Both the position numbers and the translations under genes were made by a program. The notes below the pieces were generated by a model, which did no database searches, was not told the origin of the DNA, and worked only from the letters and a program-made list of their open reading frames with translations. From Pseudomonadota bacterium (GTDB lineage: Bacteria > Pseudomonadota > Alphaproteobacteria > Acetobacterales > Acetobacteraceae): DNA of 52,884 nucleotides. Location of the stretch: NCBI GenBank assembly GCA_018240405.1, contig JAFEFW010000005.1, positions 1 to 52,884 on the forward strand, given 5' to 3'. Below, in pieces: positions 1-52,884 of the stretch (position 1 is the first letter of the stretch; every line of letters starts with the position of its first letter).

Positions 1-17
1 ACGCCAAGGCCGCCAAG

Positions 18-409
18 ATGATGGAACCTTCTGCTGCACTCGATTGTCTCGCACGGCAGGTGGTGGATGCTGCCTTCAACGTGCATAGGACGCTGGGCCC
101 TGGTCTACTTGAGTCAGTATACAAGCAGTGTATAACTTACGAACTGGAAGTGCGAGCTGTACCGTTACGCCGCCAGGTTGTCCTGCCAATAACCTATCGC
201 GGCCATCCGATTGAGGCGGCCTACCGCATAGATATGCTGGTCAACGATGCCGTCGTCGTGGAAATCAAGGCGGTGGAGAAGCTTCTACCGGTGCACGAAG
301 TCCAGCTCTGCACTTATCCAAATTATCAAGGTGCCGCCTTGGCCTGCTGATCAACTTCAATGTGCCGCTGCTCAAACACGGTATCCCGAGACCGGTCTGG
401 ACCCACTGA
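18..409 (+). pseudogene. GxxExxY (PDDEXK_3) family protein, frameshifted
   Basis: The first 100 codons read as a GxxExxY-type protein: the motif LGPGLLESVY is followed by YRIDMLV and VVVEIKAVEKLLPVHE, the D and ExK residues of the PDDEXK-like fold. The frame then runs into a stop at 348-350. A one-base shift at about 318-320 restores the expected C-terminus (KLSRCRLGLLINFNVPLLKHG) up to a stop at 407-409. A single base has therefore been lost just after the TY codons. The family is common next to capsule and polysaccharide genes and its biological role is not settled. The reading frame is open upstream of codon 18, so the start is uncertain. The alternative to a true pseudogene is a sequencing indel. 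Confidence 0.72.
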
Positions 410-475
410 CTTGGCGGCCGCGGCGCCTTGGCGTTTGAAAGCCACATTCGTGTAGCCTACCAACAGCGGACATTA

Positions 476-1687
476 TCACTCCGCCGGAACCGGCGCTGCC
501 TCCTCCATCCGACCCGATGCCCGGGCGGTGCCGGCGCAGAAGAGGCTCAGTAGCAGGATGACCGCGACCAGTACGAGCACGAGCTCCGGATGCCCGCGGT
601 CGATCAGCATGCCGAACGGCACCGGTGTGATTGCCGAACCCAACGGCAGCCCGGCGCTGACGAAGCCGAACACCTTGCCGATCTGGCCCGGCGGGGCAGC
701 GTCCCGCACCATCATGTCACGTGGCGTGCGGCTGGCGCCCAGGGCCAGGCCGGAGGCAAAGGTCAGCGCGACGATGGCCGCCAGTGGCACCGGCAGCCAG
801 TTCACCGCCAGGATCAGCGCGGCCGACACTACCGTCAGTCCCGCCACGAACGGCAGGATGTGCTGGCGGAACGTGTCGGCGAACCAGCCGCCGACCAGGA
901 CGCCGGCGGTGGAGCCCAGCATGTAGGCCGTGAGCGCGGTGGCGGCGACGGCGACATCGAAGCCCTTCACTGTATGCAACACCGTCACCAGCCAGGACTG
1001 TACGCCGCCACCGGCCATGGCGCCGAGCGCAAAGAAAAGGAAGAACAGGATCATCGTGCGGCTGGTCAGCAGCGCGCGCCCGGTCAGCGCCGGCCCGCTA
1101 CCTGCCGCCTCGCCGCGAGGCTGGTCCACCAGGATGCGGCTCTGCAGCAGAATGGCCAGCACCACCGGCACGCCGGCCAGGCCCACCGTCAGCAGCGCGC
1201 CGCGCCAGCCGAACCAGGCCATGAGTGCGGCCGTAACGGGCGGCCCGGCGGAGAAACCCAGATTGCCATTGAACGTGTGCAGCGCGAACGCCCGGCCCAT
1301 CCGCTCCTTGTCTACGGACCCGGACAGGATGGCGTAGTCAGCCGGATGGATGACCGAGTTGCCGACGCCGGACAGCGTTGCCAGGAGAAGCACCTGCCAG
1401 AACGCCGTTGCCATTCCCATGGCCGCGATCGAAAGCGACATCAGCAGCGTGCCGCCGATCAGGAAGGACCGGGCACCGTAGCGGTCCACCAGGAAGCCGA
1501 CCGGTGTCTGCAATAGGGCGGTGGTGCCGGACATCAGCATGATCGTCATGCCCAGTTGGGCAAAGCTGACGTCGAATGCGCTCTGCCAGGCCAGGAACAT
1601 CGGCGGCAGCGACAGGACATAGAAATGCGAGAGAAAGTGCCCGTTGCCAATCAGGATGTTGACGCGGGTGGTGCGGCTGAGCGCCAT
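476..1687 (-). CDS. Major facilitator superfamily transporter
   Basis: The product is about 403 residues with roughly twelve hydrophobic segments and the MFS-type loop motif VDRYGARSFLIGG between helices 2 and 3. The N-terminus (GNGHFLSHFYVLSLPPMF) resembles the fosmidomycin-resistance-like branch of MFS exporters. The substrate cannot be read from the sequence. I chose the ATG at 1687; an in-frame TTG at 1705 would add six residues but has no ribosome site in front. The gene stands alone between the broken GxxExxY gene and a divergent small membrane-anchored protein. Confidence 0.85.
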   Translation of the reverse strand: MALSRTTRVNILIGNGHFLSHFYVLSLPPMFLAWQSAFDVSFAQLGMTIMLMSGTTALLQTPVGFLVDRYGARSFLIGGTLLMSLSIAAMGMATAFWQVLLLATLSGVGNSVIHPADYAILSGSVDKERMGRAFALHTFNGNLGFSAGPPVTAALMAWFGWRGALLTVGLAGVPVVLAILLQSRILVDQPRGEAAGSGPALTGRALLTSRTMILFFLFFALGAMAGGGVQSWLVTVLHTVKGFDVAVAATALTAYMLGSTAGVLVGGWFADTFRQHILPFVAGLTVVSAALILAVNWLPVPLAAIVALTFASGLALGASRTPRDMMVRDAAPPGQIGKVFGFVSAGLPLGSAITPVPFGMLIDRGHPELVLVLVAVILLLSLFCAGTARASGRMEEAAPVPAE

Positions 1688-1705
1688 AGGGCAGGGGGCC
1701 TTCAA

Positions 1706-2023
1706 TGGATTTTCGTTAATCTTTGCGGTGGCCTGGCAGGGACGTCAAGAAAGTTGGCGGTCGCTCATGATACCGGCCACATGTGCCTGAGTGCCTGCCC
1801 GGCGGCCGGACCCGCCACGCAGGAATGCTGTCGTGGAGTAGACAAATCCGTCTGGCCACCCGGCGATTTCTATACAGAAAAGAACCAATTTCGTCGGAAA
1901 CCAGGGGAAATTTCGATTTCCTGACGACAGGACAACAAATTTTCACGCGAACGTGAGATTCTTCTTACTGCCGCGCAAGGTGAGCGCGTAGACATGCGCC
2001 TATCACGCGACAGTGAGGTGGAG
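1706..2023. other. Intergenic region between divergent genes
   Basis: The 318 bases separate the minus-strand MFS gene from the plus-strand gene at 2024. Short reading frames here show no family resemblance. The only structure I see is the pair of TCAC-N6-GTGA palindromes near the right end, annotated separately. Confidence 0.5.
1943..2016. promoter_or_regulatory. Paired TCAC-N6-GTGA palindromes upstream of the gene at 2024
   Basis: Two inverted repeats, TCACGCGAACGTGA at 1943-1956 and TCACGCGACAGTGA at 2003-2016, start exactly 60 bases apart. The second overlaps the ribosome-binding region (GAGGTGGAG) of the gene at 2024. A very similar palindrome lies at 39375-39388. The symmetry and spacing suggest an operator for a dimeric regulator. 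The regulator is unknown and this is inference from pattern only. Confidence 0.4.
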
Positions 2024-2497
2024 ATGAATCCGAGGCTTGCCAGGGCTCTGCTGCCGATGGTGACCGGCGCTGGCTGCATGATCGCCCTGTTGTCGGCCAT
2101 GAATGCCGTGCTGGCCTGGCGCAACGCCGCACCGGCGGCCGGAGACATGATCGCATTCGTCGCGTCAGGCACGCCTGCAAACCAGCATATGCCGCGCCTG
2201 TATGTCGAGACCGCCGAAGGCGCCCGCTGCGCCATTGACGTCACAACAATTCAGCGTTCCGGCGGCAGCTTCCTGGTGGAGGCTCGGCTGCAGCATCCGG
2301 CCGACCGCTTCGTACTCCGGTGGATTGGCCTGCGCACTGCCGAGGGGGAGGCCGATTGCGGCCGGGACCGAGCGCTGGTCGTCGACCGTCAACAGCTAGA
2401 GACGCTTGTCGTGGCCGCGGCCACCGGCGCCATCCTCGCGCCGAACGGTGTTGTCGCCGGCGAGGAAGAGACCGCCCAGGATCAACCGCCTGCCTGA
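2024..2497 (+). CDS. Hypothetical membrane-anchored protein
   Basis: This 157-residue protein is not one I recognise. Residues about 6-32 form a hydrophobic segment after a short positive N-terminus (MNPRLAR), so it is probably a signal anchor or uncleaved signal peptide with the rest outside the cytoplasm. Two cysteines (in GARCAID and EADCGRD) could form a disulfide. The ATG at 2024 was chosen over an upstream in-frame ATG at 1994 because GAGGTGGAG sits directly before it. It is followed after 10 bases by another small gene, so the two are likely co-transcribed. Confidence 0.6.
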   Translation: MNPRLARALLPMVTGAGCMIALLSAMNAVLAWRNAAPAAGDMIAFVASGTPANQHMPRLYVETAEGARCAIDVTTIQRSGGSFLVEARLQHPADRFVLRWIGLRTAEGEADCGRDRALVVDRQQLETLVVAAATGAILAPNGVVAGEEETAQDQPPA

Positions 2498-2507
2498 GAG
2501 GACCGCC

Positions 2508-2753
2508 GTGGATATCGACGCCGAAGCCACCCACTCCTACGTCCGCGCCGCCGCAGGCCGCGTCTTCGCTCGCCTGGCACGCGTCACGTCGGATGGCCAG
2601 TTGCTGAACTGCATGCATATTGAGTTCACACCCGCCCAGGCCCTGCAGATGGCGCGTCATCTGGAGGAATGCGCCAGAGCCGCGATCGCCAAGGACCGGC
2701 CGTCGCATTCACTGATGCTGGACCTCGGACTGGCGCCGCCTGTCCAGGATTGA
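2508..2753 (+). CDS. Small hypothetical protein
   Basis: An 81-residue acidic-to-neutral soluble protein with no recognised family. It is translated from a GTG at 2508, preceded by the strong site GAGAGGA 6 bases upstream that overlaps the end of the previous gene. The central part (FTPAQALQMARHLEECARAA) looks helical. A longer frame opens at 2406 but would overlap the previous gene by 92 bases without a ribosome site. Coupling to the gene at 2024 suggests a shared function, which is unknown. Confidence 0.5.
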   Translation: MDIDAEATHSYVRAAAGRVFARLARVTSDGQLLNCMHIEFTPAQALQMARHLEECARAAIAKDRPSHSLMLDLGLAPPVQD

Positions 2754-2832
2754 CCGGCGGCTGTCCGCCGCGTGGTCCGAGCATTGCGGATTCACGTTCT
2801 CGTCTTGATACGAACGCGCCATAATCCGGCGC

Positions 2833-3636
2833 ATGCCCAGCCGCGACGTCATACTCTACCGGGGCCACAGCGACACGCCGGCCTTGCGGCGGGAAGTGGC
2901 GCGGCTGCGGGCGGAATTACCTGACACCGACCTTGTCGTCATCGGCTATGGCGTCTCAAAGCCGGTGTTCGCGCCGGCGCCATGGCCGGTCATCATGCTG
3001 ACGACGGCGGACCTGGCGGAGTTGCCATACCCGGTCCGGCTGGCCTTCCTCGACCATGATTGGGTGAATGGCAGTTGCGACCTGCCCGTGCTGTGGTTCT
3101 ACCGCCGGAACCCGCATTACGAGCATTACTGGCTCATTGAATATGACGTGCGCTACACGGGCTCCTGGCGCGCTCTGTTTGATGAATTGTCCGGTTCTCA
3201 GGCGGACCTGCTGGCGACGTCGATTCGCGACCGCCTGCACGCGCCCACGCCGCACTGGTGGCCGTCCTTGCTGTCACCTGGCGCGCCGCTTCCCGATGCC
3301 GCGCTGACCAAAGCCTTTCTGCCGTTCAGCCGGGTCACGCGCCGCGGATTGCAGGTGCTGGATGCCGGATGCGCAGCCGGTTGGTCCGGCCATAGCGAGG
3401 TCCTCTGGCCGACGGCGTTGCGCGCGGCCGCCTGCATGCTGGAGGAAGTGGGCGGCGACGGGCCGTACACGCCGCCGGCACGGCGCGGCCGCCACTACAC
3501 GGCATCCGCCGACCACTGGAGCCTGGCGCCCGGAACGTTCGTGTACCGGCCGGGCTTTCGCGACGCGGATTTTGCGGTGCGGGATCACGGGCTGGTGCTG
3601 ACGCCAGAGCCGATGCTCTGGCACCCCGTCAAGTAA
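2833..3636 (+). CDS. DUF3405-like putative glycosyltransferase
   Basis: The 267-residue protein carries the segment EHYWLIEYDVRYTGSW at about residues 97-112, the characteristic block of the DUF3405 family, followed by a WWPSLL segment and a conserved AACMLEE region. The acidic IEYDVRYTG segment is reminiscent of the DxD-type region of GT-A glycosyltransferases, but I cannot see a proven catalytic motif. It has no signal peptide and should be cytoplasmic. The next gene, a GT-B glycosyltransferase, starts 12 bases after its stop, so the two probably act on the same glycan. Confidence 0.6.
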   Translation: MPSRDVILYRGHSDTPALRREVARLRAELPDTDLVVIGYGVSKPVFAPAPWPVIMLTTADLAELPYPVRLAFLDHDWVNGSCDLPVLWFYRRNPHYEHYWLIEYDVRYTGSWRALFDELSGSQADLLATSIRDRLHAPTPHWWPSLLSPGAPLPDAALTKAFLPFSRVTRRGLQVLDAGCAAGWSGHSEVLWPTALRAAACMLEEVGGDGPYTPPARRGRHYTASADHWSLAPGTFVYRPGFRDADFAVRDHGLVLTPEPMLWHPVK

Positions 3637-3647
3637 CGGAGGCGGCG

Positions 3648-4883
3648 GTGGCGAACATCCTGATGGCATGGGAGCTGGGCGGCGGCAGGGGGCATCTCGA
3701 GCGGCTGCGCGTCATTGCCGGGTTTCTGCAGGCGCGCGGCCACTCCCTTAGCATGGTCTGCAATGAGCCCCGTCCGGCGCACCAGGTGTTCCATCCGCTC
3801 GGAATACCAGTGTACCCGGCACCGGAACTGCGCCGCGACTGGGGTGCTCCGGCGGCAACGGATTCCTATGCACAGTTGTTACTGGGCTGTGGCTACGCAA
3901 AGGCGCCGGCGGTCGGCGCTATGCTCCGCGCCTGGCGCCGGGGCTTCGAACGCTTGCAGCCGGCGCTGGTGCTGGCCGATTTTGCGCCCACGGCCATGTT
4001 GGCCGCGCGGCTGGATGGGGTTCGGGTGGCCGTCATCGGACAGGGCTACACGCTGCCGCCGCCGACACGTCCGCTGCCCTTCACCCGCGCCTGGGAGGCG
4101 CCGCCGGTCGAACGGTTGGCGCTGCTCGATACGGCGGCGACGGCGTCGATCAACGCGGCGCTGGTCGATGCGGCTGGTCCGGGCGTCCATCGTTTGGCCG
4201 GGCTGGCGGATCTGTTCGATGTCGATGCGAGCTTCCTGTGCACATTCAGGGAACTGGATCACTATGTCGGGCGTGGCGAGGCGGACTATTACGGGCCGGT
4301 ATTCGGCGATTCGCGGGGCGTGGCACCGGAATGGCCGGACCAACCGGGGGCGCGGCTGTTTGCCTATCTGAACGCCGCCCATCCACTGTTCCGTACCGTC
4401 GTCAGCGCCTTGCGCCAGAGCGGCATCCCGGTCTTGCTGTACGCCCGTGGTCTGGCTGCGGCGGCAGTGCCCGAGGTGGCTGGCAGCACGCTGCGCGTAT
4501 CGCTGGAGCCGGTGCACATGCAACAGGTCCTCGCTGACTGCGACGCTGTCCTCTGCCAGGGCATCGGTACGGTCGCCGCGGCGCTATTGGCTGGTCGCCC
4601 GGTGCTGGTCGCGCCAGAGCACCTGGAGCAGGACATGGTGACATACCGTGTTCATCAGCAGGCTCTCGGGGTCGGGCTGGTGCCTGGGGCCACCGAGGAA
4701 ATGGTTCAGGCGGCATTGCGGGTCGTGCTTGACGCCACGCTCTGCCGCGACCGGGCTGTGGCCTTTGCCCGTTACTATCATGGCTTCTCCCCCGCCATGG
4801 CAGCGGAGGCAATTGCCGAAATCTGCCATGATCTGTGCAATGATGTAGCATTACGCACAACGGCAGTTGAATCGGCGCCATGA
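3648..4883 (+). CDS. GT-B fold glycosyltransferase (UGT/MGT-like)
   Basis: The 411-residue protein has the two-domain layout of GT1-like glycosyltransferases. The N-terminal Rossmann segment contains WELGGGRGHLERL, in which a glycine-rich loop and a GH pair bind acceptor. A C-terminal block, VLCQGIGTVAAALLAGRPVL with PEHLEQ soon after (about residues 300-330), matches the nucleotide-sugar donor site of the family. The start is GTG 3648 with ACGGAGG upstream. It likely transfers a hexose in the cytoplasm; donor and acceptor are unknown. It lies directly after the DUF3405 gene and before a PEP-CTERM gene, a setting typical of exopolysaccharide or surface glycan functions. Confidence 0.75.
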   Translation: MANILMAWELGGGRGHLERLRVIAGFLQARGHSLSMVCNEPRPAHQVFHPLGIPVYPAPELRRDWGAPAATDSYAQLLLGCGYAKAPAVGAMLRAWRRGFERLQPALVLADFAPTAMLAARLDGVRVAVIGQGYTLPPPTRPLPFTRAWEAPPVERLALLDTAATASINAALVDAAGPGVHRLAGLADLFDVDASFLCTFRELDHYVGRGEADYYGPVFGDSRGVAPEWPDQPGARLFAYLNAAHPLFRTVVSALRQSGIPVLLYARGLAAAAVPEVAGSTLRVSLEPVHMQQVLADCDAVLCQGIGTVAAALLAGRPVLVAPEHLEQDMVTYRVHQQALGVGLVPGATEEMVQAALRVVLDATLCRDRAVAFARYYHGFSPAMAAEAIAEICHDLCNDVALRTTAVESAP

Positions 4884-4912
4884 TTAATATATAGTTAACG
4901 GCATGTTATAAT
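4884..4912 (+). promoter_or_regulatory. Putative promoter of the PEP-CTERM gene
   Basis: The short gap after the glycosyltransferase is strikingly AT-rich compared with the surroundings. It holds a perfect TATAAT at 4907-4912, with a weak TTAATA 17 bases upstream and a GTTAAC between them. This would start transcription about 45 bases before the ATG at 4958. Confidence 0.4.
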
Positions 4913-4957
4913 TGGCTTTTGGCAAATGCCGCCGGAAACGCGGTGAAGGGGGAGGAA

Positions 4958-5938
4958 ATGCGGGTCGGATCTCCACTTCGGGTCAGTCTGCTGATCTCGT
5001 GTTCTGCGGTTGCTTTCGCGGTCATCGCGCCGGCGGCTCAGGCAAATATTGTATTGAGCGCGACCGCCACCTCAAGCATCGGTGGCCTCACTTCATCGCC
5101 GGTCTCGCCGCCGCACGACATTCTTCCAATTGCTTCGGATGGCGCCGGCAACAGCACGTTCGGACATGTCTACGCATATGATAGCGGCACCATAGGCAGC
5201 CGGTCGTCCGGCGAGAACACGTACCATATCGACGGTACGGCGCGATATACCAATACGTACACCGTCGGGCAGACCGGCAACTACGTCTTCAACTATACGC
5301 TTTCGCCGGGTGAAGTGAGCGCATTTCTGTCGCCTGGGGCAAACGGCAGTCAGAAGTCGTCGGTGTCAGCAGTGATCACGGCGCAGGTCGATTCTGGGCC
5401 CGTGGTGACCAAGCTGGATTACCACGCCTCGATGGATCTGCAGACGCCTGGTTCGTCGCCAATCTTCCAGGAGACCGGGGCGAGCGGGCTGAACCTCAAT
5501 CCCGGGGGCCTCTCGACCGGCATCAATTTTGGCACCTATGCCTGGGATTCCTATGCCAGCAGCATCTCCTTAGGCACGCTGCTCGCCGGGCAAAGCGTGA
5601 TCATCGACTATGTCATCGGCTCGAGCGCGGACGGTACCACGACCCCGGGCTTTTCGCCCGGCTGCGGTTACGGTTACGGCTATGGTGGCGAGTGCTACGG
5701 CGGCCCGATCTTTACGGCGTTCAATAACGTCTGTGCTGGAGAATCCTTGATTTTCGATGGCTGTGGCAGCGGCTTCTACGCCTTGGGAAGCGCGATCGGC
5801 CGATTCGGCGACCCGCTGAACTTTGGTGACACCGCCTCGATTGCTCTGGTGCCTGTACCCGAACCGGCCAGCATGGGCGTGCTTGGTGCCGGGGTTGCCG
5901 GCCTTGCGTTCATGCGCCGGCGCCGGTCGAAGGCATAG
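4958..5938 (+). CDS. PEP-CTERM sorting domain protein
   Basis: The 326-residue protein starts at an ATG with GGGGGAGG just upstream and has a classic signal peptide that would be cleaved after APAAQA at about residue 29. It ends with a PEP-CTERM tail: VPEPASMG, a hydrophobic helix (VLGAGVAGLAF), then RRRRSK. Such proteins are exported by Sec and processed at the inner membrane by an exosortase, often in exopolysaccharide-producing bacteria. The middle is Ser/Thr/Gly-rich and beta-like, with a short Gly-Tyr run flanked by cysteines near residue 240. No exosortase gene is in the window. The specific function is unknown. Confidence 0.85.
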   Translation: MRVGSPLRVSLLISCSAVAFAVIAPAAQANIVLSATATSSIGGLTSSPVSPPHDILPIASDGAGNSTFGHVYAYDSGTIGSRSSGENTYHIDGTARYTNTYTVGQTGNYVFNYTLSPGEVSAFLSPGANGSQKSSVSAVITAQVDSGPVVTKLDYHASMDLQTPGSSPIFQETGASGLNLNPGGLSTGINFGTYAWDSYASSISLGTLLAGQSVIIDYVIGSSADGTTTPGFSPGCGYGYGYGGECYGGPIFTAFNNVCAGESLIFDGCGSGFYALGSAIGRFGDPLNFGDTASIALVPVPEPASMGVLGAGVAGLAFMRRRRSKA

Positions 5939-6465
5939 ACCGTAGCCTCCAGCCTGCCGGGCCGGGCGAATCCCGGCAGCGGCAGCGGGCAGGAAGGCCG
6001 CCACGTGAGCCGTACCAGCAGCAGCGCGTTGACGGTCGCGCATATCGTGTAACCAGGCCAGATCTCGCGTCGTAACGATCATCAGCCAGAACCGGACGCA
6101 CAGCCGCCAAGAGTAGGCGTCCTTCGATCGACAATCGCGCCCTGTGGGGGCGCTCTCACCGTGCAGGGCGGCCTCTCAATTCGAGCGAGCAGGCACGGCA
6201 GTCATCGCAGATGCCGCGGGCCCCGCGCGTGGCGGCGCTGGCGAAGTGCTTTCCCGATCCATCCATCAGACCTGCGGTTGTGGCTGCGGCCACAGGGCCG
6301 CGCAAACCTATGCAAAGGCGGAACAATCCGCGCCAAATCCCGCAAAACGTCACATTCCCGGCCCGCGGCGTGTTGCGTGCCTCCAGACCCCATGCTAGAC
6401 GCCGCGGCGCCGGGCGAACCGGCCAATCCCAGTTCACGCCCGGACCCCGGCGTCCGGCCCAACCG
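5939..6465. other. Intergenic region and atp operon leader
   Basis: No convincing gene is present in these 527 bases. The right part should hold the atp promoter and a long leader. A hairpin at 6279-6294 (TGTGGC, TGCG, GCCACA) extends imperfectly with flanking GCGG / CCGC. I could not assign promoter hexamers with confidence. Confidence 0.4.
5954..5979 (+). terminator. Hairpin downstream of the PEP-CTERM gene
   Basis: CTGCCGGG and CCCGGCAG form a perfect 8-base-pair stem around a 10-base loop, starting 16 bases after the stop codon. No T-run follows, so it may be a weak or factor-dependent terminator, or a 3'-end stabilising hairpin. Confidence 0.4.
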
Positions 6466-7050
6466 ATGGATACGCTCGTGGCGTCTGAGGCTTCGACCAT
6501 TGCGTCAGGCGGCGGCGGTCTTGCTGACCGTTATGCTGCCGCGTTGTACTCCCATGCCGACGACAACCACGCCCTCGATGCCGTCGTGTCCGAGATGGAA
6601 CATCTCGGCCGCCTGATCGACGCCAGCGCCGATTTCCGCCGTCTGCTGGACTCCCCGCTGATCGACGTGAAGACCGGCACCGCGGCGGTGCTTGCTGTGC
6701 TGGAACAACAAGGCTTTGGCAAGTTCGTGCGTGACTTCGTCGGCGTCGTCACCTCCAACCGTCGCCTTCGGCAATTGCGCGAGATCGTTTCCGCGTTCGC
6801 GGCCCTGGTGGCACAGCGCCGTGGCATCGTGACCGCGCATGTCGTCTCCGCCCATCCCCTCAATGACGTACAGCGCCAACAGCTTCGCGCCCGCCTGATC
6901 GAGGCCGGCTACGGCAACGTCAACATCCATGAGAAGGTCGAGCCCGACCTGCTCGGCGGCCTGATCGTCCGGATCGGCGCCCGACTCTACGACACCAGTT
7001 TGAAGTCCCGGCTGCAACGCCTGCAGTACGCCATGAAGGGAGCCGCGTAA
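6466..7050 (+). CDS. atpH: F1 ATP synthase subunit delta
   Basis: This 194-residue protein is the OSCP/delta subunit, the stator piece that joins the top of the F1 head to the b subunits at the inner face of the membrane. The N-terminal helical domain ([10 protein letters not shown]) and the C-terminal domain ending in [20 protein letters not shown] are typical of the family. The ATG at 6466 gives a normal family length; the same frame is open much further upstream, which would give an atypical extension. It is the first gene of atpHAGDC and its stop lies one base before atpA. The Fo genes are not here, as is usual in alphaproteobacteria. Confidence 0.95.
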
Positions 7051-7051
7051 G

Positions 7052-8584
<1,533 letters not shown>

Positions 8585-8593
8585 GGTCGCCCA

Positions 8594-10943
<2,350 letters not shown>

Positions 10944-10961
10944 GACCAGGGAGCGGGGTAG

Positions 10962-11366
10962 ATGCCGATTTCCCTGGAGATCGTCAGTCCGGAAAGGCTG
11001 CTGCTGTCCCGTCCCGTGGACATGGTGGTCATCCCGGCCAGCGAAGGCGACATGGGTGTGCTGGAAGGCCACACGCCCATGATCGTCATGCTGCGTGGCG
11101 GCACGATCGATCTGTATGAAGGCGACCGTGTCACCGACCGGTTGTTCGTCAATGGCGGTTTTGCCGAGGTGACGCCGGAGCGCTGCACGGTGCTGGCCAA
11201 TGAGGCTGTGCCCCTGGCGGAGTTGAACCGCACGGACGCAGAGCGGCAACTGGCGGAAGCCGAGTCGGCCTACGCCGACGCTGCGAAGCTGGATACTGCT
11301 GCGGAGGATGCGGCGCTCGACGCGGTCCAGGCAGCCCGGGCGCGGGTGGAGGCGACGGCGGCATAG
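10962..11366 (+). CDS. atpC: F1 ATP synthase subunit epsilon
   Basis: The 134-residue protein has the N-terminal beta-sandwich domain (LEIVSPERLLLS, GDMGVLEGHTPMI, FVNGGFAEV) followed by an Ala-rich helical C-terminal part. Epsilon sits on the shaft and can inhibit ATP hydrolysis through its C-terminal helices. It is the last gene of the operon and is followed by an intrinsic terminator 34 bases after the stop. Confidence 0.96.
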   Translation: MPISLEIVSPERLLLSRPVDMVVIPASEGDMGVLEGHTPMIVMLRGGTIDLYEGDRVTDRLFVNGGFAEVTPERCTVLANEAVPLAELNRTDAERQLAEAESAYADAAKLDTAAEDAALDAVQAARARVEATAA

Positions 11367-11400
11367 CCGTCGGCCGCTCTTACGCGCTTTGCAAGACATG

Positions 11401-11431
11401 GCCGGCAGGGGGCGTCCCCGCCGGCTTTTTT
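11401..11431 (+). terminator. Intrinsic terminator of the atp operon
   Basis: GCCGGC, an unpaired A and GGGG pair with CCCC and GCCGGC around the loop GCGT, giving ten G-C pairs. TTTTTT follows immediately at 11426-11431. It is the clearest rho-independent terminator in the window. Confidence 0.92.
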
Positions 11432-11623
11432 GTGTCATCCTGCTGGTCCTGGACGATAGCGGAACATGGCGCCGAGGATTCATACCAACCCGTCTGAGGC
11501 ATTGGCCGTCACCGTCCTCGCCGCTCTAGCCCGCCGAAGAGCTGACCACTGAGTACCACGTGCGGCTTCCGGTGGCCCGGACAGGCCGGATAGGCGCTAA
11601 CGTGGGCGCACCACCTCCTGTGC

Positions 11624-11731
11624 TGTCATGGCCTGGCCTGTCCCTGCCATCCACGACTTGCGCATCAAACCCTCGAAGATCTCGGATTGGTTTCAAAGTC
11701 GTAGATGGCCGGCACATGGCCGACCATGACA
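11624..11731. repeat. Inverted-repeat intergenic element (MITE-like or BIME-like)
   Basis: The left arm (11624-11659) starts TGTCATGGCC and ends CCATCCACGACTT. The right arm (11696-11731), read on the other strand, starts TGTCATGGTC and ends CCATCTACGACTT. The arms match over most of 36 bases and flank a 36-base centre, so the transcript would fold into a long hairpin. Elements with this GTCATGG...CCATCCACGAC signature are a familiar kind of dispersed repeat in alphaproteobacterial intergenic regions. I saw no other copy in this window. Confidence 0.6.
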
Positions 11732-11804
11732 GTATGAGGCAGGGTTGCGGACGGCCGTGCTGCCAAGTCGCCAGAGTTAGCGGCCATGAAGACGAGCCAG
11801 TCCG

Positions 11805-11818
11805 TTCCGATATCGGAA
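11805..11818. promoter_or_regulatory. Perfect 14-base palindrome next to an AT-rich box
   Basis: TTCCGATATCGGAA is fully self-complementary and is followed directly by TATAAAA. This arrangement fits an operator overlapping a promoter, but no -35 box is obvious and the first supported gene is 250 bases downstream. Confidence 0.3.
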
Positions 11819-11990
11819 TATAAAAGCGTTACGCACAAAGACATGCTGGTATCGAACGGTTGCTGCATGGAGCGACCCGTCTGTTCTCGACCAGGCTCCT
11901 GTTCCGGACTCGATCGCTGCATCTGCAACCGAACAAAATACCCGTCAGCATGATTGATATGCCGCTGAAGCCCGCATCATTTGTTTTTTC

Positions 11991-12030
11991 TTGATCCATT
12001 GAGACCGATCAAAGCATGTTCTTGAGAACA
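11991..12030. promoter_or_regulatory. Stacked inverted repeats before the ppk2 operon
   Basis: TTGATC (11991-11996) and GATCAA (12007-12012) form one inverted repeat with a 10-base spacer. TGTTCT and AGAACA (12017-12022 and 12025-12030) form a second with a 2-base spacer. They lie 40-79 bases before the start at 12070, where an operator would be expected. The FNR consensus needs a 4-base spacer, so FNR is unlikely. Confidence 0.35.
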
Positions 12031-12069
12031 CAATAAAATGAAGTCCAGGTACATGTGGAGGGGAAGGCC

Positions 12070-12576
12070 ATGAGTGACCGACAGACACTTTCCGTCGCCG
12101 GGATGTTTGCAGACCGGGATGCCCGTCGCCGCCGCGAACGCGAAGCAGAAGAGCAGCTAAGGCGCAAGCAGGACGAGGAACTGGCTGCCTTCAAGAAGCG
12201 CCTCGACGAATTTCAGTTGACCCAGCATGGCATTGACCTAGCGATGGAAAAGATCAGGCGTGCGTTTGATCGCGGCGAGACGGAGCTGATGTTCGCATCG
12301 TTTCCCAGCAGCTTCTGCACCGACGATGGCCGCTCAGTCCTCAACGCGGGCGCCCCGCCAATCGTCAAGCCAGACAAGAACGCGCCGAAGCCCGAAGTTC
12401 CGGACTGGATCAACACCATGCCGAAGGGTGCGCGCGTCGTATACGACTATTGGAAGGCGAACATGGAGCCGGGTGGTTTCAAGCTGAGCGCACGCGTCAT
12501 CAACTTCCCAGATGGAAAGCCGGGTGACGTCGGGCTCTTCTTCTCGTGGCCGAAAGACCTGTCGGGAGAAGGCTGA
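12070..12576 (+). CDS. Hypothetical protein with charged coiled-coil N-terminus
   Basis: This 168-residue soluble protein is not in a family I recognise. Residues about 14-50 are a highly charged helix (DARRRREREAEEQLRRKQDE) that probably forms a coiled coil. The C-terminal half has an aromatic, beta-like pattern ending in GLFFSWPKDLSG. I chose ATG 12070, preceded by GGAGGGGAAGG, over the in-frame ATG at 12055 that lies inside the same purine-rich site. It ends one base before ppk2, so it is probably co-translated with the polyphosphate kinase and may work with it. Confidence 0.6.
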   Translation: MSDRQTLSVAGMFADRDARRRREREAEEQLRRKQDEELAAFKKRLDEFQLTQHGIDLAMEKIRRAFDRGETELMFASFPSSFCTDDGRSVLNAGAPPIVKPDKNAPKPEVPDWINTMPKGARVVYDYWKANMEPGGFKLSARVINFPDGKPGDVGLFFSWPKDLSGEG

Positions 12577-12577
12577 C

Positions 12578-13459
12578 ATGAGCGCTGCGAAAGAGGCCAA
12601 AAAGGCCAAGAAGGCGGAAAAGGAAGCGCGCCGCGCGGCCGCGGCGCAGCCGGCGGCGCCGGAAGGAGCCACCAAGCTGTCCGGCAAGGACTACGAACGG
12701 GAGCTGGCCAAGCTGCATGTTGAGCTGGTCAAGCTGCAGCAATGGGTCGTGCACAAGAAGCTGCGGGTTTGCATTGTGTTTGAAGGACGCGATGGGGCCG
12801 GGAAGGGCGGCACGATCAAAGCCATCACAGAGCGCGTCAGCCCGCGCATCTTTCGCGTCGTCGCCTTGCCTGCGCCCACGGAGCGCGAGCGCTCGCAGAT
12901 GTATATCCAGCGCTACATCCCGCACCTGCCGGCCGGTGGCGAGATCGTGATCTTCGACCGCAGTTGGTACAACCGGGCGGGCGTCGAGCGGGTGATGGGC
13001 TTTTGCACGGAGCAGCAGGCAGATCGCTTCCTCGCCATGACCCCGGCGGTTGAAAGGGCCATGACCGAGTCGGGAATCATCCTGATCAAATACTGGCTGG
13101 AGGTCAGCGAGAAGGAACAGACGCGCCGTCTGGAAGCGCGGATCAACGATGGGCGCAAGACCTGGAAGCTGTCGCCGATGGACCTCGAGTCGTACAGCCG
13201 CTGGTACGACTACTCCCGAGCGCGGGACGCGATGTTCAAGGCCAGCGACACGCCCTGGGCGCCGTGGTTCGTCGTGCATTCCGATGACAAGAAGCGCGCA
13301 CGGCTGAACACGATCACGCACCTGCTCAAGCAGATTCCTTATGAGGATCTGCCGAAGCAGAAAATTGAGCTGCCCAAACGCCAGAAGCCGCACGGGTATC
13401 AGGAGGCGAACTACCCGTTCAAGTTCGTCCCTGAACTGGACTGGCGCCCGTCCGCATGA
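12578..13459 (+). CDS. ppk2: Polyphosphate kinase 2 (PPK2) family protein
   Basis: The 293-residue protein has the PPK2 Walker A loop GRDGAGKGG at residues 70-78 and the Walker B block FDRSWYNRAGVERVMG at about residues 126-141, with the lid segment between. PPK2 enzymes transfer phosphate between polyphosphate and nucleotides. The block following Walker B and the one-domain length resemble class I enzymes, which phosphorylate nucleoside diphosphates. A charged Lys/Ala-rich N-terminal extension (residues 1-30) precedes the domain. The gene is tightly packed between an unknown protein and a DUF2254 membrane protein, whose start overlaps its stop. Confidence 0.9.
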   Translation: MSAAKEAKKAKKAEKEARRAAAAQPAAPEGATKLSGKDYERELAKLHVELVKLQQWVVHKKLRVCIVFEGRDGAGKGGTIKAITERVSPRIFRVVALPAPTERERSQMYIQRYIPHLPAGGEIVIFDRSWYNRAGVERVMGFCTEQQADRFLAMTPAVERAMTESGIILIKYWLEVSEKEQTRRLEARINDGRKTWKLSPMDLESYSRWYDYSRARDAMFKASDTPWAPWFVVHSDDKKRARLNTITHLLKQIPYEDLPKQKIELPKRQKPHGYQEANYPFKFVPELDWRPSA

Positions 13460-14769
13460 CGACCTGGCTGATCCCGGGCGTCTATCTGGCGGTCGGGATC
13501 ATCTGCGGCTTTATCGTCCCGCGGCTGGAGCAGGCCTACCTGCCGGCCTACGACCATGGTGTGGCCGTCGGGTCTGCGTTGGCATTCTTCGGCGCGATCA
13601 GTTCCGGCATGTTGGCACTGGTCGGCATCGTCTTCGCCATCGCCTTTGTGATGGTGCAGTTCAGCACGGCCGCCTACTCGCCGCGGCTCGTGATCATGTT
13701 CACTCACCGTCCGATCCTGGCGCACACGCTGGGAATCTTCTTCGCGACGTTCGTCATGTCGCTATCGGCTGTGGGCTGGACCGATCGCAGCGGTTCCGGG
13801 GTCGTGCCGGTCTTGACGATGGACATCGTGCTGGTTCTGGTCATCGTCAGTCTACTGGCCTTCGCCCTGCTGATCCGCAGCCTGAACGATCTGCTGATCC
13901 AGAACGTGCTGGCGAATGTGGGAGAGAGCGGGCGGGCGGTGATCGGCGCGTTGTTCCAGCGCCTTCCCCGAGGTGCCGCTCATGCGCCGGAGCCGGGAGC
14001 GGTGCCGGACGGCCCGGTGACCCAGACCCTCGTCTATTCGGGTCACCCTCGCACCATCACCCGATTCAACATAACGCGCTTGACGGCCCTGGCTCGGGCT
14101 GCGGACGCCGTTATTGTGCTCGACTGCGCGGTTGGGGATACGGTTGTCGAGGACACGGTGCTGGCGCGTGTCATTGGCGGCCGTCGTCCAGTACCCGAAC
14201 CAGCCCTGCTGCGGGCCATTGGCCGCGGCAACGGTCGAACCTTTGAGCAGGACCCCAAGTATGCAATCCGACTGCTGGTTGATATCGGCATCCGTGCGCT
14301 ATCACCGGCCGTCAACGACCCCACCACTGCTGTGCAGGCAATCGACCAGATTGAAGATCTGCTGCAGAGGCTTGGGCAGAGTGACCTGGAAGCTGGACGG
14401 ATAAAGGACACGCAGGGCACGCTCCGCGTGGTCCTCCCGATGCCAGTGTGGGCCGACTACCTTACCTTGTCGTTCGACGAAATCCGCCAGTACGGCATGA
14501 CGTCGGTGCAGGTGCTCCGCCGGCTACGGGCGGCACTGCAGAGCCTTGCGGACGGTGCGGCACCCGAAGATCGCCGGTTTGCAGCACGGCACTATCTGGA
14601 GCGTCTCGACGCTGGTGTCGGTGGCCGCGCGTTCGATGCCGAGGATACCCGGAATTCCCTTCAGGTCGACAGGCAGGGCCTGGGTCTCTCCCGTGGTACC
14701 GGTGTGCGAGCGGCAGCGTCCGCTCGGCGACTCTACGATGCGCCAGCGGATCACGACCCGTCAGTTTGA
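13456..14769 (+). CDS. DUF2254 domain membrane protein
   Basis: The 437-residue protein starts in an ATGA overlap with ppk2. Four hydrophobic helices lie at about residues 5-25, 37-65, 90-112 and 120-142. The VGIVFAIAFVMVQFSTAAYSP block and the later IRALSPAVNDPTTAVQAID block are typical of DUF2254. The large C-terminal part should face the cytoplasm. The function is unknown; coupling with PPK2 hints at a role in phosphate or energy homeostasis. The last 40 residues are Arg/Ala-rich and look unconserved. Confidence 0.85.
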   Translation: MTTWLIPGVYLAVGIICGFIVPRLEQAYLPAYDHGVAVGSALAFFGAISSGMLALVGIVFAIAFVMVQFSTAAYSPRLVIMFTHRPILAHTLGIFFATFVMSLSAVGWTDRSGSGVVPVLTMDIVLVLVIVSLLAFALLIRSLNDLLIQNVLANVGESGRAVIGALFQRLPRGAAHAPEPGAVPDGPVTQTLVYSGHPRTITRFNITRLTALARAADAVIVLDCAVGDTVVEDTVLARVIGGRRPVPEPALLRAIGRGNGRTFEQDPKYAIRLLVDIGIRALSPAVNDPTTAVQAIDQIEDLLQRLGQSDLEAGRIKDTQGTLRVVLPMPVWADYLTLSFDEIRQYGMTSVQVLRRLRAALQSLADGAAPEDRRFAARHYLERLDAGVGGRAFDAEDTRNSLQVDRQGLGLSRGTGVRAAASARRLYDAPADHDPSV

Positions 14770-14845
14770 GCACGCTGGCAACAGAAATGTTCGCCCACAG
14801 CTCCAACGTGGTGATCCGTGCTCGACTCGTCGAGTTTGACGCTGC

Positions 14846-14875
14846 GGGACAAGGACCCCCGTACGGTCCTTGCCC
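14846..14875. terminator. Hairpin between convergent genes, possibly bidirectional
   Basis: GGGACAAGGACC pairs with GGTCCTTGCCC with one bulged A and a short CCCGTAC loop. GGTTT follows on the plus strand. It lies between the DUF2254 gene and the convergent DUF2252 gene, so it may end transcription from either side; the T-run is short. Confidence 0.55.
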
Positions 14876-14914
14876 GGTTTCTGCCACTCAACTGTAATCG
14901 TAGCGGGCCTCGCT

Positions 14915-16369
14915 TCAGGCCTCCAGGAAAGCCCTGACCTTTCCCTTGCGCACGGCCGCCTTCAGCGTGGCATGATCACGTTCAGCTTGGTCTGCGTAGG
15001 TCATGGCGAAGTCGCCCATCGCCTTGTCAAACACGTCATTGCCACCGAGATAGCCGCTGATCATTGCCGCATCGCCAGATTTGGCATGGGCGCGGGCCAG
15101 CACCCAGCCACAGGCGCGGGCGTAGACAGTGAGCAGCGTCTTGTCGAACGTCTCGACCAGCGCCTTGATCTTCGCATCGCGCAGTTGACGCACGTAGAAT
15201 TGCCGCCCATTTGCCTGCGCCGTAACCCAGCCGAGGAACATGTCGGAGGCCGGTTGTGTCAGCCGTTGTCCCGCCACGACCCGCTGGCCGTGATGCGAGT
15301 ATTCGCTGGCCCCGGCATAAGGTTCGAGCACTGAGGCCACCGCCTCCTTGAACTGCAGGAACAGCGGATCATTCGATGCCGACATCATCAGCGCAATCCA
15401 GCAGCGTCGCCCGACGCTGCCGACGCCGACCACTTTCATGGCGGCATCCACCAAATGATACCGATCGAGCAGTACGCGGCGATCGTCAGGCAGTGTCTCG
15501 CGGTAGGACGCCATCACTTGCGACAGCACGGCATGAAAGTCCGGAGCCCGTGTGACTTCCGGATGGAAGATCAGCGGCGGTGTGTCGCGAATGCCCAACC
15601 TGCCGCCGACCACATCAGCCAGCTTGGGAAAATCGGCTTCGGAGCCGTCCTGCTGTGCGATCTTGGCTACACGCTTTCGTATGCGAGCCTGCTCCGCTGG
15701 CGGGACAAGGCTGATGACGTCCTCCGAGGTAATCCGAGCGTACCACACATCTATCGGATGCATTTCGGCAAAAGACCGCATCCGCTTTCTATAGGACCGT
15801 GTGGCGGCTACTGCTGCATCGCGGGCGTCGCTGTCCGACATGTTGTTGGCGCGCGCCGCCAGTACAAAAGAAGCAGCCAGACGCTTGATGTCCCACTCCC
15901 ACGGCGCCGGCAGCGTCTCGTCGAAATCATTGATGTCGAACAGAATGCTGCGCTCCGGCGTGGCGAAGCCACCGAAATTCATCAGGTGGCAATCGCCGCA
16001 AGCCTGCACGCGCACGTCTGTGGCCGGCGTAGTAGCAAGGTCAGCAGCCATTAATGCGGCCGAACCACGATAGAATGCGAACGGTGATTGCATCATCCGG
16101 CCGTATCGGATGGGAACAAGGTCCGCTACACGGTCACCGTCACTGGCCATCAGCGTATCGACCGGATCGGTCCGGCTCTCGGCCCGCTTCCACTTGGCGT
16201 GTTCCACGCGCGGCGTTCGGTCACGCAAGGCCTTGCCGGCGGTGAAGCGCTCTTCGGTCGAAAGCTGGCGCTCCACGGCTGGTGCGGTGGGGTGGACAGG
16301 CGGATCGACTTTTGTCGCATTGGTAACGGCGGATTCTTCAAGATGCCGTCGTGTTTTCGCCTTTTCCAT
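14915..16369 (-). CDS. DUF2252 family protein
   Basis: The 484-residue protein carries the DUF2252 core: RYGRMMQSPFAFYRGSA, then GDCHLMNFGGF, then FDINDFDETLPAPWEWDIKR (about residues 88-165), followed by the late block YVRQLRDAKIK. The fold is related to protein and aminoglycoside kinases and the HLMNFG / DINDFD residues resemble their catalytic and metal-binding loops, but the substrate is unknown. The first 50 residues look disordered. GGGGGAA precedes the ATG. It is divergent from a lipoprotein gene across a 257-base region. Confidence 0.88.
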   Translation of the reverse strand: MEKAKTRRHLEESAVTNATKVDPPVHPTAPAVERQLSTEERFTAGKALRDRTPRVEHAKWKRAESRTDPVDTLMASDGDRVADLVPIRYGRMMQSPFAFYRGSAALMAADLATTPATDVRVQACGDCHLMNFGGFATPERSILFDINDFDETLPAPWEWDIKRLAASFVLAARANNMSDSDARDAAVAATRSYRKRMRSFAEMHPIDVWYARITSEDVISLVPPAEQARIRKRVAKIAQQDGSEADFPKLADVVGGRLGIRDTPPLIFHPEVTRAPDFHAVLSQVMASYRETLPDDRRVLLDRYHLVDAAMKVVGVGSVGRRCWIALMMSASNDPLFLQFKEAVASVLEPYAGASEYSHHGQRVVAGQRLTQPASDMFLGWVTAQANGRQFYVRQLRDAKIKALVETFDKTLLTVYARACGWVLARAHAKSGDAAMISGYLGGNDVFDKAMGDFAMTYADQAERDHATLKAAVRKGKVRAFLEA

Positions 16370-16626
16370 GATGTTCCCCCTTCATATGCCGGCAATGACC
16401 ACCGGTTATTTATCGTCACAATGATTGACCCCATCCTTGATCGTCATCAACAAAATCTCGACAAGTTTGGAGTGGCTTTTTATTTGAAGGGGGTGAAGTT
16501 GCGTCATGCGGGCGCGGCCAGGGGGGATCAAAGGGCCGGGCGATGTCGGGCAGGTCGATACCGTACTTGCGCCGGATCATTGCGCATAGACCACCTGCGC
16601 TTATGACCGCGCGTGAAGGATAGTTC

Positions 16627-17721
16627 ATGCATTTTGTCCGCTTCCTGCTGCGCCGCGCTGCGATCTGTGTCGTGCCGATTGCAATAGTCGGGTGCGGCTC
16701 CATTGGTCCGACCAGCATGCCGCGCGACCGGCTGGACTACCTGACCGCCGTGGCTGAATCATGGAAGGAGCAGACACTGCTCAACATTGTCCGACTGCGT
16801 TACGGCGATGCGCCAAGCTTTCTGGACGTGTCATCGGTGATCAGTGCCTATACGTTCCAGGGGCAACTATCGGCGGGCGGACAGCTCAGCTCCAACCTGA
16901 CCAACACGATCCCGCGCAGCTTCGGTACGGTCGGTGCATCCGCCGCCTACCAGGACCGGCCAACAATCTCGTACACGCCGCTGGCTGGCGAGAAGTTTGC
17001 CCGCAGCCTGCTGACGCCGCTGCCGCCGAGCGAGGTATTTGAGCTGATTCAGGCCGGCTACCCCGCGGACAATGTGCTGCTGGTCACAACGCGGGCGATC
17101 AACGGCGTCTACAACCGAACCGGAGTCGGCGCCCGTGCGCGCGACGCCGATCCGCAATTCTATGAGTTGATGGATGCGCTGCGGCGGTTGCAGCTGACAG
17201 GCTCGGTTAGCCTTCGCCTGGAAAAGAAGGGCAAGGATCAAATCGGCCTTCTCGTCCTATCCGGCCAGCGCAGTGCGGCGACCGATGAAGATCTCGTAAC
17301 CGTCCGGCGTATTCTTAGGGTAAAGCCCAATGATCGTGGCGAACTGCAGGTAGGTTTTGGCCTGTTGGCGCGCGGCCCGAACGAAATCTCGCTGCTGACG
17401 CGGTCGATGGTGGAAATACTTCTCGAGGTTGCTGCGGGCATTGAGGTTCCGCCTGAGCATATCGTTTCCGGCAGGACTGTGGCTTCAACCCGGCAATCGA
17501 CCGCGGATAACCCGCGCGACAAGCCACTCATCCGCATCATGGCTGGGCCGTCCTTGCCTAACGACGTTTATTCAGCGGTGCGGTATCGCGGCACCTGGTA
17601 CTGGATCGATGACAACGATCTGATGTCAAAGCGGGTCTTTACCTTTCTGATGATCTTTTTCTCGTTGGCGGAAACCGGTGTCACGCCGCAGGCGCCGGTG
17701 CTGACCGTGCCGGCAAGCTAA
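16627..17721 (+). CDS. Hypothetical lipoprotein
   Basis: A 364-residue protein with a lipoprotein signal peptide: positive N-terminus, hydrophobic core and lipobox IVGC with Cys23 as the lipidated residue. The mature part begins with a helical block (LDYLTAVAESWKEQTLLNIV), continues with Ser/Gly-rich segments and ends with a hydrophobic stretch (RVFTFLMIFFSLAE). I have seen similar long lipoproteins annotated only as hypothetical. AGGA lies before the ATG. The divergent DUF2252 gene and the convergent SulP gene give no functional hint. Confidence 0.7.
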   Translation: MHFVRFLLRRAAICVVPIAIVGCGSIGPTSMPRDRLDYLTAVAESWKEQTLLNIVRLRYGDAPSFLDVSSVISAYTFQGQLSAGGQLSSNLTNTIPRSFGTVGASAAYQDRPTISYTPLAGEKFARSLLTPLPPSEVFELIQAGYPADNVLLVTTRAINGVYNRTGVGARARDADPQFYELMDALRRLQLTGSVSLRLEKKGKDQIGLLVLSGQRSAATDEDLVTVRRILRVKPNDRGELQVGFGLLARGPNEISLLTRSMVEILLEVAAGIEVPPEHIVSGRTVASTRQSTADNPRDKPLIRIMAGPSLPNDVYSAVRYRGTWYWIDDNDLMSKRVFTFLMIFFSLAETGVTPQAPVLTVPAS

Positions 17722-17726
17722 TTTTC

Positions 17727-17741
17727 ATCCGCTTAGCGGAT
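17727..17741. terminator. Small hairpin between convergent genes
   Basis: ATCCGC and GCGGAT form a perfect 6-base-pair stem around TTA, 6 bases after the lipoprotein stop and inside the gap before the convergent SulP gene. On the minus strand GAAAATT follows, so only a weak terminator can be argued. Confidence 0.4.
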
Positions 17742-17870
17742 AATCGTAGAGTTCAAAGCAGCGCGGCCAACCCAGGCGACGAGGTAAACCACGAGTTGGG
17801 GTGGCCAGGTCCGCCGGTGCGCCAGTTGCTGTAAGTAGCGCAGTGCCAATGGTCTGGCGGCCGGAGGCGC

Positions 17871-19523
17871 TTAGCGATGTGCCACTGCGTCGAGCAGGCT
17901 GATGTGGTCCGCAATGCCGCCGATGCTCCCTTCCAGGCCTTCGGCGCGCAGCAGGTCGCGTACCGGTGACAGGGCGTTCGCTAGCACGAGGCGGACTCCT
18001 TGTTCCGCCAGTCGGTGTTGGAGATCTCCCAGCATGCGCGTGCCGGCGAGGTCCATGCGCGGCGACGCCGAGAGGTCGCAGACCACGCATTGCACGGTGC
18101 CGGGCGGAAAGGCTGCCAGGCGCGTCATAACGCTGGACAGCACGTAGTCCGCATTGAGGTAAAGCAGCGACGCCTCCGGCCGGAATGCCAGAACACCAGG
18201 CAGCGGCTCGTTTTGCGGGTGATGCAACAGGTCGGAAAACTGCTGCGTTCCCGGTATGCGTCCGAGGTACGCAACATGCGGGGCGGAATAACGGAACAGA
18301 AGCTGCAGCACCGATACCAGCGCGGCGAGTAGAATGCCCTGCAGGATGCCCAGCACCAGCACGCCAGCAAATGCCGTGCACGCATGCAGCAAGTCGACCC
18401 GGCTGACAGTGGCCATATGCAGTATCGCGCGTGCATCGATCAGCCCGCGGACGGCGAGCAGCACGACCGCGGCCAGGACGGCCTTCGGCAGGTCTGCCAG
18501 CAAGCCGGTCAGGAACAGCAGGCAAAACGCCAGCGTTACCGAAGCGAACATCAGCGACAGGCGGGAGCGCGCGCCTGCGCTCTCATTCACGGCCGTCTGC
18601 GACAAGCCTCCAGCGACGGGATAGCCGCCGATGAGCCCGGTAGCGAGATTGGCAGCCCCCAGTCCCAGGAACTCACGGCGTGGATTGATCTCCTGCCCGT
18701 GTTTCAGGGCAAAGGCACGTGCCGCGGCGACGCCCTCAATATAGGCCAGCAGGACGCAGCCGGCGGCAAGCGGCACAATGCCTTCATAGTTATGCAGCCG
18801 CAGGTCGGGCCAGACGAAGGACGGCAGTCCAGGCGGAATGACGCCGGTGACGGCCACGCCAAACCGTGACACGCCGAGCATTGAGGCGACGGCAATCGAA
18901 AGCGCCACGACAGCGAGCGAGATGGGCTTGCCCGGGAGAAACCGGTCGCCGGCGATCAGCAACGCCAGCACCGCGAGGCCAAACGCCAGCGTCGGCACAT
19001 TCGTCTGGTTGAGTTGTTGCAGCAGCAACAGGATACGCTCCGGCGTGCTGTGGCCGCCGCCGGGCACACCAAGCAGGGCCGGCATCTGGGTAAGCGCGAT
19101 GGTGAGCCCGGCACCAGCCTTGAACCCGGTCAGAACGCTGTCGCTGATCAGCTTGACCAGAACACTAAGGCGGAACAGCCACGCCAGCAGGCAAATCAGG
19201 CCTGCGACGACCGCCGTATTCACAACGATCTGGTAGGTGGCACCCGGGTTGTCACCGGCAATCGACCCGACCGTCCCGCCAATCATCAACGAGATCGCCG
19301 AGGTCGGGCCGACCGCAAGATATCGCGATGACCCAGCCAGGGCATATCCGAGCCCTCCGGCCATATACCCGTAAAGCCCGACCTGCGGCGGCAGGCCCGC
19401 CAGCGTTGCATATGCAAGCGAGACCGGAATCGCGTAGGCCGCGAGCGTTACTCCTGCAATCAGGTCATGCTGGACCGACGTAACGCGCGCCTGCAGCGGC
19501 GGCTGCGGGGACACAGGCTGCAT
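17871..19523 (-). CDS. SulP family inorganic anion transporter with STAS domain
   Basis: The 550-residue protein has the SulP transport core of about 10-14 helices, opening with DLIAGVTLAAYAIPVSLAYA and the family block LPPQVGLYGYMAGGLGYALAGSS, and a cytoplasmic STAS domain at about residues 430-550 (CDLSASPRMDLAGTRML). SulP proteins move sulfate, bicarbonate or dicarboxylates across the inner membrane; the substrate cannot be told from sequence alone. It is a single-gene unit, divergent from an MFS gene. Confidence 0.92.
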   Translation of the reverse strand: MQPVSPQPPLQARVTSVQHDLIAGVTLAAYAIPVSLAYATLAGLPPQVGLYGYMAGGLGYALAGSSRYLAVGPTSAISLMIGGTVGSIAGDNPGATYQIVVNTAVVAGLICLLAWLFRLSVLVKLISDSVLTGFKAGAGLTIALTQMPALLGVPGGGHSTPERILLLLQQLNQTNVPTLAFGLAVLALLIAGDRFLPGKPISLAVVALSIAVASMLGVSRFGVAVTGVIPPGLPSFVWPDLRLHNYEGIVPLAAGCVLLAYIEGVAAARAFALKHGQEINPRREFLGLGAANLATGLIGGYPVAGGLSQTAVNESAGARSRLSLMFASVTLAFCLLFLTGLLADLPKAVLAAVVLLAVRGLIDARAILHMATVSRVDLLHACTAFAGVLVLGILQGILLAALVSVLQLLFRYSAPHVAYLGRIPGTQQFSDLLHHPQNEPLPGVLAFRPEASLLYLNADYVLSSVMTRLAAFPPGTVQCVVCDLSASPRMDLAGTRMLGDLQHRLAEQGVRLVLANALSPVRDLLRAEGLEGSIGGIADHISLLDAVAHR

Positions 19524-19833
19524 GTCGTCACTCCGTCGCCTGAATCCGATGATGGCCGGTCCGCCGGCATGATTTTACAACCCGGCCCCGATGCCCTCGC
19601 CGACGTCTATACCGCGATCCGAGCGAAAGAATGTGAAAACTGTGAAGCGCACCGGGTGCGGTGGAGGTGGCGGTTTGGCATCCTGAACGGCCCTGGCTCG
19701 CGGGATCACACTGATCGCCTCACTTCGGCCGTAACCGAACCACCAGCTTGCGCATACCTGGTACAGTCAGCGCCATGATCCTTACCGCCCAGCGAATGCG
19801 GCAGATTGGGCGCCGCGACACGGGCAATGGCCA
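19524..19833. other. Divergent intergenic region
   Basis: These 310 bases between the SulP and MFS genes must contain both promoters. I see no supported gene. A short stem (GCCGG / CCGGC) lies near the SulP start and a TGTGAA direct repeat near 19635, neither strong enough to annotate. Confidence 0.4.
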
Positions 19834-21054
19834 ATGAGCACGCGCATCAGAGACGTCTCCGCGGAGTCGACGGAGATGGCGCGGGCCTGGCCGGCCGTGC
19901 TCGCCTGCTTCGCCACCGCGATTTTCGGCTGGGGTTTCGGCTTCACCGGCCTGTCGGTCTATCTGGCTGAGTTGCACCAGATTCGTGGTTGGCCAACGGC
20001 GCTGATCTCCAGCGCCATCACAGGCTATTACCTGTTTGGCGCGGTCTGCCTGACGCAAACCCATGTCGCGCTGCGCTGGTTCGGCCCGACGCGGCTCCTC
20101 GCCGTCGGCACAATCCTACTGGGCGGTGGCGCGATCTGGTTCAGCCGCAGCAACCACCCGTGGGAGTTGTTCGCTGCCGCTGCGGTCATGGGGGCCGGCT
20201 GGTCCTGCTGCACCTCAACTGCCATCTCGACCAGTCTGGCACTGTATTTTCAGCACCAGCGCGGGCTGGCAATCACGCTCGCCCTGAATGGCGCCAGCGC
20301 GGCTGGTTTTACCGTGGCGCCTGTGCTGGCCGCGCTGAGCCAGCGCCAGGGTGTCGAGACAGCGGTGCCACTGGTCGCCGTGGCGGCCTGGACCGTTGTG
20401 CTGCCGATGGTCGCCATCGCCTTTCCCAAACGGACGCGGCTTGTGACCAACGCAGTTGCCGCGGCGACAGCCGCGCCACATGTCACGACCGGCAACCTGC
20501 TGCGAAGTTGGCGGTTCTGGTCGATCTCGCTGCCGTTCGCGCTCGCCCTGGCCGCGCAGGTCGGCACGATCGTTCATCTGGTGTCCATGGTCCTGCCGGC
20601 GCTGGGACCGAGCGGGAGCGCGGCGGCGCTGGCGCTGACGTCGGTGGCGGCGATGGCGGGGCGTCTGGTGCTGGCGGGAGTCATCGACCGGCTGCCGCAG
20701 CGGCCCGCGGCAGCCGCCAGCGTGGTCAGCCAGGCGTGCGGCCTGGCGCTGATGCTGCTGTTCCTCGACCAGCCGGTCGCACTCTATGCCGGCTGCATCC
20801 TGTTCGGCCTGTCGGTCGGTAATGTGATCACGTTCCCGGCGCTGATCGTGCAGCGCGAGTTCCCGGCGACCGTGTTCAGTCGGGTCATCAGCCTCAGTTC
20901 TGCCTGCGGTCAGTTCACCTTCGCCCTGTCACCCGCCCTGCTGGGAGCAATCCGCGACATGACCGGCAGCTACGGCCCGGTTCTGGCGCTATGCATCGGT
21001 TTTCAGATTGCCGCCGCTGTGCTGGTGGCGCGGCAACCATCCGCTCGGGTGTGA
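19834..21054 (+). CDS. Major facilitator superfamily transporter
   Basis: The 406-residue protein has about twelve hydrophobic helices, a central cytoplasmic loop near residues 195-215 and the second-half motif ITFPALIVQREFP. The overall pattern (GWGFGFTGLSVYLAELHQIRGW at the start, RGLAITLALNGASAAG in helix 5) is like monocarboxylate-type MFS permeases. The substrate is not determinable. It is unrelated in sequence to the other MFS protein at 476-1687. The ferritin-like gene follows after 154 bases. Confidence 0.85.
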   Translation: MSTRIRDVSAESTEMARAWPAVLACFATAIFGWGFGFTGLSVYLAELHQIRGWPTALISSAITGYYLFGAVCLTQTHVALRWFGPTRLLAVGTILLGGGAIWFSRSNHPWELFAAAAVMGAGWSCCTSTAISTSLALYFQHQRGLAITLALNGASAAGFTVAPVLAALSQRQGVETAVPLVAVAAWTVVLPMVAIAFPKRTRLVTNAVAAATAAPHVTTGNLLRSWRFWSISLPFALALAAQVGTIVHLVSMVLPALGPSGSAAALALTSVAAMAGRLVLAGVIDRLPQRPAAAASVVSQACGLALMLLFLDQPVALYAGCILFGLSVGNVITFPALIVQREFPATVFSRVISLSSACGQFTFALSPALLGAIRDMTGSYGPVLALCIGFQIAAAVLVARQPSARV

Positions 21055-21208
21055 CGCGTCCGCCACGGTGCGGCCAGTCCGTGACGCTACTGCCGCGCGT
21101 GATCCCGCTCCGGTCGCGGTGCCACTTTGATCGACGCCGGGCTGGGCTATATAGCCCTGTCATGCACCGCAGCATCGCTTCGCGTACCCGACCCGGCATG
21201 GCGCGGCC

Positions 21209-22036
21209 ATGAAGCATTGGCGCGTAGAGGATGTGGCCTGGGACCGATTTGATCCGACGGCGGTCGACCCGGCGCTGGTGCCCATCGTCAAGGCTGCCGC
21301 GATGGTCGAGCGTAACGGCTCCGACTACGCGCTGTACCTGAACAGTGTGTTCAGCGATGACCCGGACTTCCGCCAGGCGGCCGACCATTGGGCCGAGGAA
21401 GAGGTCCAGCATGGTGAGGCGCTGGGCAAATGGTCGATGATGGCGGACTCGGCCTGGGACTACGCTGCCGCGTTTGCGCGCTACAAGGACGGCTACAAGA
21501 TCAGGATCGATGCCGACGCGTCGATTCGTGGCTCCCGCACCGGTGAACTGATCGCCCGCTGCATGGTTGAGACCGGCACGTCCAGCTACTACAGCGCCCT
21601 TGGCGAGGCGACGCAGGAACCAGTGCTGAAGCAGATCTGCAAGCTGATCGCCGCCGATGAGTACAGACACTTCAAGCTGTTCTACGACCACATGCACCGC
21701 TACCTGCAGCGCGAGCGACTTTCAAAGCTCAGCAGGCTGCGGATCGCGCTGGGGCGTATCACCGAGTCGGAAGACGATGAACTCGCCTACGCCTATCACT
21801 GTGGCAATGAGCCGGCTTCGACGGCCTATGAGCATAAGCGCTGCATCGCCGCCTACATGGCGCCGGCGATGGGCTGCTACCGCTATCACCACATCCAGCG
21901 CGGTATTGGCATGGTGCTGAAGACCTGCGGGCTGACGCCACGTGGCAGGGTGTCGGAGATCAGCACGAAGCTGGCGTGGCGGTATCTGCAAAGTCGCCAG
22001 CAGCGCTTTGTCCGCGCGGCGCGGCTGGCCGCGTAG
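21209..22036 (+). CDS. Ferritin-like diiron protein
   Basis: The 275-residue protein carries the ligand pattern of a four-helix diiron site: Glu34, Glu65-x2-His68 (in EEEVQHGE), Glu121 (in VETGTSSYYSAL) and Glu151-x2-His154 (in ADEYRHFKLF). The spacing fits the ferritin-like superfamily that includes rubrerythrins and acyl-ACP desaturases. No rubredoxin domain is present, so electrons would come from a separate partner. Possible roles are oxygen-dependent oxidation or oxidative-stress protection. Its last 77 bases overlap the convergent hydrolase gene. Confidence 0.8.
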   Translation: MKHWRVEDVAWDRFDPTAVDPALVPIVKAAAMVERNGSDYALYLNSVFSDDPDFRQAADHWAEEEVQHGEALGKWSMMADSAWDYAAAFARYKDGYKIRIDADASIRGSRTGELIARCMVETGTSSYYSALGEATQEPVLKQICKLIAADEYRHFKLFYDHMHRYLQRERLSKLSRLRIALGRITESEDDELAYAYHCGNEPASTAYEHKRCIAAYMAPAMGCYRYHHIQRGIGMVLKTCGLTPRGRVSEISTKLAWRYLQSRQQRFVRAARLAA

Positions 22037-22874
22037 CGCCCTGCCGCAGCGCCGCCGCGATCACCGGTGCGGCAGCATCCGACATCCGGCGCCCGTCGTG
22101 CCCGACGCCGGGCACGTCCAGCAGCTGCCAGCGGCAATGCACGCCGATCCGGGTCGCGGCCTCATGGCCGAGGCGATGGTAGGCGTGCGCGCGGCCGTGC
22201 CTGTGCGGCCCCTGGCGCATGGATTTCGGGCCCTTCGGGAAGAAGCGGCCGGTGGTCTTGGTGTCCTCGGTGCCGGTCATGATGGTCAGCGGCAGGTCCA
22301 GCAGGGCAGGCAGGTCAGCGTCGGTTAGTCCAACCGCCCCGATGCCCCAGGGCCAGTCGATAGCCAGGTCCGGCATGGCGTAGGTACCGGCATTGGCGCT
22401 GACGGCGATGGCGATGTGCTCCCGGTAGCCGAACGACAGCATGCGGTGGACATACTGGCCGCCGGCGGAGTGGCCGAACAAGCCGTATTGCGGTGACGTG
22501 GTGATACCCTGCGCGCGCAGAGCGGTGAACAGGCGCGGCCCGATGCCGAAGGTCCATCGCTCGCGTGGGTTCGGCTGGCCGTCCTTGGTGTGCAGGTTGC
22601 CGAAATTATACCAGAGGTATTCCGGGAAGCTGTCCTCAGGAAACTCGATAGCGATGGCCAGAAAGCCGCCTGCGTCGACGTGCGGTAACCAGTAGTCGCG
22701 GTAGTCCTGGCCATTGCGGGCAACGCCGTGGTGCACGAGGACGATTGGTTGGTCCGGGTGCCACTCCGCCGGGCGGGCGGCATGAAGGATCAGGCGGCGG
22801 TCCGGGAAGGCAGGATCGAAGTAGGACAGGGTGTTAGGGCCCGGCCGCGCGATCAGCGGCGAGAGGTCGGTCAT
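21960..22874 (-). CDS. Alpha/beta hydrolase (dienelactone hydrolase or esterase-like)
   Basis: The 304-residue protein has an alpha/beta-hydrolase fold: an early strand PIVLVHHGVARNG that forms the oxyanion region, nucleophile elbow GHSAGG with Ser136, a likely acid at Asp204 (GTED) and His259 in GVGHDG. There is no signal peptide. The substrate is unknown. Its 3' end overlaps the diiron gene on the opposite strand by 77 bases, and the last 30 residues are low-complexity, suggesting a late extension of the frame. Confidence 0.82.
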   Translation of the reverse strand: MTDLSPLIARPGPNTLSYFDPAFPDRRLILHAARPAEWHPDQPIVLVHHGVARNGQDYRDYWLPHVDAGGFLAIAIEFPEDSFPEYLWYNFGNLHTKDGQPNPRERWTFGIGPRLFTALRAQGITTSPQYGLFGHSAGGQYVHRMLSFGYREHIAIAVSANAGTYAMPDLAIDWPWGIGAVGLTDADLPALLDLPLTIMTGTEDTKTTGRFFPKGPKSMRQGPHRHGRAHAYHRLGHEAATRIGVHCRWQLLDVPGVGHDGRRMSDAAAPVIAAALRQGATRPAAPRGQSAAGDFADTATPASC

Positions 22875-23167
22875 GCCGTGGGTTTCCGGTCTGCGTCTGG
22901 GCAGGATGTTGAGGCGCGCGGCGCGCCGTCAAGCGCGGGTGGTGCGGGGTCCGGGGCTCTGGCCAGGGTAGTGCCAGGGGTTACCTGGGCCGCATGGCTT
23001 CATAACCCTTCTCACGAATGCGTTCTGCTCCGTTCGATCCAGCGCGGCACCGGCCGATCGCCGCAGACGAAACCTTGCAGCCGCTATGATGCGGTTGCAG
23101 CCAGCGCCTCAACACGTCGCGCGGGAAGGCATCTCCATTGGGCTTAGTGGTTCCTCGCGCTCTCCAT

Positions 23168-23193
23168 GCCTAAAGCCGATTGCGGCTTTAGGC
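23168..23193. other. Perfect 11-base-pair hairpin
   Basis: GCCTAAAGCCG and CGGCTTTAGGC pair perfectly around an ATTG loop. It lies between two minus-strand genes, and no T-run follows on either strand. It may be a transcript-end structure, a protein-binding palindrome or part of a small RNA. Confidence 0.4.
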
Positions 23194-23272
23194 TCAGGCG
23201 GCCGCCGTAATTGCGGAACAGCAAACCTGTTGTCGTCCTTGGCTTTCCCGGTTCGCACAAGAAATGATAGGC

Positions 23273-23291
23273 CGCGGCCTTCACGGCCGCG
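23273..23291 (-). terminator. Hairpin after the 2-hydroxyacid dehydrogenase gene
   Basis: CGCGGCC and GGCCGCG form a 7-base-pair G-C stem around TTCAC, about 45 bases beyond the minus-strand stop codon. The minus strand continues into a moderately T-rich stretch (TATCATTTCTTG), so it is a plausible terminator of this operon. Confidence 0.5.
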
Positions 23292-23335
23292 ACCTCCATA
23301 TACCCGGAGTTTAGCCCGACGCCTGATTCCAGCCT

Positions 23336-24385
23336 TCAGCTATTCGGCCCACGTTCCATCGAAATCGGCTGCCAGCGCATCAGCTTGGTGCTGTTCTGCA
23401 GCGTCGCCGGGTTGACGCAGCTCATCGGCCAGCGGCCTTCCAGAACCAGGCGCAGCTCCCGCCCGACATGCGCCTTGCGCGCCGGATCGAAACGAGCCGA
23501 GGCCGACGCCGTGTGCGCCGACAGGATGACGTTGTCCATTTTCAGCAACGGATTGTTGTCACCCGGTGGCTCGATCTCCAGCACGTCCAGGCCGGCGTAA
23601 GCGAACCACTTCTCCTCCAGCGCCTTAATCAGCGCCGACTCCTGGACCGTTGGGCCGCGGCCGGTGTTGATGAAGATCGCCGTCTTCTTCATCATCCTGA
23701 AGTGCTTCTCGCCCAGCATGCCCTCGACTTCGGGACGCGCAGGCGCGTGCATCGAAACGAAGTCGGACTGTGACATCACTTCTTCCAACGTCACCGGCAG
23801 CACGCCGTGTTCCACCATGACCAGTTCTTCGATGAACGGGTCATAAGCGATCACGCGGAGCCCGAACGGCTTTGCCCGCTTCGCCACCGCGCGAGCAACG
23901 TGGCCGAAGGAGATCAGCCCGAGCGTCTGGCCCATCAGGCGGGGAATCTGCAGCAGGGCTGGGCGGCCTTCGCGCCAGCGGCCCTCGCGCACCATCTTGT
24001 CCTGTTCGATCGTACGCCGGAACGTCGACAGCAGCAGCATCATCGCGTGATCGGCGACTTCCTCGATGAATGTGTCAGGACAGTTCGTGACCGGAATGCC
24101 GCGCGCCGTCGCCGCCTTCACATCAACGCTGTCCACACCGACACTGCCCAGCACGATCGCGCGGCAGCGCTCCGGTAACGCATCAATAAGCGTCTTGGAA
24201 AAGCGAATGCCCTTGGCATAGATCACGTCCGCGTCCTGCGCGAACTTGGCAAATCCATCCTCATCCATTGGACCTTCGACGATCTCGCAGTCGACGCCCT
24301 CGAGTTCACGCATCTCATCGTCATAGCCGCCGCCGGCGACGGTGAAGCTGGCCCCGGCGGGAGTGGCGATCTTGAACTTTGCCAA
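23336..24385 (-). CDS. D-isomer-specific 2-hydroxyacid dehydrogenase
   Basis: The 349-residue protein has the layout of D-2-hydroxyacid dehydrogenases. An NAD-binding Rossmann segment is centred on LGLISFGHVAR (about residues 155-165), and the catalytic triad is Arg243 (NTGRGP), Glu272 (EIEPP) and His291 (SAHTAS). It would interconvert a 2-keto acid and a D-2-hydroxy acid using NAD(P)H. The start is TTG 24385 with AAGGAG 8 bases upstream. The enolase-superfamily gene lies 27 bases upstream on the same strand, so the two form an operon, probably for sugar-acid or hydroxyacid catabolism. Confidence 0.88.
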   Translation of the reverse strand: MAKFKIATPAGASFTVAGGGYDDEMRELEGVDCEIVEGPMDEDGFAKFAQDADVIYAKGIRFSKTLIDALPERCRAIVLGSVGVDSVDVKAATARGIPVTNCPDTFIEEVADHAMMLLLSTFRRTIEQDKMVREGRWREGRPALLQIPRLMGQTLGLISFGHVARAVAKRAKPFGLRVIAYDPFIEELVMVEHGVLPVTLEEVMSQSDFVSMHAPARPEVEGMLGEKHFRMMKKTAIFINTGRGPTVQESALIKALEEKWFAYAGLDVLEIEPPGDNNPLLKMDNVILSAHTASASARFDPARKAHVGRELRLVLEGRWPMSCVNPATLQNSTKLMRWQPISMERGPNS

Positions 24386-24412
24386 CGTTTCTCTCCTTGC
24401 TTACGGAATACG

Positions 24413-25588
24413 TTACGACTTCGGCGGCCGTGCGCGTACCGCCTTCTCATTCACGTCAATGCCCCAGCCGGGGCCGGTGGGCAGCACGAACTCGCCGTTC
24501 TCGATCACCGGGATCGTGGTGTAGAATTCGTCCCGCCACGGCGCGCTGTCGATGTCGATCTCCATCACCCGGAAGTTCGGGATGATGGCGCTGAAATGCG
24601 CACTGATGGCGCTGCACAGATGGCCGTAGAAATTGTGCGGTGCGCAGTTGATCTCGTACACATCCGCCATGGCGGCAATCTTCGCCGACTCCACCAAGCC
24701 GTTCCAGATCACGTCGACGATTGCCACGTCGGTGGCGTAGAGGTCGAAGAACGGCTTGAACTCGCGCCGTCCATGCAATGTTTCGCAGGATGCGATCGGG
24801 CAGGGCGCTCCACGCTTGATCTCGGCCAGCGCCGGTGCGTCGTGCGTGTCGATCTCTAGCCAGGTCAGGTTCGCGTCGCCAACGACATCGGCGATGCGCT
24901 TGAATCCCTCGGTCTTGAAGTTGAAGTTGATATCGAGGTGAATTCCCATATCCGGCCCGACCGCGGCACGGATCATGGACAATTGTTCGGCGACACCGCG
25001 GGTCAGGCGATTGTCCCAGTTCAGCTCCGGCCAGCCCGGCGTGCGTCCGAAGCCCGGAACGAAAGACTGCAGCTTGCCGTCGATGTAGGGCATGATGTTG
25101 GTCTTCAGCGCCCGGAAGCCCAGATTCCGCACCTCCTGCGCATGGCGCGCCAGATCGTCGTAGTCGCGCAGTTCCGGGACGCCCATCAATGCGGCGCTGC
25201 GCACGCGGTAGGTGCCGAAATGCGACCAGTAGACAGGAATGCGCTCACGGATCGGGCCGCCGAACAGAGCGCAGACTGGAACGCCGTAGGCCTTGCCGGC
25301 AACATCGAGCAGCGCGTTCTCGATTGCAGCGATCGCCTGCTGGTTCAACCCGCCGCGCGACTGTCGTGTCAGCACATGCAGGTGCTGCGTGATCTGCTCG
25401 TAGCGCCGTGGGTCGCGGCCGATGACAACCGGGGACAGCGCGTTGATCACATCGGCCAGGCCGGCACTGCCAAAGCTTTCGTTGAACTCCGACCAGCCGA
25501 TGATGCCGTCGTCCGTAGTGACTTTCAGGAAGGAGAACATGCGCCAACCGGCGTCGGCGCGCAGCGTCTCCATCTGGGTGATCTTCAT
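24413..25588 (-). CDS. Mandelate racemase/muconate lactonizing enzyme family protein
   Basis: The 391-residue protein belongs to the enolase superfamily. The N-terminal capping domain is followed by a barrel with the metal ligands in HLDINFN (Asp), WLEIDTH (Glu) and ASCETLHG (Glu), and a likely catalytic His in NCAPHNFYGH. Such enzymes abstract the alpha proton of a carboxylate, usually a sugar-acid dehydratase or racemase step. The dehydrogenase downstream would act on a 2-keto or 2-hydroxy product. The exact substrate cannot be read. It is divergent from the receiver-protein gene. Confidence 0.87.
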   Translation of the reverse strand: MKITQMETLRADAGWRMFSFLKVTTDDGIIGWSEFNESFGSAGLADVINALSPVVIGRDPRRYEQITQHLHVLTRQSRGGLNQQAIAAIENALLDVAGKAYGVPVCALFGGPIRERIPVYWSHFGTYRVRSAALMGVPELRDYDDLARHAQEVRNLGFRALKTNIMPYIDGKLQSFVPGFGRTPGWPELNWDNRLTRGVAEQLSMIRAAVGPDMGIHLDINFNFKTEGFKRIADVVGDANLTWLEIDTHDAPALAEIKRGAPCPIASCETLHGRREFKPFFDLYATDVAIVDVIWNGLVESAKIAAMADVYEINCAPHNFYGHLCSAISAHFSAIIPNFRVMEIDIDSAPWRDEFYTTIPVIENGEFVLPTGPGWGIDVNEKAVRARPPKS

Positions 25589-25748
25589 GGGTTCCTCCCG
25601 CGATCAGGCGCCGCGTTATGTTCGCGCTACCACGCGCCGGGGCAATACCAAGCATGCCCTCCGCGGATCGGCAAGCAGATGGGCGACAGCAGGCGGGCGA
25701 TGCGCGGTTAATCATCCATCAACCATTTGCCTTGCACCATGCGTGGGC

Positions 25749-26306
25749 ATGGCCATCCCGCACGTCATCATCATCGCGGAGCCCGACCCGATCTTCGGCA
25801 ATATGCTGCGGGTCGAGTTCACTCAGGTCGGCTTCGCGGTGCTGATGGCCGCCAGTGGCCCGCAGGCCGAGACGTACGCGCAGCAGACCGATGCTCGTCT
25901 CGTGGTGCTCGACACCGCCTTGCCGGATCTCAGCAGTTTCGAAGCGTGCGCTCGCATCCGGCATCTGCCGCGTTACCACGATACGCCGATCGTCCTGACC
26001 GCACGCAGCCACCGCCGCCGGCAGACGCACGCGGCCGAGGTCGCCGGCGCCACGCTGATCATGGTCAAGCCCTACGCGTTCACCGACCTGATCACCGCGC
26101 TGGAGCGGCATATCCCGGCCGACCACCCGCTGATGACCGTGCGCGAGCAGATCAGCGGTTTTGCCGAACCAACGGGCGTGGCGTGGGGCCCGTTGCCGCC
26201 GCTGACCTGGCAGCAAGGCCGCGATTCCAACCTGTCCCAGAATGCCAGCGTGCTGCCGATCGTGCGCGGGCCTGGGGTGCGCATACCGCTGACTCGAAAA
26301 TCTTGA
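25749..26306 (+). CDS. Response regulator receiver protein
   Basis: The 185-residue protein has one receiver domain (residues about 5-120) with the acidic pair in AEPDP, phospho-acceptor Asp55 (VVLDTALPD), Thr84 and Lys107 (VKPYA), all intact. It has no DNA-binding domain; the C-terminal 65 residues are Pro/Gly/Gln-rich and may be a partner-binding tail. I chose ATG 25749 because the domain starts there, although the frame is open upstream. No histidine kinase is adjacent. It lies just before the XRE gene and the hyf-like operon. Confidence 0.8.
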   Translation: MAIPHVIIIAEPDPIFGNMLRVEFTQVGFAVLMAASGPQAETYAQQTDARLVVLDTALPDLSSFEACARIRHLPRYHDTPIVLTARSHRRRQTHAAEVAGATLIMVKPYAFTDLITALERHIPADHPLMTVREQISGFAEPTGVAWGPLPPLTWQQGRDSNLSQNASVLPIVRGPGVRIPLTRKS

Positions 26307-26320
26307 CTCTGATGTAGGAT

Positions 26321-26364
26321 ACGTCAGTTTCCGATCCTGTAGCGGATAACTGATGTCTCAGACA
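26321..26364. promoter_or_regulatory. Long inverted repeat and small palindrome upstream of the XRE-hyf operon
   Basis: ACGTCAGTTTCCG (26321-26333) and CGGATAACTGATGT (26343-26356) pair nearly perfectly, with one extra base and one mismatch. TGTCTCAGACA (26354-26364) is a further palindrome overlapping its right end. The region starts 15 bases after the receiver gene and 70 bases before the XRE gene. It could be a terminator, but no T-run follows, and an operator for the XRE protein is the better reading. Confidence 0.45.
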
Positions 26365-26434
26365 TGAGCTCAAGTCGATTATCACCGGAAAGCGCTGCGT
26401 CGGCGCAAGCCGATCCGCGGACGGTTCTCCTGCC

Positions 26435-26695
26435 ATGATCACTGCCGGCCAGATGCGCGCCGCGCGGGCGCTGCTCGGCCTGGACCAGCGCTCGCTGGCG
26501 GAATTGTCGGGCCTGTCGCTGCCAACCATCCAGCGGATGGAGGCAAGTGGCGGCGTGGTGCGTGGCAACGTCGATTCGCTGATGAAGCTGGTTGGCGCCC
26601 TGAACGCCGCCGGCATCGAACTGATCGCGGAAGGCGCGGTCAGCGCCGCAGGCGGCCGCGGCGTGCGCCTGACCGCACCACCGGGGGACGCATGA
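26435..26695 (+). CDS. XRE-family helix-turn-helix regulator
   Basis: The 86-residue protein is a single HTH domain: QMRAARALLGLDQRSLAELS followed by GLSLPTIQRMEASGG, the recognition-helix region, ending in a short tail. Small XRE proteins of this type bind palindromes as dimers. Its stop overlaps the hyfB start (ATGA), so it is translated together with the hyf-like operon and probably regulates it. The palindromes at 26321-26364 are the obvious candidate target. Confidence 0.85.
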   Translation: MITAGQMRAARALLGLDQRSLAELSGLSLPTIQRMEASGGVVRGNVDSLMKLVGALNAAGIELIAEGAVSAAGGRGVRLTAPPGDA

Positions 26696-28695
26696 TCGGC
26701 CAGCTTGCCGCTGTTGTCCCGGCCTTCATCGTGCTGGGGGTCGTTGGCATCGTCACCGCGCGAGTCCAGGCCGGGCGGGTATTAGTCTACGGCGGCAGCC
26801 TTGTGCTGTGCGCTGTACTGCTGGGCGGCGGCCTCGCCGCGCTGACGGGCGACATCCAGCGCATCGTCCTGCCGATCGGCATTCCATGGGTCGGCGGCCA
26901 TCTGCGCCTGGACGCGCTATCCGGCTTTTTTCTGGCATTGATTGGTCTGGGCGGCGGCGGCGCCAGCCTGTTCGCCCTCGGCTACGGCCAGTCCGAACAC
27001 CATCCGGGGCGGGTGCTGCCGTTCTTTCCTGCCTTCCTGGCGGGCATGACACTGGTGATCCTGGCGGATGATGCGTTCCTGTTCCTGTTCGGCTGGGAAC
27101 TGATGTCGCTGTCCTCCTGGGCGTTGGTCATGGCGCACCAGGATGAGGCGACCGCGCCGTCCGCGCCGCAGCCAGGCTACGTCTATCTGCTCATGGCGAC
27201 ATTCAGCGGCCTGACGCTGCTGCTCGCCTTCGGCCTGCTGGCCGGGGCCGGTGGCGGCCTGGCCTTCGACAATATGCGCCTGCACGCCGCCGGACCGGGC
27301 GTCACTGCCGGCGCCTTTGTGCTGGCGCTGATTGGCGCCGGGTCGAAGGCCGGTCTCGTTCCCCTGCATGTCTGGCTGCCGCTCGCGCATCCGGCGGCGC
27401 CGAGCCACGTGTCGGCATTGATGAGCGGGGTCATGACGAAGGTGGCGGTATACGGGTTCGTCCGCATTGTGTTCGACCTGCTGGCGCCGCAGCCCTGGTG
27501 GACGGCGACGCTGGTGCTGGTGGCTGGCGGCATCACCGCCGTGCTGGGTGTCCTGCAGGCGGTGCTGGAGCGGGACCTGAAGCGGTTGCTGGCCTACTCC
27601 ACGGTCGAGAATATCGGCATCATCTTCGTCGGTCTCGGCATGGCTCTTGCGTTCCGGCTGAACGGTTTCGCCGCCGGCGCGGCGCTGGCGATCACGGCCG
27701 CATTGTTCCACGCCTTCAACCACACGCTGTTCAAGAGCCTGCTGTTCTTCGGCGCCGGTGCGGTGCTGAACGCAACCGGACGGCGTGACATGGAGACGAT
27801 GGGCGGCCTGATCCATCGCATGCCCGTCACCGCCTTCTTCTTCCTTGCCGGCTGCATGGCGGTGTCGGCGCTGCCGCCGCTGAACGGGTTCGCGTCGGAA
27901 TGGCTGACCTTCCAGGCGGTGCTGTTGCGCCCGCAACTACCGCAATGGGGCCTGAAGCTGATGTTCCCGGTGGACGGCGCGCTGCTGGCACTCGCCGCCG
28001 CATTGGCCGCGGCCTGCTTCGTCCGCGCCTATGGCGCCGCGTTCCTCGGCCGCCCGCGCACCCCGGCGGCGGAGCAGGCGACGGAGGTCGATCACTGGTC
28101 GCTGACAGCGATGGGCGGCTTCGCGCTGCTGTGCCTGCTGGCCGGCATCTTCCCCGGCGCGGTGATCGATGCTCTGGCGCCAGTTTCGCAGGCGATGACC
28201 GGTGCTCGCATGCCGGTGCAACTGGCCGACCCGTGGCTGACAATTGCGCCGATTGCGGCCTCCCGCAGCTCCTATAACGGCCTGCTGGTGTTCAGTTTCA
28301 TTGCCGTCTCCATGCTGCTGACCATTGCCGCGGTTCATCGTGTGTCGCGCGGCATCCGGCGTAGCCCGCCCTGGGATTGCGGCTTCCCACAGGCCGCACC
28401 CGACACGCAGTATTCCGCTACCAGCTTCCAGCAGCCGATCCGCCGCGTGTTCGGTGTGATCTTTCGCGTCCGCGACAGCGTGGACATGCCGGCGCCGGGT
28501 GAACGGCGCGCCGCCTCCATCACCCAGCGCCGCTGGGACCCGATCTGGGATCCGCTTTACGCGCCGATCGCCGGCCTGGTGAGCTGGATCGCCGAGCGGA
28601 TGAACGTCCTGCAGTTCCTGACCATCCGCAGCTATCTGAGCTTTGTGTTCGGCGCCCTGGTGGTGCTGCTGCTGACACTGGCGTTGTGGCAATGA
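26692..28695 (+). CDS. hyfB: HyfB-like antiporter-type subunit (NuoL/Mrp family)
   Basis: The 667-residue membrane protein is close to the length of E. coli HyfB. It has about 16 hydrophobic helices and the proton-antiporter core: FGWELMSLSSW (helix-5 glutamate), GSKAGLVPLHVWLPLAHPAA (lysine and HP pair), LLAYSTVENIG and FNHTLFKSLLF. These residues form the ion channel in complex I and group 4 hydrogenase arms. It overlaps the regulator upstream and hyfC downstream by ATGA. It is expected to move protons or sodium across the inner membrane as part of the five-subunit complex. Confidence 0.9.
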   Translation: MIGQLAAVVPAFIVLGVVGIVTARVQAGRVLVYGGSLVLCAVLLGGGLAALTGDIQRIVLPIGIPWVGGHLRLDALSGFFLALIGLGGGGASLFALGYGQSEHHPGRVLPFFPAFLAGMTLVILADDAFLFLFGWELMSLSSWALVMAHQDEATAPSAPQPGYVYLLMATFSGLTLLLAFGLLAGAGGGLAFDNMRLHAAGPGVTAGAFVLALIGAGSKAGLVPLHVWLPLAHPAAPSHVSALMSGVMTKVAVYGFVRIVFDLLAPQPWWTATLVLVAGGITAVLGVLQAVLERDLKRLLAYSTVENIGIIFVGLGMALAFRLNGFAAGAALAITAALFHAFNHTLFKSLLFFGAGAVLNATGRRDMETMGGLIHRMPVTAFFFLAGCMAVSALPPLNGFASEWLTFQAVLLRPQLPQWGLKLMFPVDGALLALAAALAAACFVRAYGAAFLGRPRTPAAEQATEVDHWSLTAMGGFALLCLLAGIFPGAVIDALAPVSQAMTGARMPVQLADPWLTIAPIAASRSSYNGLLVFSFIAVSMLLTIAAVHRVSRGIRRSPPWDCGFPQAAPDTQYSATSFQQPIRRVFGVIFRVRDSVDMPAPGERRAASITQRRWDPIWDPLYAPIAGLVSWIAERMNVLQFLTIRSYLSFVFGALVVLLLTLALWQ

Positions 28696-29666
28696 AAGGC
28701 GCCGACGTCCTGGCCATGCTGCACGCGCTGCTTGCGCAGGGCGTGCAGATGACTGTCATCCTGCTGCTCGCCCCGCTGCTCACCGGCTACGTCCGCAAGG
28801 TGAAGGCGCGGCTGCAGCGCCGGCGCGGGCCGGATCTGGTTCAGCCCTACCGCGACCTGCGCCGCCTGCTGGGAAAGGAGGCCGTGATCGCCGACAACGC
28901 CTCCTGGCTGTTTCGCGTCGCGCCGTATTTCGTCTTTGCCGCCACCTGGGTGGCCGCGGCGCTGATCCCGACCTTCGCCGCCAACCTGATGTTCTCCTGG
29001 TCGGGCGACCTGATCGCCATCACCGCGCTGCTGGGCAGCGCCCGCTTTGCGCTGGCGCTGGCGGGGATGGATATCGGCACGGCCTTCGGCGGCATCGGCG
29101 CCTCGCGGGAGGTGATGATCGCCTCGATTGCCGAACCAGCGATGCTGATGATCGTGTTCTCGGTCGCGCTGATCGCCGGGTCGACGCAATTATCGACCGT
29201 CGCTGAATACATGCTGAGCGGCGCCGCCGGCATCCGCGTCTCACTGGCCATGGCTCTGATCGCGCTGCTGGTGGTTGCGATCGCCGAGAACGGCCGCGTG
29301 CCGGTGGACAACCCCGCAACGCACCTGGAACTGACCATGGTGCATGAGGCGATGGTGCTGGAATACTCCGGCCGGCATCTGGCGATGATCGAGTGGGCGG
29401 CTTCGTTGAAGCTGATGCTCTACATCTCGATGATCGCCTGCATTTTCATCCCCATTGGCCTGGCCGGCGATACCAACAGCCCACTTGGCAATGCGGTCGG
29501 CGTCACCTCCTGGATTGCCAAGATGGCGGTGCTGGGCGCGGCGCTTGGGGTAGCCGAAACCGCCGTGGCAAAGATGCGCGTCTTCCGCGTGCCCAACTAC
29601 CTCGGCGCCGCCCTCATGCTCGGCCTGCTGGGCGTGCTGCTGCTGTTCGTATCTCAGGGAATGTAG
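28692..29666 (+). CDS. hyfC: HyfC-like subunit (NuoH family)
   Basis: The 324-residue membrane protein corresponds to HyfC/NuoH, which joins the membrane arm to the soluble module. The block AENGRVPVDNPATHLELTMV and MVHEAMVLEYSG carries the acidic residues of the quinone- or proton-path region. The N-terminal RRRGPDLVQPYRDLRRLL is the conserved RGP segment following helix 1. The ATG at 28692 overlaps the hyfB stop; an in-frame ATG two codons earlier is less likely. About eight hydrophobic helices are visible. Confidence 0.9.
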   Translation: MKGADVLAMLHALLAQGVQMTVILLLAPLLTGYVRKVKARLQRRRGPDLVQPYRDLRRLLGKEAVIADNASWLFRVAPYFVFAATWVAAALIPTFAANLMFSWSGDLIAITALLGSARFALALAGMDIGTAFGGIGASREVMIASIAEPAMLMIVFSVALIAGSTQLSTVAEYMLSGAAGIRVSLAMALIALLVVAIAENGRVPVDNPATHLELTMVHEAMVLEYSGRHLAMIEWAASLKLMLYISMIACIFIPIGLAGDTNSPLGNAVGVTSWIAKMAVLGAALGVAETAVAKMRVFRVPNYLGAALMLGLLGVLLLFVSQGM

Positions 29667-29680
29667 GAGGGGATGTAGCC

Positions 29681-30346
29681 ATGAGCCACGGCCTCTCCTT
29701 CGACATCGCCCATATGCTGGCCGGCGGGCTGGTGCTGGTCAGCTTCCTGATGCTGTACCAGGACCGTTTGCTGGCGCTGCTGCACGTGCTGTCGCTGCAT
29801 GCCGTGGTGCTGGCGCTGTCGGTCGCCTGGCAGGCCTGGATTCAGGATGCACCGCACCTGTTCATCACCGCCGCCCTGGCGCTAGGCTTCAAGGCCATCC
29901 TGATCCCGATGGTCCTGCGCCGCATGGTGTTCCAGATGGGGATCCATCGCGAAATCGAGACCGTCGGCGGCATTGGCCTGACCATGCTCGCCGGGATCGC
30001 GCTGGTGGCGCTGTCGCTGGAGGTCATGCTGCCCGTCACCTCCGACGTTGACCCGGTGGCACGCGAGGACATCGCGCTGGCGCTGTCGGTCGTCATGATC
30101 GGCATGCTGATGATGGTGACGCGGCGCAACGCGCTGAGCCAGGTGGTCGGGTTCATGTCGCTGGAGAACGGCATCATCCTCGCCGCCACCGGCGCCCGCG
30201 GCATGCCGCTGGTGGTGGAGATCAGCGTCGCGTTCTCCATCCTGATCGCGCTGATCGTCATCGGCGTCTTCCTGTTCCGCATCCGCGAGCAGTTCGACAC
30301 GATCGACGTCGAGGCGCTGGACCGTTCGCGCGGAGGCCAGGAATGA
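29681..30346 (+). CDS. hyfE: HyfE-like subunit (NuoK-related)
   Basis: The 221-residue membrane protein matches HyfE in length and position. It has about seven hydrophobic segments, and its C-terminal half contains the NuoK-like segment FMSLENGIILAATGARGMPLVVEI with an intramembrane glutamate, as in the membrane arm of complex I. GGAGGGGATG lies before the start. It ends in an ATGA overlap with hyfF. No individual activity is expected outside the complex. Confidence 0.88.
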   Translation: MSHGLSFDIAHMLAGGLVLVSFLMLYQDRLLALLHVLSLHAVVLALSVAWQAWIQDAPHLFITAALALGFKAILIPMVLRRMVFQMGIHREIETVGGIGLTMLAGIALVALSLEVMLPVTSDVDPVAREDIALALSVVMIGMLMMVTRRNALSQVVGFMSLENGIILAATGARGMPLVVEISVAFSILIALIVIGVFLFRIREQFDTIDVEALDRSRGGQE

Positions 30347-31782
30347 GCATCGATCCGGTCTCGGCGATCCTGCTCATCCCGCTGGTGTCGGCAGCGTTGC
30401 TGGCGTTGTTGCCGGGCTATCGCGTCGGCGCCGCGCTAAACGTTGTGGCGTCGGCGCTGTCGCTGGGCGTCGCCGTCTCGCTGCTATGGCACCGCCCGGC
30501 GGTCGGGCTGTACCTGATGGTCGACGATCTCAGTATCGTGTTTGTCGTGCTGAACTGCTTCGTCGGCTTTACCACCAGCGTGTTCAGCGCGTCCTATATC
30601 GGCCACGAACTGGATAGCGGCAAGCTGAAGCCGCAACTGGTCCGATTCTACCACGCTATGTACCAGTTGATGATGTTCGGCATGAACCTGGCACTGCTGG
30701 CCAACAATATTGGCCTGATGTGGGTGGCGGTGGAACTGGCGACGCTGACCACGGTGCTGATGGTCGGCCTGTACCGCACCGCCGAGGCGCTGGAAGCGGC
30801 GTGGAAATACTTCATCCTTGGCAGTGTCGGCATCGCATTGGCGCTGTTTGGCACCATCCTCGTCTACCTCGCCGCGCGGCCGGTGGCGGGTGAGGGGATG
30901 GAGGCGATGGTCTGGACGCATCTGCTGCGGCTGGCGCCGTCCTTCGATCCGTCGTTGCTGAACATCGCCTTCATCTTCCTGCTGCTGGGCTACGGCACCA
31001 AGGTCGGGCTGGCGCCGCTGCACGCCTGGCTGCCGGACGCGCACGCCGAAGGTCCGACGCCGATCTCCGCCGTCTTGTCCGGCCTGCTGCTGAATGTGGC
31101 GCTGTATGCGCTGCTACGTTTCAAGGTGCTGCTGGCGGCTAACCCCGGCGCGATCGCGCCGAACCCGCTGATGATTGGGATGGGGCTGCTGTCGGTGCTG
31201 TTCGCCGCGTTCATGCTCTACCGGCGGCGGGACATCAAACGCCTGTTTGCCTACTCGTCGATCGAGCACATGGGAATCATCGTGTTCGCCTTCGGCATGG
31301 CAGGGCCGCTCGGCAACTTCGCCGGGTTGCTGCAGATGACAATGCACAGCCTGACCAAGTCGGCGATCTTCTTCTCGGTCGGCCACGTCGCGCAGGTGAA
31401 GGGCACGCAGCGTATTGCGGACATGGGCGGCCTGACCGAGAGCCACCCGGTGCTCGGCTGGACCTTGGTCGCCGGCGTCGCCGCGATCGTCGGGCTGCCG
31501 CCGTTCGGCGTCTTTACCAGCGAGTTCCTGGTGATCTCCTCCAGCTTCAGCCAGCAGCCGCTGCTGGCGCTGGTGCTGGTCTTCGGCCTGCTGGTGGCGT
31601 TCGGCGCGTTGCTGCTGCGCATGACTGGTCTGGCCTTTGGTCCCGTGCGCGGGCCGGTCGGCCGGGTGCGGGCCTCCTACCTGCCGATCTTCGCCCATCT
31701 GGCGTTGGTGTTGGTAGCCGGATTCTGGCTGCCGCCGCCCTTGGTGAAATGGTTCGAACACGTGGCGACGTTGCTGGGATGA
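30343..31782 (+). CDS. hyfF: HyfF-like antiporter-type subunit (NuoN/NuoM family)
   Basis: The 479-residue protein is the second antiporter-like subunit. It keeps the ion-path residues WVAVELATLTTVLMV (glutamate), GYGTKVGLAPLHAWLPDAHA (lysine and HA loop), LFAYSSIEHMG and MHSLTKSAIFF. About 13-14 helices are predicted. With HyfB it makes the complex a two-antiporter machine. The stop overlaps the hyfG start (ATGA), so translation is coupled. Confidence 0.9.
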   Translation: MSIDPVSAILLIPLVSAALLALLPGYRVGAALNVVASALSLGVAVSLLWHRPAVGLYLMVDDLSIVFVVLNCFVGFTTSVFSASYIGHELDSGKLKPQLVRFYHAMYQLMMFGMNLALLANNIGLMWVAVELATLTTVLMVGLYRTAEALEAAWKYFILGSVGIALALFGTILVYLAARPVAGEGMEAMVWTHLLRLAPSFDPSLLNIAFIFLLLGYGTKVGLAPLHAWLPDAHAEGPTPISAVLSGLLLNVALYALLRFKVLLAANPGAIAPNPLMIGMGLLSVLFAAFMLYRRRDIKRLFAYSSIEHMGIIVFAFGMAGPLGNFAGLLQMTMHSLTKSAIFFSVGHVAQVKGTQRIADMGGLTESHPVLGWTLVAGVAAIVGLPPFGVFTSEFLVISSSFSQQPLLALVLVFGLLVAFGALLLRMTGLAFGPVRGPVGRVRASYLPIFAHLALVLVAGFWLPPPLVKWFEHVATLLG

Positions 31783-33257
31783 GCGCGCTCTCTGGCCTGC
31801 TGGACGCCGGTTCGGTGGTCGCGGCACACCACCCCTGGCCGCGCGCGGTCATTGACCCGCCGGTCTGGCAGGTGGCGACGCAACTGGTGGCAAGCGGCGG
31901 GCTGACTCTGCTGTCGCTCTGGGGCGAGCCAGGCGTGGTGCACATGGCGCTATACGATCCGGTCGAGCGTGAGGCCGGCGTGCTGAGCCTTGGGTGTCCC
32001 GAAGGCCGCTATCCATCGGTTGGCGCGCAGCATCCGCCGGCGGTCCGACTGGAGCGGTCGCTGTACGATCTGTTTGGGCTGGAGCCGGTTGGGCTGGCCG
32101 ACCGCCGCCCCTGGCTGGACCACGGCCGCTGGGGCGATGAGGCGCGGCCGGCCGATTCATATCCTTTCCTGCCGGCACGCGGCGAGGCCCTGCACCAGAT
32201 TCCCGTCGGGCCGGTACACGCCGGCATCATCGAGCCGGGGCATTTCCGCTTCACCTGCGACGGTGAGACGGTGGTGCGGTTGGAGGAGCGCCTGGGCTAC
32301 GTCCACAAGGGCGTTGACCTCCTGATGGCCGGAGCGTCGCTGGAACGGGCGGCGAAGCTGGCCAGCCGCGTGTCGGGCGACAGCACCGTCGCTTATGCGC
32401 TGGCCTTCGCTCGTGCCGTGGAGGCGGCGACCGGCACGGAGCCACCGGCGCGGGCGGTGGCGCTGCGCGCGGTGATGGCGGAGCTTGAACGCATCGCCAA
32501 TCACATCGGCGACTTCGGCGCCATCTGCAACGATGCCTCGTTCAGTATCATGCTCGCCCATTGTGCTGTGCTACGGGAGAAGGTGTTGCGAGCCGCCGCC
32601 GCCGGCTTCGGGCACCGAATGATGATGGATCGGATCGTTCCGGGCGGCGTGGCCGTTGACCCGGACGTGTCCGCGCTATCCGCCGTCCGCGCGGCCGTCG
32701 CCGAAGTTGCCGCCGTATTGCCGCCGCTGGTGCGGCTCTATGACAATACGACCTCGTTGCAGGATCGCACGGTCAGCACCGGCATCCTGAAGCCTGCGCT
32801 GGCCCGCCAGTTCGGGGCCGGCGGTTATATCGGTAGAGCCTCGGGGCGGGATTTCGATGCGCGGCGCGACGTCCCGTATCCGCCTTACGACGCGCTGACC
32901 TTCGAGATACCGGTGCTGGTACAAGGCGACGTGAATGCGCGTGTGTGGATTCGACTTCGTGAGGTGGATCAAAGCCTGAAGCTGCTGGTCTGGCTGCTGG
33001 ACACGCTGCCGGACGGTCCGGTGCTGGCGCATTTGGCGGGCGACAGCGGCGAAGGGGTGGCGATGGCCGAGGCGTTCCGCGGTGACGTCCTGGTCTGGCT
33101 GCGGGTGGGCGGTGGCCGCGTCGAGCGCTGCCATCTGCGCGACGCGTCCTGGTTCCAGTGGCCGCTGCTGGAGGCTGCGATCGAGGGCAACATCGTTGCC
33201 GACTTCCCTCTGTGCAACAAGAGCTTCAACTGCTCGTACTCGGGGCACGATCTGTAG
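31779..33257 (+). CDS. hyfG: HyfG-like large subunit lacking Ni-binding cysteines (Ehr type)
   Basis: The 492-residue protein fuses a NuoC-like N-terminal domain (ERSLYDLFGLEP at about residues 95-106) to a NuoD/hydrogenase-large-subunit domain beginning with PVGPVHAGIIEPGHFRF. The first metal motif of [NiFe] enzymes, R-x-C-G-x-C, reads RVSGDS here with Ser199 and Ser202. The C-terminal DPCxxC is replaced by FPLCNKSFNC (Cys479, Cys485). Hydrogenase activity is therefore not expected; this is the pattern of energy-converting hydrogenase-related (Ehr) proteins. The start is the ATGA overlap at 31779. No small NuoB/HyfI-like subunit follows. Confidence 0.9.
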   Translation: MSALSGLLDAGSVVAAHHPWPRAVIDPPVWQVATQLVASGGLTLLSLWGEPGVVHMALYDPVEREAGVLSLGCPEGRYPSVGAQHPPAVRLERSLYDLFGLEPVGLADRRPWLDHGRWGDEARPADSYPFLPARGEALHQIPVGPVHAGIIEPGHFRFTCDGETVVRLEERLGYVHKGVDLLMAGASLERAAKLASRVSGDSTVAYALAFARAVEAATGTEPPARAVALRAVMAELERIANHIGDFGAICNDASFSIMLAHCAVLREKVLRAAAAGFGHRMMMDRIVPGGVAVDPDVSALSAVRAAVAEVAAVLPPLVRLYDNTTSLQDRTVSTGILKPALARQFGAGGYIGRASGRDFDARRDVPYPPYDALTFEIPVLVQGDVNARVWIRLREVDQSLKLLVWLLDTLPDGPVLAHLAGDSGEGVAMAEAFRGDVLVWLRVGGGRVERCHLRDASWFQWPLLEAAIEGNIVADFPLCNKSFNCSYSGHDL

Positions 33258-33308
33258 GGTGATCCATCCTCACCCGGTTTGGCTGCCGGACCGCGTTGAG
33301 TTTACGAA

Positions 33309-33330
33309 TTGTTAACAGTTTTGCGATATC
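33309..33330 (+). promoter_or_regulatory. Promoter-like box shared with the MCP-PilZ gene
   Basis: TTGTTAAC, one base, GTTT, one base, GC, two bases, TATC. The same pattern with 18 of 22 identical bases lies at 44660-44681. Here it is 56 bases before the ATG at 33386. Either a promoter or an activator site fits. Confidence 0.45.
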
Positions 33331-33385
33331 TGCTGGCTGTTGTTCAGGGCGGTACCGCAACGCGCGGCAGGCGGAGGACAGACCG

Positions 33386-33883
33386 ATGTCGGGACTCACC
33401 ATCAATCCTGTTGGGCTACATGGCACCCAGAGGCTCAGTGCCCCGGAGCCTGCCTCGCCCACTGTCACAACATCCGCCGCGCCGTCTATCGCTTCGCCAG
33501 CAACGACGAATGACCCAGCGAGCCCGGCGCAGCCATTGAGCCGGGAACTCCAGGCCGCGATGCTGCAATGGCAGAGCAGCGGCGCCAGCCCGGCGCAGGC
33601 GCCGCGTAGTATCCGGACACCCCCGCCCAGCGGATTCGACAGTACTGGCGGCGAAACGGCGACTCCCGCCGATACCGGGCGCGGCAAACCGTCCGGACCG
33701 GCACTGTTCCTTGACGCGGGAACGCCGGCGCCCCCGGCGGACGCGGACCTCGCCTCGTCGCAGCAATCGGTCGAGGCGTCGGACGGTACAACTTGGACCG
33801 ATTCGTCGACCTATCCGGCGGCGCTGCTGGCCTACGCGCATAGCCCGCCGCCCCGCGCGGTCATGCTGCAGAAACAGGCATAG
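33386..33883 (+). CDS. Hypothetical Pro/Ala/Ser-rich protein
   Basis: A 165-residue protein I do not recognise. It is rich in Pro, Ala, Ser and Thr and looks largely disordered, apart from the short helix SRELQAAMLQWQSSG near residue 54. There is no signal peptide. GGCGGAGGA lies 8 bases before the ATG at 33386. The gene occupies the place where a hyf small-subunit gene would be expected, but shows none of its cysteines. A promoter-like box shared with a chemotaxis receptor gene lies upstream, which hints at a motility link. Confidence 0.6.
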   Translation: MSGLTINPVGLHGTQRLSAPEPASPTVTTSAAPSIASPATTNDPASPAQPLSRELQAAMLQWQSSGASPAQAPRSIRTPPPSGFDSTGGETATPADTGRGKPSGPALFLDAGTPAPPADADLASSQQSVEASDGTTWTDSSTYPAALLAYAHSPPPRAVMLQKQA

Positions 33884-33967
33884 CCGGTCGCGGCGCAGAC
33901 CTTTCTGCGGTCGATCGCATGCTGGGTGTTGGCGTCGGGCAGCGTATTCGCCACATCAGCGTTCGCG

Positions 33968-36232
33968 ATGGATCACGACGCACGCCGCAACCGCCCGGAC
34001 CGGGCTGCCCTGTTGGACCACCTGCCAGCCGCGCCAGCGGCTGGGGACCAGGCGCGCTCCGGCAGCGCGATCCGACGTGTGCCGGTGCTGCTGCCATACC
34101 CGTTTGCCGGCCCGTTTGACTACGCGGTGCCGCGGGACATGGATCCGCGGCCGGGCGATATCGTGCTGGTGCCGCTGAATAGGCGCGAAGAGGTCGGTGT
34201 CGTCTGGGATGAGCCCGCCGGCGATGCGGTCCCGGCGCACAAGCTGAAGCCGATTGTCGGCATCATCGACAGCGCGCCGATGCCGGCGCCTCTGCGCCGC
34301 TTTGTCGACTGGGTTGCCGCCTACACGCTGTCACCGCCGGGCGACGTGCTGGCGATGGCGCTGCGTGTGCTGTCGACGCAGGACACGCGCGTGCTGCTCT
34401 ATCGTCGCGCCGAGGTGCCGTCCACGACGGGCCGGATCACCCCGCCGCGCCGCCGTGTGCTGGACGCACTGGCGAAGCGTGAGCCGATGGCGGCGGCGGA
34501 TCTTGGCGTGGCGGCCGGGGTCAGCGCCGGCGTACTGCGCGGTATGGCCGATGCCGGGTTGCTGGTCGCCGAACACGGCGCCGCCGAACCGCCGTTCCAA
34601 AGGCCCGACCCGGACCGCCACGGCGCCGAACTCTCGCCGCAGCAGCAGGAAGCGGCCGCTGCGCTGCGGCAGGCGGTCGCGCAGCGGACGTTCTCCGTCA
34701 CCCTGCTGGACGGCGTCACCGGCTCCGGCAAAACCGAAGTCTACCTCGAAGCCGTCGCCGAATGCCTGCGCGCCGGGCGGCAGGCGCTGGTGATGCTGCC
34801 GGAAATCGCCCTGTCGTCACAGTGGATCGAGCGCTTTCAGCGCCGTTTCGGTGTTGCCCCCGCGGTATGGCACTCCGACCTCGGCTCGCGCATCCGCAAG
34901 ATCACCCGCAAGGCGGTGGCCGAGGGCAAGGCGCCGGTCATCGTCGGCGCCCGGTCTGCCCTGTTCCTGCCATTCCCGGACCTGGGCCTGGTGGTCGTGG
35001 ACGAGGAGCACGAAGCGGCTTTCAAGCAGCAGGACGGCGTCATCTACAATGCCCGCGACATGGCGGTCGTCAGGGCGCGGCTGTCCTCCTGTCCGGCAGT
35101 ACTGGTGTCGGCAACGCCCAGCCTGGAGACAGTGGCCAATGTCGAGGCCGGGCGATATGCGCATCTGCGGCTGGCCAACCGCCATGGCGGTGCATCGCTA
35201 CCGAAGGTCGAACTGGTGGATCTGCGGGAAACGCCTCCGGAGCGCGGCAAATTTCTGGCCCCGCCGCTGGTTGCCGCTGTCCATGCCACGCTGGAACGCG
35301 GCGAGCAGGCGATGCTGTTCCTCAACCGCCGCGGCTATGCGCCGCTGACACTCTGCCGCGCGTGCGGCCACCGCATGCAGTGCCCGAACTGCTCTGCCTG
35401 GCTGGTCGAGCATCGTACGCGGCACCAGCTTCTCTGTCACCATTGCGGCCATACCATACCGATCCCATCCGAGTGCCCGAACTGCCACGTCAAGGACAGC
35501 CTGACTCCGGTCGGCCCGGGCATCGAGCGCATTACTGAGGAGGCGGCCGAGGCGTTCCCGGAGGCACGCCGTCTGATCATGGCCAGCGACACGATTACTG
35601 GCCCGCATGCCGCGGCCGATGCGGCGCATGCGATTGAGGACAGGGCGGTTGATCTGATCATCGGCACGCAGCTTGTTGCCAAGGGCTGGCACTTCCCGCA
35701 CCTCACCTGCGTCGGCGTCGTCGATGCCGACCTCGGCCTGGCCGGGGGCGAACTGCGCGCGTCCGAACGAACCGTGCAGTTGCTGCACCAGGTTGCCGGT
35801 CGTGCCGGACGGGCGGAAGCGCCGGGCCAGGTGATGTTGCAGACCTTCATCCCGGAACATCCGGTGATGCAGGCGCTGCTGCATGGTGACCTCGATGCCT
35901 TCATGGCCAGCGAAGCCGATAGCCGGCGGGACGGCGAATGGCCGCCTTATGGCCGCCTTGCGGGGCTGATCGTCAGCGCCGATACCGCCGCTGACGCCGA
36001 TGGGCTCGCGCGTGAGTTGGGCCGGGCGGCACCTTACGGCGAGGGTGTCACCATTCTAGGGCCGGCGCCGGCGCCGATGTCGCTATTGCGTGGGCGGCAT
36101 CGGCGGCGCCTGCTGCTGAAGGTGCGCCGCGACGTGGCGGTGCAGCCGATCCTGCGCCAGTGGTTGTCCACGGTGCCCGTGCCCCGTGGTTGCCGTGTGG
36201 ATGTGGACGTCGATCCGATTTCGTTCCTTTGA
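33968..36232 (+). CDS. priA: Primosomal protein N' (replication restart helicase PriA)
   Basis: The 754-residue protein has the full PriA layout. An N-terminal 3' DNA-end binding domain (LLPYPFAGPFDYAVP) is followed by a DEAD-type helicase with Walker A GVTGSGKTE at about residue 249 and DEEHE at 345. The zinc-binding cysteines come next (CRACGHRMQCPNC, then CHHCGH and CPNC, from about residue 463), then the C-terminal helicase lobe (HQVAGRAGRAEAPGQ). It reloads the replisome at stalled forks. The ATG at 33968 is chosen; GTG 33926 would add 14 residues. Confidence 0.95.
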   Translation: MDHDARRNRPDRAALLDHLPAAPAAGDQARSGSAIRRVPVLLPYPFAGPFDYAVPRDMDPRPGDIVLVPLNRREEVGVVWDEPAGDAVPAHKLKPIVGIIDSAPMPAPLRRFVDWVAAYTLSPPGDVLAMALRVLSTQDTRVLLYRRAEVPSTTGRITPPRRRVLDALAKREPMAAADLGVAAGVSAGVLRGMADAGLLVAEHGAAEPPFQRPDPDRHGAELSPQQQEAAAALRQAVAQRTFSVTLLDGVTGSGKTEVYLEAVAECLRAGRQALVMLPEIALSSQWIERFQRRFGVAPAVWHSDLGSRIRKITRKAVAEGKAPVIVGARSALFLPFPDLGLVVVDEEHEAAFKQQDGVIYNARDMAVVRARLSSCPAVLVSATPSLETVANVEAGRYAHLRLANRHGGASLPKVELVDLRETPPERGKFLAPPLVAAVHATLERGEQAMLFLNRRGYAPLTLCRACGHRMQCPNCSAWLVEHRTRHQLLCHHCGHTIPIPSECPNCHVKDSLTPVGPGIERITEEAAEAFPEARRLIMASDTITGPHAAADAAHAIEDRAVDLIIGTQLVAKGWHFPHLTCVGVVDADLGLAGGELRASERTVQLLHQVAGRAGRAEAPGQVMLQTFIPEHPVMQALLHGDLDAFMASEADSRRDGEWPPYGRLAGLIVSADTAADADGLARELGRAAPYGEGVTILGPAPAPMSLLRGRHRRRLLLKVRRDVAVQPILRQWLSTVPVPRGCRVDVDVDPISFL

Positions 36233-36448
36233 CGCGGGCCGGCGCGGGTTGCCGGACGGTGTCCGCTCTGGCTTATACCGGTACGCAGCCCAGGCGCCTC
36301 GTCATGCCAGTCAGCCCGGATCGCTGCGAACCGCACGTTGTGCAACGGTGAGCCGGACAACCCTGTGCCCGGATCGCGGCAAGCCGAAGCAGCCCTTTTG
36401 TCGCACGATGCCAATTTTGCACGGCACGTTCATGCAGGAGCCCGCCTC

Positions 36449-37792
36449 ATGCCCGTAAACCCCGCCGACGGCCCGATTCTGGGCACGCTCTACGGCAGCG
36501 ACGCGATGCGCGCGGTGTTCGACGAAGCCACCTACTTCCAGCGCATGCTCGACGTCGAAGCGGCCCTCGCCCGCGTGCAGGCGCGGCTCGGCATCATTCC
36601 CGGTGACGCGGCCGAGGCCATCGCTGCCGCTGCGCGGTTCGAAAACCTACGGCCGGAGGATCTTGCCGCCAGCGCGCGCAATGTTGGCTACCCCGTTGTC
36701 GGCCTCGTCGCCGGCCTGTCCGAAGCGGCGGGCGAGGCCGGTCGGTGGACGCATTGGGGCGCCACGACGCAGGACATCATGGACACCGCGACGGTGCTGC
36801 AGGTGCGCGACGGGCTCGACCTGATCGAGGCTGAACTGACGGCAATCGTCGCCGCGCTGGCGGCGCAGGCCGACCGGCACCGCGACACGGTGATGGCGGG
36901 TCGCACCCATCTGCAACAGGCGCTGCCGACCACGTTCGGCCTGAAATGCGCGATTTGGGCCATGCCGTTCATCGGACACCGCGAACGCCTGCGGCAGCTT
37001 CGCCCGCGCGTGCAGGTGGTGGAATTCGCCGGCGCTGCCGGTACGCTGGCCTCGCTTGGCAACGATGGCCTGCGCGTCATGGAGGACCTTGCGGTGGAGC
37101 TTGGACTAAATGCGCCACCCGCACCATGGCACGTCTGTCGCGATGGGCTAGCGGAAGCGGTCAGCTTCCTCGGCCTGGTTTGCGGCAACCTGGCCAAGTT
37201 CGCTACCGACATCATCCTGCTCGCACAGACCGAAGTGGGCGAGGTGGCGGAACCGTATGTGCACGGCCGCGGCCAATCCTCCACCATGCCGCAGAAGCGC
37301 AACCCGATCGCGTCGGAGTATATTCTGGCCGCGTCACGCACAGTGCAAGGCCTGGTGCCGGTGATGCTGGGTGCGATGGCACAGGACCATGAGCGCGCCA
37401 CCGGTCCCTGGCAGGCCGAGGCATTGGTCCTGCCGCAAAGCTTTGTCCTGACCCATGGCGCGCTGCTGCACGCTCGGAATATTGCGGAAGGCATGGTCGT
37501 GGACACGGCGCGCATGCGTGCCAACCTGGACATCACGCACGGCCTGATCGTGTCGGAGGCGGTGATGATGGGCCTCGCGCCGCTGCTCGGCCGCGGTGAG
37601 GCGCATCACGTCGTCAAGCACGCCTGCGATGTGTCATTGGCAGAACGGATTCCACTGGCCGACGCGCTGATGCGTGAGTCCGTGCTGTCGTCGCAACTCG
37701 ACCGGCATGCGATCGAGCGGATGATCGACCCGGCGAATTATCTTGGCAGCGCCGGTGCCTTCATTGACCGGGTGCTCGCAGTCGCGCGGTGA
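36449..37792 (+). CDS. Fumarase/aspartase superfamily lyase (PcaB or adenylosuccinate lyase-like)
   Basis: The 447-residue protein has the superfamily signature GRGQSSTMPQKRNP at about residues 272-285, which includes the mobile-loop catalytic serine, together with THWGATTQDIMDTA (about 107-120) and AGRTHLQQALP. The length and sequence style fit 3-carboxy-cis,cis-muconate cycloisomerase and related lyases better than PurB, but no protocatechuate genes are nearby. The start at 36449 follows GCAGGAG. A hairpin directly after the stop separates it from the convergent RTX-like gene. Confidence 0.85.
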   Translation: MPVNPADGPILGTLYGSDAMRAVFDEATYFQRMLDVEAALARVQARLGIIPGDAAEAIAAAARFENLRPEDLAASARNVGYPVVGLVAGLSEAAGEAGRWTHWGATTQDIMDTATVLQVRDGLDLIEAELTAIVAALAAQADRHRDTVMAGRTHLQQALPTTFGLKCAIWAMPFIGHRERLRQLRPRVQVVEFAGAAGTLASLGNDGLRVMEDLAVELGLNAPPAPWHVCRDGLAEAVSFLGLVCGNLAKFATDIILLAQTEVGEVAEPYVHGRGQSSTMPQKRNPIASEYILAASRTVQGLVPVMLGAMAQDHERATGPWQAEALVLPQSFVLTHGALLHARNIAEGMVVDTARMRANLDITHGLIVSEAVMMGLAPLLGRGEAHHVVKHACDVSLAERIPLADALMRESVLSSQLDRHAIERMIDPANYLGSAGAFIDRVLAVAR

Positions 37793-37793
37793 A

Positions 37794-37816
37794 CCGGACG
37801 GGTCGAGCCTGTCCGG
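37794..37816. terminator. Hairpin between convergent lyase and RTX-like genes
   Basis: CCGGACGGG and CCTGTCCGG form a 9-base-pair stem with one G-T pair around TCGAG, directly after the lyase stop. It can serve both convergent genes. No strong T-run is present. Confidence 0.55.
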
Positions 37817-37835
37817 CACAGCGCCGGATGTCAGG

Positions 37836-39014
37836 TCAGCTGAAGTCGCTCCGGGTGAGGTGACTGATGTTTTCGAACGTCACTTTCGTGCCGTCTGATA
37901 ATGAAATGGTCGTTGACCCGTGCTGGCTCTTTTGCGTTGCGAGCGCTTGCGTAACTTCCGACGGCTGATAGTTGGTCAGATGGATGGTGAAATTGCTGAA
38001 TGAGGTCAGTCCTTGCACGACATCCTGGCCTTTCATGCCCTGGATGAACTCGAAGGTGGTGCTGCCTTGGCCGGCGACGAGCACGGTGTGGCCGGAACCG
38101 CCGGCCAGGGTCGTGCTACCTGTCGAGCCGGCAGCGGACAACGTTTCGTTGCCGTCGGCAGCGCGCAACACCTGCGCGGCCGATCCAATGGCATAAAGCT
38201 CGTCCTTGTTACCGCCGCCAAACAGGGTGGCCGGGCCGTTCCCGGCGATCAGCAGATTCTTGCCGGCCGAGCCGCCGCGGACCACCTGTTCGGCGCCAAC
38301 CGCGGCTGCGCCGAGGTAGGTATCGCTGCCGGAACCGCCGTCGATCGTGGCACCACCCATGCCGCCGACGAATATCAGGTCGCTGCGCCCGCCTGAAACC
38401 TGCGTGGAGTGTGCGCCGAACGCGTTGATCGTTGCGGATTTACCAAGTGCAATGATACTGTCATTTCCGGTTGCCGCGACGAAGTCGCTGCCGCTTCCAA
38501 GGACAATGAGGTTGTTTCCAAGCCCGGCATTGACGGTGTCGTTGCCGCTGCCTAACGCCTGGATCACATCATCCCCGGTGCCGGTGTTCAGGTTCCAGGA
38601 GCCGGACGCTTCCTGTGCAACGAATAGATGTGAAGCCGCGCCCCCGGCAACGACCGTACCAGACCCGGCGGCCGCAACGAAGGTGAGCGCCGTATTCTCA
38701 TCCGACATGATGATCTGGTTTGCCTTGTCGGAGGATTGGACAAAGGCGGCGCCCGGTGTCTTCACGAGGTCAACCACGTAACCGGACGGCATCAATGAGA
38801 AATTGGTTTGCTGCTGGTAGTAGCCGCCGACGTAGCCACGCGGTAGCGCGGGCGCCGGAACCGAATCGAAAGCGGTTATGTAGTTTGCACCGCCGGTGAC
38901 GCTTGTATTGATTAAATCGGCAAGCTGACGTGCCAGCGTGAAAGTAGAGCTTGAGTCGAACGAAAGCGTAATCATGCTGTTGTCGCTGCCCAGGACAGTG
39001 ACCGATGAAGACAT
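37836..39014 (-). CDS. RTX-like calcium-binding repeat protein
   Basis: The 392-residue protein contains Gly/Asp/Asn repeats of the haemolysin type, for example GTGDDVIQALGSGNDTVNAG near residues 144-163 and GGSGSDTYLGA later, mixed with degenerate beta-roll copies across residues 105-330. There is no N-terminal signal peptide, and the last 60 residues (FSNFTIHLTNY...ENISHLTRSDFS) look like a type I secretion tail. It is probably a secreted or surface-attached protein. AAGGAA lies 6 bases before the ATG. No ABC/MFP secretion genes are nearby. Confidence 0.75.
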   Translation of the reverse strand: MSSSVTVLGSDNSMITLSFDSSSTFTLARQLADLINTSVTGGANYITAFDSVPAPALPRGYVGGYYQQQTNFSLMPSGYVVDLVKTPGAAFVQSSDKANQIIMSDENTALTFVAAAGSGTVVAGGAASHLFVAQEASGSWNLNTGTGDDVIQALGSGNDTVNAGLGNNLIVLGSGSDFVAATGNDSIIALGKSATINAFGAHSTQVSGGRSDLIFVGGMGGATIDGGSGSDTYLGAAAVGAEQVVRGGSAGKNLLIAGNGPATLFGGGNKDELYAIGSAAQVLRAADGNETLSAAGSTGSTTLAGGSGHTVLVAGQGSTTFEFIQGMKGQDVVQGLTSFSNFTIHLTNYQPSEVTQALATQKSQHGSTTISLSDGTKVTFENISHLTRSDFS

Positions 39015-39490
39015 GTGACGTTCCTTATGAAATCAATTGTGTGGCCGCGCCGACATGATCGGATTCAGCGGGTTAATTGCAAGTTCAAATATATTTCAGG
39101 ATCGACAGTAGCAACAATAAATTGCGATGAAAATCTACCGTAATGAGACGCTCTCTTACCACTGATCCTCGCGAAGCGCGGCGCTGACGCCCAGGCGGGC
39201 CTGATCCATTTTTTGTGACCAATCAGAAACGGTACTCGTCTTAATCGATGCGAACGCCGCCGCTGAACCTGCGCCACCGATAATCTGGATACCTCATGGA
39301 TGGTCCAGGTCCGCGCGTCCCGGCTGTCGCGAAAATCGCACCGCCGTTACCATGCCGAGACAAGCGCGATATGCTCACGAAAACGTGATAATTTGGACAT
39401 AACAGGAACGAAGCTGGTGCCTGACCTGTCGTCGGGCTGCAGCAGGTCGCACGGCTGCCCGCGCTGATCGTGTCGCCATTCAGAGAGCGC
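39015..39490. other. Intergenic region upstream of the RTX-like gene
   Basis: These 476 bases lie between two minus-strand genes. The stretch at 39070-39150 is unusually AT-rich and probably contains the RTX gene promoter. A TCAC-N6-GTGA palindrome lies at 39375-39388. A 70-codon minus-strand frame at 39065-39277 has no family likeness and I do not accept it. Confidence 0.45.
39375..39388. promoter_or_regulatory. TCAC-N6-GTGA palindrome
   Basis: TCACGAAAACGTGA differs in only two bases from the palindrome at 1943-1956. It is 361 bases upstream of the RTX-like start and just beyond the 3' end of dgoK. The conserved symmetry suggests a common regulator, though the distance to the RTX gene is large. 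Confidence 0.35.
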
Positions 39491-40375
39491 CTATGACCAA
39501 TCGGCCCGTTCCGCGATCAGCGCCATGCCGCGCGCGGCAGCCTCGCCATCATGACGCTCTGCATAACCGCCGCAGGCAGCGATCGCTCTGGCGTAGAGCG
39601 CGGTGACATCCGGTTGGCCGATGACCTGCACGACGGCGCCCGGTTCCAGCGCCAGCGCCGCACGCACCTCATGGCCGACCAGGATGCCGGACAGGTAGGC
39701 AGGAGTATCGACCTCCGACAAATCCCCGGCGAGGTTCAGGGCCCGCACGCCGAAGACGTGGTGCAGCAACCCGCCTGCCTGACCAGAGCGGCTGACGCCG
39801 GCGTCGAAGGGCGGGCCGTCCACCCGCCCATCCCGCATCGTGCGCACCAGGATCGTGTAGCCGCGTAGCGCAGCGTACGCCTCCCCCGTCATGTGCGTGG
39901 TGAAGCTGACAATGCGCCCGTCGCGCACCCGCACCCACCGCGAATGCGGGCCAGGCAGGCAGGCAAGCCCGCCGTCGCGCAGCAGCGCCGGCACGCCGAC
40001 AACCTGAGTCTCCTCGCCCCGCATCAGCTCCGCGACGCCGGACGGATCGAAGCCGGACAGGCCTGGTACGAGCTTCACCCTCGCCCAGTCGAAGCCAATC
40101 TCCACCAGGCCGGCAGCCAGTTCCGCTACGCCGGCGGGGCAGGGAATGTGCGGCGCCAGCTTCCAGCCCTGCCGCCCGCCGATCAGGCCGGATAACAGCA
40201 CCTGCGATTCCCCGGCCGCGAGCCAGGGACCAATTTCCTCGCGCAGCGTATCGCCGAAGCGTCCATCCGGGACGTTGACTATGCCGCGGGGCGACATGCG
40301 CCGGTCGCGGATCGTGCCGTCGCGGGCAATACGGAATGCGCGGAAGCTGGTCATGCCCCAGTCGATGCCGATCAT
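39491..40375 (-). CDS. dgoK: 2-dehydro-3-deoxygalactonokinase
   Basis: The 294-residue protein opens with GIDWGMTSFRAFRI, the phosphate-binding start typical of DgoK, and contains SGLIGGRQGW, CPAGV and the LMRGEETQV block. DgoK phosphorylates 2-keto-3-deoxygalactonate with ATP in the D-galactonate pathway. The aldolase and dehydratase genes usually paired with it are not adjacent, although an enolase-superfamily protein is encoded 14 kb away. It is divergent from pgeF across 280 bases in which I see no further gene. Confidence 0.88.
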   Translation of the reverse strand: MIGIDWGMTSFRAFRIARDGTIRDRRMSPRGIVNVPDGRFGDTLREEIGPWLAAGESQVLLSGLIGGRQGWKLAPHIPCPAGVAELAAGLVEIGFDWARVKLVPGLSGFDPSGVAELMRGEETQVVGVPALLRDGGLACLPGPHSRWVRVRDGRIVSFTTHMTGEAYAALRGYTILVRTMRDGRVDGPPFDAGVSRSGQAGGLLHHVFGVRALNLAGDLSEVDTPAYLSGILVGHEVRAALALEPGAVVQVIGQPDVTALYARAIAACGGYAERHDGEAAARGMALIAERADWS

Positions 40376-40655
40376 CCGGTTCCTCCCTACGCTGCCACGC
40401 CGCTACCCGGCAGAGGCGATCGCCAGATTTTTGTGTGGTGCGGACGCTGCGCTACCGTGGAAACACTGGCCTGCCATCGCTGTGGATGGCCCGGACGTCG
40501 CCTTGCCTGCTGTTCTGGTTTGCCGCGGCCTCCGGAGAGCCATAATAGCACACACGAGCTATGCGGCGGGATGGATATCGCAAGGCGAGAATGATTGACC
40601 CAGCCGGCCGGTCCCGCGCACATCGGCGTATCAAGCCAGGGGAGCCGATTCGCCG

Positions 40656-41417
40656 ATGCCGGATGCCGTGACTCATGATGCGCTCGACGCACCGCATGGC
40701 TTCTTCACCCGCCGCGGCGGCGTGTCGGCCGGTGCATTTGCCAGCCTGAACTGCAGCCTGTCGAGCCCAGACGATCCCGCGTCGGTGCGCGCCAATCGGG
40801 CGCGTGTTGCGCACGCCATCGGCGTTCCGCCCGAACGTCTTGTGGGCCTGACCCAGGTGCACGGCACCGCGGTGATCACGGTGACAGAACCGTGGGCTGC
40901 CGGTGCCGGGCCCAAAGCGGACGCGATGGTGACAGATCGCCCCGATGTGGCCCTGGGCATCGTCACCGCCGACTGCGCACCGGTCCTGTTCGTCGATGCC
41001 GGTCGAAACATTGTTGGCGCCGCACATGCCGGCTGGCGCGGCGCCGTCGCCGGGGTCTTGGAAGCGACCGTTCACGCGATGGCGAAACTTGGGGCCAACC
41101 CCGCCGCCGTTGCTGCCGTTATCGGCCCCTGCATTGCCCAGCCATCCTATGAGGTCGCCGCCGACCTGCGTGACGCTGTGCTCGCCCGCTGCGCCGATGA
41201 CAGTGTGTTTTTTGCTCCTGGCCGCCGCCCGGAACGGTGGCAGTTTAACCTCTCTGGCTACTGTGCCGCACGGCTGCGCGCGGCCGGCGTGGCCCACGTC
41301 GAGGTCACAGGTCACGACACCGTGACGCAGGAGGATCAGTTCTTCAGCCATCGCCGCCGGACGCTGCTGCAGGCTGGCCCGATCGGCCACCAGATCTCGG
41401 TGATCAGGCCGGCGTGA
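40656..41417 (+). CDS. pgeF: Peptidoglycan editing factor PgeF (laccase-domain, YfiH family)
   Basis: The 253-residue protein has the YfiH metal-site residues: HGFFTRRGGVS at the start, LTQVHGTAV with one His, TADCAPVLF with a Cys and AHAGWRG with another His. PgeF removes wrongly incorporated residues from peptidoglycan precursors; older annotations call it a polyphenol oxidase. The length is normal. A lipoprotein gene follows 68 bases downstream and may be co-transcribed. Confidence 0.93.
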   Translation: MPDAVTHDALDAPHGFFTRRGGVSAGAFASLNCSLSSPDDPASVRANRARVAHAIGVPPERLVGLTQVHGTAVITVTEPWAAGAGPKADAMVTDRPDVALGIVTADCAPVLFVDAGRNIVGAAHAGWRGAVAGVLEATVHAMAKLGANPAAVAAVIGPCIAQPSYEVAADLRDAVLARCADDSVFFAPGRRPERWQFNLSGYCAARLRAAGVAHVEVTGHDTVTQEDQFFSHRRRTLLQAGPIGHQISVIRPA

Positions 41418-41485
41418 CTTCGGTGCACGCCGGCGCCGGCGTTTTGCCCTACCGCGGCGAGCCTCTATCTGCTTGAACCCGGGCG

Positions 41486-42514
41486 ATGATGCTCCGTCGA
41501 TTCCGTGTTGCGCTGCCGGCCTGGCTGGCGGTGTTGGTGTGCCTTGTCCTGTCAGCCTGCGGCGACCTGCCGGAGCCGTTCCTCGGCAATCCGGGTGCCA
41601 CCGCGCGGCGGCTGGCGACACCGTTGACCGCTGTACTGGCGGTGCCGCCTGGCACCGATACGCTGCTGCCAGATGCGGCAAGCCGGGATCTCGCGGCGGA
41701 GGTTGCACTTTCGCTGCAGGCGTCGGAGGTGCCGGCGACGGTGCGCCAGCCGCAGAAGAATGACTGGCGTGTGATCACCAGCGTGCAGCAGCAGGGTGGA
41801 CAGGTGACGCCCGTGTTCAGCATCCAGGACCCGACCGGCAAGGAGCAGGGCAGCGCCGTCGGCGAACCGATTCCGATCACCGTCTGGGCCAGGCCGGACA
41901 AGGCGCTGTACGAGCGGGTTGCAGCCGACGCCGGGCCGCGCATCGGCGCGGTGCTGACCAGCATCCGGATCACCCGCGACAAGGCTGACCCGAACAGTCT
42001 GTATAACCGCGCCGCGCGCGTGTTGGTGACCGATGTCACAGGCGCGCCGGGCGATGGGAATACGTCGCTGACCCGGCAGATGCGCACCCGGCTCGCCGCG
42101 CTTGGTCCAATCGTACTCACCACGCCATCGGGCGCCGACTTTGTGGTGCAGGGCGAGGTGCAGGTCATACCCATCCCAAAGGCGCAGGAGCGCGTGGAGA
42201 TCGTCTGGACGGTCAAGACCGGTGCCGGGCAGGAGCGCGGCAAGGTGGTCCAATTAAACGAGATTCCGGCAGGCGCGCTTAAGGGCTACTGGGGCGATAT
42301 CGCCGCGGTGGTCGCCGCAGAGGCGTCCGCTGGTGTCAATGATGTCATTCGCCAACAGTCTGGACGCGGGCGTGAGCCGGCCGATCAGGCTCCGCTAGCC
42401 GGTGCCGGCGGGTCAGCCGGCGGACAATCGGGTGCCGCTGCACCAAACGCCGGGGCCCCCGGCACCGCGGCGTCCGCAGCCGCGGGACCACAGGCGACGG
42501 CGTCAAAGCCGTAG
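41486..42514 (+). CDS. Hypothetical lipoprotein
   Basis: The 342-residue protein has a lipoprotein signal peptide with lipobox LSAC (Cys25). The mature part has an N-terminal segment (LTAVLAVPPGTDTLLP) and an assembly-like domain with strands such as VFSIQDPTGKEQG and VQGEVQVIPIPKAQERVEI. The last 55 residues are an Ala/Gly/Pro-rich tail. I do not recognise the family. It follows pgeF, so an envelope role is likely. Residues about 130-250 contain a domain that could bind other envelope proteins, but this is speculation. Confidence 0.7.
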   Translation: MMLRRFRVALPAWLAVLVCLVLSACGDLPEPFLGNPGATARRLATPLTAVLAVPPGTDTLLPDAASRDLAAEVALSLQASEVPATVRQPQKNDWRVITSVQQQGGQVTPVFSIQDPTGKEQGSAVGEPIPITVWARPDKALYERVAADAGPRIGAVLTSIRITRDKADPNSLYNRAARVLVTDVTGAPGDGNTSLTRQMRTRLAALGPIVLTTPSGADFVVQGEVQVIPIPKAQERVEIVWTVKTGAGQERGKVVQLNEIPAGALKGYWGDIAAVVAAEASAGVNDVIRQQSGRGREPADQAPLAGAGGSAGGQSGAAAPNAGAPGTAASAAAGPQATASKP

Positions 42515-42559
42515 TATGTGAACGTGCCGCGGCCGCTTCTGGCGGGAAGACGCCGGGCG

Positions 42560-42913
42560 TTACCCGTCGCCGATCGCCTTCTCCACCGTCTCCATCAGGC
42601 GGGCCAGGCTAAACGGCTTGAGCACAAAAGGTCGCGGCCGGTCGACGATCTGGTCGATCCGGCCACGGTCACCGGACATGAGCACCACCGACGCCCCGGC
42701 GCGGTCGGCCGCAGGGATCAGGTCTTCGTCCAGCCCACCCGGCAGCGTGCAGTCAAGCAGCATCAACCGCACATCGCCGCCCTGTAGCACCCGCAGGGCT
42801 TCGGCGGCGGTTTCGACGATCGTCGTACGGAACTGATCTTCAAGCGCGGCTGCAATCACTTCGGACACAAGCGGGTCGTCCTCGACGACCAGGACATGGC
42901 TCATCTCGCTCAT
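42560..42913 (-). CDS. Single-domain response regulator
   Basis: The 117-residue protein is a bare receiver domain. The acidic residues EDD (11-13), phospho-acceptor Asp54 (MLLDCTLPGG), Ser80 and Lys99 (VLKPF) are all in place. Without an output domain it must act by protein contact, as CheY-like or phosphorelay proteins do. An in-frame ATG three codons later is an alternative start. No kinase is adjacent; a chemotaxis receptor gene lies 1.8 kb away. Confidence 0.9.
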   Translation of the reverse strand: MSEMSHVLVVEDDPLVSEVIAAALEDQFRTTIVETAAEALRVLQGGDVRLMLLDCTLPGGLDEDLIPAADRAGASVVLMSGDRGRIDQIVDRPRPFVLKPFSLARLMETVEKAIGDG

Positions 42914-43109
42914 CGTACCCCCGTCCGGTTGCCGCCCTTCCGCTCTTCACGTGCCCCAAATTCAGTTCCGGCGAAACCCCCTCGCCAGCACCGCTGCGGC
43001 GGATGCGGTCAAGAGAAATGGAGCACGCCGACGTCTAATTCCAGCAAGATTACGCAGGCACGACGATGTGGGGCGGCAGCCGGCCAGGCGCGACGGCTGC
43101 CGCGACCGA

Positions 43110-43997
43110 TCAGGCGCGGACGTCGGTGCCGAGCGCTTTCTCATAGACGCGCATGACCGAGGCTGAATCGTCGCCGCCCATGCCCATGCCGCGCGCCATG
43201 CGCATCAGGCTCATGACCTGCGGCGCGATCATCCCCGGCACACCGAGCTCGTCGGCCATTTCCAGCGCCAGGCGCAAATCCTTGTGCGCCAAGTCAAGCG
43301 CAAAGCTCGGCGCATAATTTCCAGCCAACGCCTTGCTCGCCATGTTGGCATAGCCCGCCGACATGCCCGAGGCATTGCGGATCACCGCGTCCAGCTTCTT
43401 CATGTCGATACCGGACTTCTTGCCCATCATCAGTGCCTCGGCGGCCGCGGCGGCGTTGCAGAACGCCAGCATGTTGTTGATCAGCTTGGCAGTGGAGCCC
43501 ATGCCGATGTCGCCGACATGCACCACCTCGCCGCTGAACGACTTCAGCAGCGGCAATTGCTGCTCGAACACCTTGTCGTCGCCGCCGACCATGATGACGA
43601 TGGTCCCGTCAGTGGCACGAACCACGCCGCCGGAGACCGGCGCCTCCAGCATGTGGATGCCCTTGGCCTTCATGCCTTCGTGCACCCGCCGCGCCGTCGC
43701 CGGCGAGTTGGTCGACAGGTCGATGAAGGTGCTGCCCGGCTTGGCCGAAGCGGCGATGCCGTTGGCGCCAAGGGTGACTTCCTCGACCACCTTGGGAATT
43801 GGCAGTGAGGTGATCACGACGTCACAGCGCGAGGCCACGTCGGCGACCGACGATCCGGAAGTGGCCCCGAGATCCGTGCAGGCCTTTACCGCATCGGCGT
43901 TTAGGTCGAAGACGATGACCTCATGATTGGTGTTGCGGATGATGTTGCGGCACATCGGCCCGCCCATGTTGCCGACGCCGATAAATCCTACCTTCAC
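43110..43997 (-). CDS. NAD(P)-dependent beta-hydroxyacid dehydrogenase (HIBADH/GarR-like)
   Basis: The 295-residue protein has the Rossmann loop GFIGVGNMGGPM (residues 4-15), the substrate-site motifs DLSTNSP (93-99) and APVSGG (119-124), and the catalytic Lys171 in GSTAKLINN. It belongs to the family of 3-hydroxyisobutyrate dehydrogenase and tartronate semialdehyde reductase. The substrate is not certain. The start is GTG with AGGGGGAAA upstream. It may be co-transcribed with the decayed dioxygenase gene upstream on the same strand. Confidence 0.9.
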   Translation of the reverse strand: MKVGFIGVGNMGGPMCRNIIRNTNHEVIVFDLNADAVKACTDLGATSGSSVADVASRCDVVITSLPIPKVVEEVTLGANGIAASAKPGSTFIDLSTNSPATARRVHEGMKAKGIHMLEAPVSGGVVRATDGTIVIMVGGDDKVFEQQLPLLKSFSGEVVHVGDIGMGSTAKLINNMLAFCNAAAAAEALMMGKKSGIDMKKLDAVIRNASGMSAGYANMASKALAGNYAPSFALDLAHKDLRLALEMADELGVPGMIAPQVMSLMRMARGMGMGGDDSASVMRVYEKALGTDVRA

Positions 43998-44082
43998 GGT
44001 TGTTTCCCCCTTTGCTGGACCGGGCTTTGCCGGCGACAGGGTGCAGTGTGGCCCATGCCGGGCCGGCTGTCAGGAGGCGCTG

Positions 44083-44565
44083 CTACGCGAAAGCGTAAGC
44101 GTCCATCCTGAGGTTGGCGTACATCGTTGATGCATGCAGCCGCCTTGGCGCGCCGCCGGCGCCCATGGCGACGTAGATCGGCAGCAGATGTTCATCCGTG
44201 GGATGCTGGCGTTCGGCGAAGGACGCCAGCTGCTGATAGGCAGAGCAGGTCGTCAATTCGCTGCTCCAGGAGTGCCGTGTCCAACCACGCAGTGAAGGCC
44301 ACGACATCCGGGTCGGTTTGGCGTTCGGATCCCCGCGACGCAGATGTGCCAGATCGTAGGTGAAACCACCCAAACCGATAATCAGCACATCTCCCTGTCG
44401 CAGCGTCGCCAGCACCTGGCCGACCCGAAGATGGTGCGCCGACGCGACGATGATGGCGCGTGGCCGGCCCAGACGTTTGCCCAGCCCGTGCAGGAAGGTC
44501 GATGCCGGCGCCTCGGCCAGCGTCACAAACGCTGGTATCAGGCCGTTGCTGGCGTGCCGCGACAA
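44083..44565 (-). pseudogene. Extradiol dioxygenase (DODA/YgiD family) remnant
   Basis: The frame starts with a TTG and reads GLGKRLGRPRAIIVASAHH, then jumps to VLATLRQGDVLIIGLGGFTYDL and ends ERQHPTDEHLLPIYVAMGAGG...MDAYAF, all blocks of the DODA dioxygenase family. About 100 residues between the first two blocks are missing. The N-terminal SHG motif has been lost by a small deletion. Between them a stretch is read in the wrong frame (ancestral DVVAFTAWLDTALLEQRIDDL is visible at +1) before the frame returns. At 160 residues instead of about 260 it should be inactive. Confidence 0.8.
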
Positions 44566-44659
44566 GTATGCCGGAACCCCGTGCGGCGAAAATCGCTGGT
44601 GCCCGCGGTGAAGGAGTGCGGCGGTAGCAACAGAAAACCGTGATGCGCCCTGAAAGGGT

Positions 44660-44681
44660 TTGTTAACTGTTTGGCCCTATC
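44660..44681 (+). promoter_or_regulatory. Promoter-like box shared with the gene at 33386
   Basis: TTGTTAAC-T-GTTT-G-GC-CC-TATC, matching 33309-33330 at 18 of 22 positions and lying at a similar distance (45 bases) before the start codon. This supports joint control of the receptor and the unknown gene. Confidence 0.45.
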
Positions 44682-44725
44682 ACGCGGTTTGGCGGGTATG
44701 CGCGATAAGCAGGGTACGTCGACTG

Positions 44726-46732
44726 ATGCGAATCAACGAGCCGGTCACCAACCATGAAGTCGACTATCCGCCGGGCGAGCCACTGGTCTCGCGGACCGAC
44801 ACAGGCGGACGCATTGTCTTCGCCAATCAGGCATTCTGCGAGGTCAGCGGCTACACGCTCGACGAACTGGTCGGACAGCCGCACAATCTGATCCGGCATC
44901 CCGACATGCCGCGCGAGGCGTTTGCCAATCTCTGGGCAACGATCAAGGCGGGGCGACCTTGGGATGGGCTGGTCAAGAACCGGACCCGCAACGGCGACTT
45001 CTATTGGGTGCGGGCGAATGTCACGCCGGAGGTCGAGGACGGCCGGGTCACGGGTTACATCTCCATCCGGTCCAAACCGGACCGCAATCAGATCCGTGAC
45101 GCGGCCGATGCCTATGGCCGCATCCGCGCTGGTGCGGCCCGCCACCTTCGTCTACGCGATGGACAACTGGTTCGCACCGGCTGGCTCGACCGCTTAGACG
45201 TGGTCGCCAACAGCTTGACCGCCCGGCTCGCTACGTTGCTTGGCGTGGCACTGCTGGCTGTTGCCATTCTGGCTGGCCTTGCTCTGACGGCGCGAGGCAG
45301 CGGGACTCCTGTCTGGTGGGCCGCTGTCGCCACGGTCGCCGTCAGTGCAGTATCATTGCCGCTGTGTGCCTGGCTGGTTATGCGAGCCGTTCGCCTGCCG
45401 TTAGGAATCCTTAGAGAGGGGTTCGAGGCAATCCGCCGCAAAGACCTCGATTGTGCAATTCCCGTCCCGGCGACGCGGGAGTATTGGCAGGTCGTCAGCG
45501 CGTTGCGCGCAATGCGTGCGCGCGTTGCCTTTAACGTGCAGGAGCACGCCGAAGTCGAACGCCGGGCCGCGGAAGACCGCAAGGCCGCGGTACAGGCGAT
45601 GGCGGATACAGTCGAGCAGGAAACCCGCGCTGCATTGACAAACGTGGTCGCGAGCACCGGCGCCATTGCTCGCCAGTCGGATGAACTCGCCGCGCTGACA
45701 GAGCGGGTCAGTGGTAATGCCGAGAACGCGACTGACGCCGCCCATCAGTCGCTGGCGAACGCCCAGGCCGTGAGCGCGTCCAGCGAGCAGTTGTCGGCCT
45801 CGATCCACGAGATCGCAACGCAGATTGCCCGCGCGAGTGAAGCAGCGCAGCGGGCGGTCGAGCGTGGAACACGAGCGCAGGAGCGCATAAGGTCGTTGTC
45901 AGAGGCCGCCGTGCGAATCGGTGATGTCGTGGCGCTGATCCGCACAATAGCTGGCCAGACCAATCTCCTGGCGTTGAACGCGACCATCGAGGCGGCCCGG
46001 GCCGGTGAGGCGGGCAAGGGATTTGCCGTCGTGGCCAGCGAGGTGAAGAATCTGGCCGGTCAAACCGCCCGCTCCACTGAGGAGATTGCCGGTCAGGTGT
46101 CGGCGATCCAGGAAGCGACGCAGGCAGCAGTCCAGGTGGTCGCCGAGGTTGGCGCGGCCATCCAGGAAATTGCGGTGGTTTCCACCGGAGTGGCCGCAGC
46201 CATCGAGCAGCAGGCGGCAGCGACGCAGGAGATCGTTCGTAACGTCACGGAAAGCAGTGGTGCGGTGCAGTCAGTGACCGCACGCATTGCGGATGTCTCG
46301 CACGATGCCGGGGACAGCCGCCAGCGAGCTGACGGCATTCGAACAGGGTCGGCCGCCGTAGAGGCCAGTATGAATTCGTTGCAGCATAGTATCATGCGGA
46401 TTATCCGCACGGCGACGGCCGATGCCGATCGGCGGATCAGTCGGCGTTCGCCGGCTAATGAGCCCGCGGTGCTAGTCGTCAACGGCATGCAGCATCCGGT
46501 GCGTCTGCTCGATATTTCGCCGCGCGGGGCGCGGTTGCGCGTGCCTGTCACTCTGGCCATTGGTGACGTCGCGACATTGTCCATTGGCCACGACGCGACC
46601 GTCCGCGTAGCGGTCAAGGCGGTGCACGACGATAGTTGCGTTGGCGTGTCGTTTGACGCTGAAGCGGTGTCTGATGCGTTCCGCGTTCAACTTGACCGGA
46701 TCATCGGCGCCAATGCAGCCGCCGCGGCATAA
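44726..46732 (+). CDS. PAS - methyl-accepting chemotaxis protein - PilZ fusion
   Basis: The 668-residue protein has an Aer-like PAS domain (residues about 1-125; [17 protein letters not shown] and [13 protein letters not shown]), two membrane helices near 171-192 and 202-222 with almost no periplasmic loop, a HAMP-like linker, and an MCP signalling domain whose hairpin tip reads [20 protein letters not shown]. The C-terminal PilZ domain has both c-di-GMP-binding motifs, RRISRRS and DISPRGARL. It should sense an internal signal such as redox state and couple it, with c-di-GMP, to the chemotaxis kinase. ATG 44726 was preferred over 44660. Confidence 0.9.
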
Positions 46733-46734
46733 GC

Positions 46735-47805
46735 TTAGCCAAACGCGCGGCGCAGTCGGCCCAGATCCTCGATTGCATGCTCCTGCCCGGGCGGGATCGA
46801 GAACACGACCTGGCTGAACCCGGCATCGCGCAGGCCGGCAATGCGGCGGGTCAGATCCGGCAATGTGCCGATGAAGCTGGTGCCGCGGATCATATCCGCC
46901 GTGATGAAAGAACGTTCGTCAGGACGTACGAACATCAGGTGCCCGCGGTGGTTGGAGAGGTAATAGGCGTCCCGCGGTTCGAACGTCCTCGCGTGCTCGA
47001 TATACGCCTTGGCGGCATCGGCGAACTCGGGTCGCATCGCCAGAGGGGCCGGATAGCCCGCCAGCGCGGTATCGGCCGCCCGGTGCAACAGCATCGCCGC
47101 CCGCGGCGCGACAAGCGCCATGGCGCGCGGGCCGTCGACCGGTTCGCCTTCTTCCAGCACCGCGGCGCCGATCCAGGCGACCGATGTCAGCGTGTCGGCG
47201 CCGCGGCCGGCCGCGCGCCAAGCCTGCCGCATCTGGTCCAGCGTGGCCGCGCCGCGCTCGACATCGGCAACATTGTCGATCCAGGCGGCGCCGATCTTCG
47301 CTGTCAGGGCGCGCGCCTTGGGGCCCGACGCGGCAATGTAGGTCGGCATTTCGTCGGTAATGTTGATCAGACCCAGCTCCGGGTTCATCAGGCGAATCTT
47401 GCGCCGCTTGCCCTCGAGCATGGTTTCTACCGTCTCCCCACGCCACAACGCTTGGATTACCCGGATGTATTCCTCCATGTCGGCCAGCCTGACCGCGCCC
47501 AGCCCCATGGTCCGGCGGCCGGTGAAACCAGTCGACACGCCAAAAACGATGCGGCCCGGCGCCAGTTTATTCAGTGACGCGAAGGCGGTGGCCGCCACCG
47601 GTGCGATGCGGTTCGACGGGATCAGCACACCGGTCCCCAGCTTGATCCGCGTTGTCTTCATCGCCGCCGCGGTCATCGCCACGAACGGATCAGCACTGAG
47701 CATCTGCGTATCGAAGAACCAGGCGTGGCTGAAGCCGAGTTCCTCGGCGCGGCGCACCAGTCGCCAGGAATCCGCAGCGGTGGGAATGGCAATGCCGAAC
47801 TGCAT
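46735..47805 (-). CDS. LLM class flavin-dependent oxidoreductase
   Basis: The 356-residue protein is a luciferase-like TIM barrel: AEELGFSHAWFFDTQML at strand 1-2, TTRIKLGTGVLIPSNRIAPV, and RIVFGVSTGFTGRRTMG, with DMEEYIRVIQALWRGE as the late family block. It resembles F420-dependent or FMN-dependent oxidoreductases; the cofactor cannot be fixed by eye. The stop is only 2 bases from the convergent MCP gene. A hairpin-prone leader lies before its start. Confidence 0.88.
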   Translation of the reverse strand: MQFGIAIPTAADSWRLVRRAEELGFSHAWFFDTQMLSADPFVAMTAAAMKTTRIKLGTGVLIPSNRIAPVAATAFASLNKLAPGRIVFGVSTGFTGRRTMGLGAVRLADMEEYIRVIQALWRGETVETMLEGKRRKIRLMNPELGLINITDEMPTYIAASGPKARALTAKIGAAWIDNVADVERGAATLDQMRQAWRAAGRGADTLTSVAWIGAAVLEEGEPVDGPRAMALVAPRAAMLLHRAADTALAGYPAPLAMRPEFADAAKAYIEHARTFEPRDAYYLSNHRGHLMFVRPDERSFITADMIRGTSFIGTLPDLTRRIAGLRDAGFSQVVFSIPPGQEHAIEDLGRLRRAFG

Positions 47806-47891
47806 GAATGATTCTCCCGATTAAGTCCGCCTTCAGCGGGCGGTTTTAGAAAGACGCTACATCCGGCAGCCGGAACGTTGAACCGGCCCCA

Positions 47892-48347
47892 TCATTCGCC
47901 GCCACCACCGCCACCGCTGGCGCGGGCCAAATACCGCCCCAGGCGGAGGCTGAACGTCTGGCCATTGCAGGCCGGACCGGCACCGTCACCCTCGATCGAC
48001 AGGGTGCTGATCTGGGACGTGAAGCGCCCGGTGGCACGGGCGGTACGCTTGCCCTGCATCTCGGTCGCCGTCATGGCGAAGCTGTCGTCGGCGGCCATTG
48101 TGCCTGACAGGATCGCGAACGGCGGCTGATTAAACCGCGCCAACGTCCCCTCGATGCCGCGATCTGCATTAACGAAGAAGCGCCAGAACATCGCCGGGCA
48201 GTCGCCCGCCGGGGGCGTTGGGATATTGTAGTATACGCCGATCATGATTTGCTGAAGCGTGCAGCCACTCAGCCATGCGGCGGCAAGCGACGCGATCAGC
48301 CATTTGGTCCGAGTGAGCCGAAACCGCCCGCTGTCTTGGGATTGCAT
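47892..48347 (-). CDS. Hypothetical lipoprotein
   Basis: The 151-residue protein has a lipoprotein signal with lipobox LSGC (Cys29) after a hydrophobic helix. The mature part resembles a small beta-barrel domain (FAILSGTMAADDSFAMTATE, TGRFTSQISTLSIEGDG) and ends in a run of glycines. Two cysteines (GDCPAM and PACNGQ) may form a disulfide. I do not recognise the family. It starts 21 bases after the MidA-like gene on the same strand and could belong to that operon. Confidence 0.65.
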   Translation of the reverse strand: MQSQDSGRFRLTRTKWLIASLAAAWLSGCTLQQIMIGVYYNIPTPPAGDCPAMFWRFFVNADRGIEGTLARFNQPPFAILSGTMAADDSFAMTATEMQGKRTARATGRFTSQISTLSIEGDGAGPACNGQTFSLRLGRYLARASGGGGGGE

Positions 48348-48368
48348 GAGCGGAAGGATAGGGCTGGC

Positions 48369-49361
48369 TTAGCCGTCCGCAAAGCCCGGCAGGGTGGGAC
48401 AATGCGGTGAAGTCAGCGCCAGTGCCTTGAACAGCGTCCCCATCTGGTCCGGCGCGGTCAGGCGCAACAGGCCGTTGCGCAGGCTTGCCGCCTGGTCCTC
48501 CTTCGCTGTCTCTGCCAAACGCTCGGTCCGCTCGCGCAAACCCAGGTGCAACAGGAAGTGCCGCTGCGTCACCGGCCCCTGCACATTTGCACCTGCAGTT
48601 CTTGCGGCATGTGCCAGATCCGCAAAATCGACATGCGCAGTCAGGTCGGCACTGCCGGGGGGCGAGAGCGGATTGACTGGCTTGCCATCGGCGATTGCCT
48701 GCAGCGTATCCGCCGGGACGCCGGCCTCGGCGCCATAGTCGATAAACAACGCTGCGCCGCGGTTCCGCCGCAGGCGGGAAGCGACACCGGCAATGAAGGC
48801 GCGCGCGGGTTCGTTGACCTCGACGACCTTTCCCTCGAGGACATGGGCCATGGCCGGCAACGCCGGCGGCTCGACCGGCTCCTCGACCCAGGCGCCGTCG
48901 CCGACATAACGCTCCGTCCAGCCGGCGCCGCGGCGCACGAACTGGCGGATCGGCAGCGCGTCCAGGAATTCATTCGCCAGCAGGATCATCGGACCGTGCG
49001 GCACGTCCTCCAGCGTGTTGTGCCAAACGGCCTGCTTCAACCGCTGCGCCTGCGCGGCGCGCAGTCGGGAGGACGTCTCGATCAGGTGCACCTGCGCCGC
49101 GGCCGCGAAATCGGGTTGCGCGCGTCCAATGGCGCGCAGCGCGTCGGCCATCAGCGTGCCGCGGCCCGGTCCTGCCTCCACCAGCAGCACCGGGTCCGGG
49201 CGGCCGAGCAGGTTCCAGGCAATGCCGGCCCAGAGGCCGAGCAATTCGCCGAAGACCTGGCTGACCTCGGGGGCGGTGGTGAAGTCGGAGAACGGGTCGT
49301 GGCTGGCGTAGTAGATCGCATTCGCCCGCGCCATGAACTGATCGAGCCGTTCGGCGATCAT
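48369..49361 (-). CDS. MidA/NDUFAF7-family SAM-dependent methyltransferase
   Basis: The 330-residue protein matches the DUF185/MidA family: YYASHDPFSDFTTAPEVSQ at residues 17-35, SAM-binding loop EAGPGRG (62-68) and the NEFLDALPI block near residue 130. Mitochondrial relatives methylate an arginine of complex I subunit NDUFS2 during assembly; the bacterial target is not established. The start is ATG 49361, overlapping the lgt stop by ATGA, so the two are translationally coupled in an hldD-lgt-midA order. Confidence 0.9.
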   Translation of the reverse strand: MIAERLDQFMARANAIYYASHDPFSDFTTAPEVSQVFGELLGLWAGIAWNLLGRPDPVLLVEAGPGRGTLMADALRAIGRAQPDFAAAAQVHLIETSSRLRAAQAQRLKQAVWHNTLEDVPHGPMILLANEFLDALPIRQFVRRGAGWTERYVGDGAWVEEPVEPPALPAMAHVLEGKVVEVNEPARAFIAGVASRLRRNRGAALFIDYGAEAGVPADTLQAIADGKPVNPLSPPGSADLTAHVDFADLAHAARTAGANVQGPVTQRHFLLHLGLRERTERLAETAKEDQAASLRNGLLRLTAPDQMGTLFKALALTSPHCPTLPGFADG

Positions 49362-50158
49362 GACACCGGCCGTGCGCGCAGAATCAGCCAGATTCCGGCG
49401 ATCAGCATGGGAATCGACAGAAGCTGGCCCATGGTCGTGCCAAAGGCGAGAAAGCCGAGGAAGGCATCGGGTTCACGAAACAATTCTCCAACGATGCGGG
49501 CCAGCGCATATCCGGTCAGAAAGACACCTGACAGCATGCCAAAGCGCTCGCGCACCGTCTGCCGCCGCGCGAGCGCCAGCATTACGAGGAATAGCAGCAG
49601 CCCCTCCAGGATCGCCTGGTAAATTTGGCTAGGATGCCGGGCTACCAGGCCAGCGCGCGGGAAAACCATCGCCCAGGGGAGCCAATCCGGCGCCGGGCGG
49701 CCCCAGAGTTCGCCGTTGATGAAATTGGCGACGCGGCCAAGGCCGAGCCCGATTGGCACCACGGTTACGACACGGTCGGCGAAGCCCAGGAGCGGGATCG
49801 CGTTGCGGCGACAGAACAGGATTATGGCCGTGACGACGCCCAGCATGCCGCCATGGAAGCTCATGCCGCCTTCCCAGACGGCAAACGCCTCCAGCGGGTG
49901 CTGCAAGTAATAGGACGGCTGGTAGAACAGGACATAACCCAGCCGTCCGCCAAGGACGACGCCCAGCACGGCCCAGGTGAGGAAGTCGTCGGCTTGGACC
50001 GCGGTCGCAACGGCGGGACGCCACTGGACCAGGCGGCGCAGCAGCCGCCAGCCTATGAGCAGGCCAGCAATGTAGGCGAGGGCATACCAACGGATTGCAA
50101 ACGGCCCGACCTGGATCAGGACCGGATCGAACTGCGGAAACAGCAGGACCGGGATCAT
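49358..50158 (-). CDS. lgt: Prolipoprotein diacylglyceryl transferase
   Basis: The 266-residue integral membrane protein has the Lgt signature GLGRVANFINGELWGRP around residues 139-155, with Arg142, Asn145 and Glu150, and the His102 region GGMSFHGGM. It transfers diacylglycerol from phosphatidylglycerol to the lipobox cysteine of prelipoproteins, such as those encoded in this window. The ATG at 50158 overlaps the hldD stop; a longer in-frame opening to 50353 runs through the hldD gene and is rejected. Confidence 0.96.
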   Translation of the reverse strand: MIPVLLFPQFDPVLIQVGPFAIRWYALAYIAGLLIGWRLLRRLVQWRPAVATAVQADDFLTWAVLGVVLGGRLGYVLFYQPSYYLQHPLEAFAVWEGGMSFHGGMLGVVTAIILFCRRNAIPLLGFADRVVTVVPIGLGLGRVANFINGELWGRPAPDWLPWAMVFPRAGLVARHPSQIYQAILEGLLLFLVMLALARRQTVRERFGMLSGVFLTGYALARIVGELFREPDAFLGFLAFGTTMGQLLSIPMLIAGIWLILRARPVS

Positions 50159-51135
50159 ACGTAGCGGTCGGCGGTGGCCAGATGATCCTGGATGTAGCGG
50201 CGGATGCCTTCTTCCAGCGGGGTGAACTGGCCCGTGTAGCCGGCCGCCCGCAGCCGCTCCATCGGTGCCTGGGTGAAGGACTGGTACTGCCCGCGCAGCG
50301 TCGCCGGCATGTCGATGAACTCCACCTCGCGCGGCGTGCCGGCGGCGTCGCAAACCGCATGCGCCAGGTCAAGATAGGTGCGGGCGCGGCCGGTGCCGAG
50401 GTTGAACAGCCCGCTGACACCGGGCGTCTCCAGCAGCCAGAGCATGACATCCACGACGTCGCCGACCCAGATGAAGTCGCGTGCTTGCGCCCCGTCGGCC
50501 AAACCGTCCTGGTCCGACTTGAACAGCCGGGCCGGGCCGCCAGCGGCAACCTCGTCGTGCTTGACTTTCACGACCGAGATCATGCGGCCCTTATGGTACT
50601 CGTTCGGGCCGTAGACGTTGAAGAATTTCAGCCCAACCCATTGTGGCGGCTGTTCGCGCAGCTTGATCAGGTGGCGCATCACCAGCAGGTCGAACGCATG
50701 TTTGGTCCAGCCGTACAGGTTCAGCGGACGCAGCCGTTCCAGGGCCGCAAGGGCGGGATCATCCTCGAACCCCTCGGCGCCGTCGCCGTAGGTTGCCGCC
50801 GAGGAGGCATAGATCATCCGCACCTTGCGCGCGCCGCACCACGCCCAGATGCGGCGGCTGAGTTCAACATTCGTCGCCCAGGTGTGATCGCCATCAACCG
50901 CGGTCGTCTCGCTGACCGCGCCCAGATGGTACACCATCTCAAGCGGTGGATGCGTCGCCAGAAAGTCGTCGAGTTCGCCAGGGGGAATGATGCGTGCCGG
51001 CGGGTGTTTCGCCAGGTTGCGCCACTTGCCCTCCTTCCCAAGCTGGTCGGCGACCACGGTTTCAATCCCTCGCTGTGCCAGCGAGGCTTGCAGAATCGAG
51101 CCGATGAAGCCGGCGCCGCCAGTTATCAGGATCAT
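50155..51135 (-). CDS. hldD: ADP-glyceromanno-heptose 6-epimerase
   Basis: The 326-residue protein is a short-chain NAD(P)-binding epimerase: TGGAGFIGS (residues 5-13), catalytic Tyr141-x3-Lys145 in YGWTKH, and the HldD-specific blocks KEGKWRNL and KFFNVYGPNEYHKG. It converts ADP-D-glycero- to ADP-L-glycero-manno-heptose for the LPS inner core. It heads the minus-strand operon with lgt and the MidA-like gene and is divergent from ubiK across 88 bases. Confidence 0.95.
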   Translation of the reverse strand: MILITGGAGFIGSILQASLAQRGIETVVADQLGKEGKWRNLAKHPPARIIPPGELDDFLATHPPLEMVYHLGAVSETTAVDGDHTWATNVELSRRIWAWCGARKVRMIYASSAATYGDGAEGFEDDPALAALERLRPLNLYGWTKHAFDLLVMRHLIKLREQPPQWVGLKFFNVYGPNEYHKGRMISVVKVKHDEVAAGGPARLFKSDQDGLADGAQARDFIWVGDVVDVMLWLLETPGVSGLFNLGTGRARTYLDLAHAVCDAAGTPREVEFIDMPATLRGQYQSFTQAPMERLRAAGYTGQFTPLEEGIRRYIQDHLATADRYV

Positions 51136-51223
51136 AGGCGCGCTATATACGGGGCAGGGCCGGGGGGCGGAAGCCGATTCAATCGGTGATTGTCACCCGA
51201 TCCGATGCAGGAGCATACGAACC

Positions 51224-51535
51224 ATGAGCGATCGTCCGCGGTTTTTCAATGATCTGGCCGGCGTGGCCGGCGGCGCGATTTCGGCCTTGGCCGGATTGCG
51301 CGAGGAAGCCGAGGCGGTTGCCAAGGCGCGGGTCGACGACATGATCCTACGCCTGGAACTGGTCCGGCGGGAGGAGATTGAGGCAGTAAAGGAGTTGGCC
51401 GCCAATGCCCGCGCCGGCCAGGAAGCGGCCGAGGCGACCGTAGCAACACTGACCGCGCGCCTGGCAGCACTGGAAAGCCGGGTGGCGGCGCTGGAGGCCG
51501 CGAGCCACGATGAGGTTGATCCGGACCAAGCGTGA
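51224..51535 (+). CDS. ubiK: Ubiquinone biosynthesis accessory factor UbiK
   Basis: The 103-residue protein matches the UbiK/YqiC (BMFP) family. A short amphipathic N-terminal part (FFNDLAGVAGGAISALAGLREE) is followed by a coiled coil, KARVDDMILRLELVRREEIE and LTARLAALESRVAALEAA. It binds membranes and assists the Ubi enzyme complex. GCAGGAGC lies before the ATG. It is followed by the ybjN-like and proC genes on the same strand. Confidence 0.9.
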   Translation: MSDRPRFFNDLAGVAGGAISALAGLREEAEAVAKARVDDMILRLELVRREEIEAVKELAANARAGQEAAEATVATLTARLAALESRVAALEAASHDEVDPDQA

Positions 51536-51745
51536 TCCGGACTAGGCCTGATCGGGTCCAATTTACCGCGCTGCAAAAAAGATGTGTCACCGGCGGTCCT
51601 GGCCGGGGTCTTGGCACTTGCAGGTTGTGCGGACACATGAATAGGCTTCGTGCCGTGGCCGGCCCTGGGCGAATCGCCGTTCTGGATTCACACCAACCCA
51701 GGGGTTGAGGCCACGCTCGGCCTTCCTTCTGACGGGAGACCCCGC

Positions 51746-52249
51746 ATGTCGGCATCGCTGTCCGCGTCTCACGACGCAGCCGCCAATCCCCTCGACATTA
51801 TGGAGCAGATCATCGCCGCAAACGAATGGGAGTTCGATCGTCGCAGCGAGTCCGAAATGGCGGCTGAAGCGCCGGGTAACTGGTGCGACTATGGCCTGTA
51901 TTTCAACTGGTCGCATGAGATCAGCGTGATGCACTTCACCTGCGCCTTCGACCTGAAGGTGCCAGAGAAGCAGCGTGCGGCGCTGTACGAATTACTGGCC
52001 CTGGCCAATGAGAAGCTGTGGCTGGGCCATTTCGGTCTGGAGACGGAGGACGGGATGCCGGTCTTCCGCCACGCGGTGCTGCTGCGCGGCGCGCCCGGCG
52101 CGTCGGCCGAGAGCCTGGAGGACATGGTGGACATTGCGCTAACCGAGTGCGAGCGGTTTTTCCCCGCCTTCCAGTTCGTCCTGTGGGGCGGTAAGACCCC
52201 CGCACAGGCACTGCAGGCGGCGATGCTGGACTGTCAGGGGGAGGCGTAA
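51746..52249 (+). CDS. YbjN domain-containing protein
   Basis: The 167-residue protein has the YbjN pattern: NPLDIMEQIIAANEWEFDR, CDYGLYFNWSHEISVMHFTC and the C-terminal MVDIALTECERFFPAFQFV. The fold resembles a type III secretion chaperone, but the molecular role in alphaproteobacteria is unknown. The ATG at 51746 has GACGGGAGACC upstream; the frame is open to 51650. The position between ubiK and proC is typical of Rhodospirillales. Confidence 0.85.
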   Translation: MSASLSASHDAAANPLDIMEQIIAANEWEFDRRSESEMAAEAPGNWCDYGLYFNWSHEISVMHFTCAFDLKVPEKQRAALYELLALANEKLWLGHFGLETEDGMPVFRHAVLLRGAPGASAESLEDMVDIALTECERFFPAFQFVLWGGKTPAQALQAAMLDCQGEA

Positions 52250-52395
52250 AGCCTACCTTAGCAGTCTGGCCGTAAGGTTTGGGTCGCGTCGCTGGTCGCA
52301 GCGCGCGTCGGACCGGCATCAGGCGGATGACTTGACGGCAAGGTCGTCGGGATGTTCCCACCATTCCCGTGAAGGTTCATCAGGGAGGGGACAGC

Positions 52396-52884
52396 ATGTC
52401 AGGCACCAGTGCGAACGCCGGGGCGATCCCGCCCATCCTGCTGGTTGGCTGCGGGCGCATGGGCAGCGCGATGCTCGCAGGCTGGCGTGAGCAGGGCCTG
52501 TCGGCGTCGATAGCCGTAGATCCGTCGCTGGCCGCCGTTGCCTTCAGCGGACCGGACATGACCGTCGTGGCCGATCCTTCCGCCATACCGGCCGATTTCG
52601 CGCCAGCCGCCGTCGTGCTGGCGGTGAAGCCGCAGAATGCTGCGGACACGCTGCCAGCGTACCGCCGCTTCGCCGCAAAATCCGTGTTCCTGTCGATCAT
52701 GGCAGGACGCACGATCGATGGCATGGCGTCGCTGCTGGGACCAGATGCCGCCATCGTGCGGGCAATGCCCAACACACCAGCAGCGGTGCGCCAGGGTGTA
52801 ACCGTCGCCTGTCCCAGCGCCACCGTTCGCGCCGAGCAGCGCGCGCTGTGCGACCGCCTGCTGCAGGCGATCGGCGTGGTGGCC
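52396..52884 (+). CDS. proC: Pyrroline-5-carboxylate reductase (5' part; runs off the window)
   Basis: Only the first 163 residues are inside the window and the frame is open at the end. The Rossmann loop GCGRMGSAML (residues 19-28), AVKPQN (about 75-80) and the family block RAMPNTPAAVRQGVT (about 127-141) are intact. ProC reduces pyrroline-5-carboxylate to proline with NAD(P)H in the cytoplasm. The ATG at 52396 follows GGGAGGGGACAGC. It is the third gene of the ubiK-ybjN-proC run. Confidence 0.93.
   Translation, partial: MSGTSANAGAIPPILLVGCGRMGSAMLAGWREQGLSASIAVDPSLAAVAFSGPDMTVVADPSAIPADFAPAAVVLAVKPQNAADTLPAYRRFAAKSVFLSIMAGRTIDGMASLLGPDAAIVRAMPNTPAAVRQGVTVACPSATVRAEQRALCDRLLQAIGVVA

Follow-up and report, generated by a model that had tools for sequence, protein, structure and literature searches.

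The known system most similar to the locus reported here is Hyq, the 'endo-hydrogenase' of Azorhizobium caulinodans, encoded by the operon hyqRBCEFGI; the family has been described since 2009 and its role is disputed. Published accounts present Hyq as a reversible respiratory hydrogenase, and its discoverers reported in 2012 that the large subunit, HyqG, lacks both CxxC motifs (PMC2650096, PMC2930871, PMC3357923). When the hyq operon of Azorhizobium is deleted, more H2 is released at 20 uM O2 and less below 1 uM O2, and a nifK hup mutant retaining hyq still evolves much H2 (PMC2930871, PMC3357923); nodules of a hup mutant retaining hyq evolve almost none (PMC2930871). Strains without hup/hyp are said to go on recycling H2, and for Rhodocista centenaria, which lacks hup/hyp, it was claimed as data not presented (PMC2930871, PMC3357923). 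In Azorhizobium, hyq is controlled by NifA and its deletion slows diazotrophic growth (PMC2650096). In the portions of the literature consulted, NifA/sigma-54 control of hyq is reported for this organism only, and for that reason it is not counted here as defining Hyq. Ehr (Ech/energy-converting hydrogenase-related) complexes have a make-up like that of complex I and group 4 hydrogenases, without NiFe ligands (PMC6349859, PMC10284858, PMC7894505).

Gene content of the operon

The window, i.e. the whole stretch of DNA analysed, spans 52,884 nucleotides of contig JAFEFW010000005.1, from a bacterium of the Acetobacteraceae. Genes were assigned by NCBIfam models for hyfB, hyfE and hyfF, and by Pfam for hyfC, hyfG and the regulator, as follows.

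26435 to 26695, + strand: hyqR-like HTH regulator gene; Pfam HTH_3, 86 codons, ATGA overlap with hyfB
26692 to 28695, + strand: hyfB/hyqB, antiporter-like subunit; NF005086, hydrogenase 4 subunit B, 823 bits (cut-off 667)
28686 to 29666, + strand: hyfC/hyqC, NuoH-like membrane anchor; Pfam NADHdh, 138.7 bits (cut-off 27)
29681 to 30346, + strand: hyfE/hyqE, NuoK-like membrane subunit; PRK11492 (7.6e-22) and Oxidored_q2, both below cut-off
30343 to 31782, + strand: hyfF/hyqF, second antiporter-like subunit; NF005043, hydrogenase 4 subunit F, 837 bits (cut-off 533)
31779 to 33257, + strand: hyfG/hyqG, fused NuoC/NuoD-like large subunit; Complex1_49kDa, 133 bits (cut-off 24)

An earlier note on this DNA had described hyfB, C, E, F and G as coupled or closely spaced, and all five frames are indeed open, collinear and tightly coupled between 26692 and 33257. 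The start of hyfC may alternatively be the ATG at 28692. For hyfE the closest NCBIfam model is the hydrogenase 4 membrane subunit, with a score under its cut-off. The hyfG product, counted from the ATG overlapping the hyfF stop, has 492 residues, and its best solved relative is the large subunit of E. coli formate hydrogenlyase (7z0s_E, 1e-54). The earlier note had overlooked the HTH regulator gene, the absence of hyfI, the published Hyq identity with its H2 phenotypes upon deletion, and the 2012 report on the missing CxxC pairs.

Both antiporter-like subunits, as judged by alignment to NuoL/M/N and E. coli HyfB/HycC, retain the key Glu/Lys/Glu charged residues, in line with the earlier note's view of them as intact: E136, K219, K250 and E403 in HyfB, and E131, K220, N251 and E394 in HyfF. 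The corresponding alignment of HyfC gives E150, D208, E215 and E226.

The operon was compared with Hyq of A. caulinodans through the published description of the latter. They share the gene order R-B-C-E-F-G, a fused NuoC/D-like large subunit without both CxxC motifs, and three cysteines, two of which (C479 and C485) show the same 6-residue spacing as the reported Cys491 and Cys497. Identity to the homologues of Rhizobium johnstonii 3841 and of Rhodopseudomonas is 62-65%. The operon differs in that neither a NifA nor a sigma-54 site was found just upstream of it, and in that hyfI is on another contig in this genome and in the other sampled species of the genus. Judged from sequence, the operon fits the published Hyq type, within the wider Ehr class; Ehr is a broad class, with which the operon shares Mrp-like antiporter subunits and a large subunit of the group 4 kind that has no NiFe ligands, while the operon itself belongs to the Hyq clade. 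Group 4 NiFe hydrogenases, represented by HycE and HyfG of E. coli and by formate hydrogenlyase 7z0s, have a homologous large subunit, the EPGHFR stretch and HyfBCEF-type membrane genes, but the window HyfG has neither CxxC pair and no HyfA, HyfD or HyfH gene is found in the operon.

The small-subunit gene hyfI is found neither in the operon nor elsewhere in the window. It lies on contig C599 (910-1410), and in both sampled species of the genus it is on a contig separate from the operon. Adjacency of hyfI was judged over a distance of 1.5 kb. Its product retains the four-cysteine cluster motif. In a comparison of two species (a single pair, dS near 1), hyfG has a dN/dS of 0.23 and the displaced hyfI one of 0.08, which indicates purifying selection on both.

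A regulator gene, 73-82% identical to that of the window, lies directly upstream of hyfB in R. johnstonii 3841 pRL11 (L114, where it is annotated as an HTH regulator), in Caldovatus (L091), and in loci L082 and L117; in L141 it has no match. To look for a conserved electron-partner gene adjoining the operon, the flanking open reading frames of 80 named loci were clustered, a minimum of 35% identity being required across 60% of their length. Such a partner was rejected: apart from the HTH regulator, seen at 9 loci, and a methyltransferase-like gene, seen at 6, no family recurs at 6 loci or more. Many loci have short flanks and the regulator is under-counted; because of these flanks and of the clustering threshold, partner genes could have escaped. 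Control of the operon by NifA/sigma-54 was likewise rejected, as neither the NifA site TGT-N10-ACA nor a sigma-54 -24/-12 site, with one mismatch allowed, has a match between 22977 and 26435. Over the whole window the two motifs occur 8 and 9 times, counts reached by 23 and 12 of 100 shuffles, respectively, and so not clearly above random expectation.

The former metal site of HyfG

The two stretches of HyfG corresponding to the NiFe cysteine motifs are:

32367 to 32384, + strand: RVSGDS, HyfG residues 197-202; Ser199 and Ser202 in place of the first cysteine pair
33213 to 33254, + strand: CNKSFNCSYSGHDL, HyfG residues 479-492; Ser486 and Gly489 in place of the second cysteine pair

The two serines in RVSGDS and the segment CNKSFNC at residues 479-485 are as previously noted. 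CNKSFNC had been proposed as the substitute for DPCxxC; the cysteines are lost, but in the alignment with E. coli HycE and HyfG they fall on Ser486 and Gly489, just past this segment, and Cys485 falls on the preceding proline. Ser199, Ser202, Ser486 and Gly489 thus occupy all four NiFe cysteine positions. Among 100 HyfG sequences with at least 59% identity, window included, the four positions are free of cysteine in 98 and hold a single one in the other 2 (L055 and L097, at position 199); positions 202, 486 and 489 are never cysteine. As these 98 sequences, drawn from many assemblies, all share the replacement, the loss is due neither to chance nor to sequencing error.

In the same set, C479 and C485 are cysteine in 100/100 sequences and C250 in 98/100. 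C479 and C485 are not found in any of the seven CxxC references; C250 is no Hyq invention, since HycE and HyfG of E. coli have it as well. In a more distant set (45-59% identity, 76 sequences), all three cysteines are kept in 33 and none in 8, while S199 persists in 74 and D201 in 75. Among the near-invariant HyfG residues, 40 recur in every one of the seven CxxC references and 29 in none.

Respiratory complex I (NuoB/C/D/H/L/M/K) shares a homologous core with the operon, which has no NuoE/F/G/I genes. The quinone residues of NuoD, which we take to be the second His of HPSAHG and a Tyr (Gly200 in HyfG), are not conserved in the HyfG alignment. HyfG also differs from E. coli HycE/HyfG by having no C-terminal extension. 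This was considered as proof against NiFe maturation and dropped, because the CxxC-bearing homologues L249 and L261 end at the same place.

Phylogeny and distribution of maturation and nif genes

The earlier note had suggested placing HyfG in a phylogeny with NuoD, group 4 hydrogenases and Ehr proteins. In a tree built by a quick method, with SH-aLRT support only, several long branches, and rows that exclude Geobacter and Nitrospira Ehr, HyfG falls in a 67-row Hyq clade (SH-aLRT 100), together with R. johnstonii 3841 (L114) and Rhodopseudomonas (L111, L135). Nested within this clade are the family's sister type and derived paralogues; no smaller starred set contains the window. The seven NuoD sequences are set apart on one side of the tree, with SH-aLRT 100, and HyfG lies outside that side. 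The earlier note would have been refuted by a tree with the protein inside active hydrogenases, and this has come half true: Hyq with its derived paralogues forms one well-supported clade without the cysteine pairs, yet the clade sits inside the group 4 radiation, next to the CxxC-bearing L249. At the base of Hyq, L249 and the group L255-L259 branch in no settled order. Of the best 80 named records, out of 581, 79 are Pseudomonadota as titled, the exception being a Terriglobia MAG (L125).

Hyp and nif genes were surveyed in two samples, absence of HypD and nifD meaning that they are not among the matches listed. The class sample comprises 290 genomes, at least 95% complete, in which 24 of 26 matches are Hyq-type (G040 and G122 were dropped). 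In the family sample, the window's type (n=24, the basal G093 included) and a sister type (n=55, E <=1e-100) were told apart by hand. HypD is not among the matches listed for 14/24 Hyq-type genomes of the class and 9/24 window-type genomes of the family, six of the latter being at least 97% complete; G098 was scored as positive from a contig-edge fragment. In these 23 HypD-less carriers HypF is never over cut-off, with short fragments at most, and all 23 have no cysteine at the four HyfG ligand positions. One of the carriers, the Caldovatus sediminis isolate (G127), has no HypD match, no nifH over cut-off and no full HypF. The earlier view of the large subunit as Ehr-like and devoid of the NiFe cysteine pairs is strengthened by these surveys. 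HypD and Hyq are nevertheless positively associated in the class sample (10/24 carriers versus 11/266 other genomes). In the same sample nifD is found in 7/24 Hyq-type versus 6/266 other genomes, ancestry being ignored, and is not among the matches listed for the remaining 17/24. In the window genome, HypD and HypF are both present, contig C50 carries a separate NiFe-type hydrogenase, and nifH and nifD are over cut-off.

Possible functions of the complex

The reading we favour, with a probability of roughly 60%, is that of a Hyq/Ehr-type, complex I-like oxidoreductase which has lost the NiFe site and pumps ions by means of redox chemistry. By homology, six subunits would be involved: HyqB, C, E and F in the membrane, HyqG and its putative partner, the displaced HyqI, on the cytoplasmic side. 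The single 4Fe-4S cluster of HyqI would carry electrons towards or away from an organic substrate, possibly a quinone, lodged in the remodelled HyqG site (S199-G-D201-S202 and N480-K-S-F-N484-C485); quinone is a guess, because the NuoD quinone residues are not conserved. A soluble low-potential carrier, such as ferredoxin, might dock directly on HyqGI, as the operon has no input module of the NuoI/EFG type. Ions crossing HyqB and HyqF would either power the HyqG reaction or be moved by it. An ion pump had already been proposed, and ligand loss and the antiporter residues speak for it, as do the 67-row clade, the near-invariant residues, the HypD-less carriers, the dN/dS values and the few recurrent flanking families; that its redox partner or substrate is a different one, as was also proposed, is conjectural. 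The association of Hyq with HypD, and the presence of HypD and HypF in the window genome, are counted against the pump, and a pump without H2 chemistry does not simply account for the published Azorhizobium H2 phenotypes.

The complex could also run in reverse, the ion gradient and quinol lifting electrons to ferredoxin or flavodoxin for reductases such as nitrogenase, with secondary effects on H2. The NifA control and slower diazotrophic growth reported for Azorhizobium (PMC2650096), the enrichment of nifD among Hyq-type genomes, and the nif genes of the window genome are in line with this proposal. We consider it unlikely, given the 17 class carriers with no nifD match listed, the lack of NifA or -24/-12 matches between 22977 and 26435, and the almost complete lack of H2 evolution from hup nodules with hyq, which nitrogenase allocation alone does not explain (PMC2930871).

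Doubtful to a greater degree is an H2:quinone oxidoreductase with a non-canonical metal site, made of the Hyq-specific C479 and C485 together with C250. The conservation of these cysteines in the closer set would suit it, as would the H2 release altered both ways by hyq deletion and the recycling said to survive hup/hyp loss; yet the three are all kept in only 33 of the 76 more distant sequences, where S199 and D201 persist, C250 is shared with the E. coli enzymes, and nifD is not listed for most class carriers. As for the mutants, the published deletion removes the regulator too, the published mutant table, in the part consulted, contains no nifK hyq double mutant, and its authors state that they had no cell-free H2 assay (PMC3357923). 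A bolder version, in which Hyq is a fourth kind of hydrogenase, an aerobic, ion-pumping H2:quinone oxidoreductase independent of NiFe ligands and Hyp, with its site at C479/C485 plus D201/N484, is compatible with the mutant phenotypes and with the Hyq genomes devoid of HypD and HypF; we hold it to be improbable. An ordinary group 4 NiFe hydrogenase, with cysteines mis-sequenced or lost in one decaying copy, would find its maturases and a separate NiFe-type enzyme in the window genome, but is refuted by the recurrence of the replacement across assemblies; the intact frames and dN/dS well under 1 also count against it, and it has hardly any probability left.

The Hyq operon type, the lack of CxxC pairs in HyqG and the H2 phenotypes of the deletion were already known. 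The coupled regulator, as in Hyq operons, the displacement of hyfI in both sampled species of the genus, the tree setting Hyq inside group 4 and not with NuoD, and the HypD, HypF and nifD surveys of carriers are new. A good share of the sampled carriers are apparently without the genes to build a NiFe site, though Hyq was published as a hydrogenase. Either the published H2 role of Hyq is indirect, or else H2 chemistry proceeds without any known hydrogenase metal site; Hyq also matters for understanding how, among complex I and group 4 hydrogenases, a metal site was exchanged for something else.

The operon and its large subunit

The five genes of the operon are all intact and closely packed, and their products match HyfB, the NuoH-like HyfC, HyfE, HyfF and a HyfG with NuoC and NuoD fused, confirming the coupled operon, gene order and products described in the earlier note. 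ATGA stop/start overlaps of 4 bases join the regulator gene to hyfB, hyfE to hyfF and hyfF to hyfG; hyfB and hyfC overlap as well, and 14 bases separate hyfC from hyfE. The operon and two genes which that note did not mention are:

26692-33257, forward strand: hyfB, hyfC, hyfE, hyfF and hyfG
26435-26695: HTH regulator gene of 86 codons, overlapping hyfB
contig C599 of the same genome, 910-1410: hyfI, with an acyl-CoA dehydrogenase-like gene on one side and two PpiC/SurA-like genes on the other (neighbours named by eye)

A homologue of the regulator (73-82% identity) occurs immediately upstream of hyfB in Rhizobium johnstonii 3841 pRL11, in Caldovatus sediminis and at the related loci L082 and L117; no match to it was found at locus L141. 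Genes for F1 ATP synthase (alpha, gamma, beta and epsilon, by Pfam) lie at 7052-11363, about 15 kb upstream, and genome G067 carries their homologues near its own Hyq-type operon.

Counted from its coupled start, HyfG is 492 residues long; RVSGDS lies at 197-202, and the C-terminus reads CNKSFNCSYSGHDL. In the alignment, the NiFe cysteines of E. coli HycE/HyfG correspond to Ser199, Ser202, Ser486 and Gly489, so the reported ligand loss is real. The last motif does lack the DPCxxC cysteines, but CNKSFNC is not an exact replacement, as it lies just N-terminal to the former site and overlaps it. Among 100 sequences with at least 59% identity, the window's own included, C479 and C485 are invariant, and C250 is a cysteine in 98. 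At 45-59% identity the three cysteines occur together in only 33 of 76 sequences, but S199 persists in 74 and D201 in 75; this pattern of conservation makes D201 a better functional candidate than the cysteines. Of the nearly invariant residues of Hyq HyfG, 40 are common to all seven CxxC references; another 29, including S199, D201, N251, D252, C479, N484, C485 and G489, are absent from every one of these references.

Relation to Hyq and Ehr proteins

Named relatives and the gene order R-B-C-E-F-G identify the operon, at the level of sequence, as the Hyq type described from Azorhizobium caulinodans (PMC2650096, PMC2930871, PMC3357923), with the plasmid copy of strain 3841 (L114) as the link. 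The Azorhizobium hyq authors name Rhizobium leguminosarum in their alignment legend; we take this to be strain 3841. HyqG proteins of eight genera are described as missing both CxxC motifs and keeping three cysteines (258, 491 and 497; PMC3357923), and the core of the earlier observation was thus already in print in 2012. The spacing of C479 and C485 is that of the published Azorhizobium cysteines 491 and 497 (PMC3357923). Ehr proteins form a wider class whose defining trait is the absence of NiFe ligands and whose function is unknown (PMC6349859, PMC10284858, PMC7894505). Public plasmid records label HyqG "NADH-quinone oxidoreductase subunit C" or, for two among the matches listed, "hydrogenase expression protein HypE".

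The phylogeny proposed in the earlier note was computed by a quick maximum-likelihood method from 85 large subunits, with seven NuoD sequences as the root. The window's protein falls within a 67-row clade (SH-aLRT 100) made up of all 44 Hyq-labelled rows and 23 rows that carry no label and are for the most part derived paralogues from the family; the family's sister type is nested in this clade. It does not stand beside NuoD; its clade, together with a four-row group, meets the CxxC-bearing L249 (RICGVC, NKSFELCYSCTDR) at a fork with support 99. The seven CxxC-bearing sequences form no single group. The placement of L249 suggests that the Hyq metal site may have been lost after the split from NiFe-type ancestors, a suggestion weakened by the root and the long branches. 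L249 (G113:C107:30109-31437) has a Hyq-like NKSF motif and is the nearest cysteine-bearing Hyq relative in the set; a HypD search of its genome (88% complete) gave no match.

The displaced hyfI and other features of the genome

No hyfI is present in the whole window. In relatives it normally follows hyfG: among the best 80 of 581 named loci it lies downstream in 76, within about 140 bases in 73 and farther away in L086, L104 and L153; three loci stop at a contig edge, and L141 has no hyfI in 4 kb. In the family it lies at most 1.5 kb from hyfG in 78 of 83 loci, two being too short and three lacking it (the window, G099, which is another species of the genus, and G059); in the class sample, L181 and L183 also have none within 1.5 kb. 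Gene order around hyfI on C599 is identical in G099, and comparison of hyfI between the two species gives a dN/dS of 0.08. The four cluster cysteines of its product are intact in the alignment, and the protein clusters with the HyfI proteins of that clade to which the window belongs, though support is only moderate (SH-aLRT 90). In G059 (C5, C14) the HyfI match is on a separate contig from hyfG, and G011 (L074; C2:265327-266742) has a split operon, with hyfF on C2 and hyfGI on C1. At the expected place of hyfI, between hyfG and priA, the open frame 33296-33883 has no Pfam, NCBIfam or HyfI match.

Contig C543 of the window's genome (L067:3088-9452, minus strand) carries a second Ehr-like cluster with HyfC- and HyfB-like genes, a HyfG-like protein 39-40% identical to that of the window, with A, S, S and G at the NiFe positions, and a HyfI-like protein about 60% identical. 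Searches of the genome with PF00346 and PF01058 returned only the two Ehr-like large subunits, their two HyfI-like proteins and a small subunit next to the hydrogenase on C50, with no further NuoD or NuoB; judged from these searches, complex I may be absent, or its genes may lie in assembly gaps. C615 has nifH and nifD over the cut-off, and two NifH-like matches on C606 may be BchL/BchX, which suggests a diazotrophic phototroph of the Acetobacteraceae.

Possible ion pumping and hydrogen chemistry

HyfB and HyfF retain, in the alignment, TM5 Glu, TM7 Lys and TM12 Glu, which we take, with a further Lys, to have roles in antiporter-like subunits; both subunits are intact, as had been claimed. At the further Lys position HyfF carries Asn, like E. 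coli HyfF. HyfC retains E150, D208, E215 and E226, with Ala where NuoH has E216. Unlike in complex I, the His and Tyr of NuoD, presumably its quinone-site residues, are not conserved in HyfG. The window's operon has no input-module gene, and no probable partner gene recurs in the flanks, many of them short, of the best 80 of 581 named loci. The kept antiporter residues, the HyfG residue pattern and these two absences favour a redox-driven ion pump. Electrons would be exchanged with an organic substrate, perhaps a quinone, a soluble carrier would dock directly on the complex, and the reaction would be coupled to ion pumping; we infer substrate, partner and direction.

If the published Azorhizobium data are correct and reflect a direct action of Hyq, hydrogen chemistry without a NiFe site would follow; we consider this very improbable. 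In those data (PMC3357923, PMC2930871), deletion of hyqR to hyqI leads to more H2 release at 20 uM O2 and to less below 1 uM O2, a nifK hup mutant retaining hyq still evolves H2, and H2 recycling persists after loss of hup/hyp. The deletion also removes the regulator (PMC3357923); a nifK hyq double mutant is missing from that paper's mutant table, and its authors state that they had no cell-free H2 assay.

The maturation proteins HypD and HypF were surveyed. In a class sample of 290 genomes (95% completeness floor), 24 carry Hyq, from 26 matches minus the distant G040 and G122; HypD was present in 10 and not found in 14, and nifD passed the cut-off in 7, each of which has HypD, but did not do so in the other 17. 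In the family sample (n=150), the HypD search found nothing in 9 of the 24 genomes with the window's type; these nine are 88-100% complete, six of them at least 97%. HypD accompanies the sister type in 8 of 55. In the 23 HypD-less Hyq genomes HypF never reached the cut-off (two had no match, the others short fragments only), and none of the 23 has Cys at any of the four NiFe positions. As HypF controls, the window's genome and G184 were over the cut-off, and the HypD-bearing G179 gave a partial match below it; the HypD search matched 4 of 14 control genomes. Cutting against the reading from HypD-less carriers, Hyq is positively associated with HypD (10/24 vs 11/266, p 4e-7, kinship ignored) and with nifD (p 1e-5, kinship ignored). 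The window's genome itself has HypD, HypF, nifH, nifD and the separate NiFe-type hydrogenase on C50, so that excluding a NiFe centre depends on the genomes of relatives. The view that hyq is generally absent from non-diazotrophs (PMC2930871) does not hold in the wider sample.

The earlier observation is real and was correctly read, and the operon belongs to a known but still unsettled kind. New here are the displaced hyfI, the large-subunit tree and the surveys for Hyp and nif genes; these surveys point to organisms in which the Hyq question can be settled.
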